Of a stretch of DNA of 49,395 bases, positions 1 through 49,395 are shown in pieces. The stretch comes from Candidatus Elulimicrobium sp. (GTDB taxonomy: Bacteria; Patescibacteriota; Minisyncoccia; Phycocordibacterales; UBA918): contig DZBU01000006.1 of NCBI GenBank assembly GCA_022730015.1, forward strand, positions 1 through 49,395, read 5' to 3'. The notes under the pieces are model-generated. The model was not told where the DNA came from, did no database searches, and saw only the letters and a program-made list of their open reading frames with translations. The stretch's first letter is position 1. Each line of letters opens with the position of its first letter. A program made the position numbers and the translations under genes.

Positions 1-66
1 CAGTCTCATCGTTCAAGACAACCAAGACAGCGGGGGGAGGGAAGCCGAGACGATAGGAATCTAAGT

Positions 67-106
67 TAAAAAAAGACCGGCCCCGAAGGGGCCGGTCTTT
101 TTTTGT
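67..106. terminator. Rho-independent (possibly bidirectional) terminator downstream of folA
   Basis: Perfect GC-rich inverted repeat AAAAAGACCGGCCCC-gaa-GGGGCCGGTCTTTTT flanked by A and T runs. Confidence 0.85.
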
Positions 107-108
107 TT

Positions 109-630
109 CTATTTTCGTACATAATCAATCCACTGAAACTGTAGTCCCTCATGACCCTCGACGGGATGCTCTTTTTCAACAATGAATTCATTCTCAAAAG
201 CTGGAAAGAACGCATCACCCTCTTTCTCATCAAAGTACCAGGTAATATGGAGGCGGGAGGTAAGCGGCAGGGCCTGTCGGTACAGTTCAGCGCCACCACC
301 AATATGTATTTCTTTTGGATCTTCCGAAGCGGCGATAGTGATAGCTTCTTCCAGTGAATGGGCAACTTTTACACTTTCGTGAGAAAAATTCTCATCACGG
401 GTGAGGACAATATTGGTGCGTCCGGGAAAAGGTTTTTCAAGTATCTCAAGAATCGAAGCAAAGGTCTTGCTGCCCATGATGATTGGGTGACCCATTGTGA
501 TCGCCTTAAAACGCTTAAGGTCGGCGGGCACATGCCACAACAGCTGATTGTTCTTACCAATGGCGCGGTCTTTTCTGCTCATGCCAGAGACGATGACGAT
601 TGGGGGGTGGATTATTTTTCTGTTTTCCAT
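109..630 (-). CDS. folA: Dihydrofolate reductase
   Basis: ORF 173 aa; DHFR motifs IGKNNQLLWHVPADLKRFKAITMGHPIIMGSKTF and IHIGGGAELY. Confidence 0.93.
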   Translation of the reverse strand: MENRKIIHPPIVIVSGMSRKDRAIGKNNQLLWHVPADLKRFKAITMGHPIIMGSKTFASILEILEKPFPGRTNIVLTRDENFSHESVKVAHSLEEAITIAASEDPKEIHIGGGAELYRQALPLTSRLHITWYFDEKEGDAFFPAFENEFIVEKEHPVEGHEGLQFQWIDYVRK

Positions 631-705
631 AAGAAACTGATCGATGGTTTGTTCATCGTTCCTGTTCCAGGAATTTCCAGCGGGAAAAGGCCGGAAATTC
701 GGAAC

Positions 706-763
706 TGACCTAGTTTTTAAGGAGGCATTTGCCGACTATAAAAACGGAAATGCCCCGGTGGTG
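706..763 (+). repeat. Conserved 58-bp element, copy 1
   Basis: TGACCTAGTTTTTAAGGAGGCATTTGCCGACTATAAAAACGGAAATGCCCCGGTGGTG; about 53/58 identical by hand to the reverse complement of 34241..34298. Confidence 0.85.
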
Positions 764-881
764 AAATTCACAATATGCCCTTCGGGCATTTGTTCATTTA
801 ATTATGCCACAGGCACTGGAGCTTGTCTTTCGGCGCGTTCTTTGTCACCTGATATAATGACCGTACTAACCCCGCTGCCAC

Positions 882-1556
882 ATGTCACATTTTGAAATTG
901 AAGTAAAAAGCTTGCTCGGCGAAAAAGTGCGCGCCGAGGCTTTGCGGCAGAAGATGCAAGAGCTTGACCCAGGCTGTGCGTGTGTCTCGACTAACAGGCA
1001 GCTCAATCACTACTTCGAAGGGGGGGATATTTTTGTACTCTACGAAAAGGTTGTCTCGCTTCTCAATGAGGAGCAAATGATGAAATTTAAGACACTTACT
1101 GGGCGAGGCAGTTCTTTCTCTGTCCGTACCCGGCAGCGTGATGATGAGGTGCTCTTGGTAGTGAAAGCATCGATCGACGAGGGGACAAGTGAGAACACGG
1201 TGAAGCGTATGGAATTTGAGGAACCGGTCGCGGTGACGCTCGACGTGCTCGACGCGCTCGTACTCGAAGCTGGCTACACCTATCAGGCAAAGTGGTCGCG
1301 TGAGCGCGAGGAGTATGTCTACAAAGGCGCAAATGTCTGCCTTGATTACAACGCGGGCTATGGCTATCTCGCCGAAGTGGAAAAGATCGTGTCCGATGAA
1401 TCACTAGCTGATCAAGTACGTGCCGAGATCGATGAACTTATGCTTGAGCTTGAGCTTGAGGAGCTCCAGCAAGACCGCCTCGCTCGCATGTTCGAGCACT
1501 ACAACCAGAACTGGCCAGAGTATTATGGGACGACGAAAGTTTTTATCATTGAATAA
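882..1556 (+). CDS. CYTH domain protein (triphosphate tunnel metalloenzyme family)
   Basis: N-terminal FEIEVKSLL (ExExK signature), later acidic/basic beta-strand motifs (VKRMEFEEPV, YLAEVEKIV). Confidence 0.75.
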   Translation: MSHFEIEVKSLLGEKVRAEALRQKMQELDPGCACVSTNRQLNHYFEGGDIFVLYEKVVSLLNEEQMMKFKTLTGRGSSFSVRTRQRDDEVLLVVKASIDEGTSENTVKRMEFEEPVAVTLDVLDALVLEAGYTYQAKWSREREEYVYKGANVCLDYNAGYGYLAEVEKIVSDESLADQVRAEIDELMLELELEELQQDRLARMFEHYNQNWPEYYGTTKVFIIE

Positions 1557-1558
1557 TT

Positions 1559-2119
1559 ATGTTTCTCTCCGATATTGATATTTTGGCGGCAGTAGAAGCA
1601 GAAGAGATCACTCTGGAGCCTTTTGATAAAAAACGCCTGCAGCCAGCGAGTTACGACATTTTACTCGGCAATAAATTTGTCGTGAATGATGAACATCTGA
1701 CCCATATGGTCGACCCGGTGCGCAAGATCTTTGCCAAAACTCGTGAGATAGAGGTCGAGGATGGTGGGGAATTCGTACTACATCCAGGTGTTTCAGTGCT
1801 TGGTATCTCGAAAGAATTCTTTGGTTCAAATCACTATTTGGTGCAGGTGGGAGGGAAGTCATCGCTCGCTCGGGTGGGGCTTATGATCCACAATACCGCC
1901 GGCCTCATTAACCCTGGCCACTTCCTACATATCACCTTTGAACTCTGTAATCTTAACAATGTCCCGATCGTGCTTCGTCCAGGTATGGAGATCGCGCAGC
2001 TCACTTTTTCGAGGTTGTCGAGTCCACCCAGTACTGCATATGAAAACATTGCTCGGGGAAAAGATAACTGGGAGAGTAATTTTAAAGGACGCGACTTATT
2101 GGATACTAAGCAAGAATAA
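1559..2119 (+). CDS. dcd: dCTP deaminase / dUTPase-like fold protein
   Basis: ORF 186 aa; KRLQPASYDILLGNKF, GKSSLARVGLMIHNTAGLINPGHFLHITFELCN motifs. Confidence 0.88.
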   Translation: MFLSDIDILAAVEAEEITLEPFDKKRLQPASYDILLGNKFVVNDEHLTHMVDPVRKIFAKTREIEVEDGGEFVLHPGVSVLGISKEFFGSNHYLVQVGGKSSLARVGLMIHNTAGLINPGHFLHITFELCNLNNVPIVLRPGMEIAQLTFSRLSSPPSTAYENIARGKDNWESNFKGRDLLDTKQE

Positions 2120-2121
2120 CC

Positions 2122-3135
2122 ATGAGTAAAAAACACCCCGAATACCAGTACCTCGACCTTTGCCAGGACATTCTCGACAATGGTGCTGACAAGGAACTCT
2201 TCTTCAATGATGTTGTGCTTGAAGAGTACAAAAAGAAAGGGGAGCAACCACCGTTCATTCGCTCGGTCTTTGGGCGGCAGATCCGTTTTGATCTCTCGGA
2301 AGGTTTCCCGCTTCTTACTACCAAAAAGACTTTTTGGCGTGGTATCACGACCGAGCTTTTGTGGTTCCTCTCGGGTAGTTCCAACATTAAGCCGCTCCTC
2401 GATGCCAACAACCACATCTGGGATGAGTGGGCGTGGAAGATGTACCACATGTGGGCCAAAGATAACGCGCCGGAGGAGGATATGACCCAAGAAGAGTTTA
2501 TTGGTAAGCTCTCCGCGCTACCGATTGATGACCCGTTTGTACAAAAATGGGGAGACCTCATTACTATCTACGGTCGCATGTGGCGACGTTGGCCAGCGAA
2601 GGATGGTCGCGAGATCGATCAGCTCCAGTGGGTGATCGATGGCCTCAAGAAAAAGCCTGACCGTAAGTCGTACGTGGTGAATGCCTGGAATCCAGACTTT
2701 ATTTACGAGATGGCGTCAGAAGGGCAGCAGTCACAGGTGCCGCCGTTTTGTCACACGATGTTCCAATTTCAGGTGGCCAACGGCAAACTCAATCTCGGAC
2801 TCTATCAACGTTCAGCTGACCTCTTCCTTGGTGTACCATTTAATATTGCAAGTTATGCACTGTTGCTTCAGATGGTGGCACAGGTGGTCGATATTCCGCC
2901 AGGAGAGTTCGTCCATAGTTTTGGCGATGTGCATATCTATTCCAATCACTTTGACCAGGTGAAGGAACAGCTCACTCGTGAACCGTACCCGTTCCCAACG
3001 GTAAAGCTCAATCCAGCGGTTAGGGATATTGATAGTTTTACGCTCGAAGATATTGAACTGGTCGATTATCAATCGCACCCATCACTCAAGGCAGAGATCG
3101 CTAATATCGGAGGTTTTGAAGCAAAAAAGTCCTAA
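2122..3135 (+). CDS. thyA: Thymidylate synthase (ThyA type)
   Basis: Motifs FPLLTTKKTFWRGITTELLWFLSGSSNIKPL, catalytic PPFCHT, LYQRSADLFLGVPFNIASYALLLQMVAQ, HIYSNHFDQ. Confidence 0.96.
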   Translation: MSKKHPEYQYLDLCQDILDNGADKELFFNDVVLEEYKKKGEQPPFIRSVFGRQIRFDLSEGFPLLTTKKTFWRGITTELLWFLSGSSNIKPLLDANNHIWDEWAWKMYHMWAKDNAPEEDMTQEEFIGKLSALPIDDPFVQKWGDLITIYGRMWRRWPAKDGREIDQLQWVIDGLKKKPDRKSYVVNAWNPDFIYEMASEGQQSQVPPFCHTMFQFQVANGKLNLGLYQRSADLFLGVPFNIASYALLLQMVAQVVDIPPGEFVHSFGDVHIYSNHFDQVKEQLTREPYPFPTVKLNPAVRDIDSFTLEDIELVDYQSHPSLKAEIANIGGFEAKKS

Positions 3136-3173
3136 GGGGTGGGGTATGCTACTATACTGAGGCAAATAAATAT

Positions 3174-3836
3174 ATGTCAGGAAAGTTAATTGTTGTTGAG
3201 GGAGCTGATGGTGCAGGGAAAGCGACTCAAGTTCGTATGCTCCTTGAGCGTTTTCGGGCAGAGGGGATTGCGGTCGAATCACTTGAGTTCCCTCGGTATA
3301 ATGACTCTTTTTTTGGAGCATACATCAAAGAATGGCTTGATGAAGAGCACGGGAATTTTCTTGAACTTGATCCACGTCTCTCAGCGATCTTGTTTGCTGG
3401 TGATCGGTATGAAGCTCGCGATACCATTGCCGGTTGGCTCGCAGAAGGGAAGCATGTGATTCTCGATCGCTATGTCACTGCGAGTATGTTGCATCAGGGA
3501 GCTAAGATTTCTGATATCGAGAAGCGTGGATCATTTCTGCTTTGGTTGCAGAGATTAGAGTACGATGTATTTAAGGCTGCTCGTCCCGACCTAGTGGTCT
3601 ACTTGGATATGCCCGCTGAAATGAGACATGCGCTCCTTACTACTGATGAATTCAAACCAAATCTTGGTCATACAGAGACCGATGAGTTGTATCAAGATGC
3701 CGTTCAAAAATGTGCGGAATACGTAGCTTCATTAGAAAAATGGAAGACAGTTTCTTGTTTTATGGACGACAAACTTCGAAGTAAGGATAATATCAATACC
3801 GAGCTGTATGGTTTGATACGGCCGTTACTCAACTAA
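3174..3836 (+). CDS. tmk: Thymidylate kinase
   Basis: P-loop VVEGADGAGKATQ, DRY motif (ILDRYVTASMLHQG). Confidence 0.93.
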   Translation: MSGKLIVVEGADGAGKATQVRMLLERFRAEGIAVESLEFPRYNDSFFGAYIKEWLDEEHGNFLELDPRLSAILFAGDRYEARDTIAGWLAEGKHVILDRYVTASMLHQGAKISDIEKRGSFLLWLQRLEYDVFKAARPDLVVYLDMPAEMRHALLTTDEFKPNLGHTETDELYQDAVQKCAEYVASLEKWKTVSCFMDDKLRSKDNINTELYGLIRPLLN

Positions 3837-3840
3837 TAAA

Positions 3841-4236
3841 ATGCATATGGAAATACTCATCAAACGACTTAGTGAAGACGCCACGTTACCATCGTATGGT
3901 CGGGAAGCGGGACCAGGAATAGAGCTTTGTGCGCTTGCTGGTGTTGTTATCGAACCAGGAGCACGGGTAGCAGTTTCAACAGGGATTGCGATCGCGATGC
4001 CTGTTGGTTATATCGGTTTGGTGTGGGGAGTGAATTCTATGATTGTTAGTGAACCGATCAAAGTGAAAACTGCGATCATTGAATCTGGATATCGCGATGA
4101 GATCATGATTGAGCTCAAGAATACCGGTACCGAACCAAAGACCATTGGCGCTGGAGAAGTGGTGGCGCAGTTATTGGTTCAGCAGGTCCACCATGCACAC
4201 TTGATAGAAGCTGAGGATCTCAGTAGTAGTCAATAG
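3841..4236 (+). CDS. dut: dUTP diphosphatase (dUTPase)
   Basis: PSYGREAGPGIELCA, VIESGYRDEIMIELKNTG, GEVVAQLLVQQV; likely internal start MEILIKRL at 3847. Confidence 0.85.
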   Translation: MHMEILIKRLSEDATLPSYGREAGPGIELCALAGVVIEPGARVAVSTGIAIAMPVGYIGLVWGVNSMIVSEPIKVKTAIIESGYRDEIMIELKNTGTEPKTIGAGEVVAQLLVQQVHHAHLIEAEDLSSSQ

Positions 4237-4310
4237 TCTAGTAAAATTATTTTGCGTATGTTGTGATCGCTGGCTCGTTCTTTTATTAATTCACCTAATG
4301 CCTTTTTAGT

Positions 4311-5582
4311 ATGGATCACTATCGACACATCAAACAGCAAGACCACGAAGTTTATGAAATATTGATTGGAGAAGAAGAACGCGAACGCACTGGTATTGAA
4401 CTAATTCCTAGTGAGAATTACGTGAGTTCCGCGGTGCGGGAGGCGGCCGGGTCAGTGCTCACTAATAAATACGCGGAAGGTTACCCCGGCCGCCGGTACT
4501 ACGGCGGACAGCAGTACACCGATGCAATAGAAACCGTTGCTATCGAGCGTGCCAAGAAACTTTTTAATTGTCAGTATGCCAATGTGCAGCCACTCGGTGG
4601 TGCGGCGGCCAACGTAGCGATGTACTTTGCGCTCATGGAGCCGGGCGATACTGTGCTTGGTATGGATCTCTCGCATGGCGGACATCTTACCCACGGTCAC
4701 CCGACCACCAGTATCAATAAGGTCTTTAACTTCGTTCGCTATAAGATGAAGGATGTTGATACGGGAGAGATTGATTACGAGGAGCTGCGAGAAGTGGCAC
4801 TGCGCGAGAAACCAAAAATAATTTTGGCTGGATTTTCTGCCTACAGTCGTGAGCTCGACTACGCGAAGTTTGTCGAGATTGCGAAAGAGGTCGGAGCCTA
4901 CACGGTCGCTGACGTGGCGCATATTGCTGGACTCATTGCCGCCGGCGTACTCAAGAACCCTTTTGATTATGGTTTCGATGTGATAACCACCACCACACAC
5001 AAGACCCTGCGCGGTCCACGTGGCGGCATGATTCTCGTGCGGGAGAGTGAAGATATTGCGAAGTGCATCAACAAAGCGGTCTTTCCAGGTATGCAGGGTG
5101 GGCCGCACATGCATATCATTGCCGCCAAGGCGGTCGCCTTTGGGGAAGCACTCGAGCCAAGTTTCAAAGAGTATGCCGTGCAAGTGATCAAAAATGCGAA
5201 GGCAATGGAAGAGGTTTTTAAAGCACACAACGTTCGCTTACTGTGCGGAGGTACTGACAACCATCTTTTACTGGCAGACGTGTATGGTTCGCTTGGTATA
5301 ACTGGTCAAGAGGCGGAGACTGTACTCGACGAAGTGGGTATTACGCTCAATAAAAATATGATAGCAGAGGAGACACGCACCGCGCTCGATCCGTCGGGTA
5401 TCCGCTTTGGCACCCCAGCCATGACCACTAGGGGTATGAAAGAAGGGGAAGCAAAGCAGCTAGCGGAACTAATGATCCGCACACTCAAAGCAAAAGATGA
5501 TACTGCTGAAAAAGCGACGCTCAAAAAAGAAGTGCAATCGCTCTGTGAAGCCTTTCCAGTTCCCGAGTCGTTTGTATCGTAA
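4311..5582 (+). CDS. glyA: Serine hydroxymethyltransferase
   Basis: IELIPSENYVSSAVREAAGSVLTNKYAEGYPGRRYYGG, TTTTHKTLRGPRGGMI PLP-lysine motif. Confidence 0.97.
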   Translation: MDHYRHIKQQDHEVYEILIGEEERERTGIELIPSENYVSSAVREAAGSVLTNKYAEGYPGRRYYGGQQYTDAIETVAIERAKKLFNCQYANVQPLGGAAANVAMYFALMEPGDTVLGMDLSHGGHLTHGHPTTSINKVFNFVRYKMKDVDTGEIDYEELREVALREKPKIILAGFSAYSRELDYAKFVEIAKEVGAYTVADVAHIAGLIAAGVLKNPFDYGFDVITTTTHKTLRGPRGGMILVRESEDIAKCINKAVFPGMQGGPHMHIIAAKAVAFGEALEPSFKEYAVQVIKNAKAMEEVFKAHNVRLLCGGTDNHLLLADVYGSLGITGQEAETVLDEVGITLNKNMIAEETRTALDPSGIRFGTPAMTTRGMKEGEAKQLAELMIRTLKAKDDTAEKATLKKEVQSLCEAFPVPESFVS

Positions 5583-5604
5583 AAAAGCATGCGCTAATAA
5601 GTTA

Positions 5605-5633
5605 AAACACCAGCGCGACCTGCTGGTGTTTTT
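5605..5633 (+). terminator. Rho-independent terminator after glyA
   Basis: AACACCAGC-gcgacct-GCTGGTGTT followed by TTTATTT. Confidence 0.75.
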
Positions 5634-5653
5634 ATTTCTGCTATCATAATCAT

Positions 5654-6745
5654 ATGACCGTATCGTTTCATACTTTTGTGCGTTTGGTAAAACACCACTG
5701 GCTGACAATCGGGTTCTTACTTGGTTTTTTAACGGATGTTATGCTCTTGAATCGTATTGATGATACGTTCGATAATTTTGTGTTGTTGTTCTATGTGGTT
5801 TTAGCAACAATCTCGATGTGGTTGTTTTACGTGGGTGTGGCTGAACGAGGACCGGTCTTTTTAGCAAAGCTATTCGATCGTTATGCGCCGCTGGCGATGC
5901 AGTATGCCTTCGGAGGTCTCCTCTCCGGCATGCTCATTTTCTACGGCCGAAGTGGTGACTGGCTAGCTAATGCGCCATTTTTGCTCATAATAGTTGCTGT
6001 TATTTTAGGGAATGAACTCATCGGTAAGCGCTCGAATCGCTTGTTACTTCATTTGGCCATGTATTTCATCGGGCTTTTTTCTTATGTGGTGCTCATGGTG
6101 CCAGTTCTGACCGGCAGAATGAGTACCTTGATTTTTTTGCTGAGCGGAGTAGCGTCACTGGTTCTTATGACGGTTGTGGTGCAAGTACTCTATCGCATTA
6201 TTCCGCATTTTATGGCACTGAATACTAGACGGATCATTGTGACCATCGGCTTTTTATTCACCTTCTTTAACGTTCTTTATTTCACCAACGCCATACCACC
6301 AATCCCGCTCTCACTCACCGAACTGGCTGTGGTTCAGTCGGTTGAAATTGCCTCAGGATTGTCATCGCTAAAAAGTTATCGAGTCACATATGAAGTGCAG
6401 TCTTGGTATCGGTATCTGCCTTTTGTACCCTTGGTACTCCATCCAGCAGAAGGAAGTATTGCTTGTTTCGCACGGGTGTACGCACCGACAAAATTGTCGA
6501 CAACAATCTATCATCGCTGGGAATACAAAGATAAAAATGGTGATTGGCAAGAACACAGCCGGATCGGGTATGAGATCGCGGGTAGTAATAGTAATGGGTA
6601 CGGTGGGTATACACGCATTAGCAATTTTTTTCCGGGAGTGTGGCGCTGTAGTGTAGAAACAGAACGTGGCCAAGTGCTGGGGCGTGAAGTTGTTCGTCTG
6701 GATACTCAGGGTGGTGTTCAAACGACGGAGGTTCGGATTAGGTAA
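5654..6745 (+). CDS. Multi-TM membrane protein with C-terminal DUF2914-like domain
   Basis: Several hydrophobic segments, then CFARVYAPTKLSTTIYHRWEYKDKNGDW...YTRISNFFPGVWRCSVETERGQVLGR. Confidence 0.7.
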   Translation: MTVSFHTFVRLVKHHWLTIGFLLGFLTDVMLLNRIDDTFDNFVLLFYVVLATISMWLFYVGVAERGPVFLAKLFDRYAPLAMQYAFGGLLSGMLIFYGRSGDWLANAPFLLIIVAVILGNELIGKRSNRLLLHLAMYFIGLFSYVVLMVPVLTGRMSTLIFLLSGVASLVLMTVVVQVLYRIIPHFMALNTRRIIVTIGFLFTFFNVLYFTNAIPPIPLSLTELAVVQSVEIASGLSSLKSYRVTYEVQSWYRYLPFVPLVLHPAEGSIACFARVYAPTKLSTTIYHRWEYKDKNGDWQEHSRIGYEIAGSNSNGYGGYTRISNFFPGVWRCSVETERGQVLGREVVRLDTQGGVQTTEVRIR

Positions 6746-6818
6746 AAGACCTATTTAGTACCAATTGCTGTGGAATTTTGCTATGCTAGGGGAACTATTA
6801 TTCACATAGAAAACAAAT

Positions 6819-7259
6819 ATGAGTTTTTTTGAGGGTTTTTTTGGAAAAGCGAAATCACCGGAGCGAGCAGGACAACAAGAAGAATCAATGGACACTGACG
6901 TTGTTGCTGCGAATGATCCGATCGAGTATGAGCAGCCTGACATGACAGATATTGGCCCGATCATTAATGATGCTGAACGACCTCAATTTAGTGAGCGAGC
7001 TGAGGTGCCACAAGTCACCGAAGAAGCGATTGCTTGGGAGCAACCCGAGGTGAAAGAGTCAGCACCAGAGGTTTCTACAGCAGTAGCGGAAGAATCACTT
7101 GCTGATGCTTATAAATATGATGGTGGAATCGATTTCGTTTCTACAGAGAATACAGCGGTTGATGCAACAGAAGGGAGCGCTTGGGATGATCCGGCCGCTC
7201 GCGTGCCAGGGGACCTCAGAGCTCAGAAGAAGGAAGGAGAGTATCGAGAAGCAGCATAA
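6819..7259 (+). CDS. Hypothetical acidic protein
   Basis: ORF 146 aa, upstream -10-like TATGCT; followed by terminator. Confidence 0.55.
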   Translation: MSFFEGFFGKAKSPERAGQQEESMDTDVVAANDPIEYEQPDMTDIGPIINDAERPQFSERAEVPQVTEEAIAWEQPEVKESAPEVSTAVAEESLADAYKYDGGIDFVSTENTAVDATEGSAWDDPAARVPGDLRAQKKEGEYREAA

Positions 7260-7271
7260 GGAAATCTTAAA

Positions 7272-7306
7272 AGCCGGGCGCCCCCCAAAGGGGGCGCCCG
7301 TTTTTT
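7272..7306 (+). terminator. Rho-independent terminator
   Basis: CGGGCGCCCCC-caaa-GGGGGCGCCCG followed by TTTTTTT. Confidence 0.9.
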
Positions 7307-7413
7307 TCATTTTCAAATCTTCAATCCGTGCTATCATGCAAGATGCAGCCTGATACGTTGCAGTCGCGTCGTGAAAGTGGCGCGTATGTCTGATACACAT
7401 AACCACTACTTCT

Positions 7414-10400
7414 ATGAATACAAAAATGAAGGGTCGTGAGAACGACTCAGTTGAGGTCGTTGCCGAAGTCCCTAAGTCTGACGTATCGCTTCGCGAAGAG
7501 GCGATGCAGGCCTTCTGGGAAGATCATGACATTTTTAATAAGACACTGGCCACTCCTGCGGGAGAGGCCCCAAAAGGAGATTACGTTTTTTACGACGGAC
7601 CGCCGTTTGCGACTGGGTTACCGCATTATGGTCACATTTTAGCGGGGACGATCAAGGATGCCGTCCCGCGCTTTTGGACGATGCAAGGCTACCGAGTGCG
7701 ACGCCAGTGGGGATGGGACTGCCATGGCTTGCCGGTAGAGAACTTGATCGAAAAGAAGCTTGGTCTCGCCACCAAGCGTGACATAGAAGCGTACGGCATC
7801 AAGAATTTCAACGAGGCCGCGCGCGAGTCGGTGATGGAGTACGCTGACGACTGGCGCCAGATCGTGCCGCGTATGGGACGCTTCGTCGACATGGAGCATG
7901 ATTACAAGACCATGGACAGCGCCTACACCGAAAGTGTGTGGTGGGTCTTCAAGGCGCTCCACAAGAAAGGGTTAGTGTTTGAAGGATTCAAGAGTATGCA
8001 CCTCTGTCCACGTTGTGGCACGACCTTGTCCAACTTTGAGGTCAACCAGGGGTACAAAGATATCAAAGACATTTCGGTGTTCGTGGAGTTTCCATTGGTA
8101 GACGAGCCAAACACTTCTTTCCTGGCCTGGACGACAACCCCATGGACGCTACCAGGGAATATGGCGCTGGCGATCAATCAGGAGTTTGAGTATGTGAAGG
8201 TTATTGAGGAGGGAGGTAATTTTGCAATGTCAGTCTCCGGACACGGGACAGCAGGTCAACCTGTGGTTATAGACAGTGTTACTTTTCCGGGAAGAGGTTT
8301 TATCTTAGCTAAGGATAGAATGCCGGCAGTCTTCAAAGACAAAAAATACACAATTGTAGAAACTTACAAAGGCTCTGAATTGCTCGGTAAAAAGTACGAA
8401 CCACCATTCCCGTGGCTCAAGGGACAAATCACCGAAGATGCACCAAAGGCTTGGACGGTACTCCACGCTGACTTTGTGGAGGTTGGCGAGGCGGGAACTG
8501 GTATCGTACACATCGCGCCTGCCTACGGCGAGGATGACATGAAGCTCGGGCAAGAACACGGTATTCCGCTTATTCATCATGTTGATGAAAGTGGCCACTT
8601 CAAGGATTTTGTCACTGATTTTGCTAGTCGACTCGTAAAGCCAAAAGATGACGACGAAGCCGAGGTCACCCACATGGACACCGATATAGAGATCATCCGC
8701 GCGCTGGCCGCGAAGGGCCGACTCTTTGATAAGGAGAAGATCACGCACAGCTACCCGCACTGCTGGCGCTGTAGTACACCGCTCCTCAACTATGCGACCA
8801 ACTCGTGGTTCGTTGATGTGCCTAAGATCAAAGATGAGCTGGTGGCAGCCAACGAAAAAGTGAATTGGGTACCAGAGCATGTCGGGACCAACCGCTTTGG
8901 GAAATGGCTCGAAGGTGCACGTGACTGGGCAGTGTCGCGTCAGCGCTACTGGGGCGCACCGCTACCTATTTGGCGCAATCCAGAGACGAAAGAATACAAG
9001 GTGTTTGGAAGTCTCGCGGAGCTACAGCAGCATGCGCCCAAAAGTGGTAATGAATATTTCATCACTCGCCATGCTGAGTCGGTCTTCAATACGAAAGGCA
9101 TACTCAATGTCGATGTAACGGTGGAGAATGGCCTAACGGAAAAGGGTAAAGAACAAGTAGCGAAGTTGGTAGCTGAACTTAAAGATAAGGGAATCGACTA
9201 CATCTACCATTCACCACTCCAGCGTACACGAGAGACTGCGGAGCTCATCGCGCAGGGTCTTGGTCTTTCGGTAGAAGTGGTCTGTAGTGATGATCGGCTT
9301 CACGAAATGACCTTTGGAGAATTTGAAGGGAAGTCGGTCGATGAGTACCACTCATTCTTCGGTGATGAGTATCTGACCAAACACCCACAAGGAGGGGAGA
9401 GTTGGGGTGATGCAAAGCGGCGCATGGGAGAGTTCCTTTATGAGCTTGATGGTACGCGCCAGGGAAAGAAAGTGCTCATTGTCTCACACAACGGCCCGCT
9501 CCAGATGCTCCAGGCAGTCGCCGATGGTGATGACGTGAAAGAGGTGGAGAGTCGTATCAAAGACAATTCCTACGATGTACAGAATGCCGAGCTGCGCGCG
9601 CTCTCATTCTCGCCAATGCCACACAATGATAATTATGAACTCGATTTCCATCGTCCATACATTGACGAATTTCCGGTGTATGAAAATGGTGTGAAATTGG
9701 AACGCATTCCTGATGTGTTCGATTGTTGGTTTGAAAGTGGCTCGATGCCGTACGCGCAGTCCCATTATCCATTCGCCTGTGCTGATACGTTCGAGAAGGA
9801 AAACTTCCCAGCCCAGTTTATCGCGGAAGGACTCGACCAGACTCGCGGGTGGTTCTACTCGATGTTGGTCCTCGGCGTGGCACTTTTTGGTAAGTCACCT
9901 TATGAGCAAGTGATCGTGAACGGCCTGGTGCTCGCGGAAGATGGTAAGAAGATGAGTAAGTCACTTCAGAATTACCCAGACCCGATGGAACTTGCCAACC
10001 GCGTGGGAGTGGATGCGATGCGATACTACCTACTTTCTTCACCAGTCATTCGTGGTGAGGATCTGAGCTTCTCGGAGAAGGAGGTGTTGGAGCTGCAACG
10101 CAAGAACATTGGACGTTTACACAATGTGTTGGCGATGTATGAGATGTTCGCAGGTGGTACAGAGGCGCGCGATGATTCCGATAATGTATTGGATCGATGG
10201 ATCGTCGCGCGCCTCAACCAGCTCGTGTCTGAGTCGACCACTGGGTATAAGAGCTATGAGCTAGATAGAGCTACGCGCCCGATTACAGACTTCATCGATG
10301 ATCTCTCGGTCTGGTACTTGCGTCGCAGTCGAGAGCGCTTGAAGGGAGAAAACATTGAAGATAAACAACGAGCGCTCGCGACACTCCGCTACTCGCTCCG

Positions 10401-11040
10401 TACGCTCGCGCTCGTGATGGCCCCCGCCATGCCGTTCTACGCTGAATATCTTTGGCAGCGCGTGAAAGAAGAAAGTGACGCAGAAAGCGTGCACCTCGGC
10501 AAGTGGCCAGAGGGAGGGGCAGTAGATCAAAACTTGATAGCAGATATGGCTAACACACGTCTGTTAGTAACTGATGCACTTGATTTGCGAACTAAAGCGA
10601 ATATAAAAGTTCGTCAACCCCTGCGGACTTTGAAAGTCAAATTTACTGAGCCATCAAATTACGTGATCTCTAAAGAAAATTTCACTGGTATGGCCGTACT
10701 AGTGAAAGATGAGATTAATGTAAAGGAGTTTATTGTAGATGATTCAATACAGTCTGGACTTAAATTAGACACTGCTCTCACCCCAGAACTTCTCGGCGAA
10801 GGTGCAGTGCGTGAACTCATGCGCGCCGTGCAGGAGCGCCGCAAGGCCGCAGGCCTTGCGCCGCAGGACGCGGTCATGCTCACTATCGACACGAGTGAAG
10901 CTGGCCAAGCTGCCATCAGAGCGCACGGAGAACTCCTCACCAAGACCGTCGGTGCGAGCGAACTTGTGTTTGCTTCTGTGGAAGGAGAGAAGCTGGAGGT
11001 TAGTGAATTCACATTCACTTTCGGTATTGAGAAGCAGTAA
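7414..11040 (+). CDS. ileS: Isoleucyl-tRNA synthetase carrying an inserted histidine phosphatase (PGAM-like) domain
   Basis: HIGH-type motif GLPHYGHILAGTIKD, KMSKS in EDGKKMSKSLQNYPDP, editing domain; residues about 546-733 match the histidine phosphatase superfamily (see finding). Confidence 0.96.
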   Translation: MNTKMKGRENDSVEVVAEVPKSDVSLREEAMQAFWEDHDIFNKTLATPAGEAPKGDYVFYDGPPFATGLPHYGHILAGTIKDAVPRFWTMQGYRVRRQWGWDCHGLPVENLIEKKLGLATKRDIEAYGIKNFNEAARESVMEYADDWRQIVPRMGRFVDMEHDYKTMDSAYTESVWWVFKALHKKGLVFEGFKSMHLCPRCGTTLSNFEVNQGYKDIKDISVFVEFPLVDEPNTSFLAWTTTPWTLPGNMALAINQEFEYVKVIEEGGNFAMSVSGHGTAGQPVVIDSVTFPGRGFILAKDRMPAVFKDKKYTIVETYKGSELLGKKYEPPFPWLKGQITEDAPKAWTVLHADFVEVGEAGTGIVHIAPAYGEDDMKLGQEHGIPLIHHVDESGHFKDFVTDFASRLVKPKDDDEAEVTHMDTDIEIIRALAAKGRLFDKEKITHSYPHCWRCSTPLLNYATNSWFVDVPKIKDELVAANEKVNWVPEHVGTNRFGKWLEGARDWAVSRQRYWGAPLPIWRNPETKEYKVFGSLAELQQHAPKSGNEYFITRHAESVFNTKGILNVDVTVENGLTEKGKEQVAKLVAELKDKGIDYIYHSPLQRTRETAELIAQGLGLSVEVVCSDDRLHEMTFGEFEGKSVDEYHSFFGDEYLTKHPQGGESWGDAKRRMGEFLYELDGTRQGKKVLIVSHNGPLQMLQAVADGDDVKEVESRIKDNSYDVQNAELRALSFSPMPHNDNYELDFHRPYIDEFPVYENGVKLERIPDVFDCWFESGSMPYAQSHYPFACADTFEKENFPAQFIAEGLDQTRGWFYSMLVLGVALFGKSPYEQVIVNGLVLAEDGKKMSKSLQNYPDPMELANRVGVDAMRYYLLSSPVIRGEDLSFSEKEVLELQRKNIGRLHNVLAMYEMFAGGTEARDDSDNVLDRWIVARLNQLVSESTTGYKSYELDRATRPITDFIDDLSVWYLRRSRERLKGENIEDKQRALATLRYSLRTLALVMAPAMPFYAEYLWQRVKEESDAESVHLGKWPEGGAVDQNLIADMANTRLLVTDALDLRTKANIKVRQPLRTLKVKFTEPSNYVISKENFTGMAVLVKDEINVKEFIVDDSIQSGLKLDTALTPELLGEGAVRELMRAVQERRKAAGLAPQDAVMLTIDTSEAGQAAIRAHGELLTKTVGASELVFASVEGEKLEVSEFTFTFGIEKQ
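9049..9612 (+). other. Inserted histidine phosphatase / phosphoglycerate-mutase-like domain within ileS
   Basis: EYFITRHAESVFN, YIYHSPLQRTRETAELIAQGL, LHEMTFGEFEGKS, VLIVSHNGPLQML. Confidence 0.9.
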
Positions 11041-11045
11041 CTGAT

Positions 11046-11205
11046 GTGACTGCAGAAGTTTGTGAAGCGTCATAGCACATAGGGTAGACCTCGCGGAGCA
11101 GGGCTTTTGCCAAGAGGTGAAACCTCTTTACTAAAGCCCGTCGCGAGCGGAGAACTTGATTCGTGTCTACAACTATGTGCTATGACGCTTCTGCAGCGAA
11201 GTCAC
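11046..11205. repeat. Large rod-like imperfect palindrome (element A) between ileS and recO
   Basis: 19-bp perfect arms 11064..11082 / 11173..11191 plus nested stems gtagac/gtctac, ctcgcg/cgcgag, gggcttt/aaagccc, aagaggt/acctctt. Confidence 0.85.
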
Positions 11206-11208
11206 GAT

Positions 11209-11787
11209 ATGTCCTACAAAACCTACACTACCGAAGCATTAGTTTGTGGCACGTTCGACCGCAATACGGCTGATCGCAGTTTTCTGCTGTTCACCAAAGA
11301 GGCTGGTATGCTCTATGCTGACGCTAGAAGTATCCGTGAAGAACGTTCACGCCAACGCTACGCCCTCCAAGACTTTTCACTTCTTCGGGTTTCACTTGTG
11401 AAAGGAAAACGTGCTTGGAAAATTGGCAGTATCGAACCGATCAAAAACTACTACCATGATGCGGTCGATAAGGCAGCGCGAGGCAGTGTTGTACATATAT
11501 GTCGGCTTTTGCGACGATTTGTAAAAGGGGAAGAAGCCGACGCTCGTATGTTTGAGTACATCATTGCTGCACTCGAAACACTTCGAGTTGATCCGACGAA
11601 ACGATCGTTTGTGGAATTGGTAGTGTCTATCCAGGCGCTTGAATTTTTGGGGTACGTAGACGCTGGACAGCTCCCACTCGAGCTCCAGGGACTGGCTCCA
11701 GAAAAAATTGCTACTCTTCAAACCGAAAAATTGCACAAACATCTCGATCGGCTCTATACCCACGCAGTGTCCGTGAGTCACCTGTAG
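11209..11787 (+). CDS. recO: DNA repair protein RecO
   Basis: MSYKTYTTEALVCGTFDRNTADRSFLLFTKEAGMLYADARSIREERSRQRYALQDFSLLRVSLVKG resembles the RecO OB-fold N-terminus; the 11107 start would run through the palindrome, so 11209 is preferred. Confidence 0.75.
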   Translation: MSYKTYTTEALVCGTFDRNTADRSFLLFTKEAGMLYADARSIREERSRQRYALQDFSLLRVSLVKGKRAWKIGSIEPIKNYYHDAVDKAARGSVVHICRLLRRFVKGEEADARMFEYIIAALETLRVDPTKRSFVELVVSIQALEFLGYVDAGQLPLELQGLAPEKIATLQTEKLHKHLDRLYTHAVSVSHL

Positions 11788-11809
11788 CCCGGTGTTATAC
11801 TACAGAAAC

Positions 11810-13750
11810 ATGAAACCAATACATTCTCAAGAAAAGATTGAAGAGATGCGTAAGCGTTTATATGACCGTAATGCGCAGGTGGGTCAAGATCTTCGCCACA
11901 CACTTTCTGATGAGAAGATAGATGTTTCTCGAGATTGGTCTGGTGGGCAAGTGGTTGATCGAGCAAATGTTACTGATCTACGAAAGGGTATAGCAGCTGC
12001 AGATGAGCCAGCAAGCGAGGTCGTAGAGGTTAAACCAAAACGACACTATCGGGGATTCGTTCTTTCTGGTAGTTTACTCATTTTTATCTTCGTCGCGGCG
12101 GTTACGAGTTTATTGCTGTATTTTGGTTTCAATCAAGTTTCGGGGGATAATATAGAAATATCGATCCAAGGACAATCATTGGTTGGTGGTGGAGAAACGA
12201 TGTCACTAGAAGTAGCAATCACGAATCAAAATACCGTACCAATCGATTCCGCTACGCTTGTTTTACGATACCCAACTGGTACTAGATCAACGGGTGATTC
12301 ACCTCGAAATCTTTTTGAGGAACGAGTACCACTTGATATCGTTGCGCCCGGTGAAGTTCAAACAGTACCGGTACGAGTTGCCGTTTTTGGCGAAGAAAAT
12401 GCCGAAAAAAAGATCGAGGCAACGATTGAATATAGTATTGAGGGGTCTGACGGGACATTCTATAAAGATGCCGAACCTTTCGTCTTTCGTATTAGCTCCG
12501 CCCCTCTAGTCCTTCGTATCGAAAATATAGAAAAGGTTGCCTCAGGCCAGTCAACAGAGGTAACAATAACCGCGGTCTCAAATGCTTCTTCACCACTTCA
12601 CGATGTCCTGATCACCGCTTCATACCCAAATGGATTTGATTTTGAAAAATCTGAACCTGCTCCTATTTATGGAGAAAATGTTTGGCGAATTGATGAACTG
12701 CTTCCTGAACAAACGACTACCATAAAACTACAGGGACTCGTTACTGGTCTAACCGATGAGACCTTCCGGATCAATTTCGCAGCCGGTCCAGCAAATCCAG
12801 ATAATCAATATTTGGTTGGATCAGTGTTAGCTGATAGTCGTGCTGATTTTACTATCGAACGACCCTTCATCGATGTTCAGATTGGTGTGAATGGTGATAG
12901 TGATCGATCAGTCATACTGGCTCAAGATGAAGTGGGAAGGGTTGTCGTAACAATTAAAAATACACTAGAAGAAGCAGTGTATGACATGGCAGTAGAGGTG
13001 GTGCCAGGGGGGAATGCACTTAAGGAAGATTCCATCACCAGTGGCAACGGATTTTATGATTCAAACCGGAAAACAGTACGCTGGGAAGTGGCTAACAACC
13101 CGTCATTCGATCGTATATTGCCGGGTGAAGAACGAAAGCTAGAGTTTGAAGTGAACCAAGGTCCAACCAAGACAGGTTCCGCTTTCGATATGGTCGTTAA
13201 CGTGTATGCAAGACGAGTTTCAGAAGATAGTGCAATCGAGACCCTGGTTGGTACTGTGAAAGCGGAAGCCAAGTACTCTTCGAAGATTGCGTTGGGTAGT
13301 CAGGTAGGAAGAGACAGCGCTGGTTTTGTTGATCAGGGTCCAATCCCACCAAAAGTTGGTGAGGAGACAACTTATACACTGACCATGGTGGCAGAGGCTG
13401 GGGCAAACAATGTACAAAATACAGTAGTTGAGACTAGTTTGCCATTGTATGTTGATTGGCTTAATTTACACGAGGGGGAAGGGACCGTAACATATAATCC
13501 TGTCTCCAAAAAACTACAGTGGGCAATCGGTGATATTGCTGCATACGAGAGGAGGGAACTGTCATTCCAGGTCGCTATTCGTCCCAGTATTTCACAAATA
13601 GATCAAAATCCAGTTCTACTGAATACGCAAACCATACGGGCTAATGATTACTTTACAGGAGTACTTTTGCAAGCTACAGTTGGTGCTGCAACCACTCAAC
13701 TTTCTAAGGAGATGGGGTATGAGCCAGATAGCGGCAAGGTGACCAGATAA
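11810..13750 (+). CDS. Single-pass membrane-anchored surface protein with repeated Ig/DUF11-like beta domains
   Basis: One TM segment (GFVLSGSLLIFIFVAAVTSLLLYFGF) followed by a beta-rich extracellular region; start MKPIHSQEK preferred over 11792. Confidence 0.65.
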   Translation: MKPIHSQEKIEEMRKRLYDRNAQVGQDLRHTLSDEKIDVSRDWSGGQVVDRANVTDLRKGIAAADEPASEVVEVKPKRHYRGFVLSGSLLIFIFVAAVTSLLLYFGFNQVSGDNIEISIQGQSLVGGGETMSLEVAITNQNTVPIDSATLVLRYPTGTRSTGDSPRNLFEERVPLDIVAPGEVQTVPVRVAVFGEENAEKKIEATIEYSIEGSDGTFYKDAEPFVFRISSAPLVLRIENIEKVASGQSTEVTITAVSNASSPLHDVLITASYPNGFDFEKSEPAPIYGENVWRIDELLPEQTTTIKLQGLVTGLTDETFRINFAAGPANPDNQYLVGSVLADSRADFTIERPFIDVQIGVNGDSDRSVILAQDEVGRVVVTIKNTLEEAVYDMAVEVVPGGNALKEDSITSGNGFYDSNRKTVRWEVANNPSFDRILPGEERKLEFEVNQGPTKTGSAFDMVVNVYARRVSEDSAIETLVGTVKAEAKYSSKIALGSQVGRDSAGFVDQGPIPPKVGEETTYTLTMVAEAGANNVQNTVVETSLPLYVDWLNLHEGEGTVTYNPVSKKLQWAIGDIAAYERRELSFQVAIRPSISQIDQNPVLLNTQTIRANDYFTGVLLQATVGAATTQLSKEMGYEPDSGKVTR

Positions 13751-13759
13751 AATATACGT

Positions 13760-15151
13760 ATGGAACGATCGGCAGACATGATGGAAAAAGTGGTTTCGCT
13801 TTGTAAGCGGCGGGGTTTTGTATTTCCAGGAAGTGAAATATATGGAGGTTTTGTTGGCTCCTTTGATTACGGTCCGTACGGTGTCGAGCTCGCTAACAAC
13901 ATCAAAGCCGCCTGGTGGCAGGCGATGGTCAATCGCGAGTCAAACGTGGTCGGGCTCGATTCCGCCATCGTCACGCACCCAAAGGTTTGGGAAGCATCGG
14001 GACACGTAGGAGGTTTTTCTGACCCGCTCGTCGAGTGTAAAGAATGTAATACACGGTCTCGGGCCGACCATCTTCTAGAAGAGGTAGGCGTATTTGCCGA
14101 TGAGAAAATGACCGTTGAAGAGATCAACACGGTCTTTGATAGCGTACGCGACAAAATCGTCTGTCCAAAGTGCGGCCAGAAGAACTTTGGTTCGGTCACC
14201 AAGTTCAACCTACTCGCCAAGACCAACCTTGGCAATTTCAAAGATGATTGGAACGCCGACCCCACCTACCTGCGTGGTGAGACCTGTCAGGGTATCTACA
14301 TCAATTTCAAGAATGTGCTCGATAGTACACGCGTGAAGGTTCCATTCGGTATCGCGCAGATCGGTAAAGCGTTTCGTAATGAGATCGCGCCCCGACAGTA
14401 CATTTTCCGCAAGCGTGAGTTTGAGCAAATGGAAATGCAGATGTTCGTAGCGCCGGAAGCAGAAATGACTGTCTATGAAGAATGGAAGAAAAAGCGCATG
14501 CAGTACTATCTCGACCTTGGTTTCAAACAAGAAAATTTGCGCTGGCATGAGCATGAGAACTTGGTCTTCTATGCCAAGGCCGCCTTTGATATTGAGTACA
14601 ATTTCCCATTCGGCTTTAAGGAGATGGAAGGTGTGCACGCTCGAGGCGACTACGACCTCACGCAGCATCAAAAGTTTTCTGGTGTATCAATGGAATATCT
14701 TGATCCATATACGAATGAAAAATATATCCCGCACGTGGTAGAGACTTCCGTTGGTGTCGACCGCACCTTCCTCGCGGTGATGACCGAGTTTTATGATGAA
14801 GATGAGCTTGGGGGAGAGAAGCGTGTCGTGCTGCGTTTCCCAAAGAAGCTGGCACCGATCAAGGTGGCAGTCTTTCCACTGCTTAAAAACCGACCGGAGC
14901 TAGTTGAAAAAGCCAAAGAAGTATTTGCCCTGGTATCAGAACACATGCGCGCAGAGTTCGATGACAACGGCAACGTCGGTAAGCGCTACCGCCGTCAAGA
15001 CGAGATCGGCACCCCATACTGCGTGACCATCGACTTCGATACGCTCGGGGAAGAAAAGCCTGAGTTTAAAGATACGGTGACGGTGCGTGATCGCGATACG
15101 GGCGAGCAGGTGCGAGTGGCAATCACTGAGCTGATTGAGTATTTGAAGTAG
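13760..15151 (+). CDS. glyS: Glycyl-tRNA synthetase (dimeric class II type)
   Basis: CKRRGFVFPGSEIYGGFVGSFDYGPYGVELANNIK, FGIAQIGKAFRNEIAPRQYIFRKREFEQMEMQMF, HVVETSVGVDRTFLAVM. Confidence 0.96.
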   Translation: MERSADMMEKVVSLCKRRGFVFPGSEIYGGFVGSFDYGPYGVELANNIKAAWWQAMVNRESNVVGLDSAIVTHPKVWEASGHVGGFSDPLVECKECNTRSRADHLLEEVGVFADEKMTVEEINTVFDSVRDKIVCPKCGQKNFGSVTKFNLLAKTNLGNFKDDWNADPTYLRGETCQGIYINFKNVLDSTRVKVPFGIAQIGKAFRNEIAPRQYIFRKREFEQMEMQMFVAPEAEMTVYEEWKKKRMQYYLDLGFKQENLRWHEHENLVFYAKAAFDIEYNFPFGFKEMEGVHARGDYDLTQHQKFSGVSMEYLDPYTNEKYIPHVVETSVGVDRTFLAVMTEFYDEDELGGEKRVVLRFPKKLAPIKVAVFPLLKNRPELVEKAKEVFALVSEHMRAEFDDNGNVGKRYRRQDEIGTPYCVTIDFDTLGEEKPEFKDTVTVRDRDTGEQVRVAITELIEYLK

Positions 15152-15254
15152 TGCCGACTGACAGGTTTTTACTGCTCTGGTGCGCATGAATTGTAAACAA
15201 GAAAAGATTTTTGAATAATCGGTGACAAACTGTCCATGCTACACTTAAAGCGGT

Positions 15255-17570
15255 ATGGACGTTTTTTCAATTCTTAGTCTTCACGACATTTATTTAGTAG
15301 TATTTTCGATTGCGTTAGCGCTGGGAACTGGCGCTGCCTTTCTAAGTGGCGCACTTCTGATAACGGTACTGCAAGATCGTAAATTATCGATCGATGAGTA
15401 CAAGGTCATCACCAACGGAAGAATGGTGATCTGGGCGAGCGTATTCTTGTATGCCTTGTCAGGCATTGGGTTGTTCACACTCTCATATGAAGCGATGTTA
15501 TCGCTCGGTATCTTTCAGGCCAGCATGGTCGTGTTTGGAATTTTGGTGATCACGCAGCTTGTCACGCAGTACTATTTCTTGCCACGACTACACCCAGAAC
15601 ACTTTGAATCAACAGCAAACACTCTCATTATCTTTACCTTCCTTGAAGTCGTGTCAGTGGCTTCGTGGTTATTTTTGGTTTTGCATCATGCCGTCTATCG
15701 CGCGCCGATCAGTTTTTGGTTGGCCCTAAGTTTGTATCTAGCGACGATACTTTTTGTCGGATACCTCTATACGTCCATCATTAGACATCTTCTTGCGGAA
15801 GCGCAGCGACGGACTTCAGTGGTTCTTGCTGTTGTGGTCGGAGGATTGCTTCTGGTGACTCTGAGTGCATACTATCTCTCTGGTGCGAAAGATGATTCCT
15901 CCGTTATTCCGACTACGTCAGCAGTGAGCAGTGAGCAAGAAGCTGTTACTGGATCAGCCGGTCCAGCTACCTTCACCTGGAAGGAGATCGAAGGGCATGC
16001 TCATATAGAAGATTGCTGGGTGGTCATTAAGGGAAATGTCTATGACGCTACCCCCGCAGCCGAAAAATTTCCTGACCTATACCAGTGTGGTACCGACATA
16101 AGTGTTGCGTATGCTGAAATCAAACCCGAAGGAATTAGCGAACGGGTTGCCTCGTACCAGATCGGTTCAGTCGGATACACGCTTGAGGATCTGGTGAGGC
16201 ACAACAAGAAAGATGATTGTTGGCTCGCCATCGACGATATGGTATTTGATGCTACTCCGGAAGCAAAATTGCATCCAGCGGCTTTTAATTGTGGAGAAGA
16301 AGTTTCAGATAACTATCACCGCAATCATGGAGACGGCGTGAGCGAAAAGATGATGCGTTTATACATTGGTCGGATCGATGATGGAAGCGAAACAATACCG
16401 GACGGAAATCCAGTCCAAGAGCGAGCCGAACTCAAGCCATACGCAGAATTGTATGTAGAAGCAGGGAGTTGGGAAAATCATGAGCTCATGGTGATCGTCG
16501 AAAAAGACGCCGAGAAACTCGTCTTCATGGATGGCAAGACGCACGAGGTGTTAGGTCGTATCCATGACATTGGTTTCCAGCCACACACTTCGGTCTACTC
16601 ACCAGACGCTCGCTACATGTACATCATCGCCCGTGACGGTTGGCTGACCAAGATCGACCTCAATACTCTAGAGCCTATAAAAAGTGTTAAGGTTGGCGAA
16701 AACTCACGCGGTACAGCGCTTACTGAGGATGGCAAGTATCTCGCTATTGGTAATTACGCGCCTGGCAATGTGGTGATGATGGACGCAGATACGCTGGAAA
16801 TTCTCAAGACCATTCCAACAGTCGGAGAGCTTGATGGTAAAGAAGTTGAATCTCGTGTAGGTGCGGTTATTCAAAAAGACAACCACATTATCATTGCGCT
16901 TAAAGATCTTAACAGTGTCTGGGTGATCGATGCTAACAACACATCCTTTGAAGTGATTGAGAAGTACTGGAACCTTGGTGATGGCCAGACCCCGCTTCAT
17001 GATGCGTACTTAACACCAGACGGAAAATACTACCTCGTGGCTGTTATGGGTGCGAACAAGGTATGGGTGCTCAACACTGAAACTTGGGAGAAGGTGGCAG
17101 AAGTAAAAACTGGTATCACGCCACATACCGGACCTGGAGCGACGTGGGGCACCACCACCTACGTACCAGCGATCGGGGAGGGGTTGATCACTGCCATCGA
17201 CACGGTTACCTGGGAACCAAAAGCATACATCAAAACCGGTGGCCCAGGGCTCTTCGTTCGCTCCTATCCAAAAGATCCTACCTATCCGTACGTGTGGGCA
17301 GACACTGCTTTTGGAGACCATCATGATGAGATCTATGTGATCGATGCGCGTTCCAATGAGATCGTCGAGACTATCAAACCTGTTCCCGGAGAAAGTTCAT
17401 GGCATCCAGAATTCACACTCGATGGACAGTTTGTATACGTCGTGTCACAAACCGCCAACGAGATCGAAGTGTACGACGCCCATGATTTCTCACTCGTAAA
17501 GCGCATCGAAGCCAATACTCCATCAGCCGTGTCGAATGTTGGACTGCGTATTGAAGAGCCGGGTTTGTAA
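15255..17570 (+). CDS. Membrane protein: N-terminal multi-TM domain + two cytochrome b5-like domains + cytochrome d1 (NirS/NirF)-like beta-propeller
   Basis: TM segments 1-~210; FTWKEIEGHAHIEDCWVVIKGNVYDATP and YTLEDLVRHNKKDDCWLAIDDMVFDATP; propeller with PHTSVYSPDARYMYIIARDGWLTKIDL, PHTGPGATWG, GGPGLFVRSYPKDPTYPYVWADTAFG. Confidence 0.85.
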   Translation: MDVFSILSLHDIYLVVFSIALALGTGAAFLSGALLITVLQDRKLSIDEYKVITNGRMVIWASVFLYALSGIGLFTLSYEAMLSLGIFQASMVVFGILVITQLVTQYYFLPRLHPEHFESTANTLIIFTFLEVVSVASWLFLVLHHAVYRAPISFWLALSLYLATILFVGYLYTSIIRHLLAEAQRRTSVVLAVVVGGLLLVTLSAYYLSGAKDDSSVIPTTSAVSSEQEAVTGSAGPATFTWKEIEGHAHIEDCWVVIKGNVYDATPAAEKFPDLYQCGTDISVAYAEIKPEGISERVASYQIGSVGYTLEDLVRHNKKDDCWLAIDDMVFDATPEAKLHPAAFNCGEEVSDNYHRNHGDGVSEKMMRLYIGRIDDGSETIPDGNPVQERAELKPYAELYVEAGSWENHELMVIVEKDAEKLVFMDGKTHEVLGRIHDIGFQPHTSVYSPDARYMYIIARDGWLTKIDLNTLEPIKSVKVGENSRGTALTEDGKYLAIGNYAPGNVVMMDADTLEILKTIPTVGELDGKEVESRVGAVIQKDNHIIIALKDLNSVWVIDANNTSFEVIEKYWNLGDGQTPLHDAYLTPDGKYYLVAVMGANKVWVLNTETWEKVAEVKTGITPHTGPGATWGTTTYVPAIGEGLITAIDTVTWEPKAYIKTGGPGLFVRSYPKDPTYPYVWADTAFGDHHDEIYVIDARSNEIVETIKPVPGESSWHPEFTLDGQFVYVVSQTANEIEVYDAHDFSLVKRIEANTPSAVSNVGLRIEEPGL

Positions 17571-17573
17571 TTT

Positions 17574-19229
17574 ATGTACATGAGTAGCTCCCTCCCAGCA
17601 CCAATGCCAGACGTCTTCAAAGGTGAGATCGACACTTCAGATGCCACCCTTAAGACCTGTAGCGAAGATACAAGTATCTTCAGCGTTCGGCCCAAGGTCG
17701 TGGTCTATCCCAAGGATGTTGCTGATCTGTATACATTGATCCACTATGTGCATCAACATCGTGGTGCGTTATCGCTCACCGCGCGCTCGGCTGGTACCGA
17801 TATGTCAGGTGGTCCACTCACTGATTCGGTCGTGGTTGATTTTACAAAACACTTCAATCGCATTCATCGTGTAAGCGGAACAAGTGCCATCGTAGAGCCA
17901 GGGGTATTTTACCGGGACTTTGAGCGCGAGACACTCAAACATAATGCGCTCTTGCCGAGCTATACCGCTAGCAAAGAGCTTAATACGGTGGGTGGGATGG
18001 TGGCCAATAATTCTGCTGGTGAAAAGTCGCTCACGTACGGAAAGACTGAACGCTATACGCAGGAACTCAAGGTCGTCCTGCAAGATGGCATCGAATACAC
18101 CTTTCGCAAACTAAACCGAGCTGAACTCGAGGCAAAAAAAGCCCAGTCTGATTATGAAGGGGAAGTGTACCGCAGAGTTGAGTCACTCATTCAGGCGCAC
18201 TGCGATGCCATCGTAGCCGCTAAACCACAGGTGACCAAAAATTCAGCGGGCTACGGTATCTGGAATGTTTGGGATAAGGAGGCTGATACCTTCGACCTCA
18301 CGCAGCTTTTTGTTGGTTCCCAGGGAACACTCGGCCTTGTCAGTGAGATAACTTTTGATCTCGTGCAGCCAAAGACTCATTCTCGTATGTTGGTACTGTT
18401 CTTGCGAACATGGCATTTTGAACACCTCGGTAAGATCGTCAATGTGGTACTAAAAGAGAAACCAGAAAGTTTTGAATCGTATGACGATAAGACCTTCAAT
18501 GTGATGCTTCAAGTTTTTCCGAAGCTTTTCAAGCGATTGGGAGGAAACCCTTTCAAACTGGCACGTGATTTTTGGCCAGAGATCAAAATGGTACTGACAG
18601 GAGGGATCCCTAAGCTGGTGTTGATGGCAGAATTTTCAGCCGATTCAGATGCCGAGGCGGCAGCTGTGGCACAGCGTGCTGAGCAGGCGGTCAAGCAAGA
18701 GTACGATATCGTAACCCACGTCACGGAAAGTCAGGCCGAAGCCAATAAGTTCTGGACCATCAGACGGGAAAGCTTCAAGCTGCTCCGCGAGAATGTTCGT
18801 GGCAAGCACACAGCGCCATTCATTGATGACATGGTGGTGGCACCACAGTACCTACCAGAATTCCTACCACGACTGTATGAAATACTCGATGAGTACAAGC
18901 TTATCTACACGGTAGCCGGACACGTGGGTGACGGAAATTTCCACATCATTCCGCTCATGGATTACTCGCGTCCAGATTTTGTCGACATCATCAACGACCT
19001 TTCTGATCGAGTGTATACGCTTGTTGGTGAATACCACGGTTCTATCACTGGTGAACACAATGACGGATTGATCCGCACTCCGTATCTGCATAAGATGTTT
19101 TCAAAAGAGGTATTGGGTATCTTCCAGGAGATCAAAGAGATCTTTGATCCACACCGGATCTTCAATCCGCACAAAAAAGTTGACCCCAAACCAGAGTTAC
19201 TCAGGCAAGCTGTTAAGCGAATGACGTAA
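17574..19229 (+). CDS. FAD-linked oxidase, D-lactate dehydrogenase/GlcD family
   Basis: PCMH-type VVYPKDVADLYTLIHYVHQH...LTARSAGTDMSGGPLTDSVVVD, GGMVANNSAGEKSLTYGKT, C-terminal VAGHVGDGNFHIIPLMD and GEHNDGLIRTPYL. Confidence 0.9.
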   Translation: MYMSSSLPAPMPDVFKGEIDTSDATLKTCSEDTSIFSVRPKVVVYPKDVADLYTLIHYVHQHRGALSLTARSAGTDMSGGPLTDSVVVDFTKHFNRIHRVSGTSAIVEPGVFYRDFERETLKHNALLPSYTASKELNTVGGMVANNSAGEKSLTYGKTERYTQELKVVLQDGIEYTFRKLNRAELEAKKAQSDYEGEVYRRVESLIQAHCDAIVAAKPQVTKNSAGYGIWNVWDKEADTFDLTQLFVGSQGTLGLVSEITFDLVQPKTHSRMLVLFLRTWHFEHLGKIVNVVLKEKPESFESYDDKTFNVMLQVFPKLFKRLGGNPFKLARDFWPEIKMVLTGGIPKLVLMAEFSADSDAEAAAVAQRAEQAVKQEYDIVTHVTESQAEANKFWTIRRESFKLLRENVRGKHTAPFIDDMVVAPQYLPEFLPRLYEILDEYKLIYTVAGHVGDGNFHIIPLMDYSRPDFVDIINDLSDRVYTLVGEYHGSITGEHNDGLIRTPYLHKMFSKEVLGIFQEIKEIFDPHRIFNPHKKVDPKPELLRQAVKRMT

Positions 19230-19253
19230 GTAGGGAACAGTAGAAATTTTCTG

Positions 19254-19910
19254 CTAAGACTCAATGACACCATCGCGCATCCAAACCACACGGTCAACGT
19301 ACTGCTTGTCTTCTGGCTCGTGGGTCACTACTAGGATGGTTTGATTTAGGTCCTGATTTAATTTCTGAAACAGTTTGAATACGGTGGCGGATGATTCGGT
19401 ATCGAGGTTGGCGGTTGGCTCATCGGCAAATAAGACTTTTGGATTATTGATGAGTGAACGGGCGATTGCGACTCGCTGCTGTTCGCCCCCAGACATCTCG
19501 TGGGGTTGATGGTGAAGTCGTGATCCCAAGCCCACCAGATCGAGTAAATGCGCCGCTCGGTCTTTGGCGTCACTATCACCAAGTGCCATAGCTGGGAAGT
19601 ATACATTTTCAAGAGCGGTAAATTCCGCGATGAGTGCGTATTCCTGAAAGACGTACCCGAGATGCTCAAGTCGGAAACGAGTCCGCTCAGTTTCTGAAAG
19701 GGTGAGTACATTGATCGAGTCGATAGTGACCTCGCCTTCGGTGGGTGTATCAAGCAGTCCGAGCTGGTGGAGGAAGGTAGATTTACCAGAACCGCTTCGA
19801 CCCATGAGTGCGACAAACTCCCCGGCGGCCACCTCAATAGAAACACCCTTCAGTGCATAGGTTGGTACTTCTCCCGGATAGGTTTTGACAAGATTTTTTA
19901 CACTGATCAT
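19254..19910 (-). CDS. ABC transporter ATP-binding protein (MacB/LolD type)
   Basis: Walker A LMGRSGSGKSTFLHQLG, signature MSGGEQQRVAIARSLINNPKVLFADEPTANLD. Confidence 0.95.
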   Translation of the reverse strand: MISVKNLVKTYPGEVPTYALKGVSIEVAAGEFVALMGRSGSGKSTFLHQLGLLDTPTEGEVTIDSINVLTLSETERTRFRLEHLGYVFQEYALIAEFTALENVYFPAMALGDSDAKDRAAHLLDLVGLGSRLHHQPHEMSGGEQQRVAIARSLINNPKVLFADEPTANLDTESSATVFKLFQKLNQDLNQTILVVTHEPEDKQYVDRVVWMRDGVIES

Positions 19911-19922
19911 ATGTAGTAATGA

Positions 19923-21158
19923 TTAACCCCAGATCGAGGTGAGAATATTTTCACGAGCCACCATCTTGGCGGGGACAAAGCCAGCCAACAGTCCAGAGAC
20001 CAAGAGACTCACGATATTGATAATGATACCGACCGTGGTAAAGACCAGCGTTGCCTCGCCGTACGGCATCATGATCGGCCGAGCGTCGAGGAAGGGGATC
20101 ACCGCCAAGAAGACAATCATCATTCCGGAAATAACTGCGAGTGAAGCATAGAAGATCGATTGGATCACGTAGGATAATTCAATGATGCTCTCTTTGATGC
20201 CGATAGCCTTGAGGATACCAATCTGCCGGCGTTTGCTGACCGCGTTAACGTAGATCATGACGAAGATGGTGATTGCTGCCACAATGATACTGATCACGCT
20301 CACAATAAGCGCGATGATATTAAAAGCCGCGACCAAAATACCGACAGTCGAAAGACGAGTAGTGTACGTCTCAACGACTAACTCTGGATAGAGGGACTTG
20401 ATTCGAGTCATATACTCATCGAGTGTATATTTTGTAAGGTCAGCTTTAACCATAATCTCGGACGCATTGTTAAACGTCGAAAGAATCGCTTCAGCCTCTT
20501 TGGTAGATATGTACGCCGTACCACCGATACTTCCGATGGTAACCTTGAAGATACCACGCACGGTATAGGTACGGCTGACACCATTACCGTAGACCACCGA
20601 AACCGTGTCTCCGACTACCACACCACCAAGGTCGGTTGATTGTTCGGTTCCAAAACCACCGGCTAAGTTGGCGCCGAGGATGATCTCATCTTTTTGCAGG
20701 GTGTCAGGAAACTCTCCTGAAACAATGTTGTCGGCGACACTGAGTACGGCTTTCTCTTCGGACTGATTGACCGCAATAATTGGTGCCGACACATAGGTGA
20801 AGACCCCATCCTGCTCTTTGTCGTACGCAAATGATCCACCGAGCTGGTAGTGAGCGGTCGTAGCTTCTATTCCTGGAATGGTTTCAATACCAGATCGCAC
20901 GCTCGCTTGGTCGATGATGTACTCTTTTTTGATGGGCACTTCCTGTGGTAATACTGCCAAATGAGCGGTCGTGGTCTCGACCATAGAACGGATGATACCG
21001 TCTGAAAAGCCAGACAAAAACCCCGATACGAACATCAAGTTAAAGAATGACAACGACAGAATAAAGACGATCAACGCCAGTGTCGACTTATGGCCCTTGC
21101 TGATGGTCTTGTAGGCGATAAAGAACGCCGCTTTTATGTCGGTACCGGTCATGTTCAC
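19923..21158 (-). CDS. ABC transporter permease (FtsX/MacB type)
   Basis: N-terminal TM, periplasmic MacB_PCD-like domain, three C-terminal TMs incl. SKRRQIGILKAIGIKESIIELSYVIQSIFYA; overlaps upstream CDS by 4 nt. Confidence 0.9.
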   Translation of the reverse strand: MNMTGTDIKAAFFIAYKTISKGHKSTLALIVFILSLSFFNLMFVSGFLSGFSDGIIRSMVETTTAHLAVLPQEVPIKKEYIIDQASVRSGIETIPGIEATTAHYQLGGSFAYDKEQDGVFTYVSAPIIAVNQSEEKAVLSVADNIVSGEFPDTLQKDEIILGANLAGGFGTEQSTDLGGVVVGDTVSVVYGNGVSRTYTVRGIFKVTIGSIGGTAYISTKEAEAILSTFNNASEIMVKADLTKYTLDEYMTRIKSLYPELVVETYTTRLSTVGILVAAFNIIALIVSVISIIVAAITIFVMIYVNAVSKRRQIGILKAIGIKESIIELSYVIQSIFYASLAVISGMMIVFLAVIPFLDARPIMMPYGEATLVFTTVGIIINIVSLLVSGLLAGFVPAKMVARENILTSIWG

Positions 21159-22651
21159 TTGATCTTAGCAACGACCACTTGTTCTCCCGCGGTAAGTCCA
21201 GAGACTATTTCTATTTGACCATTTCCATCTTTTAGGCCAGTAATCACGGTTCTTTCTTCTGCTGCTCCATCGGCAAATACTTGCACTGTAGTCTGACCCG
21301 ATATTGACTCTACCGCGCTTTGTGGGATGGTGAGGGTGTCTGCGGCAGAAGCAGTTTCAATGAGTACGTTGGCGGTCATTCCTGAACGAAGTCGTTGGTC
21401 TACGGTGTCGAATGCGACGACTGTTTCGTAATAGACTGCTCCACCAATGATAGTTTCGGCTGGATCGATCGAAACAACCGTGCCAGGGAAGGTCTCATTC
21501 TTTATCGCATCGAAGGAGATGTTAGCTGTTTGTCCGATGCGTACATTCACGATACTGTCTTCTACGACATTCAAACGTACTTGCAAGGTGTCACCCGATG
21601 ATAATGAAATAATTGATTGTTCAGGACGCACCGTCTCTCCGATCTCGCCGATCACGTCAGTGACCACACCGTGAGTGGGGGCGTAGAGCATAAGGTCGTC
21701 TCGTTGCGCCAGGGTTTTCTGCAGCGCCGCTTCGGCCTGGTTGATCTGTGCTTGAAAGACCGCAATGTCAGCTGGTCGAACCGTAGATCTTTTTAGTGCC
21801 AACTCCGCTTGCTTTTGGTCGATGAGAGATTGGGCCGCCGACAGCGCGGATTGTTTGGTTTGGAGAGCGGTCTCGTAAGCAGTCAGATTGGTGAGATAAT
21901 TCGATGTTTTCTTGTTTGGTATTTCAATTACCCAATCATCATTTTCTATCTTGGTACTACTGGGGAATGTGATGTAGAGACCAGAGTCACCGAGTGGCTC
22001 TGGCACTACGGCATTGCCTGAACCAGAACCAGTCGTGAGTCCAGATACTTTAAAAGAAATACCGCCTGAGCTGTAGTAAGAGGAGATTAGAATTGACCCC
22101 TCTTTTCCGAGAGTGTAGGTACCACTTATAGTAGGTGCCTGGTCGTCGCTATCGCCATCGACTGGTCGTGCTTCAAAACTAGAGTTGAGTAATTTCGTGT
22201 AGGCGGTCTGCACGAGATTTTCTTGCGTTCGCAACACTTCCTCATAATTACGCTCGGCAGTTTGCAACGCTACTTCCGCTAACGCAATTTCTTCCGGTGA
22301 GGCCCCGGCAATGAGTTGACTCAATTTTGCCTGTTGTAGATCAATCGACGACCTAGTTTCCTGTACCTGTGCGTCAAGTTGCGCGGTGTCTTGAGTGGCG
22401 AGTAATTTTCCTGCTTCCACGGTGTCACCAACTGCGACTGCAAGTGCTGTCAGTTGACCACTATTTTTGAACTGGAGATCGATCTTTGTCGGAGGTTCTA
22501 CCTTACCACTGGCAGAAACACGTTCTGCGATCGGACCGCTTTGCACTGTGGCGAGTTCATACGGAACCACCTTGTTTGGTCGAACTATCAATAGTAGTAC
22601 TGCCACAATAATGATGACAATGCCTATAATAATGTAAGTTTTTTTATTCAT
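21155..22651 (-). CDS. HlyD/MacA-like membrane fusion (adaptor) protein
   Basis: N-terminal TM, VSASGKVEPPTKIDLQFKNSGQLTALAVAVGDTVEAGKLLATQD, HGVVTDVIGEIGETVRPEQSIISLSS, RSGMTANVLIETA. Confidence 0.9.
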   Translation of the reverse strand: MNKKTYIIIGIVIIIVAVLLLIVRPNKVVPYELATVQSGPIAERVSASGKVEPPTKIDLQFKNSGQLTALAVAVGDTVEAGKLLATQDTAQLDAQVQETRSSIDLQQAKLSQLIAGASPEEIALAEVALQTAERNYEEVLRTQENLVQTAYTKLLNSSFEARPVDGDSDDQAPTISGTYTLGKEGSILISSYYSSGGISFKVSGLTTGSGSGNAVVPEPLGDSGLYITFPSSTKIENDDWVIEIPNKKTSNYLTNLTAYETALQTKQSALSAAQSLIDQKQAELALKRSTVRPADIAVFQAQINQAEAALQKTLAQRDDLMLYAPTHGVVTDVIGEIGETVRPEQSIISLSSGDTLQVRLNVVEDSIVNVRIGQTANISFDAIKNETFPGTVVSIDPAETIIGGAVYYETVVAFDTVDQRLRSGMTANVLIETASAADTLTIPQSAVESISGQTTVQVFADGAAEERTVITGLKDGNGQIEIVSGLTAGEQVVVAKIK

Positions 22652-22681
22652 ATTGATAGTGACTATAGATGTTCAAGTTGT

Positions 22682-23131
22682 TTATAAGAGGTGTTCAGTA
22701 GGAAAAGTCGATCTAAATGGGCCATGCTGCAACATCACCTCATTTAGTCCACTCATATCTAAAACAAAGCTGGCGACTATAATTGCCAAAATAAATCCAA
22801 TCGCGATAAGACCAAAATTTTTCTTATAGGAAAATTCGTACTGGCGAAGTAGCCAGAGACCCAAAAGTAAGCTCGCTAGGGCGATAACCGGCCCCCACCA
22901 TGAGAAGTGAGAAAGGAGTTCGTCCATTTTGTACTCCGCCATTTTTCCACTTCCTCGTAGTGATATCTTTATAAAACTGAGCAGAAAGACCGATGCTAAG
23001 ATAGCCATGACTAGTCCGACGAAGGTCGCCAGTGACCCAAGGATAAAATACCAGCGCGGCCGCATTTTGATGTGTTCGGTATGGATACGTCCCATGACCT
23101 GTTTCGTGATGTTGTTTAGTGGTTCTGACAT
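22682..23131 (-). CDS. Small integral membrane protein, candidate membrane anti-sigma factor
   Basis: Start overlaps the end of the ECF sigma gene (16 nt); cytosolic N-terminus followed by about 3 TMs. Confidence 0.6.
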   Translation of the reverse strand: MSEPLNNITKQVMGRIHTEHIKMRPRWYFILGSLATFVGLVMAILASVFLLSFIKISLRGSGKMAEYKMDELLSHFSWWGPVIALASLLLGLWLLRQYEFSYKKNFGLIAIGFILAIIVASFVLDMSGLNEVMLQHGPFRSTFPTEHLL

Positions 23132-23658
23132 AGGTGTTTCATTAAAACTTTTGCTCGATTGATGCGAGTAGCGACAGTTCCCATAGGTAGATGGAGAATG
23201 TCGCTGATCTCCTCGTATGACTTTTCTTCTAAGTATCGTAGAGCGAGCGGTTCCGCATAGATGAGCGGAAGTTTTTTCAGGTGTGTTCGTACTGCCACCA
23301 CTAATTCCTGTTGTTCAAAATTGGCTTCTATGTCCTCACCGCTGGCAAATTCAAAATTTTCTGGCAAGGATATTTCTTTTTGGTATTTTCTAATACTATT
23401 CATCGCTTCGTTATGTACTATGCGATAGATCCAGCTGGAAAATCTTTTTTGCGTATCAAAACCTTGCAGATTGATGAAGGCTTTAATGAATGATTCTTGC
23501 ACCACATCAGCTGCTCTGTGCTCATCGTGCAAGAGGCTCTCTGCGTAGCGAAGCAACTTGTGCTGATATCGCTCAACCAGAAGAACATACAATTCCTGAT
23601 CGACAGACCGGACTTGTTCCACGATGATTTCGTCAGATAGTTGTTCGTTTGGTGGCAT
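23116..23658 (-). CDS. ECF-family RNA polymerase sigma factor
   Basis: AADVVQESFIKAFINLQGFDTQKRFSSWIYRIVHNEAMNSIRKYQKE and YLEEKSYEEISDILHLPMGTVATRINRAKVLMK. Confidence 0.93.
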   Translation of the reverse strand: MPPNEQLSDEIIVEQVRSVDQELYVLLVERYQHKLLRYAESLLHDEHRAADVVQESFIKAFINLQGFDTQKRFSSWIYRIVHNEAMNSIRKYQKEISLPENFEFASGEDIEANFEQQELVVAVRTHLKKLPLIYAEPLALRYLEEKSYEEISDILHLPMGTVATRINRAKVLMKHLCQNH

Positions 23659-23700
23659 AAAGGATCTTGTGTTAAGTATAGCAGTGGGCTGTGTTATCCC

Positions 23701-23734
23701 GCATAACCCCCAACAGAGTCGGGGGTTATTTTTT
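23701..23734 (-). terminator. Hairpin terminator between the secreted-protein gene and the sigma gene
   Basis: AATAACCCCC(G)A hairpin: ATAACCCCCaacagagtcGGGGGTTATTTTTT. Confidence 0.65.
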
Positions 23735-23748
23735 GGGACGTTGGCTAC

Positions 23749-24171
23749 TTATCGGTTGAGATTTTGATGAAGGCGTTGCTGCATCTTACCAGCTCCTGCT
23801 CCGGTACTGTCACCTTGGCCATGGCGCTGACCTTGACCGAGTCCAAGCTCTTGTCGGATCTCACGTGCTCCTTCGAGGTCTCCCGCTTGGGCGAGTTCGT
23901 GAGCACGTGCAAACTCAGTAAAGTTTTCCTCAGTGACCATTTCCGCGATGCGACCATTTCCGTCCATCAATTCCTTCCATGCCTCATAGTCGCCATCAGC
24001 AAATGCTTGCTGCATGGCTTCGTGGCGATCGGCCGAGTAATTTGGTCCAGTGACTGATGGGTCCCCTTGGTAGGCAGAGGCTGCTTGTAAGCCCAAGCCG
24101 AGAACTCCGGCGGTCAATACAGCAATACCAAGTCCAAGCGATACGTTTTTCATGTTCTGTGTCATATTCAT
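23749..24171 (-). CDS. Secreted hypothetical protein
   Basis: Signal-peptide-like N-terminus (MKNVSLGLGIAVLTAGVLGLGLQAASAYQG), helical Glu/Gln/Gly-rich mature region. Confidence 0.65.
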   Translation of the reverse strand: MNMTQNMKNVSLGLGIAVLTAGVLGLGLQAASAYQGDPSVTGPNYSADRHEAMQQAFADGDYEAWKELMDGNGRIAEMVTEENFTEFARAHELAQAGDLEGAREIRQELGLGQGQRHGQGDSTGAGAGKMQQRLHQNLNR

Positions 24172-24321
24172 ATATTTCTCGAGTGTGAGTAAGCGAGAGA
24201 GACTTCTCTCACTTCTTATACAAATGAGAGCATGATTTTCTTTCCTGGTTGAAAAAGGTGGCAGATGTCATCTATATTGAGTTGTCTTTATTTTACATGA
24301 TAACGTGATAATGTAATCGGT

Positions 24322-25746
24322 ATGGACCAAAAAACCCCGAAATACATTACGACCACCTTGCCGTATGTGAACTCCAAACCGCACATTGGTTTTGCGACCG
24401 AGTTGGTGCGGGCCGATGCGTATGCTCGATACTGCAAGCTTCAGGGCCATGAGGTGTTTTTGAATACTGGTACCGACGAACACGGACAGAAGATCTGTGA
24501 TAAAGCACAGGAAGAGGGAATGAGCCCGCAGGAATTTGTTGATTCTCTCGTGGTTGATTTTAAACAACTGCTCCCAGAATTGGGAGTGTTACCAGAAGCA
24601 AACTTTGTCCGTACAACCGATGAACATCACAAAAAAGCTGCGCAAGAAATGTGGCGACGTTGCAAGGCAAATCGCGATATCTACAAGGCAACTCATCAGG
24701 TGAAGTATTGCAAGGGGTGTGAGCTTGAAAAGACCGATTCTGAACTTGAGCATGGCAAGTGTCCGCTTCATCCAACTACCGAGATAGAAGTGCGCGAAGA
24801 AGAGAACTACTTTTTCCGCTTTTCAAAATACCAGCAAGCGCTCCTTGATCTGTATACCAGTAACCCTCATTTCGTTGTACCAGACTATCGTTTGGCAGAA
24901 ATAAAGAAATTTGTCGAAGGTGGACTGCAAGATTTTAGTGTGTCACGTCTCAAGACTAAGATGGCCTGGGGAGTGTCAGTGCCTGATGATGAAGATCATG
25001 TCATGTATGTGTGGTTTGATGCCCTCACCAACTACATTTCAGTGACCGGTTGGCCGGAGAAGGAAGATTTTGGCGGATGGTGGCCAGGTGTGCAGTTTGC
25101 TGGTAAGGACAACTTGCGTCAGCAGAGCGCTATTTGGCAGGCGATGTTGCTTTCGGCAGGACTGCCAAATTCCACTCAGATATTCATCGGTGGTTTCATT
25201 ACGAGTAATGGGCAAAAGATGAGTAAGTCACTTGGTAATGTCATCAGTCCGTATGAGCTTACTGCACGCTATGGAACTGAAGCAACTCGTTACCTCTTGC
25301 TTCGTCACGTACATCCCTTTGAGGACACTGATGTCACTTGGGAACGGCTTGATGAGTGGTACACTGCCAACCTAGTGAACGGCCTCGGCAACCTCACTGC
25401 CCGCATCATGAAGATGGCTGAGACACATCTCGACGCGCCAGTTACTGTTACGGACGTTACCTCAATGGATGTTAAAGCCCTTGAGCACTTTGAGTTCCAG
25501 GCCGTGCTCGATGGTATTTGGGCTGGTATCGGAGCAATGGATGAATACATCACCGAGAACGAGCCGTTCAAGGTAGTGAAGACTGATAAGGTACTGGCGC
25601 AAGAGATGATCGAGAAATTAGTGCGTGACCTTCATGAAATTGCAGAGTCACTGGTCCCGTTCATGCCGCAAACGGCTGAGATAATTCTCGCTGCTATCAA
25701 GGAAAATAAGAAGCCAGAGAATCTCTTTGCTCGCTTAGAGGGGTAA
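24322..25746 (+). CDS. metG: Methionyl-tRNA synthetase
   Basis: TTTLPYVNSKPHIGFATELVRADAYARY, Zn motif YCKGCELEKTDSELEHGKCPLHP, NGQKMSKSLGNVISP. Confidence 0.96.
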   Translation: MDQKTPKYITTTLPYVNSKPHIGFATELVRADAYARYCKLQGHEVFLNTGTDEHGQKICDKAQEEGMSPQEFVDSLVVDFKQLLPELGVLPEANFVRTTDEHHKKAAQEMWRRCKANRDIYKATHQVKYCKGCELEKTDSELEHGKCPLHPTTEIEVREEENYFFRFSKYQQALLDLYTSNPHFVVPDYRLAEIKKFVEGGLQDFSVSRLKTKMAWGVSVPDDEDHVMYVWFDALTNYISVTGWPEKEDFGGWWPGVQFAGKDNLRQQSAIWQAMLLSAGLPNSTQIFIGGFITSNGQKMSKSLGNVISPYELTARYGTEATRYLLLRHVHPFEDTDVTWERLDEWYTANLVNGLGNLTARIMKMAETHLDAPVTVTDVTSMDVKALEHFEFQAVLDGIWAGIGAMDEYITENEPFKVVKTDKVLAQEMIEKLVRDLHEIAESLVPFMPQTAEIILAAIKENKKPENLFARLEG

Positions 25747-25748
25747 CT

Positions 25749-26609
25749 ATGGAGATCAAATATATTGATACCCACGCGCATTTGAACCTGGCCGCTTTTG
25801 CGGAGGATGTTTTGGCAGTGGCTGGGAAGTGTGCTGAGGAAGGCGTGGTGGTTATCAATGTTGGCACGAAAGCGAGTACCAGTAAGCGCGCGGTGGAGAT
25901 TGCCATGGAGACGTTCAACCGAGCGCAGGTTGCCCCCGGAGGGGATAATTGTTTCGCAATTATCGGCCTTCATCCAATCAACACGGTGCCGGACTCACAC
26001 GATGAAGAGGGTGGCGAAGCAGAAGAATTTGATATTGATTTTTATCGCGAGCTCGCCCAAAAAGGGAACGTGGTTGGAATTGGTGAATGTGGTTTCGACT
26101 ACTATCATACTCCTGAGGGTAGTTATGAGACACAGGAACGAGCCTTTATTGCTCAGATTGAGCTAGCCAATGAGCTTGACTTGCCGCTCATGATCCACAC
26201 CCGTGGACCACAACCGGGGAAGGAGAGTCCGACCGGACGCAGTGTGTACCACGACGTGTATGAAGTGTTGAAACAGTACGCGAAGGTACCGTTCAATGTG
26301 CACTTCTATGCCGGTACGAGCGAAGAAGCGGCGCGTTTTTTCGAGCTCGGCGGTACCATCTCCTTCACGGGGGTCATCACCTTCGCCAAAGACTACGAGG
26401 AGCTCGTAAAAAGCGCGCCGCTAGACCGCATCCACGCCGAGACCGACTGTCCATACGTAGCACCAGTGCCGTACCGCGGCCAGCGCGCTGAACCCTGGAT
26501 GGTTAAGGAAGTATACAAAAAGATCGCCTCGATCAGAGGCGAGGACGAAGAAGTGGTGCGTGAGCAACTCCTCGCGAACGCGCGGCATCAGTATGGTCTT
26601 TCCCTATGA
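25749..26609 (+). CDS. tatD: TatD-family hydrolase/DNase
   Basis: YIDTHAHLNL, GIGECGFDYYHTP, LPLMIHTRG, RIHAETDCPYVAPVPYRGQRAEPWMVKEVYKKIA. Confidence 0.92.
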   Translation: MEIKYIDTHAHLNLAAFAEDVLAVAGKCAEEGVVVINVGTKASTSKRAVEIAMETFNRAQVAPGGDNCFAIIGLHPINTVPDSHDEEGGEAEEFDIDFYRELAQKGNVVGIGECGFDYYHTPEGSYETQERAFIAQIELANELDLPLMIHTRGPQPGKESPTGRSVYHDVYEVLKQYAKVPFNVHFYAGTSEEAARFFELGGTISFTGVITFAKDYEELVKSAPLDRIHAETDCPYVAPVPYRGQRAEPWMVKEVYKKIASIRGEDEEVVREQLLANARHQYGLSL

Positions 26610-27622
26610 GTATCACTACTGATTGGTCCACCAAGTATGATCGTCTCATCTGGGAAGCGATCTGTAGCGGGAAGGTGACTGGTGCACTTCAGGGTCGCCC
26701 GACCGAAGTCATCGAATCCGGCCTAGCGCACGTGTTCTTTTACGATGACACGGTCTACAAGCTCTACAAGACCCATGACGATAAAGATCACTTCATCAAA
26801 GGAGTACTAGCACCGACCGACCGCCGAACGGCCTTCCTTACCCACGACTTCTCACTCAATCAACATTTTAGCGACACCGTGTATCAGCAGCTGTACTCAG
26901 TCTACTATCGGCAGGGAAAGGCCGAAGTGCTACCGTTTGATGGTGCCTCGGTCTACACGCTGGTGCAGATGAGTCGTCTTGATTTTGATACCAACCTACA
27001 CGAGCGCCTCCTGCGCGACGATATCGATACCGATAGTCTTTTTTTCCTTGGCTACGAAACCGCGCGTGCGGTCGATACCTGCCCAGTCAAAGCCCCGGAT
27101 ATGCTCAATTGGTACGATCTGGCAACGGAGCGCGTGGCTTTCCTCAAACAATTCACCGCTTGGCTCCCCACCGAATTTGCTACCGCGGTGAATGATTCTG
27201 GTGTTCTAGAATCGTTCGACAAACATCTGGAAAAGTACCGCGAGGAATATGAGTCCCTTAAAGGGGGAGAGCTCACCGTCAATATTGATAATCACGACGA
27301 AAATGTCTTTTTTAAAGATGGCAAACCACAATTCATCGATCTTCTCCCACCGATGAGCTGTTGGTGGTTTGGACTCCCATACGCCAATCTGAGTAATCTT
27401 ATGGTCAACGTGGAGGCACTGCATTCGATCGAATTTGCTAAGCATATTGAAAAAGGCTACTTCGAATATTTCGGCATCACCGCACTACCGGCCCATACTT
27501 ACGGCTTCACACATGCGTTCGCACATATGATCTCAGTCGCGCACTTTGGATCAGTCGCAGGGAAGGAAGAAGTAACAAAGCGGTATCTAGAACGGCTGCC
27601 CGAAGTGAAGGGTTGGTTGTAA
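26606..27622 (+). CDS. Aminoglycoside phosphotransferase-like kinase family protein
   Basis: ELTVNIDNHDENVFFKDGKPQFIDLLPP resembles the catalytic HxD...N...D of APH-type kinases; 4-nt overlap with tatD. Confidence 0.6.
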   Translation: MSITTDWSTKYDRLIWEAICSGKVTGALQGRPTEVIESGLAHVFFYDDTVYKLYKTHDDKDHFIKGVLAPTDRRTAFLTHDFSLNQHFSDTVYQQLYSVYYRQGKAEVLPFDGASVYTLVQMSRLDFDTNLHERLLRDDIDTDSLFFLGYETARAVDTCPVKAPDMLNWYDLATERVAFLKQFTAWLPTEFATAVNDSGVLESFDKHLEKYREEYESLKGGELTVNIDNHDENVFFKDGKPQFIDLLPPMSCWWFGLPYANLSNLMVNVEALHSIEFAKHIEKGYFEYFGITALPAHTYGFTHAFAHMISVAHFGSVAGKEEVTKRYLERLPEVKGWL

Positions 27623-27626
27623 TAAA

Positions 27627-27668
27627 AAAACGGGCCGTTTGACGAAGTCAACCGGCCCGAAAACGAAA
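27627..27668. terminator. Terminator between convergent genes
   Basis: AAAAAAACGGGCCG...CGGCCCG inverted repeat with A-run. Confidence 0.65.
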
Positions 27669-27678
27669 GAGCAGCCCA

Positions 27679-28524
27679 TCACTGCACCCGCTCCACGATC
27701 TCGACCAGTCGGTCGGTCAACGTTTGGCAAGAGGACATGATCGAACCATTGGGAAGTAAAAAATCAAACTTCCCATTTTGTTCGACCAGTTCGTAGGCCT
27801 CGAGCGGTGTGCCAGAGAGGTCGGTCGCGACTCCTCCCGCGCTCCGCACAATGAGCGACATCGCTGCTGTCTCGACGGCACTCCTGCCGCCAAAAAGCAC
27901 CGCATCGGTCAGTCCAGAGGCAATAAGGCCACCTCCGATAGCTGTAGCACCAAACGACTGGTGTTCCATGCCTCGTTCGGCTAACACCGCTGCGCGGATT
28001 GCCTCCAATTTACACGGAGCATTGCGCCAAGCCACTGCGGTCACTCGCCAAGACAAAGGGTGAGGGACAACTTGCTGCGCGGAATAGAGATCTTCATTCC
28101 CGCGCATCTGTTGCACAAAGCCACCGCCAGCTTTGGTCGCTGCCCAGGTCCATCTGGTAATCGGATCATGAATGACGCTCATGATCGGTTCCCACCAGGT
28201 GTCGCTGCGACGTTCCATCAGACTGACGGCAACAGTCGTGACCGCCAAGCCCCGCAGGTACGCCGCGGTGCCATCAAGCGGGTCGACATAGAAAGCGTAG
28301 GGGAAGTTGCGATGAAACACATCTCCCTCTTCGCCAATATATCCCACGTTCGGTAGCGTGCTCGTCCAATCGAGAAGCCTCTGATGAACCGCCAGATCGA
28401 CATCGGTCACGGGAGTATTGTCTGCCTTGAGGGCGGAATGGTTGAATAAGCGAAAATTCGCACGAATGGGCGCAGCAGCGGCGTGCACAACGTCAACCAG
28501 GGAAAAGATATCTGGCAAATGCAT
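27679..28524 (-). CDS. Inositol monophosphatase / CysQ-like phosphatase
   Basis: GYIGEEGDVFHRNFPYAFYVDPLDGTAAYLRGLAVTTVAVSL; start at MHLPDIF (28524) supported by AAGGAGG upstream. Confidence 0.85.
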   Translation of the reverse strand: MHLPDIFSLVDVVHAAAAPIRANFRLFNHSALKADNTPVTDVDLAVHQRLLDWTSTLPNVGYIGEEGDVFHRNFPYAFYVDPLDGTAAYLRGLAVTTVAVSLMERRSDTWWEPIMSVIHDPITRWTWAATKAGGGFVQQMRGNEDLYSAQQVVPHPLSWRVTAVAWRNAPCKLEAIRAAVLAERGMEHQSFGATAIGGGLIASGLTDAVLFGGRSAVETAAMSLIVRSAGGVATDLSGTPLEAYELVEQNGKFDFLLPNGSIMSSCQTLTDRLVEIVERVQ

Positions 28525-28592
28525 GAGAACCTCCTTGAAATGTGAAAGAGCCAACTGTCGAAAAAATACAACAGAAATTAATCTTTGTCTAG

Positions 28593-29525
28593 TTATTCAA
28601 AGAAATTGATGAGATATTCGTTGATCTCTCGTTGATCAAGTGCGTAAAAATCCTCTCCACTGCGGTGCATGTCTTCAGCCAGATCAACACCGACAAAGCG
28701 CCAGTGCCACGGTTCAAAAATATAGAAAGAATTTCCTTCGGGGTAGGAAAGGATGAAGCCGTACTGGTAAGCATTTGTCAGAAGCCACTGGTATTCTTGG
28801 GTATCTTTGAAGCTGTTATATGCTCCTCCGACCGCTGAAGTGGTGAGATCGACGGTGGTGCCAAGTTGATGCTCCGAGTAGCCTTGGTCGGCGGAAAAGG
28901 CATTGGCGCCAGTGCCGTACACCTGAGTGAACTGGCCTTTGAGGTCTACTTGTTCATCAAACGAACGATAGGCTGAGACGATCTTCAGGTCCATGTTGTC
29001 CTTGGCAGCGGCATCAAGCAGGTCTTCGAGATGATCGATCACTTCAGCGTGGAAGTATTGGTCCTTCTTGCCAGGGAGAATGTACTCGCTATCTATCTGT
29101 TTCAGGCGTGTTGGATTGTAGTTTTCATTGAGAAAGTAGACCTTTGAATATTTTGCGAGAAGCTCCTCATCGGTCTTGGCGAGCTTGTCGAGGTCACCCA
29201 GTGTACCAGCCAGGTCGCGGATCTGGTCTTCGAATTCTTCATTTCGACCCTTTTCATCTTTATAATCATCAGCAAGTTCTTCTAAGTCTTCTTTAATATC
29301 GGTTAGTTCACCACGAAGCTCGCCAATGGTCGTGCTAGCGACCGAGAGCTCCGCATTTTTTTGATTAGCTTGTTGTAGAAAGATGTTTCGCTCCTGCAAT
29401 AAACCAGTGATCTGTTGTCTCTGGTCCTTGATTTCAATAGCTAGGTAAGTCGAAGTGGCGATACCAAAGAGAGCAATGATGCCAGCCAAGTACAGGGTTA
29501 CTTCGTTTGAGAACTTCATGACCAC
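28593..29525 (-). CDS. D-alanyl-D-alanine carboxypeptidase (VanY-like) with N-terminal TM and coiled coil
   Basis: VSAYRSFDEQVDLKGQF, DQGYSEHQLGTTVDLTT, EPWHWRFVG motifs. Confidence 0.9.
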   Translation of the reverse strand: MVMKFSNEVTLYLAGIIALFGIATSTYLAIEIKDQRQQITGLLQERNIFLQQANQKNAELSVASTTIGELRGELTDIKEDLEELADDYKDEKGRNEEFEDQIRDLAGTLGDLDKLAKTDEELLAKYSKVYFLNENYNPTRLKQIDSEYILPGKKDQYFHAEVIDHLEDLLDAAAKDNMDLKIVSAYRSFDEQVDLKGQFTQVYGTGANAFSADQGYSEHQLGTTVDLTTSAVGGAYNSFKDTQEYQWLLTNAYQYGFILSYPEGNSFYIFEPWHWRFVGVDLAEDMHRSGEDFYALDQREINEYLINFFE

Positions 29526-29646
29526 TATTCTAACATGGTTGCCCTGGATCGAAGGAGAAAGGAAAGGGCGGGATCATTGATCGTTAGCATTGAAGGAAAA
29601 CCATATATATGGTATGGTTCTGCCGTTATCAAATAAGTTCCTGAAC

Positions 29647-30159
29647 ATGTCAGAAACAAAGATGCCAGCAGCCGAGGTGAGCTCATATGAGCTAGCCTTC
29701 CACGTACTTCCAACGGTTGCTGAAGGGGAAGTAACCGCAGTCTTTCAGAAGCTGAAAGACCTTATTACCAAGCATGGTGGTACTATCACCGTCGAAGAGG
29801 CACCGATTCGTTTTGATCTTGCCTACGAGATTGTGAAGTATCTCGAAGGCCGCAATCGCAAGTTTTCGAGCGCGTATTTCGGATGGGTACGATTTAAGAT
29901 CGATCCAGCTGAGATTGCTGCTATCACTGAGGAGATTGAGGGCACTAAAGAATTGCTTCGACACCTACTCATCAAACTCACACGAGTCGAAGAGGCACAT
30001 CCAGTGTACTTCCACGATGCGCTTGAGATCTTGTCAGAAAAGACAAAGACCATCGACTTGGACGTAGAAGAGGGAGAAGTGGTTGGAGAAATCTCTGAAG
30101 AAGAGGTTGCTGAAGTGGTGGCAACTGAGGATGGAGAAGAATCAGTAGACAAGGTATAA
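29647..30159 (+). CDS. rpsF: 30S ribosomal protein bS6
   Basis: YELAFHVLPTVAEGEVTAVFQKLKDLITKHGGTITVEEAPIRFDLAYEI; upstream of ssb and rpsR; start MSETKMP preferred. Confidence 0.88.
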   Translation: MSETKMPAAEVSSYELAFHVLPTVAEGEVTAVFQKLKDLITKHGGTITVEEAPIRFDLAYEIVKYLEGRNRKFSSAYFGWVRFKIDPAEIAAITEEIEGTKELLRHLLIKLTRVEEAHPVYFHDALEILSEKTKTIDLDVEEGEVVGEISEEEVAEVVATEDGEESVDKV

Positions 30160-30196
30160 TAGCCGAATATTGGTCTAACGATTCAAAACCGACATT

Positions 30197-30631
30197 ATGT
30201 ATCTTAACAAAGCAATGATCTACGGGAATCTTACTCGTGATCCAGAACTCAAAGCACTCCCAAGTGGTATGAATGTCTGTTCTTTTTCACTTGCTACCAA
30301 CCGTGTCTACAACGACCGCGATGGCAAGCGTCAAGAATCAGCCGATTATCACAATGTTGTGGTATTTGGAAAGCAGGCAGAGAACTGCGCCAAGTACTTG
30401 ACCAAAGGTAATGCTGCGTATGTCGAAGGACGTATGCAGACCAGAAGCTGGGAAAAGGACGGCCAAAAGCTATATCGTACCGAAGTGATCGCTGATCGTG
30501 TTCAGTTTGGTCCAAAGGGAGGCAGTACGAGCGGTGGTGGTAGTGCTCCAGCAGCGAGTGAGGATAGTAAGGCGCCGGCGGTGCCAGACTACCCAGAGGA
30601 GGAGATCAACCCAGAAGATATCCCTTTCTAA
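30197..30631 (+). CDS. ssb: Single-stranded DNA-binding protein
   Basis: MYLNKAMIYGNLTRDPELKALPSGMNVCSFSLATNR; acidic C-terminus EEEINPEDIPF. Confidence 0.97.
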   Translation: MYLNKAMIYGNLTRDPELKALPSGMNVCSFSLATNRVYNDRDGKRQESADYHNVVVFGKQAENCAKYLTKGNAAYVEGRMQTRSWEKDGQKLYRTEVIADRVQFGPKGGSTSGGGSAPAASEDSKAPAVPDYPEEEINPEDIPF

Positions 30632-30805
30632 ACACAGAATATGACCCATCTACTGCGTTGTGGTTCAGAAAATAACGCTCACTGGACATTAAGTCCCATT
30701 CACGTTATTTTCCTCCCACGCCTTGTATCTGGGCCATCTCTACGTTTAGAAAATTTCTTCCGAGATTTCATGATCTAGAACATTGCTTCGAATTCAAAAT
30801 TAACT

Positions 30806-31006
30806 ATGGAAACAAAAGAAACAGTAAATGCACCAATGCACCACATCGACTACAAGGACATTGTGCGTCTCAACAACAACGTAAACCCACATGCTCGCAT
30901 GATGAGTCGTCGACGTACTCATCTGTCTGCAAAAGGGCAGCGCAACTTTGCAAAAGCAGTGAAGCGCGCACGTTTTATGGCACTCATGCCGTACATCCAG
31001 CATTAG
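30806..31006 (+). CDS. rpsR: 30S ribosomal protein bS18
   Basis: IDYKDIVRLNNNVNPHARMMSRRRTHLSAKGQRNFAKAVKRARFMALMPYI. Confidence 0.93.
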   Translation: METKETVNAPMHHIDYKDIVRLNNNVNPHARMMSRRRTHLSAKGQRNFAKAVKRARFMALMPYIQH

Positions 31007-31015
31007 GATGAAAAC

Positions 31016-31050
31016 AAAAAGACCGGCCCTAAAAGGGCCGGTCTTTTTGT
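31016..31050 (+). terminator. Terminator after rpsR
   Basis: AAAAAGACCGGCCC-taaaa-GGGCCGGTCTTTTT. Confidence 0.9.
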
Positions 31051-31084
31051 TTATTACAAGGTTCGATTTGAAAACGCTACTATA

Positions 31085-31128
31085 AAAAACGGGGGGCCAG
31101 CTTCGCTGGCCCCCCCCGTTTTTTTACC
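31085..31128 (-). terminator. Terminator of efp
   Basis: AAAAAACGGGGGGCCAGC-ttc-GCTGGCCCCCCCCGTTTTTTT. Confidence 0.9.
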
Positions 31129-31130
31129 CC

Positions 31131-31706
31131 CTAATTCTTCTCCGCACGAGAAGAATATTCACCCGCTTCAGTATTGATACTGATGATGTCGCCTTCGTTG
31201 ATGAACATTGGCACCATGATAGTCGCGCCAGTTTCGAGGGTTACCTGCTTCAGGGCACCACTTGAAGTATTGCCTTTGACCGCTGGCATAGCTTCTTTAA
31301 CTTTAAGTTCCATCTTAATCGGGAGCTTGAGACCGATGATCTCATCGTTGAAGACAAGGGCATCGACGTCACTACGCTCCTTAAGAAAACGTCCCTGATC
31401 GCCAACGAGGTCTTCACTTAGGGTAAATCGCTCTGATGGATTACCAGTAAAATGGAACCAGTATTCACCCGGCTTACGATAAATAAAGGTCACGGATTTC
31501 GTCTCGAGATCAGCTTCTACAGCTGTTTCACTGACGTGGAAAGTAACTTCAAGCAACCGACCATTTTTCAGGTTTTTAAGCTTGGTGTTATTCACCGGCT
31601 TGCGCTTTTGCTTACGAAATACGTGAGAGTCTACCACCAGACATGGCTCATCATTGTGAATGATGACTTTTTTAAGGGTAATTTCATTGTAAGAGAGAAC
31701 GGCCAT
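31131..31706 (-). CDS. efp: Elongation factor P
   Basis: Full-length EF-P pattern: VDSHVFRKQKRKPVNNTKLKNLKNGRLLEVTF ... MVPMFINEGDIISINTEAGEYSSRA. Confidence 0.93.
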   Translation of the reverse strand: MAVLSYNEITLKKVIIHNDEPCLVVDSHVFRKQKRKPVNNTKLKNLKNGRLLEVTFHVSETAVEADLETKSVTFIYRKPGEYWFHFTGNPSERFTLSEDLVGDQGRFLKERSDVDALVFNDEIIGLKLPIKMELKVKEAMPAVKGNTSSGALKQVTLETGATIMVPMFINEGDIISINTEAGEYSSRAEKN

Positions 31707-31749
31707 ACTAAAATATTTTGATTGTGTTAGAGTGGCAGCATACTAGCAT

Positions 31750-32340
31750 ATGTTGGGATTTCGGGCTACGGACGAAGCACAAGACTGGGAAGACGAGCGA
31801 ATTCTTGCGGAATCGACCATGTCCCCATGGCTGTTTGCGTTGTTGGTTGAACGCTACCAAGGACCATTTTTACGAAAAGTGCGTGGTGTGATCCGCGACC
31901 CGCGCGATGCCGAAGAGGTGGTGCAAGACGCTTTCACCAAGATTTACATCAACGCACATCGGTACGAACCGCAATCCGGCGCCAAATTTTCTTCGTGGGC
32001 GTATCGTATACTCCTCAATACCGCCTTTACCCGCTATCAAAAGCTTATAAAAGAAGGGCAGCGCTTTACTGCCATTGATCCAGAATATGAGCAGCAGTAT
32101 GGTGAGTGGAAAGAACACTCAGGTTTCGCCGAAAAGCGAGACGGTATCGAGCGCATTCTCGAGCGCCTACCTGGTCATTTGGCACTGGTGCTTCGGCTCC
32201 ACTATCTTGAACACTGGTCACACCAAGATATTGCTGAACAGACAGGTGAAAATGTCGGCACGATCAAAGCTCGCATCCACCGCGCCAAGGCCGCCTTTCG
32301 TAAGGAAGGGAAGGATGGTGAGGCAGAAGCGTTGCTTTAA
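31750..32340 (+). CDS. Second ECF-family RNA polymerase sigma factor
   Basis: DAEEVVQDAFTKIYINAHRYEPQSGAKFSSWAYRILLNTAFTRYQ and HLALVLRLHYLEHWSHQDIAEQTGENVGTIKARIHRAKAAFRK. Confidence 0.93.
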   Translation: MLGFRATDEAQDWEDERILAESTMSPWLFALLVERYQGPFLRKVRGVIRDPRDAEEVVQDAFTKIYINAHRYEPQSGAKFSSWAYRILLNTAFTRYQKLIKEGQRFTAIDPEYEQQYGEWKEHSGFAEKRDGIERILERLPGHLALVLRLHYLEHWSHQDIAEQTGENVGTIKARIHRAKAAFRKEGKDGEAEALL

Positions 32341-32345
32341 TTTTT

Positions 32346-32450
32346 TAAAAGAGCATGCCTGTGTACTCAGAGAATGGCGACTATGGCCGGGAGGGTTTGG
32401 CTGGGGCGGCCAAGGAGCGTATGATTCGAGTATACAGGCAAGGTCTTTTA
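32346..32450. repeat. Large palindromic element (element C)
   Basis: Outer arms taaaagagcatgcctgtgtactc (32346..32368) / gagtatacaggcaaggtctttta (32428..32450), inner ttggc/gccaa stem. Confidence 0.75.
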
Positions 32451-32486
32451 TGTAACTAAATTTTACTTCAAGAAGTATAAAAGAGT

Positions 32487-32825
32487 ATGAAATCAACTAT
32501 GCAAAAAGCCATCATGCGCCGCGTGTACTACAGCTACGCGCTCAGTATTGTGTCGCACGCGATGTTCTGGCGGGGAATGTTCCTCAGCGTGGCCGGCGTA
32601 CTCTTGGCTGATTGGCTTCACGTGGCGAGTATTGCGCACAATTTCCTCTCTGTCCCTATCAGCAACGTACCACAGTTTGTCTTAAATTCGTTTATAAACG
32701 CCATTACTCACGGCGAGTTTCTCACCGCCCTCACCTTGGTCTTTGCTGGAGGAATCGCCATTTCTGCTGGCTACCATATCGCGCAAGTCATCACCGCACA
32801 TACGACCGTAGAAAAGACGGTATAA
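32487..32825 (+). CDS. Hypothetical membrane protein
   Basis: ORF 112 aa with about 2 hydrophobic segments. Confidence 0.5.
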   Translation: MKSTMQKAIMRRVYYSYALSIVSHAMFWRGMFLSVAGVLLADWLHVASIAHNFLSVPISNVPQFVLNSFINAITHGEFLTALTLVFAGGIAISAGYHIAQVITAHTTVEKTV

Positions 32826-32879
32826 AAAGTCGCAAAAGCCCCACAGTACTTCAAGGCTCAACCTTGAGTAGTTTGATCG

Positions 32880-33015
32880 GTCCGTGTCGTGCTACCTCTT
32901 TTCCGAAACTCTGGAGCCTGCGAGCTTGGTCTTTTTGCTAAAAGTCGCAGGCGAAGCGTTAGTGCTCGCCCGCGGGAGGCGAGTGCGGTCGGAAAAGAGG
33001 TAGTGCGACTAAGGA
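32880..33015. repeat. Large palindromic element (element B)
   Basis: Arms 32886..32906 / 32989..33009 (21 nt, only two G.U-type positions), inner hairpins gcctgcga/tcgcaggc and ctcgcc/ggcgag. Confidence 0.8.
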
Positions 33016-33029
33016 CAATGAAAAACAAA

Positions 33030-33062
33030 AAACCACCAGAGAAAGTCAGACTGGTGGTTTTT
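33030..33062 (-). terminator. recA terminator
   Basis: AAAAACCACCAG-tctgactttct-CTGGTGGTTTT in minus orientation. Confidence 0.8.
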
Positions 33063-33081
33063 AGGTTAGTGTCTGAAAAGG

Positions 33082-34152
33082 TTACTTCTTTGCTTCTGCT
33101 TTGAGTTCTTGTCTGATCAACTTCAGTAGTTCAGCCTTGAGCTTCTTGTCTTCACGGAGGGTAGTGCGGGCTGCATCATAGCCACGCCCAAGTTTCACTA
33201 TGGTCGACTCATCGCCACCCGGAGGAGTGTATGAATATGAGGATCCCGATTTGGTTATAAACTTATACTTTTCGCCGAGTGCTAAAAGTTCACCTTCACG
33301 CGAGATACCCTCACCGTAAATAAGATCGAATTCAGTCACACGGAAGGGAGGAGCTACTTTATTTTTCACTACCTTTACTCGGTGACGACCACCAACCACC
33401 TCTTCACCCTTTTTGATCTGAGCGATACGGCGAATATCAAGACGCACCGAGGTGTAGAACTTTAGTGCCTTTCCACCTGGGGTAGTTTCAGGGTTACCAA
33501 ACATCACACCAATTTGCATACGAATTTGGTTAATGAAGATAACCACCGTCTTACTCTTGGCCGAGATACTGGTGAGTTTACGCAAGGCCTGACTCATGAG
33601 ACGAGCTTGTTTTCCAACATGGTGTGCACCCATCTCACCTTCGATCTCATCGCGGGGCGTGAGAGCAGCGACCGAGTCAATGACCACCACGTCAATCTTG
33701 CCCGAACGCACGAGTGATTCTACGATCTCGAGTGCTTGCTCGCCATTGTCCGGCTGAGAGATGAGGAGTTCATCGAGCTTTACCCCGAGATTACCAGCGT
33801 ATTCAGGGTCCATCGCGTGTTCCGCGTCAATGAAAGCACAGATACCACCAGCCTTTTGTGCTTCGGCAATAGCGTGAAGGGCTAAGGTAGTCTTGCCGGA
33901 AGACTCCGGACCAAAGATCTCAATGATACGACCACGTGGGTAGCCACCGATGCCGAGCGCTTCGTCGAGTCCAATCGAACCAGAGGGGATCACTTCAATA
34001 TCAACATGCTTGGTCTCGGCCAAGGTCATGATGGCTTCGTCGCCGAATTTGGTCTTGATACTGCGAATGGTCTCCAAGATCGCGTTCGATCCCTTCACCT
34101 CTGTTTCAGAAGTTGAGTCAGAGGGAGTATTTTTCTTTGCTTTTGCTGCCAT
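33082..34152 (-). CDS. recA: Recombinase RecA
   Basis: [93 protein letters not shown]. Confidence 0.98.
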
Positions 34153-34203
34153 TGTGATTCTTAATTATTAGATCTTAGTAAATTTTGGACTCCTTAGTCT
34201 AGT

Positions 34204-34231
34204 GATTTCAGCCGGGAAAAAGGCTGAAATC
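34204..34231. repeat. Perfect 10-bp stem hairpin upstream of recA
   Basis: GATTTCAGCC-gggaaaaa-GGCTGAAATC. Confidence 0.75.
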
Positions 34232-34240
34232 AAGACATAG

Positions 34241-34298
34241 CACCACATGGGTATTTCCGTTTTTATAGTCGGCTGATGCCTCCTTAAAAACTAGGTCA
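34241..34298 (-). repeat. Conserved 58-bp element, copy 2, upstream of recA
   Basis: Reverse complement TGACCTAGTTTTTAAGGAGGCATCAGCCGACTATAAAAACGGAAATACCCATGTGGTG. Confidence 0.85.
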
Positions 34299-34325
34299 TT
34301 CAGAATAATCGCTTCGCTCATTTCT

Positions 34326-34697
34326 TCAGTTAAAACTTGCTGGAAGATACACAAATGATCTGGTAATGATCGTTTCGCGACCATAGCGATCTTCAGCGCG
34401 TAGCGTGGCTATAGTATAGCCGTTTTCGAGCACGAACGCTTCCTTGAAATTCCCATCTGGATCAGTATAGATCGGTCGATCATTGAGCCAGAGTCGGGTG
34501 ATATTAAAGGCGGTTCCTACAAGGGTAACCTGTCGTTCGTTGCTGACCGAAGGTGGAACCTCGGTCAGGGTGATTCGTGGTCCAACGATCATATATCGTG
34601 CTTGAAATATCACGTATCCCAAGACAAACAGTAAAAAGAGCGCCAAGAAGGAAAGTCGCACGATCGAACGAAAGGAAAGGTCAGACCACATGATCAA
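34326..34697 (-). CDS. Hypothetical membrane-anchored Ig-like domain protein
   Basis: TM plus ITLTEVPPSVSNERQVTLVGTAFNITRLWLNDRPIYTDPDGNFKEAFVLENG; overlaps ftsK end by 4 nt. Confidence 0.6.
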   Translation of the reverse strand: MIMWSDLSFRSIVRLSFLALFLLFVLGYVIFQARYMIVGPRITLTEVPPSVSNERQVTLVGTAFNITRLWLNDRPIYTDPDGNFKEAFVLENGYTIATLRAEDRYGRETIITRSFVYLPASFN

Positions 34698-36925
34698 TCG
34701 CGGAAACGGTTGAAACCGTCTTCAAGCTCTTCTGGCGGGCGCTCCGCGCCCGCCTCCTTCGGCGTACCGTTTCCTCCACTCAGCACCTCTCGCGGCCTTG
34801 AGCCATCGGCTGGGCCGATTACGCCATTTTCTTCGAGGAGATCCATTAGGCGAGCCGCTCGCGAGTATCCGACCCGTAGCTTACGCTGTATGTATGAAGT
34901 TGAAGCCTTACCGGCCTCCGTGACCGCTAGCTTGGCATCTTCATATAGATCATCATCTGCGTCGTCACTGCCACCGATCATGGCATTGAACACCGAATCA
35001 TTGCTGCCAGCATGATCTTCGAGGTTAATGGTATCAAGCTGGTGCATCTCTTGCTTCTTGAGGTATTCGACCACGTGCTTGATCTCTTCTTCCGATACGT
35101 ACGCGGATTGTAGTCGGATCGGCTTTGGACTATCCGAAGACTGATAGAGCATGTCGCCCTGACCAAGCAGCTTTTCCGCTCCGACCGTATCAATAATGGT
35201 GCGAGAGTCTACCTGTGAAGCTACCATGAGTGCGATACGGGTTGGGATGTTGGCTTTGATCGTGCCGGTAATAACGTTTACCGATGGACGTTGGGTCGCA
35301 AGAATAAGATGAATACCCACCGCGCGACTCATCTGCGCCAAACGCACGATACAAGCTTCTAGTTCACGAGGGTACGCCTGCATCAGGTCGTTGAGCTCGT
35401 CGAGCATGATCACAATATAAGGGAGCGCCTCAGGCAGACTGGCCTGATCTTCTTCTTTAGAGCCAGCTTCTTCCCAGGCCTTTTTGGCGGTCTGGTAGAC
35501 ATTCTTATGGTACGAAGCGATGTTTTGTACGTGCTCGGTCTCGAGGATGTCGTACCGTCGTTCCATTTCCTTTACTGCCCAAGAGAGTGCCTGAATGGCT
35601 TTCTTGGCTTGGGTTATGACTGGCATCAGCAAATGCGGGATTTTGTTATAGAGCGTGAGTTCCACGCGCTTTGGGTCGACCAAAATAAAGCGAAGCTGGT
35701 CAGGGGAGTTGCGGTAGAGGAGTGAGATGATGATGTTGTGGATCGTGACCGACTTACCTGCACCGGTGGTACCGGCAATAAGTCCGTGTGGCATGCGCGC
35801 AATGTTGGTGAAGTGTACGTGGCCCGTGACGTCTTTTCCGAGCGCAGCGATCAGTGGATGTGGAGAGTCAGTGTATTCCGGAGTAGAGAGGAGCGAGGCG
35901 AGTGATACCGTAGCGCGGACCTGGTTTGGTACTTCGATACCCACCAGTGACTTCCCAGGGATCGGTGCCTCGATACGGATCGTACTGGCCTTGAGTGCGA
36001 GTTGGAGTTCTTGCTGCAGTCCGACGATACGAGAGATTTTTACACCTTGCGCTGGCTTGAGTGAGTAGCGGGTAATGGTTGGTCCGCTTTCGACCGCGTC
36101 CATCTCGACACTGATACCGAAGTCTCGGAGGGTACGTTTGATGGTGTTGGCATTGGCTTTCACGTCGCCGATCTGTGCCTTTCCTTTGTCTTTACTCAAG
36201 AGGGAGATTGGAGGAGCGATATACGGACCACTGAAGTTCTTGATGATGAACTCATTGTTCTTGAGTTTCGCCAGTGCCGCAACCTGCTTGGCAGCGTTAC
36301 CAAGGACACTAGAGTTTTCCGGCTCGTCATCCTCCTCGTCCGTGTTTCCGTCCTTGCCGCTGACTGGCTCAAGCTCAGGGAGATCGAGGGCTTCGATATC
36401 GCTATTGTCTTCGATGTCGTCTTTGTGTGTACGTTTGAGAAACGCAGGGTAGGAAAGACCGGTATTGAAAAGCAAAAAGAGTGAGATGAGGGTGAGGCCA
36501 AAGATCAGTACGCCCGAGACCAACCCTCCCAACATAGTGGCAAGTGGCCAAGCCACCGCCAGTCCGACCCAGCCACCGAGCGTAGCTTCGTAAAGTTCAA
36601 GACCACCAAGAAGGGAGATGAAGAGAAGCAAGGTACCGGCGATTTTGGCGCCACTTATCTGCTGGTCTTCTTCTCGTGGATTGAGCAGTACATATATATA
36701 GGTAACGCAGATAAGTGGCGCCAACCACGCTCCTGTGCCAAACAGCTTCTCAAGACCGAGTGCGGTGTAGGTACCCACTGGTCCCGCGTAGTCAAAGAGC
36801 GCGAACAAAAAGAAGACTGCCAAAATACCCATCACCACTGCCCAGATGGCTTGCTTGGCATGCGGACTAAGATCATCAAAAAAAGGTTTCCGCTCGAGTT
36901 TAGGAATGTGTTTCTTTCGGGCCAT
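34694..36925 (-). CDS. ftsK: FtsK/SpoIIIE-family DNA translocase
   Basis: N-terminal TMs; GLIAGTTGAGKSVTIHNIIISLLYRNSPDQLRFILVDPKRVELTLYNKIPHLL; winged-helix C-terminus SYIQRKLRVGYSRAARLMDLLEENGVIGP. Confidence 0.96.
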   Translation of the reverse strand: MARKKHIPKLERKPFFDDLSPHAKQAIWAVVMGILAVFFLFALFDYAGPVGTYTALGLEKLFGTGAWLAPLICVTYIYVLLNPREEDQQISGAKIAGTLLLFISLLGGLELYEATLGGWVGLAVAWPLATMLGGLVSGVLIFGLTLISLFLLFNTGLSYPAFLKRTHKDDIEDNSDIEALDLPELEPVSGKDGNTDEEDDEPENSSVLGNAAKQVAALAKLKNNEFIIKNFSGPYIAPPISLLSKDKGKAQIGDVKANANTIKRTLRDFGISVEMDAVESGPTITRYSLKPAQGVKISRIVGLQQELQLALKASTIRIEAPIPGKSLVGIEVPNQVRATVSLASLLSTPEYTDSPHPLIAALGKDVTGHVHFTNIARMPHGLIAGTTGAGKSVTIHNIIISLLYRNSPDQLRFILVDPKRVELTLYNKIPHLLMPVITQAKKAIQALSWAVKEMERRYDILETEHVQNIASYHKNVYQTAKKAWEEAGSKEEDQASLPEALPYIVIMLDELNDLMQAYPRELEACIVRLAQMSRAVGIHLILATQRPSVNVITGTIKANIPTRIALMVASQVDSRTIIDTVGAEKLLGQGDMLYQSSDSPKPIRLQSAYVSEEEIKHVVEYLKKQEMHQLDTINLEDHAGSNDSVFNAMIGGSDDADDDLYEDAKLAVTEAGKASTSYIQRKLRVGYSRAARLMDLLEENGVIGPADGSRPREVLSGGNGTPKEAGAERPPEELEDGFNRFRD

Positions 36926-37114
36926 AAGGCAGGTTCATGCGTTCAAAATATCCTGTAATTAGTACCCTGACATGATACCACGCCAGGTAAATCGCGGCTG
37001 TAAGACAAAGCCCTCCGGGTCATAAGGACAGCTTGCAAAGTCCAGAAATGTCTTTATAGTGGAAGTATCGTACAACCCACCAGAGTCTTTTATAAGGTAA
37101 AGGTCAGTAAAGGT

Positions 37115-37849
37115 ATGCAACTCGAAAAAGACAATTTGATACAGGTTAAAAGACTTTCTAGTGATGACAATTACTACAGTAATGTCTTTAAGAAAACAGA
37201 GAAGCTCGTCTCTGTTGTTTTCTACGTCTTGTCTGAGACAAAGATGTCTCCAAGCACAGAGACGCATATTCAAATTATAAAAGACAGAGCGCTCAAGACC
37301 CACGAACTTTCTTTAGAGACACTCATGTTGCAACGCCATGAACTCCATGAAGGACTCCTCCGTTTTCAATACGGACTGGTAGCGCTCCAGAGTACCCTCA
37401 AGATCGCCGAGGTCGCGCGTGTCATTCCCGAGGACATCGCGCTGCTCTTTGCTGATCAGCTCGACGCTATCATGCGGTACATCAACAACCACTACCTTAG
37501 CAAAGAAGGAGTATCTGCTATCGAGCTGACCGAGGTCAGCATCCCGCGCGCCACCACTCGCCCGACAAGCAAGGGAAGCGGATCTCCGCAGCGACAGCGC
37601 CGGGTGAATATCCCAGCTGGGGATATTAGTACCGACGCATACTTGGTCTATAGCCAACTGACCGATAGAGCCGAGCGCATAAAGACAGTCCTTGAAGCAA
37701 AACCGCAAGCAACTATCAAAGACATTGCGGAAGTTATCACCGATGTAAGCGAAAAGACTATTCAGCGTGAACTGAATAGTCTCATAGAAAAAGGACAAGT
37801 ATTGCGAGAAGGGGAAAGACGTTGGTCACGCTACTCAGTACAGAAGTAA
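37115..37849 (+). CDS. Hypothetical protein with C-terminal winged-helix (HTH) domain
   Basis: IKDIAEVITDVSEKTIQRELNSLIEKGQVLREGERRWSRYSV. Confidence 0.65.
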   Translation: MQLEKDNLIQVKRLSSDDNYYSNVFKKTEKLVSVVFYVLSETKMSPSTETHIQIIKDRALKTHELSLETLMLQRHELHEGLLRFQYGLVALQSTLKIAEVARVIPEDIALLFADQLDAIMRYINNHYLSKEGVSAIELTEVSIPRATTRPTSKGSGSPQRQRRVNIPAGDISTDAYLVYSQLTDRAERIKTVLEAKPQATIKDIAEVITDVSEKTIQRELNSLIEKGQVLREGERRWSRYSVQK

Positions 37850-38535
37850 TGTCCGCAAAAGAGTCTCTGACCTTGACGTAGAGACTGATAAGGATAACAA
37901 TATAAAAAGACACATTCCTGCAGTTGTAAAAGACGCTTCGGACAATAGTGAGAGACATTACTGCCATGCAGCACGCAGTCCTCACGAACCGCTCATACCA
38001 CCATGGCTCAGAGACACTTGGCCTCACGCAGAAACAAAGAGTTGCACAAAGAAGTTTTTTGTTTCCTAATATGCGAGGCAGTAAGAGCCCCAGTAACCAT
38101 TCGTCATCAATAGCAGGAAGGTAAAGAGGTGCTTTTTTCGTCTATAAAAAGTGTGGTGATCATGACGTTGTAAAGATCCATCGCGTGTTCCATAACACCA
38201 TGTATCCACAACCTGTGAACTCCCTCACTAGTCGAAAAGATGCTACTATCTTTGTACGCGCTCGTGCGCTTTTTTTCTAGCCAGATCCGTGTTTCGTGTA
38301 GACCACGACAACACCGGTTAGAGACAAAAGTCACAAGGGATGTGCGAAATGTTCATTGTCAATCTCGTGAGCCTTGTTGTTTTACACAACAGAGCAAGAG
38401 CAAGACCTGAGTCGACAAAAGATCACTCAGCTATATATAAAACCCAAACCCCCGCCCCACCTTTTCCCGTTCGAAACTCCGCGTGAGTTTTGTCTCTGCC
38501 TCACCGACACACCCCCTCATTTCGCAGCCTAGCTT

Positions 38536-38667
38536 CATGCCTTCGGGTATGAGGTTTGGTGATATTAGGTAAGTGGGTTGATAACCCATTTGCCAATATG
38601 AATTAATTCATATTATTAGACTATCAACATAACGCTTACGAAAGTAAGTACGCGTAGTTAATTACGC
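38536..38667 (+). promoter_or_regulatory. Leader/promoter region with five consecutive short hairpins upstream of the surface-protein gene
   Basis: CATGCCttcgGGTATG; TGGGTTgatAACCCA; AATATGAATTAATTCATATT; CTTACgaaaGTAAG; GCGTAgttaatTACGC. Confidence 0.65.
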
Positions 38668-38688
38668 ACATTACAGATAATTATAGTT

Positions 38689-40698
38689 ATGACTCTTACA
38701 AAAGACATTGCTGCTAAGTTCGCTATTGCGATCGTAGCAGTTGCGATGGTTCTTTCTGCATTTGCTCCAGTAGCAAAGGCACAGACCACCGAAGACCTAC
38801 AGACGATGATCAATGACTTGCTCGCACAGGTTGCTGCTCTCCAGTCACAAGCTGGCCAGGGTGCTACTTCAGCAGCAGGTGTTTGCCCTTACACATGGAC
38901 TCGTGACCTCAACACTGGTGCTACTGGTGCTGATGTAAAGATGCTCCAGATGTTCCTCAACGCTGATGCAGATACTCGCGTATCAGCAGAAGGTGTAGGT
39001 TCAGCCGGAATGGAAACTGAGTACTACGGTCCAGCGACCGCAGCTGCAGTTTCAAAGCTTCAGGTTAAGTACCGTGCAGATATCCTTTCACCAGCAAACT
39101 TGGTGAATCCAACTGGATACTTCGGTCCATCATCACGTGCTAAGGCTAATGCACTTTGTGCAGCAGCTCCAGTAGTAGATGATTCAACTGATGACACAAC
39201 TGATGACGAAACTACAGATGAAGATACTGAAGACATGGAGCTCTCAGGTGAGGCTTCACTCGACACAATGACCCTGGACTCAGCTTCAGACGATGAACTT
39301 GAGGAAGGTGCAGAGGATGCAGAGATCGCTACAGTAACTTTCGAGTTCACTGACGGTGATGCTGAAATTTCACGTCTCGACATCGCACTTGTTGGTACAG
39401 GTGACGAAGTTGATCCATGGGACACTTTTGAAACCGTTTCACTTTGGGTAGACGGTGACAAGGTAGCTGAAATGGACGCTACTGACGAAGATGATTACCT
39501 CAACGAAGATGACGGTTCACTCCGCTTCACAGGTCTTGACATCGTAGCGATGGAAGATGAGGAAGTAGAAATCGTAGTAGCTGCTACTGTACAAAGTTCA
39601 GTAGATGGTACTGACGATGGAGAGGACTGGACTGTATCAGTAGATGCACTCCGTTTCTTCGATGCTGATGGTGTTGCTACTACCGAAGACGGTACTGTAG
39701 GCCCAGATGATTTCGCAGATACAGTAGCCTTCACTATTGATGAGGCCGGTTCAGAGGATGAGCTTATCGCTAAGACTTCATCAGATGACCTAGATGCTAC
39801 TACTCTTCAGGTAGAAGATGACCAGAAGTCAGATTGGTACACTGTATTCGTGTTTGATCTCGACACTGACGATTCAATCAACGATATTGAGCTCAATTCA
39901 ATCAAGGTAAACGCTTCCACTACAATGGTTTCGTACAACACTTTGGTTGATGATGCTGAACTCGTTATTGACGGTGTTACTATCGATGATGTAACTGTTG
40001 CTTACGGTGACAGTGCTACAACATCAGCAGTTCTTACCTTCGATGTTGATGGCGATGTCATGATCGACGCTGGTGACCGTGTGGCTGCTGAGCTCCGACT
40101 CCGCTTCAAGTCACTTGCTACAACTACCGAAGGTGCAACTATACAAGGTTCAGTCTCTTCACTCACTACATCTATCGTAGATGCTCAAGGTGCTGATGAC
40201 CTTGCTAATGGTCAGCTCGGTGGCGCCGCTACTGGTGACGCACACACACTTCGAACAACTGGTATCATTACTGCATCAGGAGATAATTCAGCTGTTGTAA
40301 CAACAGGTGATACTGCTGGTGATGACTACGCAACCTTCGAGGTTGAAGTAGAAGTTACTGCCTTCGAACAGGATGTACGTATCTCAACGAACGTTGCTAC
40401 TTCAGTAGCTTACACAATCGTTGATGGTGCAGGTGTAGTTGTAGGTGGTACCTCAACTCCAGTCCTCACTTCAACAGCTGATGAGAATGGTGGTTACTTC
40501 GAAATTAACGAAGGCGAGACTGAGACAATCACTCTCCAAGTTACCTTCGATGCAACTACTGCTGGTGCAGCTGCACGTTTGGTCTTCGGCTCAATCACTT
40601 TTGATGAGCTAGGAACTCTCGTGACTACAGATGACACTACACAGACCCTTCTCCCAGTTACTGACTACCGATCTGACGTTGTAACTCTCGTTAACTAG
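38689..40698 (+). CDS. Large acidic secreted surface (S-layer-like) protein with N-terminal peptidoglycan-binding domain
   Basis: Signal peptide (AIVAVAMVLSAFAPVAKAQT), PG_binding-like DLNTGATGADVKMLQMFLNADADTRVSAEGVGSAGMETEYYGPATAAAVSKLQ; Asp/Glu/Thr-rich; strongly biased codons (Ser nearly all TCA). Confidence 0.8.
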   Translation: MTLTKDIAAKFAIAIVAVAMVLSAFAPVAKAQTTEDLQTMINDLLAQVAALQSQAGQGATSAAGVCPYTWTRDLNTGATGADVKMLQMFLNADADTRVSAEGVGSAGMETEYYGPATAAAVSKLQVKYRADILSPANLVNPTGYFGPSSRAKANALCAAAPVVDDSTDDTTDDETTDEDTEDMELSGEASLDTMTLDSASDDELEEGAEDAEIATVTFEFTDGDAEISRLDIALVGTGDEVDPWDTFETVSLWVDGDKVAEMDATDEDDYLNEDDGSLRFTGLDIVAMEDEEVEIVVAATVQSSVDGTDDGEDWTVSVDALRFFDADGVATTEDGTVGPDDFADTVAFTIDEAGSEDELIAKTSSDDLDATTLQVEDDQKSDWYTVFVFDLDTDDSINDIELNSIKVNASTTMVSYNTLVDDAELVIDGVTIDDVTVAYGDSATTSAVLTFDVDGDVMIDAGDRVAAELRLRFKSLATTTEGATIQGSVSSLTTSIVDAQGADDLANGQLGGAATGDAHTLRTTGIITASGDNSAVVTTGDTAGDDYATFEVEVEVTAFEQDVRISTNVATSVAYTIVDGAGVVVGGTSTPVLTSTADENGGYFEINEGETETITLQVTFDATTAGAAARLVFGSITFDELGTLVTTDDTTQTLLPVTDYRSDVVTLVN

Positions 40699-40744
40699 TT
40701 AACGAAGGAACCACGTTAAACGGAAGTTTAGCTAAGAGATAACA

Positions 40745-40775
40745 AAAAGCCCCCGCAAATGCGGGGGCTTTTTGT
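40745..40775 (+). terminator. Terminator after surface-protein gene
   Basis: AAAAAGCCCCCGC-aaat-GCGGGGGCTTTTT. Confidence 0.92.
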
Positions 40776-40796
40776 ATACTAACTCCGGGAAATGGT

Positions 40797-40925
40797 GGAA
40801 ATGGGGACAGGGACAATTAAATCATAAAAAGTATGGTCTAATATTTATTCCTTATTTCCACAGAAAAACGCGATGCGCAAGCATCGCGTTTTTCTGTGGG
40901 GCTCCGCCTAGGACTCTCCTAGGCA
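40797..40925 (+). repeat. 129-bp hairpin repeat, copy 1
   Basis: GGAAATGGGGACAGGGACAATTAAATCATAAAAAGTATGGTC...CCACAGAAAAACGCGATGCgcaaGCATCGCGTTTTTCTGTGGGGCTCCGCCTAGGACTCTCCTAGGCA; appears identical to 41530..41658. Confidence 0.95.
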
Positions 40926-41004
40926 AAGACAGCGATCTGTATTAACCGGCCGGCGCCAAAGGCGCCGGCCGGTTTGCATATTACCTCATGCTACAATTTT
41001 TCAC

Positions 41005-41391
41005 ATGAAAGATTTTTTAAAATGGTGTGGGTTGAAACAAAAGCTACATGAAAATAAGGCAACGGGTCCGTTTGTTCGTGAGAGAGACTTATGGTGGGTA
41101 AGTCTGGGAGAGAACGTTGGCTCAGAGATCAACGGAAAAAGCGATCTATATTCAAGACCAGTCATTATTCTAAAGAAACTAGCGCACGGTTTCTTCCTTG
41201 TTGCACCGACAACAACAAAGGAACGTGAGGGCACATGGTATGTTCCGATCGTTTACAATGATAAAAAGACCTATGTGTGTCTGCATCAGATCAGAACCAT
41301 TGACTACAGAAGACTCTCCAGTCGAATAGGGCAGATAAGCGGAGATGACTTTGAGAGTGTAAAGAAAGGTTTTAAGGATCTTTATATATAA
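41005..41391 (+). CDS. PemK/MazF-like toxin (orphan)
   Basis: RERDLWWVSLGENVGSEINGKSDLYSRPVIILKKLAHGFFLVAPTTTKEREGTWYVPI...KTYVCLHQIRTIDYRRLSSRIGQIS. Confidence 0.8.
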   Translation: MKDFLKWCGLKQKLHENKATGPFVRERDLWWVSLGENVGSEINGKSDLYSRPVIILKKLAHGFFLVAPTTTKEREGTWYVPIVYNDKKTYVCLHQIRTIDYRRLSSRIGQISGDDFESVKKGFKDLYI

Positions 41392-41529
41392 AAATATTCC
41401 CCGCTATTGCTAGCGGGGCCGCGGCGAATGCCGAATGTACTATAAGGATAGCAAATGATTGCCTGATGTCAACACAACATTAGTTACTGGTGTGACTACG
41501 TTATAGGGAGGAGATGGGACAGGAAATAG

Positions 41530-41658
41530 GGAAATGGGGACAGGGACAATTAAATCATAAAAAGTATGGTCTAATATTTATTCCTTATTTCCACAGAAAA
41601 ACGCGATGCGCAAGCATCGCGTTTTTCTGTGGGGCTCCGCCTAGGACTCTCCTAGGCA
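41530..41658 (+). repeat. 129-bp hairpin repeat, copy 2
   Basis: Same 129-nt sequence as 40797..40925 by direct reading. Confidence 0.95.
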
Positions 41659-41719
41659 GAGCAACATTATTTCCCGTTTCTGTATTGACATTGTATTTAC
41701 TTTGTCATACACTGTACCC

Positions 41720-41986
41720 ATGTCAACATTAAGCATTCGAATTGAAGAGAAGACCAAAAAGGAAGCCAGTGAGACGCTCGCGGCTCTTGGTCTTGATCTG
41801 TCTTCGGCGGTAAAAATGTTTCTCAATCAAGTCGTCATCGAGCAGGGTATTCCTTTCAAGCCATCAAGAACTCCTAGGCAAATTAGAGAAGAATGGGATA
41901 GGGAGGCCGCATACGCACTCAAGCATGGTAAGCGTTATTCCAGTGCTTCAGAGATGTTCGAGGATATCCTAAAGGAGAATAAGTAG
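41720..41986 (+). CDS. RelB/DinJ-family antitoxin
   Basis: MSTLSIRIEEKTKKEASETLAALGLDLSSAVKMFLNQVVIEQGIPF (RHH, DinJ-like). Confidence 0.9.
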   Translation: MSTLSIRIEEKTKKEASETLAALGLDLSSAVKMFLNQVVIEQGIPFKPSRTPRQIREEWDREAAYALKHGKRYSSASEMFEDILKENK

Positions 41987-41989
41987 CTT

Positions 41990-42274
41990 ATGTACGATAT
42001 CGTACAGACCAAACAGTTTACTAAATCACTAAAAAGACTGATCAAAGGAGGACTGAAAAAATCTGCACAGAAAAGCATCCTGATAACAATTGATAAAATT
42101 GCTACTGGAAAAAAGCTTGATCCAGGATATAAAGATCATCAGCTTCAAGGTGAATTTGCCGCATATCGTGAGTGCCACATACAAGGAGACTTACTATTGA
42201 TGTATGAAATAGTAAATCAAGAATTAGTACTTATTTTGATTGATATTGGCTCACGCAATGACCTGTTTGGGTGA
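41990..42274 (+). CDS. YafQ/RelE-family mRNA interferase toxin
   Basis: TKQFTKSLKRLIKGG...LDPGYKDHQLQGEFAAYRECHIQGDLLLMYEIVNQELVLILIDIGSRNDLFG. Confidence 0.9.
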   Translation: MYDIVQTKQFTKSLKRLIKGGLKKSAQKSILITIDKIATGKKLDPGYKDHQLQGEFAAYRECHIQGDLLLMYEIVNQELVLILIDIGSRNDLFG

Positions 42275-42284
42275 TATTTCTCGA

Positions 42285-42310
42285 GGCTCCGCCTAGGACT
42301 CTCCTAGGCA
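42285..42310 (+). repeat. Partial (3'-module) copy of the hairpin repeat
   Basis: GGCTCCGCCTAGGACTCTCCTAGGCA identical to the 3' end of the 129-bp repeats. Confidence 0.9.
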
Positions 42311-42341
42311 GAAGCGTCAAATTATTTGCTACAATACCAAC

Positions 42342-42620
42342 ATGGGATTTTTTGGAAACAACACCCCCAAGCGGGTTACAGTAGAAGAGATGCGAGAGAT
42401 CATGCAAAATCTGTATGGCAAACTCGATGCAGAGGAGCGTGCTGAAGTAGAGAAGTTATTTCGAGCAGACCTCACTGAGTCTGGAATCGAGGCGGGTATT
42501 TCTCAGGCAGAATTTACCACTGCTATCAGTTGGCTGCGGGCGAATCAAAAAAAGCATGTGCTTGAAGAGAATGACATTGTATTGATCGAAAAATACTTTG
42601 CCGAACATCTCAAAGACTAA
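42342..42620 (+). CDS. Hypothetical protein
   Basis: ORF 92 aa, MGFFGNNTPKRVTVEEMREIMQNLYGKLDAEERAEVEKLF. Confidence 0.55.
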   Translation: MGFFGNNTPKRVTVEEMREIMQNLYGKLDAEERAEVEKLFRADLTESGIEAGISQAEFTTAISWLRANQKKHVLEENDIVLIEKYFAEHLKD

Positions 42621-42696
42621 AGAAGCTCTCTGTATGGTGCATACTACAGCGGTGAGGCTGGTCTCGCGCCGAGCGTATCTGTTATACTATACGCAC

Positions 42697-42852
42697 ATGC
42701 CACCACAGAAACCAAAAGTAAGTTTGCCAACGCGGCTCCCAGAACGAATGATGAACAAGACCTTCTATCGGTTTTTATTTAGTTTTATCGCGGTCATTGC
42801 CGGTGTGTTGCTGTTTATATTGGTGCTTGGGGTAGGGAGTGGAATACAATAG
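42697..42852 (+). CDS. Small single-TM protein
   Basis: MPPQKPKVSLPTRLPERMMNKTFYRFLFSFIAVIAGVLLFILVLGVGSGIQ. Confidence 0.45.
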   Translation: MPPQKPKVSLPTRLPERMMNKTFYRFLFSFIAVIAGVLLFILVLGVGSGIQ

Positions 42853-42857
42853 TTGCT

Positions 42858-43337
42858 ATGTTTCGAATCACGGATCAGTATTTTTGGAATTTTGTTTTTT
42901 CAGTCTTTTTCGTAATTCTCGTGATAATGGGGGCCATCATTCTCGAAACCGAGTCTCGGATCCCACTTACCGAACTTTCATTGGTAGATTACGTTCTCAT
43001 TACGCTCGCAACCTGGCGGCTCACCAGGCTCTTTGTCTACGATGCGGCCACCAAATTCATTCGGGAACAGTTCTTAGATGTGAAGAAAGTGGGGAAGGGC
43101 TACCAGCTTGAGAGACCAAAGGTCGGCCCTCGTCGCACCCTCGCTGATCTCTTTGATTGCCCGTGGTGCTTTGGGGTGTGGGCCGCCGCCGTGGTGACTT
43201 TTTGTTATCTGATGACCACGTACGCTGTCTTCCCGGTTGTACTTTTAGCTATCTCTGCCGTGGCGACTTTCTTGCAGCTTTTGTCCAATCTTGTCGGCAA
43301 TCGTGCGGAGCAGCTTAGGCAAGAAAATGGTGAGTAA
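42858..43337 (+). CDS. DUF1360-like membrane protein
   Basis: ATWRLTRLFVYDAATKFIREQF ... LADLFDCPWCFGVWAA. Confidence 0.7.
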   Translation: MFRITDQYFWNFVFSVFFVILVIMGAIILETESRIPLTELSLVDYVLITLATWRLTRLFVYDAATKFIREQFLDVKKVGKGYQLERPKVGPRRTLADLFDCPWCFGVWAAAVVTFCYLMTTYAVFPVVLLAISAVATFLQLLSNLVGNRAEQLRQENGE

Positions 43338-43422
43338 ACTGCACTGGGCAGCTGCTATAAAATAGGGTAGAGTACAGGCCGCTTCGGTCTTTTATTTTGT
43401 TTCAACTCAAGGAGGAATACCA

Positions 43423-44007
43423 ATGGAGACAATACAAACCTACTGGCAAAGCTCGCGCCGGCAGTGGAATCTTCCCAACTCTATCTCGCTCAGCCGGGCA
43501 TTCATTGGCCTTACGATGCCGCTGTGGTGGCTGGGGGGCGAATATCTACTCTTGCTGGTGATCGTATATGCCGGCATCTCTGATTGGCTTGATGGCTGGC
43601 TGGCCCGAAGGCAAAAAGAGGTCACGCCGCTGGGTGCGATCATCGACCCACTGGCTGACAAATGTTTCACTGATCCGTTCTTGCTTGGTATCGCGATCAC
43701 GACTGGTTCGGTGTGGTTTAGTTTGCTGTTTGTGGTCACAGTGCTCTACGATATTGATAATACATATCAACGTCGTTTTGATATTGCTGCAGCGTTTCGG
43801 GGGATATCGACTCCGCCAACCAAACCTGTGACATTGCTCTCCAAGATTAAGACAGCGGTACTGTTTGTGCTTATGGTCTTTGCGCTTTATCCACTGGCGG
43901 CGCCATTCCTCACCCCCGATCAACTGGCAGTTATTGCGCTTGGTCTGGTACTCTGGTCGTGGGCACTAAATCGTCGAGTATTCATCAAACAATCGTTGTC
44001 TCGATAG
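43423..44007 (+). CDS. CDP-alcohol phosphatidyltransferase family protein
   Basis: NLPNSISLSRAFIGL and D-x2-DG-x2-AR-x8-G-x3-D-x3-D motif: SDWLDGWLARRQKEVTPLGAIIDPLADK. Confidence 0.88.
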   Translation: METIQTYWQSSRRQWNLPNSISLSRAFIGLTMPLWWLGGEYLLLLVIVYAGISDWLDGWLARRQKEVTPLGAIIDPLADKCFTDPFLLGIAITTGSVWFSLLFVVTVLYDIDNTYQRRFDIAAAFRGISTPPTKPVTLLSKIKTAVLFVLMVFALYPLAAPFLTPDQLAVIALGLVLWSWALNRRVFIKQSLSR

Positions 44008-44079
44008 GTCATACCTATTTTAAAAAGCCTGCCTCGCGGGCTTTTTCTTATGGTGGACTTTTAACATATTTTTGCTATA

Positions 44080-44245
44080 GTGTCCGCAAGCAGGCTCATG
44101 ACAGCTGGTTCTCCACAAGGAGAGTAAAGGTACGAAAGTACCGCCGGCCGAGGTCCATCTATCTTTGTGATGTTGGAGGTCGAAGCCTAAAGAGGAAAGA
44201 TCCTTCGGATCTTTCCTCCTTGGGCCTGTTTCAAATTTATCCAAT
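44080..44245 (+). promoter_or_regulatory. Ribosomal protein L10 leader region (rplJL autoregulatory leader) with internal hairpin
   Basis: About 170 nt structured leader directly upstream of rplJ; GGAAAGATCCttcGGATCTTTCC hairpin; position typical of L10 leader. Confidence 0.6.
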
Positions 44246-44258
44246 GATTTTCTAAATC

Positions 44259-44747
44259 ATGGCAATTACAAAAGCAAAAAAGCAAGATATTCTCGCAAAA
44301 CTCGAAGGAGTCAAGAATGAGGCGGAAGCGCTTGTGTTCGTGCAGTTCAACGGCATGACCGTGGGCAATACGACCGCAATGCGTGCCAAGTTGCGTGAAG
44401 AGGGAGTTGGTTACTTCGTAGCCAAGAAGACCCTCATGAAGCGCGTCTTTGGTGAATCATACGAAGGCACCATGCCAGAGCTTCCTGGAGAGATCGCCGT
44501 TGCATACAGCACCGACGCTATCGCTCCTGCTCAGCAGATCAAAGAGTTTGCCGGAAAGTACAAGGACAATATCATTATCGCTGGAGGAGTCTTTCAGGGT
44601 GTGTTCAAGGACGCAGCTGAAATGACTGAGATCGCTTCGATCCCGCCACTCCAAGTACTCCGGGGTATGTTCGTCAACGTTATCAATTCACCTATCCAAG
44701 GCTTGGCAATCGTTTTGAATGCCGTTGCTGAAAAGAAGGGTGCCTAA
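44259..44747 (+). CDS. rplJ: 50S ribosomal protein uL10
   Basis: [64 protein letters not shown]. Confidence 0.95.
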
Positions 44748-44757
44748 TTTAATTAGT

Positions 44758-45213
44758 ATGTCAGAAGAAGTACAAAACGAAGTAGTAGAGGAGACTACCG
44801 CAGCACCTGCTGCACCGGCTCCAGAAGCTACCGAAGAAGTAGTAGTACCTGCTCAGTTCAAGAGCATTGTAGAGGCGGTTGAGAAGATGACCGTACTTGA
44901 GCTTCATGAACTCGTGAAGGTGTTCGAGAAGAAGTTTGGTGTATCAGCTGCTGCTGTTGCGGTTGCTGGTCCAGCTGCTGCTGGTGATGCTGCTGAAGAG
45001 CAGTCAGAGTTCACTGTTGAGCTTACCGAAGCTGGTGCTCAAAAAATCGCTGTCATCAAGGTAGTGAAAGAGGTACTCAGTCTTGGTCTCAAGGAGGCTA
45101 AGGATCTTGTTGATGCCGCTCCATCAGTAGTGAAGGAGGGTATGAAGAAGGAAGACGCTGAGACACTCAAGGCTAAGCTTGAAGAAGCTGGAGCTAAAGT
45201 AACTTTGAAGTAA
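44758..45213 (+). CDS. rplL: 50S ribosomal protein bL12 (L7/L12)
   Basis: [30 protein letters not shown] ... [56 protein letters not shown]. Confidence 0.97.
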
Positions 45214-45231
45214 TCTTTCTAACAAAGAAAC

Positions 45232-45269
45232 AAAACCGGTGCGGGCCCTTTGGGCCCGCACCGGTTTTT
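45232..45269 (+). terminator. Terminator of rplJL
   Basis: AAAACCGGTGCGGGCCC-ttt-GGGCCCGCACCGGTTTTTG. Confidence 0.92.
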
Positions 45270-45347
45270 GTGTGTAACTTTCGCGCCAGAGCCGTAGGTC
45301 TACATTAGAAAAATAAAACACACCCGGAGGGGTGTGTAGGGAAAGGT

Positions 45348-45860
45348 TCAAAAATGCCACTGTTGTTGCGGTGGTTTACGCTCACCGAGGAGGCGAGCGG
45401 TCTTTTTTGCCTTCTCGAGATAGCCAGGTGGTAGGTGAAGGTCGCTCGTGAGTTGCGGCCATATTTCTGGGTGCTGCCAATTTCTCGGCAGAAGGAGTAA
45501 GTCGAGCTCATCCGCCAGACATTCTCGGTGCGTCAATTCCATGGTTGCACCAACGGCGACCCAGAACGATGAACCGAGGGCTGCTCCAGCCGCAATCCGG
45601 CGGATTTGATAAAAGGACAAGGTACCTCTCGAAACACCAGCACTCATGATCTCTCGATACGTTTGTAAAGCCATTTCTGGCACTGTGATCAGCATGCTGA
45701 TCATACCTTCGTAGTTGCCGTTGTAGGGAAGGTTTTGGACTACATACACTTCCATCACCCCACGAGTACTTTTACAAAGATGAATGGCCAGTACCTCAGC
45801 ATTCCGTTTGAGTATGTTTGTACTGGCACCCCGGCTATTTTCATTGGCCACCAACGTCAT
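45348..45860 (-). CDS. Hypothetical protein
   Basis: ORF; start MTLVANEN preceded by AAAGGG. Confidence 0.5.
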   Translation of the reverse strand: MTLVANENSRGASTNILKRNAEVLAIHLCKSTRGVMEVYVVQNLPYNGNYEGMISMLITVPEMALQTYREIMSAGVSRGTLSFYQIRRIAAGAALGSSFWVAVGATMELTHRECLADELDLLLLPRNWQHPEIWPQLTSDLHLPPGYLEKAKKTARLLGERKPPQQQWHF

Positions 45861-45942
45861 TATTTTCCCTTTCAAATGAACAAAAAACCCAAAAAACTAT
45901 ACCATGTTTATTAAAAAAAGAAACCCCACGTAAAGCGGGGTT

Positions 45943-46125
45943 TCAAACACGAATGGTCTTTGTTTTATGAGGGATCTTATAGTCACTGATGGGCTCAAAA
46001 TACGAATAAGCTTTGACAGTAACGAGCGCAAGCGAAAAAATCAAAACAACAATCAGTGTTGAGACAACGAAAGCAGCCAGAAATCGAGAGGAAAAGAACA
46101 GGAAACCGCGACAAATGCGAAGCAT
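45943..46125 (-). CDS. Small single-TM protein
   Basis: MLRICRGFLFFSSRFLAAFVVSTLIVVLIFSLALVTVKAYSYF; AAGGAGAA ribosome-binding site upstream. Confidence 0.5.
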   Translation of the reverse strand: MLRICRGFLFFSSRFLAAFVVSTLIVVLIFSLALVTVKAYSYFEPISDYKIPHKTKTIRV

Positions 46126-46278
46126 GACGTTCTCCTTATATGGGCCTTGCTCTATCATACGCAGAAGCTAAAAACGTGCAATACTTCATTAACCATCAGT
46201 ATAGCTACGTAACTCGATAGTTTTTCTGTCCAGTCCTGGCGAGAGGGTAGTGTGCTATAATCGCCACACGATTTCAGT

Positions 46279-46914
46279 ATGGCAGACCCGCTTTCTATCT
46301 TGTTTGGTAGTACCGCACGAGTAAAACTTCTCCGTTTTTTCTTGTTTAATCCTTCGAAAGAATTCACTTTCGATGATATTAGTCGTCGTGCCAAGCTCGT
46401 GCGCCGCACTGCCAAGACCGAAATGTCTGCGCTCGAAAAGGCCGGAGTCATTAAACAAAAGACCGTCTACATTGAAGTGGAAGGAAAGAATAAGAAAATG
46501 AAAGCGATCGGTTACTCGGTCAACAAGGATTTTCCTGAGCTGCAGGCACTGCAGACTTTTCTGTTTGAGACGGCGCCGATCGATGGCAAGAATCTTTTGA
46601 AGCATTTACGAAACGCCGGCGTGCTCGATTTTGTCGGAGTCAGTGGCGTGTTTGTACGAGAGTTTGAACAACGTCTGGATGTTCTTTTGGCGATGAAGAA
46701 ATTCTCACAAGCTAAAGTTGAAAAAGCTATTCGTTCTCTGGAGGCCGAGGTCGGTATCGAAATACGCTTTGCCGCGATGTCTTCTGAAGATTTGATGTAT
46801 CGTGTCGGCATGTACGATAAACTCACCCGCGACTTCTTTGACTATCCACATCAGGTCTTGGTCGACAAGATCGGCGTGAAGGATGAAGTTACATCAAGCA
46901 ACTATCGAATGTAG
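46279..46914 (+). CDS. Winged-helix transcriptional regulator-like protein
   Basis: LFGSTARVKLLRFFLFNPSKEFTFDDISRRAKLVRRTAKTEMSALEKAGVIKQK. Confidence 0.7.
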   Translation: MADPLSILFGSTARVKLLRFFLFNPSKEFTFDDISRRAKLVRRTAKTEMSALEKAGVIKQKTVYIEVEGKNKKMKAIGYSVNKDFPELQALQTFLFETAPIDGKNLLKHLRNAGVLDFVGVSGVFVREFEQRLDVLLAMKKFSQAKVEKAIRSLEAEVGIEIRFAAMSSEDLMYRVGMYDKLTRDFFDYPHQVLVDKIGVKDEVTSSNYRM

Positions 46915-46926
46915 CATGAGCTACAG

Positions 46927-47139
46927 AGCGAAGCGACAATAGCGAATGCATCGCCAGTAAATCGCCCCTTCCTAGGGCGATTTATCGGCGCAGTACCACC
47001 AAGTCTGTAATGAATGTCGCCATCCATGCAGGGCCTATATTTTTTGAGTTCTCCGTGCAGACGCCCCTATCCTAGGGCGTCTGCACGGAGACTCACCACC
47101 AAATGTCAAATGAAAATTACCTTCAGCGAAGCGACAATA
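46927..47139. repeat. Degenerate tandem structured repeat (two hairpin units with shared loop)
   Basis: AGCGAAGCGACAATA at 46927 and 47125; hairpins 46958..46984 and 47051..47090 with loops CTTCCTA / CTATCCTA; downstream ACCACCAArT motif after both. Confidence 0.7.
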
Positions 47140-47212
47140 CGCACCCTAATTTTTAGGAAGCTTGCGACCATAAAAAGGGAAGTATCACTTGGGGTGACTG
47201 AGCTCACAATAA

Positions 47213-47243
47213 AAAACTGTTCTCGAGAGAACGGTTTTTATTG
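47213..47243. terminator. Terminator hairpin
   Basis: AAAAACTGTTCTC-GAGAACGGTTTTT. Confidence 0.7.
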
Positions 47244-47251
47244 GTTAGTAA

Positions 47252-47800
47252 TTAAGGATTGAGTGGACAGCCTGGAGGGTGAGGGTTGTCATACACTGGG
47301 TCTGCAAAAAAAGTTCGATTTGTCCCGATCGTTCCTAGAAAAGTATTTCCGTTACTGCTAGCACAAAAGTATTTATTGGGTGCAGAGGGTAGAGAAACGA
47401 TGATTGAATATTGGTTGCTAGTGGTGGCATAACCACAGCACCCTCCAGGCCAAGTGTCTATTGCCGCACCAGAAAAGATCGTTCCTCCATTATTTCTTAT
47501 ACCCTGACAAATGTCCATCAGTTTATCTCGATGTGATCCAGCTGCAAATCTGTCGCAAGGAGAAGTACCGAAGTACAACCAGCCAGCACTAATTTCTGCG
47601 TAACTATTTTTTTCTGAGTAGATAACTTCAGCCATGGTGACCATTTGTCGGGCTTGCTGAATGATGCTTGATTCGCGAGCCTGCATACGGGCCTTTTGTA
47701 TACTGGCCAATGTAACAGCTGACAAAATACCAATGATCGCAATCACTACCAACAATTCGATAAGAGTGAATCCTTGTTCTCTGGAGTTTTGATATTTCAT
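47252..47800 (-). CDS. Type IV pilin-like / PulG-like prepilin
   Basis: EQGFTLIELLVVIAIIGILSAVTLASIQKARMQARES (class III signal/N-methylation motif). Confidence 0.92.
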   Translation of the reverse strand: MKYQNSREQGFTLIELLVVIAIIGILSAVTLASIQKARMQARESSIIQQARQMVTMAEVIYSEKNSYAEISAGWLYFGTSPCDRFAAGSHRDKLMDICQGIRNNGGTIFSGAAIDTWPGGCCGYATTSNQYSIIVSLPSAPNKYFCASSNGNTFLGTIGTNRTFFADPVYDNPHPPGCPLNP

Positions 47801-47804
47801 GCGT

Positions 47805-48131
47805 TTAAAATTCTATGCCCATGCGTTCGAGCTCTCTTCTTTCGTCTGGTAAAAGTCTGTCAGGGTTTATTCTATCAGGGTCGCCACTTTCAAGTGCTTC
47901 TCGTAGCTTTGGCGAGAGGTCGTCCATGTTCATCTCAGCCGTACTTTTTGTAGTGACATATAGCTGTTTGTAGATAATAACTGTGGCAATAAGCAGTAAC
48001 ACTGACACGATAATCACGATTACCGCCGCTTGTTTTTCGGTTTTGGCCCCGTAGCGCATAGCGAGTTTGATTGGCCAAGGATCCTGTTTGGCGCGCATTC
48101 TCTGGATAGGTTCTTCATTAAATACGTTCAT
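47805..48131 (-). CDS. Hypothetical single-TM protein next to pilin
   Basis: AAVIVIIVSVLLLIATVIIYKQLYV TM segment. Confidence 0.5.
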   Translation of the reverse strand: MNVFNEEPIQRMRAKQDPWPIKLAMRYGAKTEKQAAVIVIIVSVLLLIATVIIYKQLYVTTKSTAEMNMDDLSPKLREALESGDPDRINPDRLLPDERRELERMGIEF

Positions 48132-48361
48132 AGTTTGTTTATGGTATCACACCTGTTTATGAGAAAGACAGATGTTAGACGTGCTGTAAAAGGGTGTTAG
48201 ATCCGAACCGATTGCTTACTGCTGTTTCAAAAAGTGCCCTTAACAGGGTACAAAAGGAGTAAATAAGGCTTAAATTGGCTTCAATTATTGATACTAGAAA
48301 GATAAAATTATCTGTGGAAAAACTGTTGATGAAACAGAGGATAAATATCCAGAGTAAACGC

Positions 48362-48389
48362 TTGACTTTATTTTCGTTTCCTATAATAT
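48362..48389 (+). promoter_or_regulatory. Candidate promoter upstream of the 23S rRNA leader
   Basis: TTGACT (48362) and TATAAT (48382) / TAATAT (48384). Confidence 0.5.
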
Positions 48390-48459
48390 AGCGCTCACGT
48401 ATTTATGAAGTTTGAGAAAAAAGCCACGTCGTAGCAACTAAGTCCTCGTGACTTTCTTG

Positions 48460-48480
48460 CCGCGACATCGCGGTTTTTTT
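48460..48480 (+). terminator. Terminator-like hairpin between promoter and 23S rRNA
   Basis: CCGCG-acat-CGCGG-TTTTTTT. Confidence 0.6.
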
Positions 48481-48527
48481 CATCCAAATTTCAAGGGGAT
48501 ACGCGATCGTTGACAATCGCATATTCA

Positions 48528-48755
48528 GGGACAGGTTGATAAGACCTGTCCCGAAAAAGTCCTACCGTGGAATCGACGCCCGGTAGGCAAGTTCCGTGCG
48601 AAAACACTTCGTGTTTTCGCACGAACAGGTAACGCATGCCGGGTTAAGAGTTTCTCGCAAGAGAGGTCTTTTCGTCCCCGGCATGCAAACACACAGTGTG
48701 CTCTAAACACGCAAGCGTTTACGAGCACACAAAGCCCGGAGTATGTATCTCCGGG
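48528..48755 (+). promoter_or_regulatory. 23S rRNA 5' leader with six consecutive hairpins
   Basis: GGGACAGGT/ACCTGTCCC; CCTACCG/CGGTAGG; CGTGCGAAAACAC/GTGTTTTCGCACG; GCATGCCGGG/CCCGGCATGC; GTGTGCTC/GAGCACAC; CCCGGAG/CTCCGGG. Confidence 0.8.
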
Positions 48756-48784
48756 CGACACTCAAATTATACAGCGGTGTATAG

Positions 48785-49395
<611 letters not shown>

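Follow-up and report, generated by a model that had tools for sequence, protein, structure and literature searches.

Nitrite respiration by heme enzymes has so far been associated with cytochrome c and a dedicated pathway for heme d1 synthesis. Within the candidate phyla radiation (CPR), NirK is already known in Kaiserbacteria (PMC5581439) and a nirS annotation has been mentioned for Saccharimonadia (PMC12577380); our literature searches, of partial coverage, retrieved no paper joining the terms 'cytochrome d1' and 'candidate phyla radiation'. Here, we analyzed computationally a gene of Candidatus Elulimicrobium sp. that couples a membrane domain and two domains of cytochrome b5 fold to a d1-type propeller, within a stretch of 49,395 nt (the window). 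We lean modestly toward interpreting its product as a cd1-type nitrite reductase at the cell surface, fed by cytochrome b5 and using a scavenged tetrapyrrole, with both cofactor and activity being inferred. Should this hold true, a d1-type enzyme with b5 electron entry, in a cell devoid of cytochrome c and of a d1 pathway, would broaden the definition of nitrite reductase genes, add a heme-type route to the NirK known in CPR bacteria, and render an interspecies hand-off of cofactor directly testable. Searches relying on models of the cd1-type, cytochrome-c-containing NirS could overlook such proteins or wrongly label them NirN, NirF or NirS.

The b5-d1 fusion is a genuine gene with scattered CPR relatives

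The open reading frame has no internal stops, and its domains are mapped in Table 1. Pfam assigned residues 407-762 to Cytochrom_D1 (PF02239; E 1.1e-76, 258 bits versus a cut-off of 25.5), a match spanning positions 2-365 of 368, i.e., the whole model. Two Cyt-b5 (PF00173) stretches also scored above the cut-off, the better one at residues 309-373 (E 1.1e-14). Relatives at 58-70% identity are encoded in five further genomes of this GTDB family, one of them named Candidatus Kaiserbacteria HKST-UBA29. This recurrence of the same full-length fusion in other genomes rules out an assembly chimera, as does the similar G+C content of the fusion gene and its flanking genes, and the gene is thus genuine.

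Table 1. Coordinates of the fusion gene, its domains and key residues, and the adjacent dehydrogenase gene (positions in the window).
Feature	Position	Strand	Basis
Whole gene: membrane domain, b5-like domain 1, b5 domain 2 and d1 propeller (771 aa)	15255..17570	+	ORF, Pfam, homologues
Six predicted membrane helices, residues 1-211	15255..15887	+	Predicted
b5-like domain 1, residues 240-304	15972..16166	+	Pfam and alignment
b5 domain 2, residues 308-374	16176..16376	+	Pfam and alignment
d1-type eight-bladed propeller, residues 404-771	16464..17567	+	Pfam, structure search, trees
H444, equivalent to P. aeruginosa NirS His182 (axial heme d1 ligand)	16584..16586	+	Alignment
H582, equivalent to NirS His327 (substrate His)	16998..17000	+	Alignment; Asp in NirN, Tyr in NirF
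H624, equivalent to NirS His369 (substrate His)	17124..17126	+	Alignment
FAD-linked 2-hydroxyacid dehydrogenase (D-lactate / D-2-hydroxyglutarate / glycolate family)	17574..19229	+	ORF, Pfam, homology

Samples of about 390-400 genomes each from the phylum, class or order added G284, G487, G627, G638, G813, G928 (two copies), G973 and G1109, bringing the set to 15 proteins from 14 CPR genomes. Full-length propeller matches are rare, with only 2 to 5 genomes per sample, the window's own included; a scan of genome contigs returned a single relative. The proteins adopt three architectures: six helices followed by one or two b5 domains and d1 (type A); a single anchor, one b5 and d1 (type B; G627, G973 and G1109); and a single anchor, an unassigned domain and d1 (type C; G928). 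At both type C loci (L224:1038-2651 and L223:4356-5981), an N-terminal domain of the pattern HVHLYIN...HIDPLPKGEH takes the place of b5, and it had no convincing Pfam match.

The propeller belongs to the d1 superfamily and retains the three active-site histidines

Sequence comparison with solved structures ranked NirN first (E 2.6e-58), followed by NirF (E 7.7e-44) and NirS (E 1e-21), with a YVTN surface-layer propeller far weaker (E 1e-10). A Foldseek search with the AlphaFold model of residues 298-771 recovered NirN, NirF and NirS in this same order, and superposition on NirF yielded an rmsd of 3.0 Å over 365 columns, with 27% identity in the fold alignment. In a tree including seven CPR rows, the CPR propellers formed one clade (98/96) beside NirF and NirS+NirN. 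In the tree with all 15 CPR rows, 96% of bootstrap replicates kept them together on one side of a branch, although support for that branch was UFBoot 56 / SH-aLRT 94. The split separating NirS, NirN, NirF and the CPR propellers from YVTN, YncE and lactonase propellers was supported at 99/98 and 100/100 in the first and second tree, respectively, which, together with the scores, rules out a generic YVTN/lactonase propeller. NirS rows formed a clade (100/100) free of CPR rows, placing the latter outside it, and the trees likewise set them outside the NirN and NirF clades. The CPR propellers therefore belong to the d1 superfamily (PF02239), within which they stand apart from NirS, NirN and NirF as a group of their own. 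Sampling of other phyla was thin, and these trees leave the donor lineage open.

We then aligned the propellers to NirS, NirN and NirF from annotated plasmids, reading residues according to the roles described for the P. aeruginosa NirS active site (PMC7278500). H444, H582 and H624 account for all three histidines of the NirS d1 site and are invariant in the 15 CPR proteins, including the one at the NirS His327 position, where NirN carries Asp and NirF Tyr. The axial His of NirN was shifted by one column within VHGG in a second alignment, the first being in register. Among the NirS arginines that hold d1, Arg198 is retained (R460), the Arg156 equivalent is Lys in 12 of 15 proteins and Arg in the remaining three, and the Arg372 equivalent is Pro in all 15. 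As a result of the latter two substitutions, the pocket may hold a tetrapyrrole other than d1; this altered environment of the d1 side chains is the real peculiarity of the propeller.

A single b5 domain is expected to bind heme

The b5-like domain 1 retains its cysteine pair (C254/C278) and has lost both heme-ligand histidines, with Phe/Tyr and Pro/Glu at the ligand positions, so that it fails the requirement for two axial His. It is missing altogether from G001, G813, G638 and G284, and we regard it as a dead copy as far as heme binding is concerned. Domain 2 meets the definition of a cytochrome b5, namely a PF00173 fold match plus two axial His (H340 in HPAA and H358 in NHG), heme binding itself being inferred. 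These histidines align with the ligands of canonical membrane-anchored b5 from other CPR genomes, and five residues are deleted between H340 and C346, after the first ligand. Its cysteine pair (C322/C346), in the DCW/CG context, is common to canonical CPR b5 and to Ectothiorhodospira cytochrome b558 (PDB 1cxy). In b558, this pair forms a disulfide. Every type A and type B protein has a single b5 that carries both ligand His, following the motif HPxxF.CG...NYxxNH, and the His-less copy is variably present among relatives; the conserved unit of these two types is therefore one functional b5 joined to d1. The full-length AlphaFold model was poor outside the propeller and a second one was no better in the b5 part, so we make no claim on b5-d1 geometry.

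These results bear on the original prediction, which was made from the sequence alone. The proposed fusion of a membrane domain, two b5-like domains and a d1 propeller was upheld, as was the lack of an N-terminal cytochrome c domain: CxxCH was absent from 15 of 15 homologous proteins. The claim that one of the two active-site His was not obvious failed, since H582 and H624 are both present in addition to axial H444. The two b5-like domains held with regard to fold, only one being expected to bind heme, and the assignment of candidate ligand histidines solely to the second was correct. Neither outcome that would have refuted the prediction, i.e., clustering of the propeller with YVTN/lactonase proteins or failure of the b5 segments to match PF00173, was met.

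The b5 and d1 domains are predicted to face outward

Loops 1-2, 3-4 and 5-6 of the six-helix domain are the ones rich in K/R in each of the seven sequences inspected. This distribution of positive charges predicts that the N terminus and the b5 and d1 domains lie outside the membrane, which would make them surface-exposed and membrane-anchored. The only family resemblance of the membrane domain is a weak likeness to DUF2214. Its relatives are stand-alone CPR proteins, plus one fused to VKOR; when heme ligands within this domain were considered, the histidines of the stand-alone relatives proved not to be retained in the fusion studied here. The VKOR protein (L013:1456-2463 in G083) carries the membrane domain behind the VKOR domain, hinting at a possible redox role for this unnamed membrane family. 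Two further matches of similar frame length (G284:C4 and G273:C92) are perhaps of the same kind.

The fusion, a FAD dehydrogenase and NirK are linked pairwise

A FAD-linked 2-hydroxyacid dehydrogenase gene, most similar to D-lactate, D-2-hydroxyglutarate and glycolate dehydrogenases, lies 3 bp downstream of the fusion gene on the same strand, and the two likely form one operon. Members of this dehydrogenase subfamily (>=62% identity) flank the fusion in G000 (the window's genome), G003, G006 and G026, upstream in two cases and downstream in the other two. In G011, G015, G023, G025, G030 and G032 the same subfamily flanks instead NirK, above the TIGR02376 cut-off in all six, with two small genes intervening in G023. 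Across 39 genomes of the genus, the dehydrogenase occurs in 14, NirK or d1 in 12, and both in 10 (hypergeometric p 8e-5, an optimistic value because the genomes are related). The third pair is provided by two genomes. In G638, a type A gene is directly followed by NirK on the + strand (TIGR02376, 301 bits versus a cut-off of 296; N-terminal part in another frame); in G928, a gap of 26 bp separates a type C gene from a downstream NirK-like gene, which scores 178 bits, below the cut-off. A reverse-strand frame beside the G638 fusion was discarded as NirK. Thus, dehydrogenase-d1, dehydrogenase-NirK and d1-NirK neighborhoods link the three genes pairwise.

This linkage is not universal. In the family to which the window belongs, all six carriers, the 99%-complete G001 included, are without a NirK above the family cut-off, and in G001, G039, G813, G627 and G487 neither the dehydrogenase nor NirK nor a DoxX-like partner was found nearby. 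We also discarded the idea that NirK and d1 exclude each other within the genus, as the effect was not significant (p 0.35) and G638 holds both. A DoxX-like gene adjoins the d1 fusion instead in G973 and G1109, where these membrane proteins stand beside type B genes (L221:8984-9433 and L222:5279-5644); a more distant copy occurs near the G284 fusion (L050:4587-5000).

Two side observations concern the NirK neighborhoods. CPR NirK proteins at L134, L135, L136 and L143 start with a hydrophobic stretch, probably membrane helices, and the FAD dehydrogenase adjoins them, a layout compatible with a possible membrane-bound dehydrogenase-NirK pair. An ArsR-type regulator, 58-78% identical across CPR genomes and often accompanied by a PNPOx-type protein, is found beside ribonucleotide reductase and sometimes NirK (L138:679-1476 in G023, L204 in G001, L206 in G026, L050 in G284, L205 in G039 and L197 in G027). 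Its presence with PNPOx near the G023 NirK and the G284 fusion was considered as a nitrite linkage and downgraded, because the regulator goes with ribonucleotide reductase in G001, G026, G027, G039 and G284; the co-occurrence p was 0.014. It could conceivably be a redox or NO regulator.

The genome lacks recognizable genes for heme and heme d1 synthesis

We searched the genome rebuilt from its stretches (775,052 bases, 90.6% complete) using proteins from E. coli, Pseudomonas, Roseibium and Thermus as queries, HemF not being among them. Control proteins such as PrfA, HU, Adk and PrmC were matched. No match was obtained in this rebuilt genome for heme synthesis (HemA, L, B, C, D, E, N and H), heme d1 synthesis (NirE, D, L, G, H and J), cytochrome bo, bd and heme-copper oxidases, CcmB and CcmC, or NapA and NapC; CcmA matches were generic ABC ATPases. 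Matches to NorV, NorW and Hmp were weak (E 8e-4 to 1e-6) and of partial coverage, that of Hmp being to a flavocytochrome on contig C14. Ferrochelatase, COX1 and NirJ above its cut-off were also absent from the six other carriers searched, including the 99%-complete G001.

The C14 gene (G000:C14:4682-7045, L058) encodes a ferric-reductase/NOX-like transmembrane flavocytochrome b (PF01794 plus FAD and NAD domains), and it adjoins a gene for a membrane-anchored double cytochrome b5 with HPGG. The genome therefore encodes b-type heme proteins despite having no recognizable heme synthesis, and this pair may constitute a route for electrons from NAD(P)H to the surface, as inferred from gene content. 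The earlier remark that no heme or d1 genes were visible in the window thus held and now extends to the rebuilt genome and, for ferrochelatase and NirJ, to seven carrier genomes. The description of the cell as presumably fermentative was incomplete, since the genome also encodes this NAD(P)H ferric-reductase-like protein and its double-b5 neighbor. It remains puzzling that a cell with no recognizable heme or d1 synthesis should contain a chain of this kind.

Proposed function and rival explanations

In the model that we favor, a disulfide-containing cytochrome b5 would replace the cytochrome c electron-entry domain of a cd1-type enzyme. Electrons would be supplied by the FAD 2-hydroxyacid dehydrogenase, by the NAD(P)H ferric-reductase-like flavocytochrome b, or by both; they would cross the membrane to the outer-face b5 (H340/H358), and pass from there to a tetrapyrrole held in the propeller by H444. 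By analogy with NirS, H582 and H624 would bind and protonate nitrite, whose reduction to nitric oxide would serve as an electron sink or for detoxification, the NO being left to neighbors as proposed for CPR NirK (PMC5581439). Since synthesis of heme and heme d1 is not recognizable in this cell, the tetrapyrrole, d1 or another heme, is presumed to be scavenged from neighboring cells. What the data show are the domain composition, the conserved residues, the position in the tree, the gene linkage and the absence of recognizable cofactor genes; the cofactor, the reduction of nitrite to NO and the electron path are inferred. A b5 suits a cell without cytochrome c maturation because it binds heme non-covalently, and the predicted outer-face topology fits both the b5 disulfides and the periplasmic location of NirS.

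Nitrite reduction is supported by the retention in all 15 proteins of the three NirS d1-site His, among them the one that separates NirS from NirN and NirF, and by the pairwise linkage with the dehydrogenase and NirK. Against it stand the need for cofactor import, with no importer identified, the invariant Pro at the Arg372 position and frequent Lys at that of Arg156, the redundancy of a second enzyme where NirK adjoins the d1 protein, the pairwise scores, nearer to NirN than to NirS, and the statistically non-significant absence of NirK from the d1 carriers of the genus. In a bolder reading, which we take as one joint claim and lean slightly against, the CPR proteins would constitute a d1-family branch of their own, the fourth: a b5-d1 nitrite reductase that dispenses with cytochrome c maturation, made by ultra-small CPR bacteria obtaining all their tetrapyrroles, possibly including heme d1, from neighboring cells, and evolutionarily exchangeable with NirK beside the same dehydrogenase.

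Other explanations appear less convincing. The protein could serve NirK-type nitrite metabolism without reducing nitrite, as an electron-transfer or NO/nitrite-binding partner kept after NirK loss. The d1 gene directly beside NirK in G638, the NirK-like gene in G928 and the b5-less G928 type with another N-terminal domain point that way, but the lack of NirK above the cut-off in all six own-family carriers, the 99%-complete one included, and the three catalytic His conserved throughout, which a mere carrier would not need, make this unlikely. It is similarly improbable that the propeller holds scavenged heme b or another tetrapyrrole as a heme-dependent reductase of O2, NO or another oxidant, or for heme storage. 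The genome offers no d1 source, two of the d1-holding arginines are replaced, one throughout the family and the other in most of it, and an oxidant sink would be useful where no oxidase was found; however, the linkage is to nitrite reductase genes rather than to heme-uptake or oxygen genes, and the NirS-specific substrate His is retained.

NirN and NirF being the best pairwise matches, a d1-biosynthesis-type protein acting on d1 precursors might be envisaged. This we consider very unlikely: NirE, NirDLGH and NirJ were not found in the genome, none of seven carriers has NirJ above the cut-off, the His occupies the position of the NirN Asp and NirF Tyr, and there is no NirS to receive the product. 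Finally, a cofactor-free structural or adhesive surface protein, whose resemblance to d1 enzymes is merely inherited, would accord with the absence of cofactor synthesis, the poor AlphaFold models of the b5 part and a first b5 copy already without ligands. We consider it quite unlikely, as 15 proteins from distant CPR families retain every candidate metal-ligand His in the propeller and, where present, in b5 domain 2, while b5 copy 1 drifted.

Comparison with known systems

With NirS, the window protein shares the eight-bladed d1 propeller, the axial and both substrate His, the extracytoplasmic location (predicted here) and a fused heme domain for electron entry. It differs in having b5 instead of cytochrome c, a membrane anchor, Pro at the Arg372 position, its own tree branch and no nir biosynthesis genes in its genome. 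We therefore propose that it works like NirS, although it does not qualify as one: it has no cytochrome c domain, falls outside the NirS clade and comes from a genome without recognizable d1 synthesis genes. NirN, a dihydro-heme d1 dehydrogenase, is the best match in sequence and fold (W463, N500 and H717 are shared), but the window protein has His rather than Asp at the His327 position, no cytochrome c domain and no d1 pathway. NirF also has a d1-type propeller, with Tyr at the position of this His. CPR NirK (PMC5581439 and the genomes studied here) comes from the same lineage, has the same neighboring FAD dehydrogenase and is probably membrane-anchored, yet it is a copper enzyme of unrelated fold. 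The chimeric c-c-NirS nitrite reductases of Chloroflexi (PMC8756737) similarly fuse a lineage-specific extra electron-transfer domain to the d1 propeller; these chimeras retain cytochrome c domains, whereas the CPR proteins have b5 and no cytochrome c. Ectothiorhodospira vacuolata b5/b558 (1cxy) shares the b5 fold, and its DCW and CG cysteines and first ligand His align with those of the window b5, which differs by the five-residue deletion following that ligand and by its fusion to a d1 propeller.
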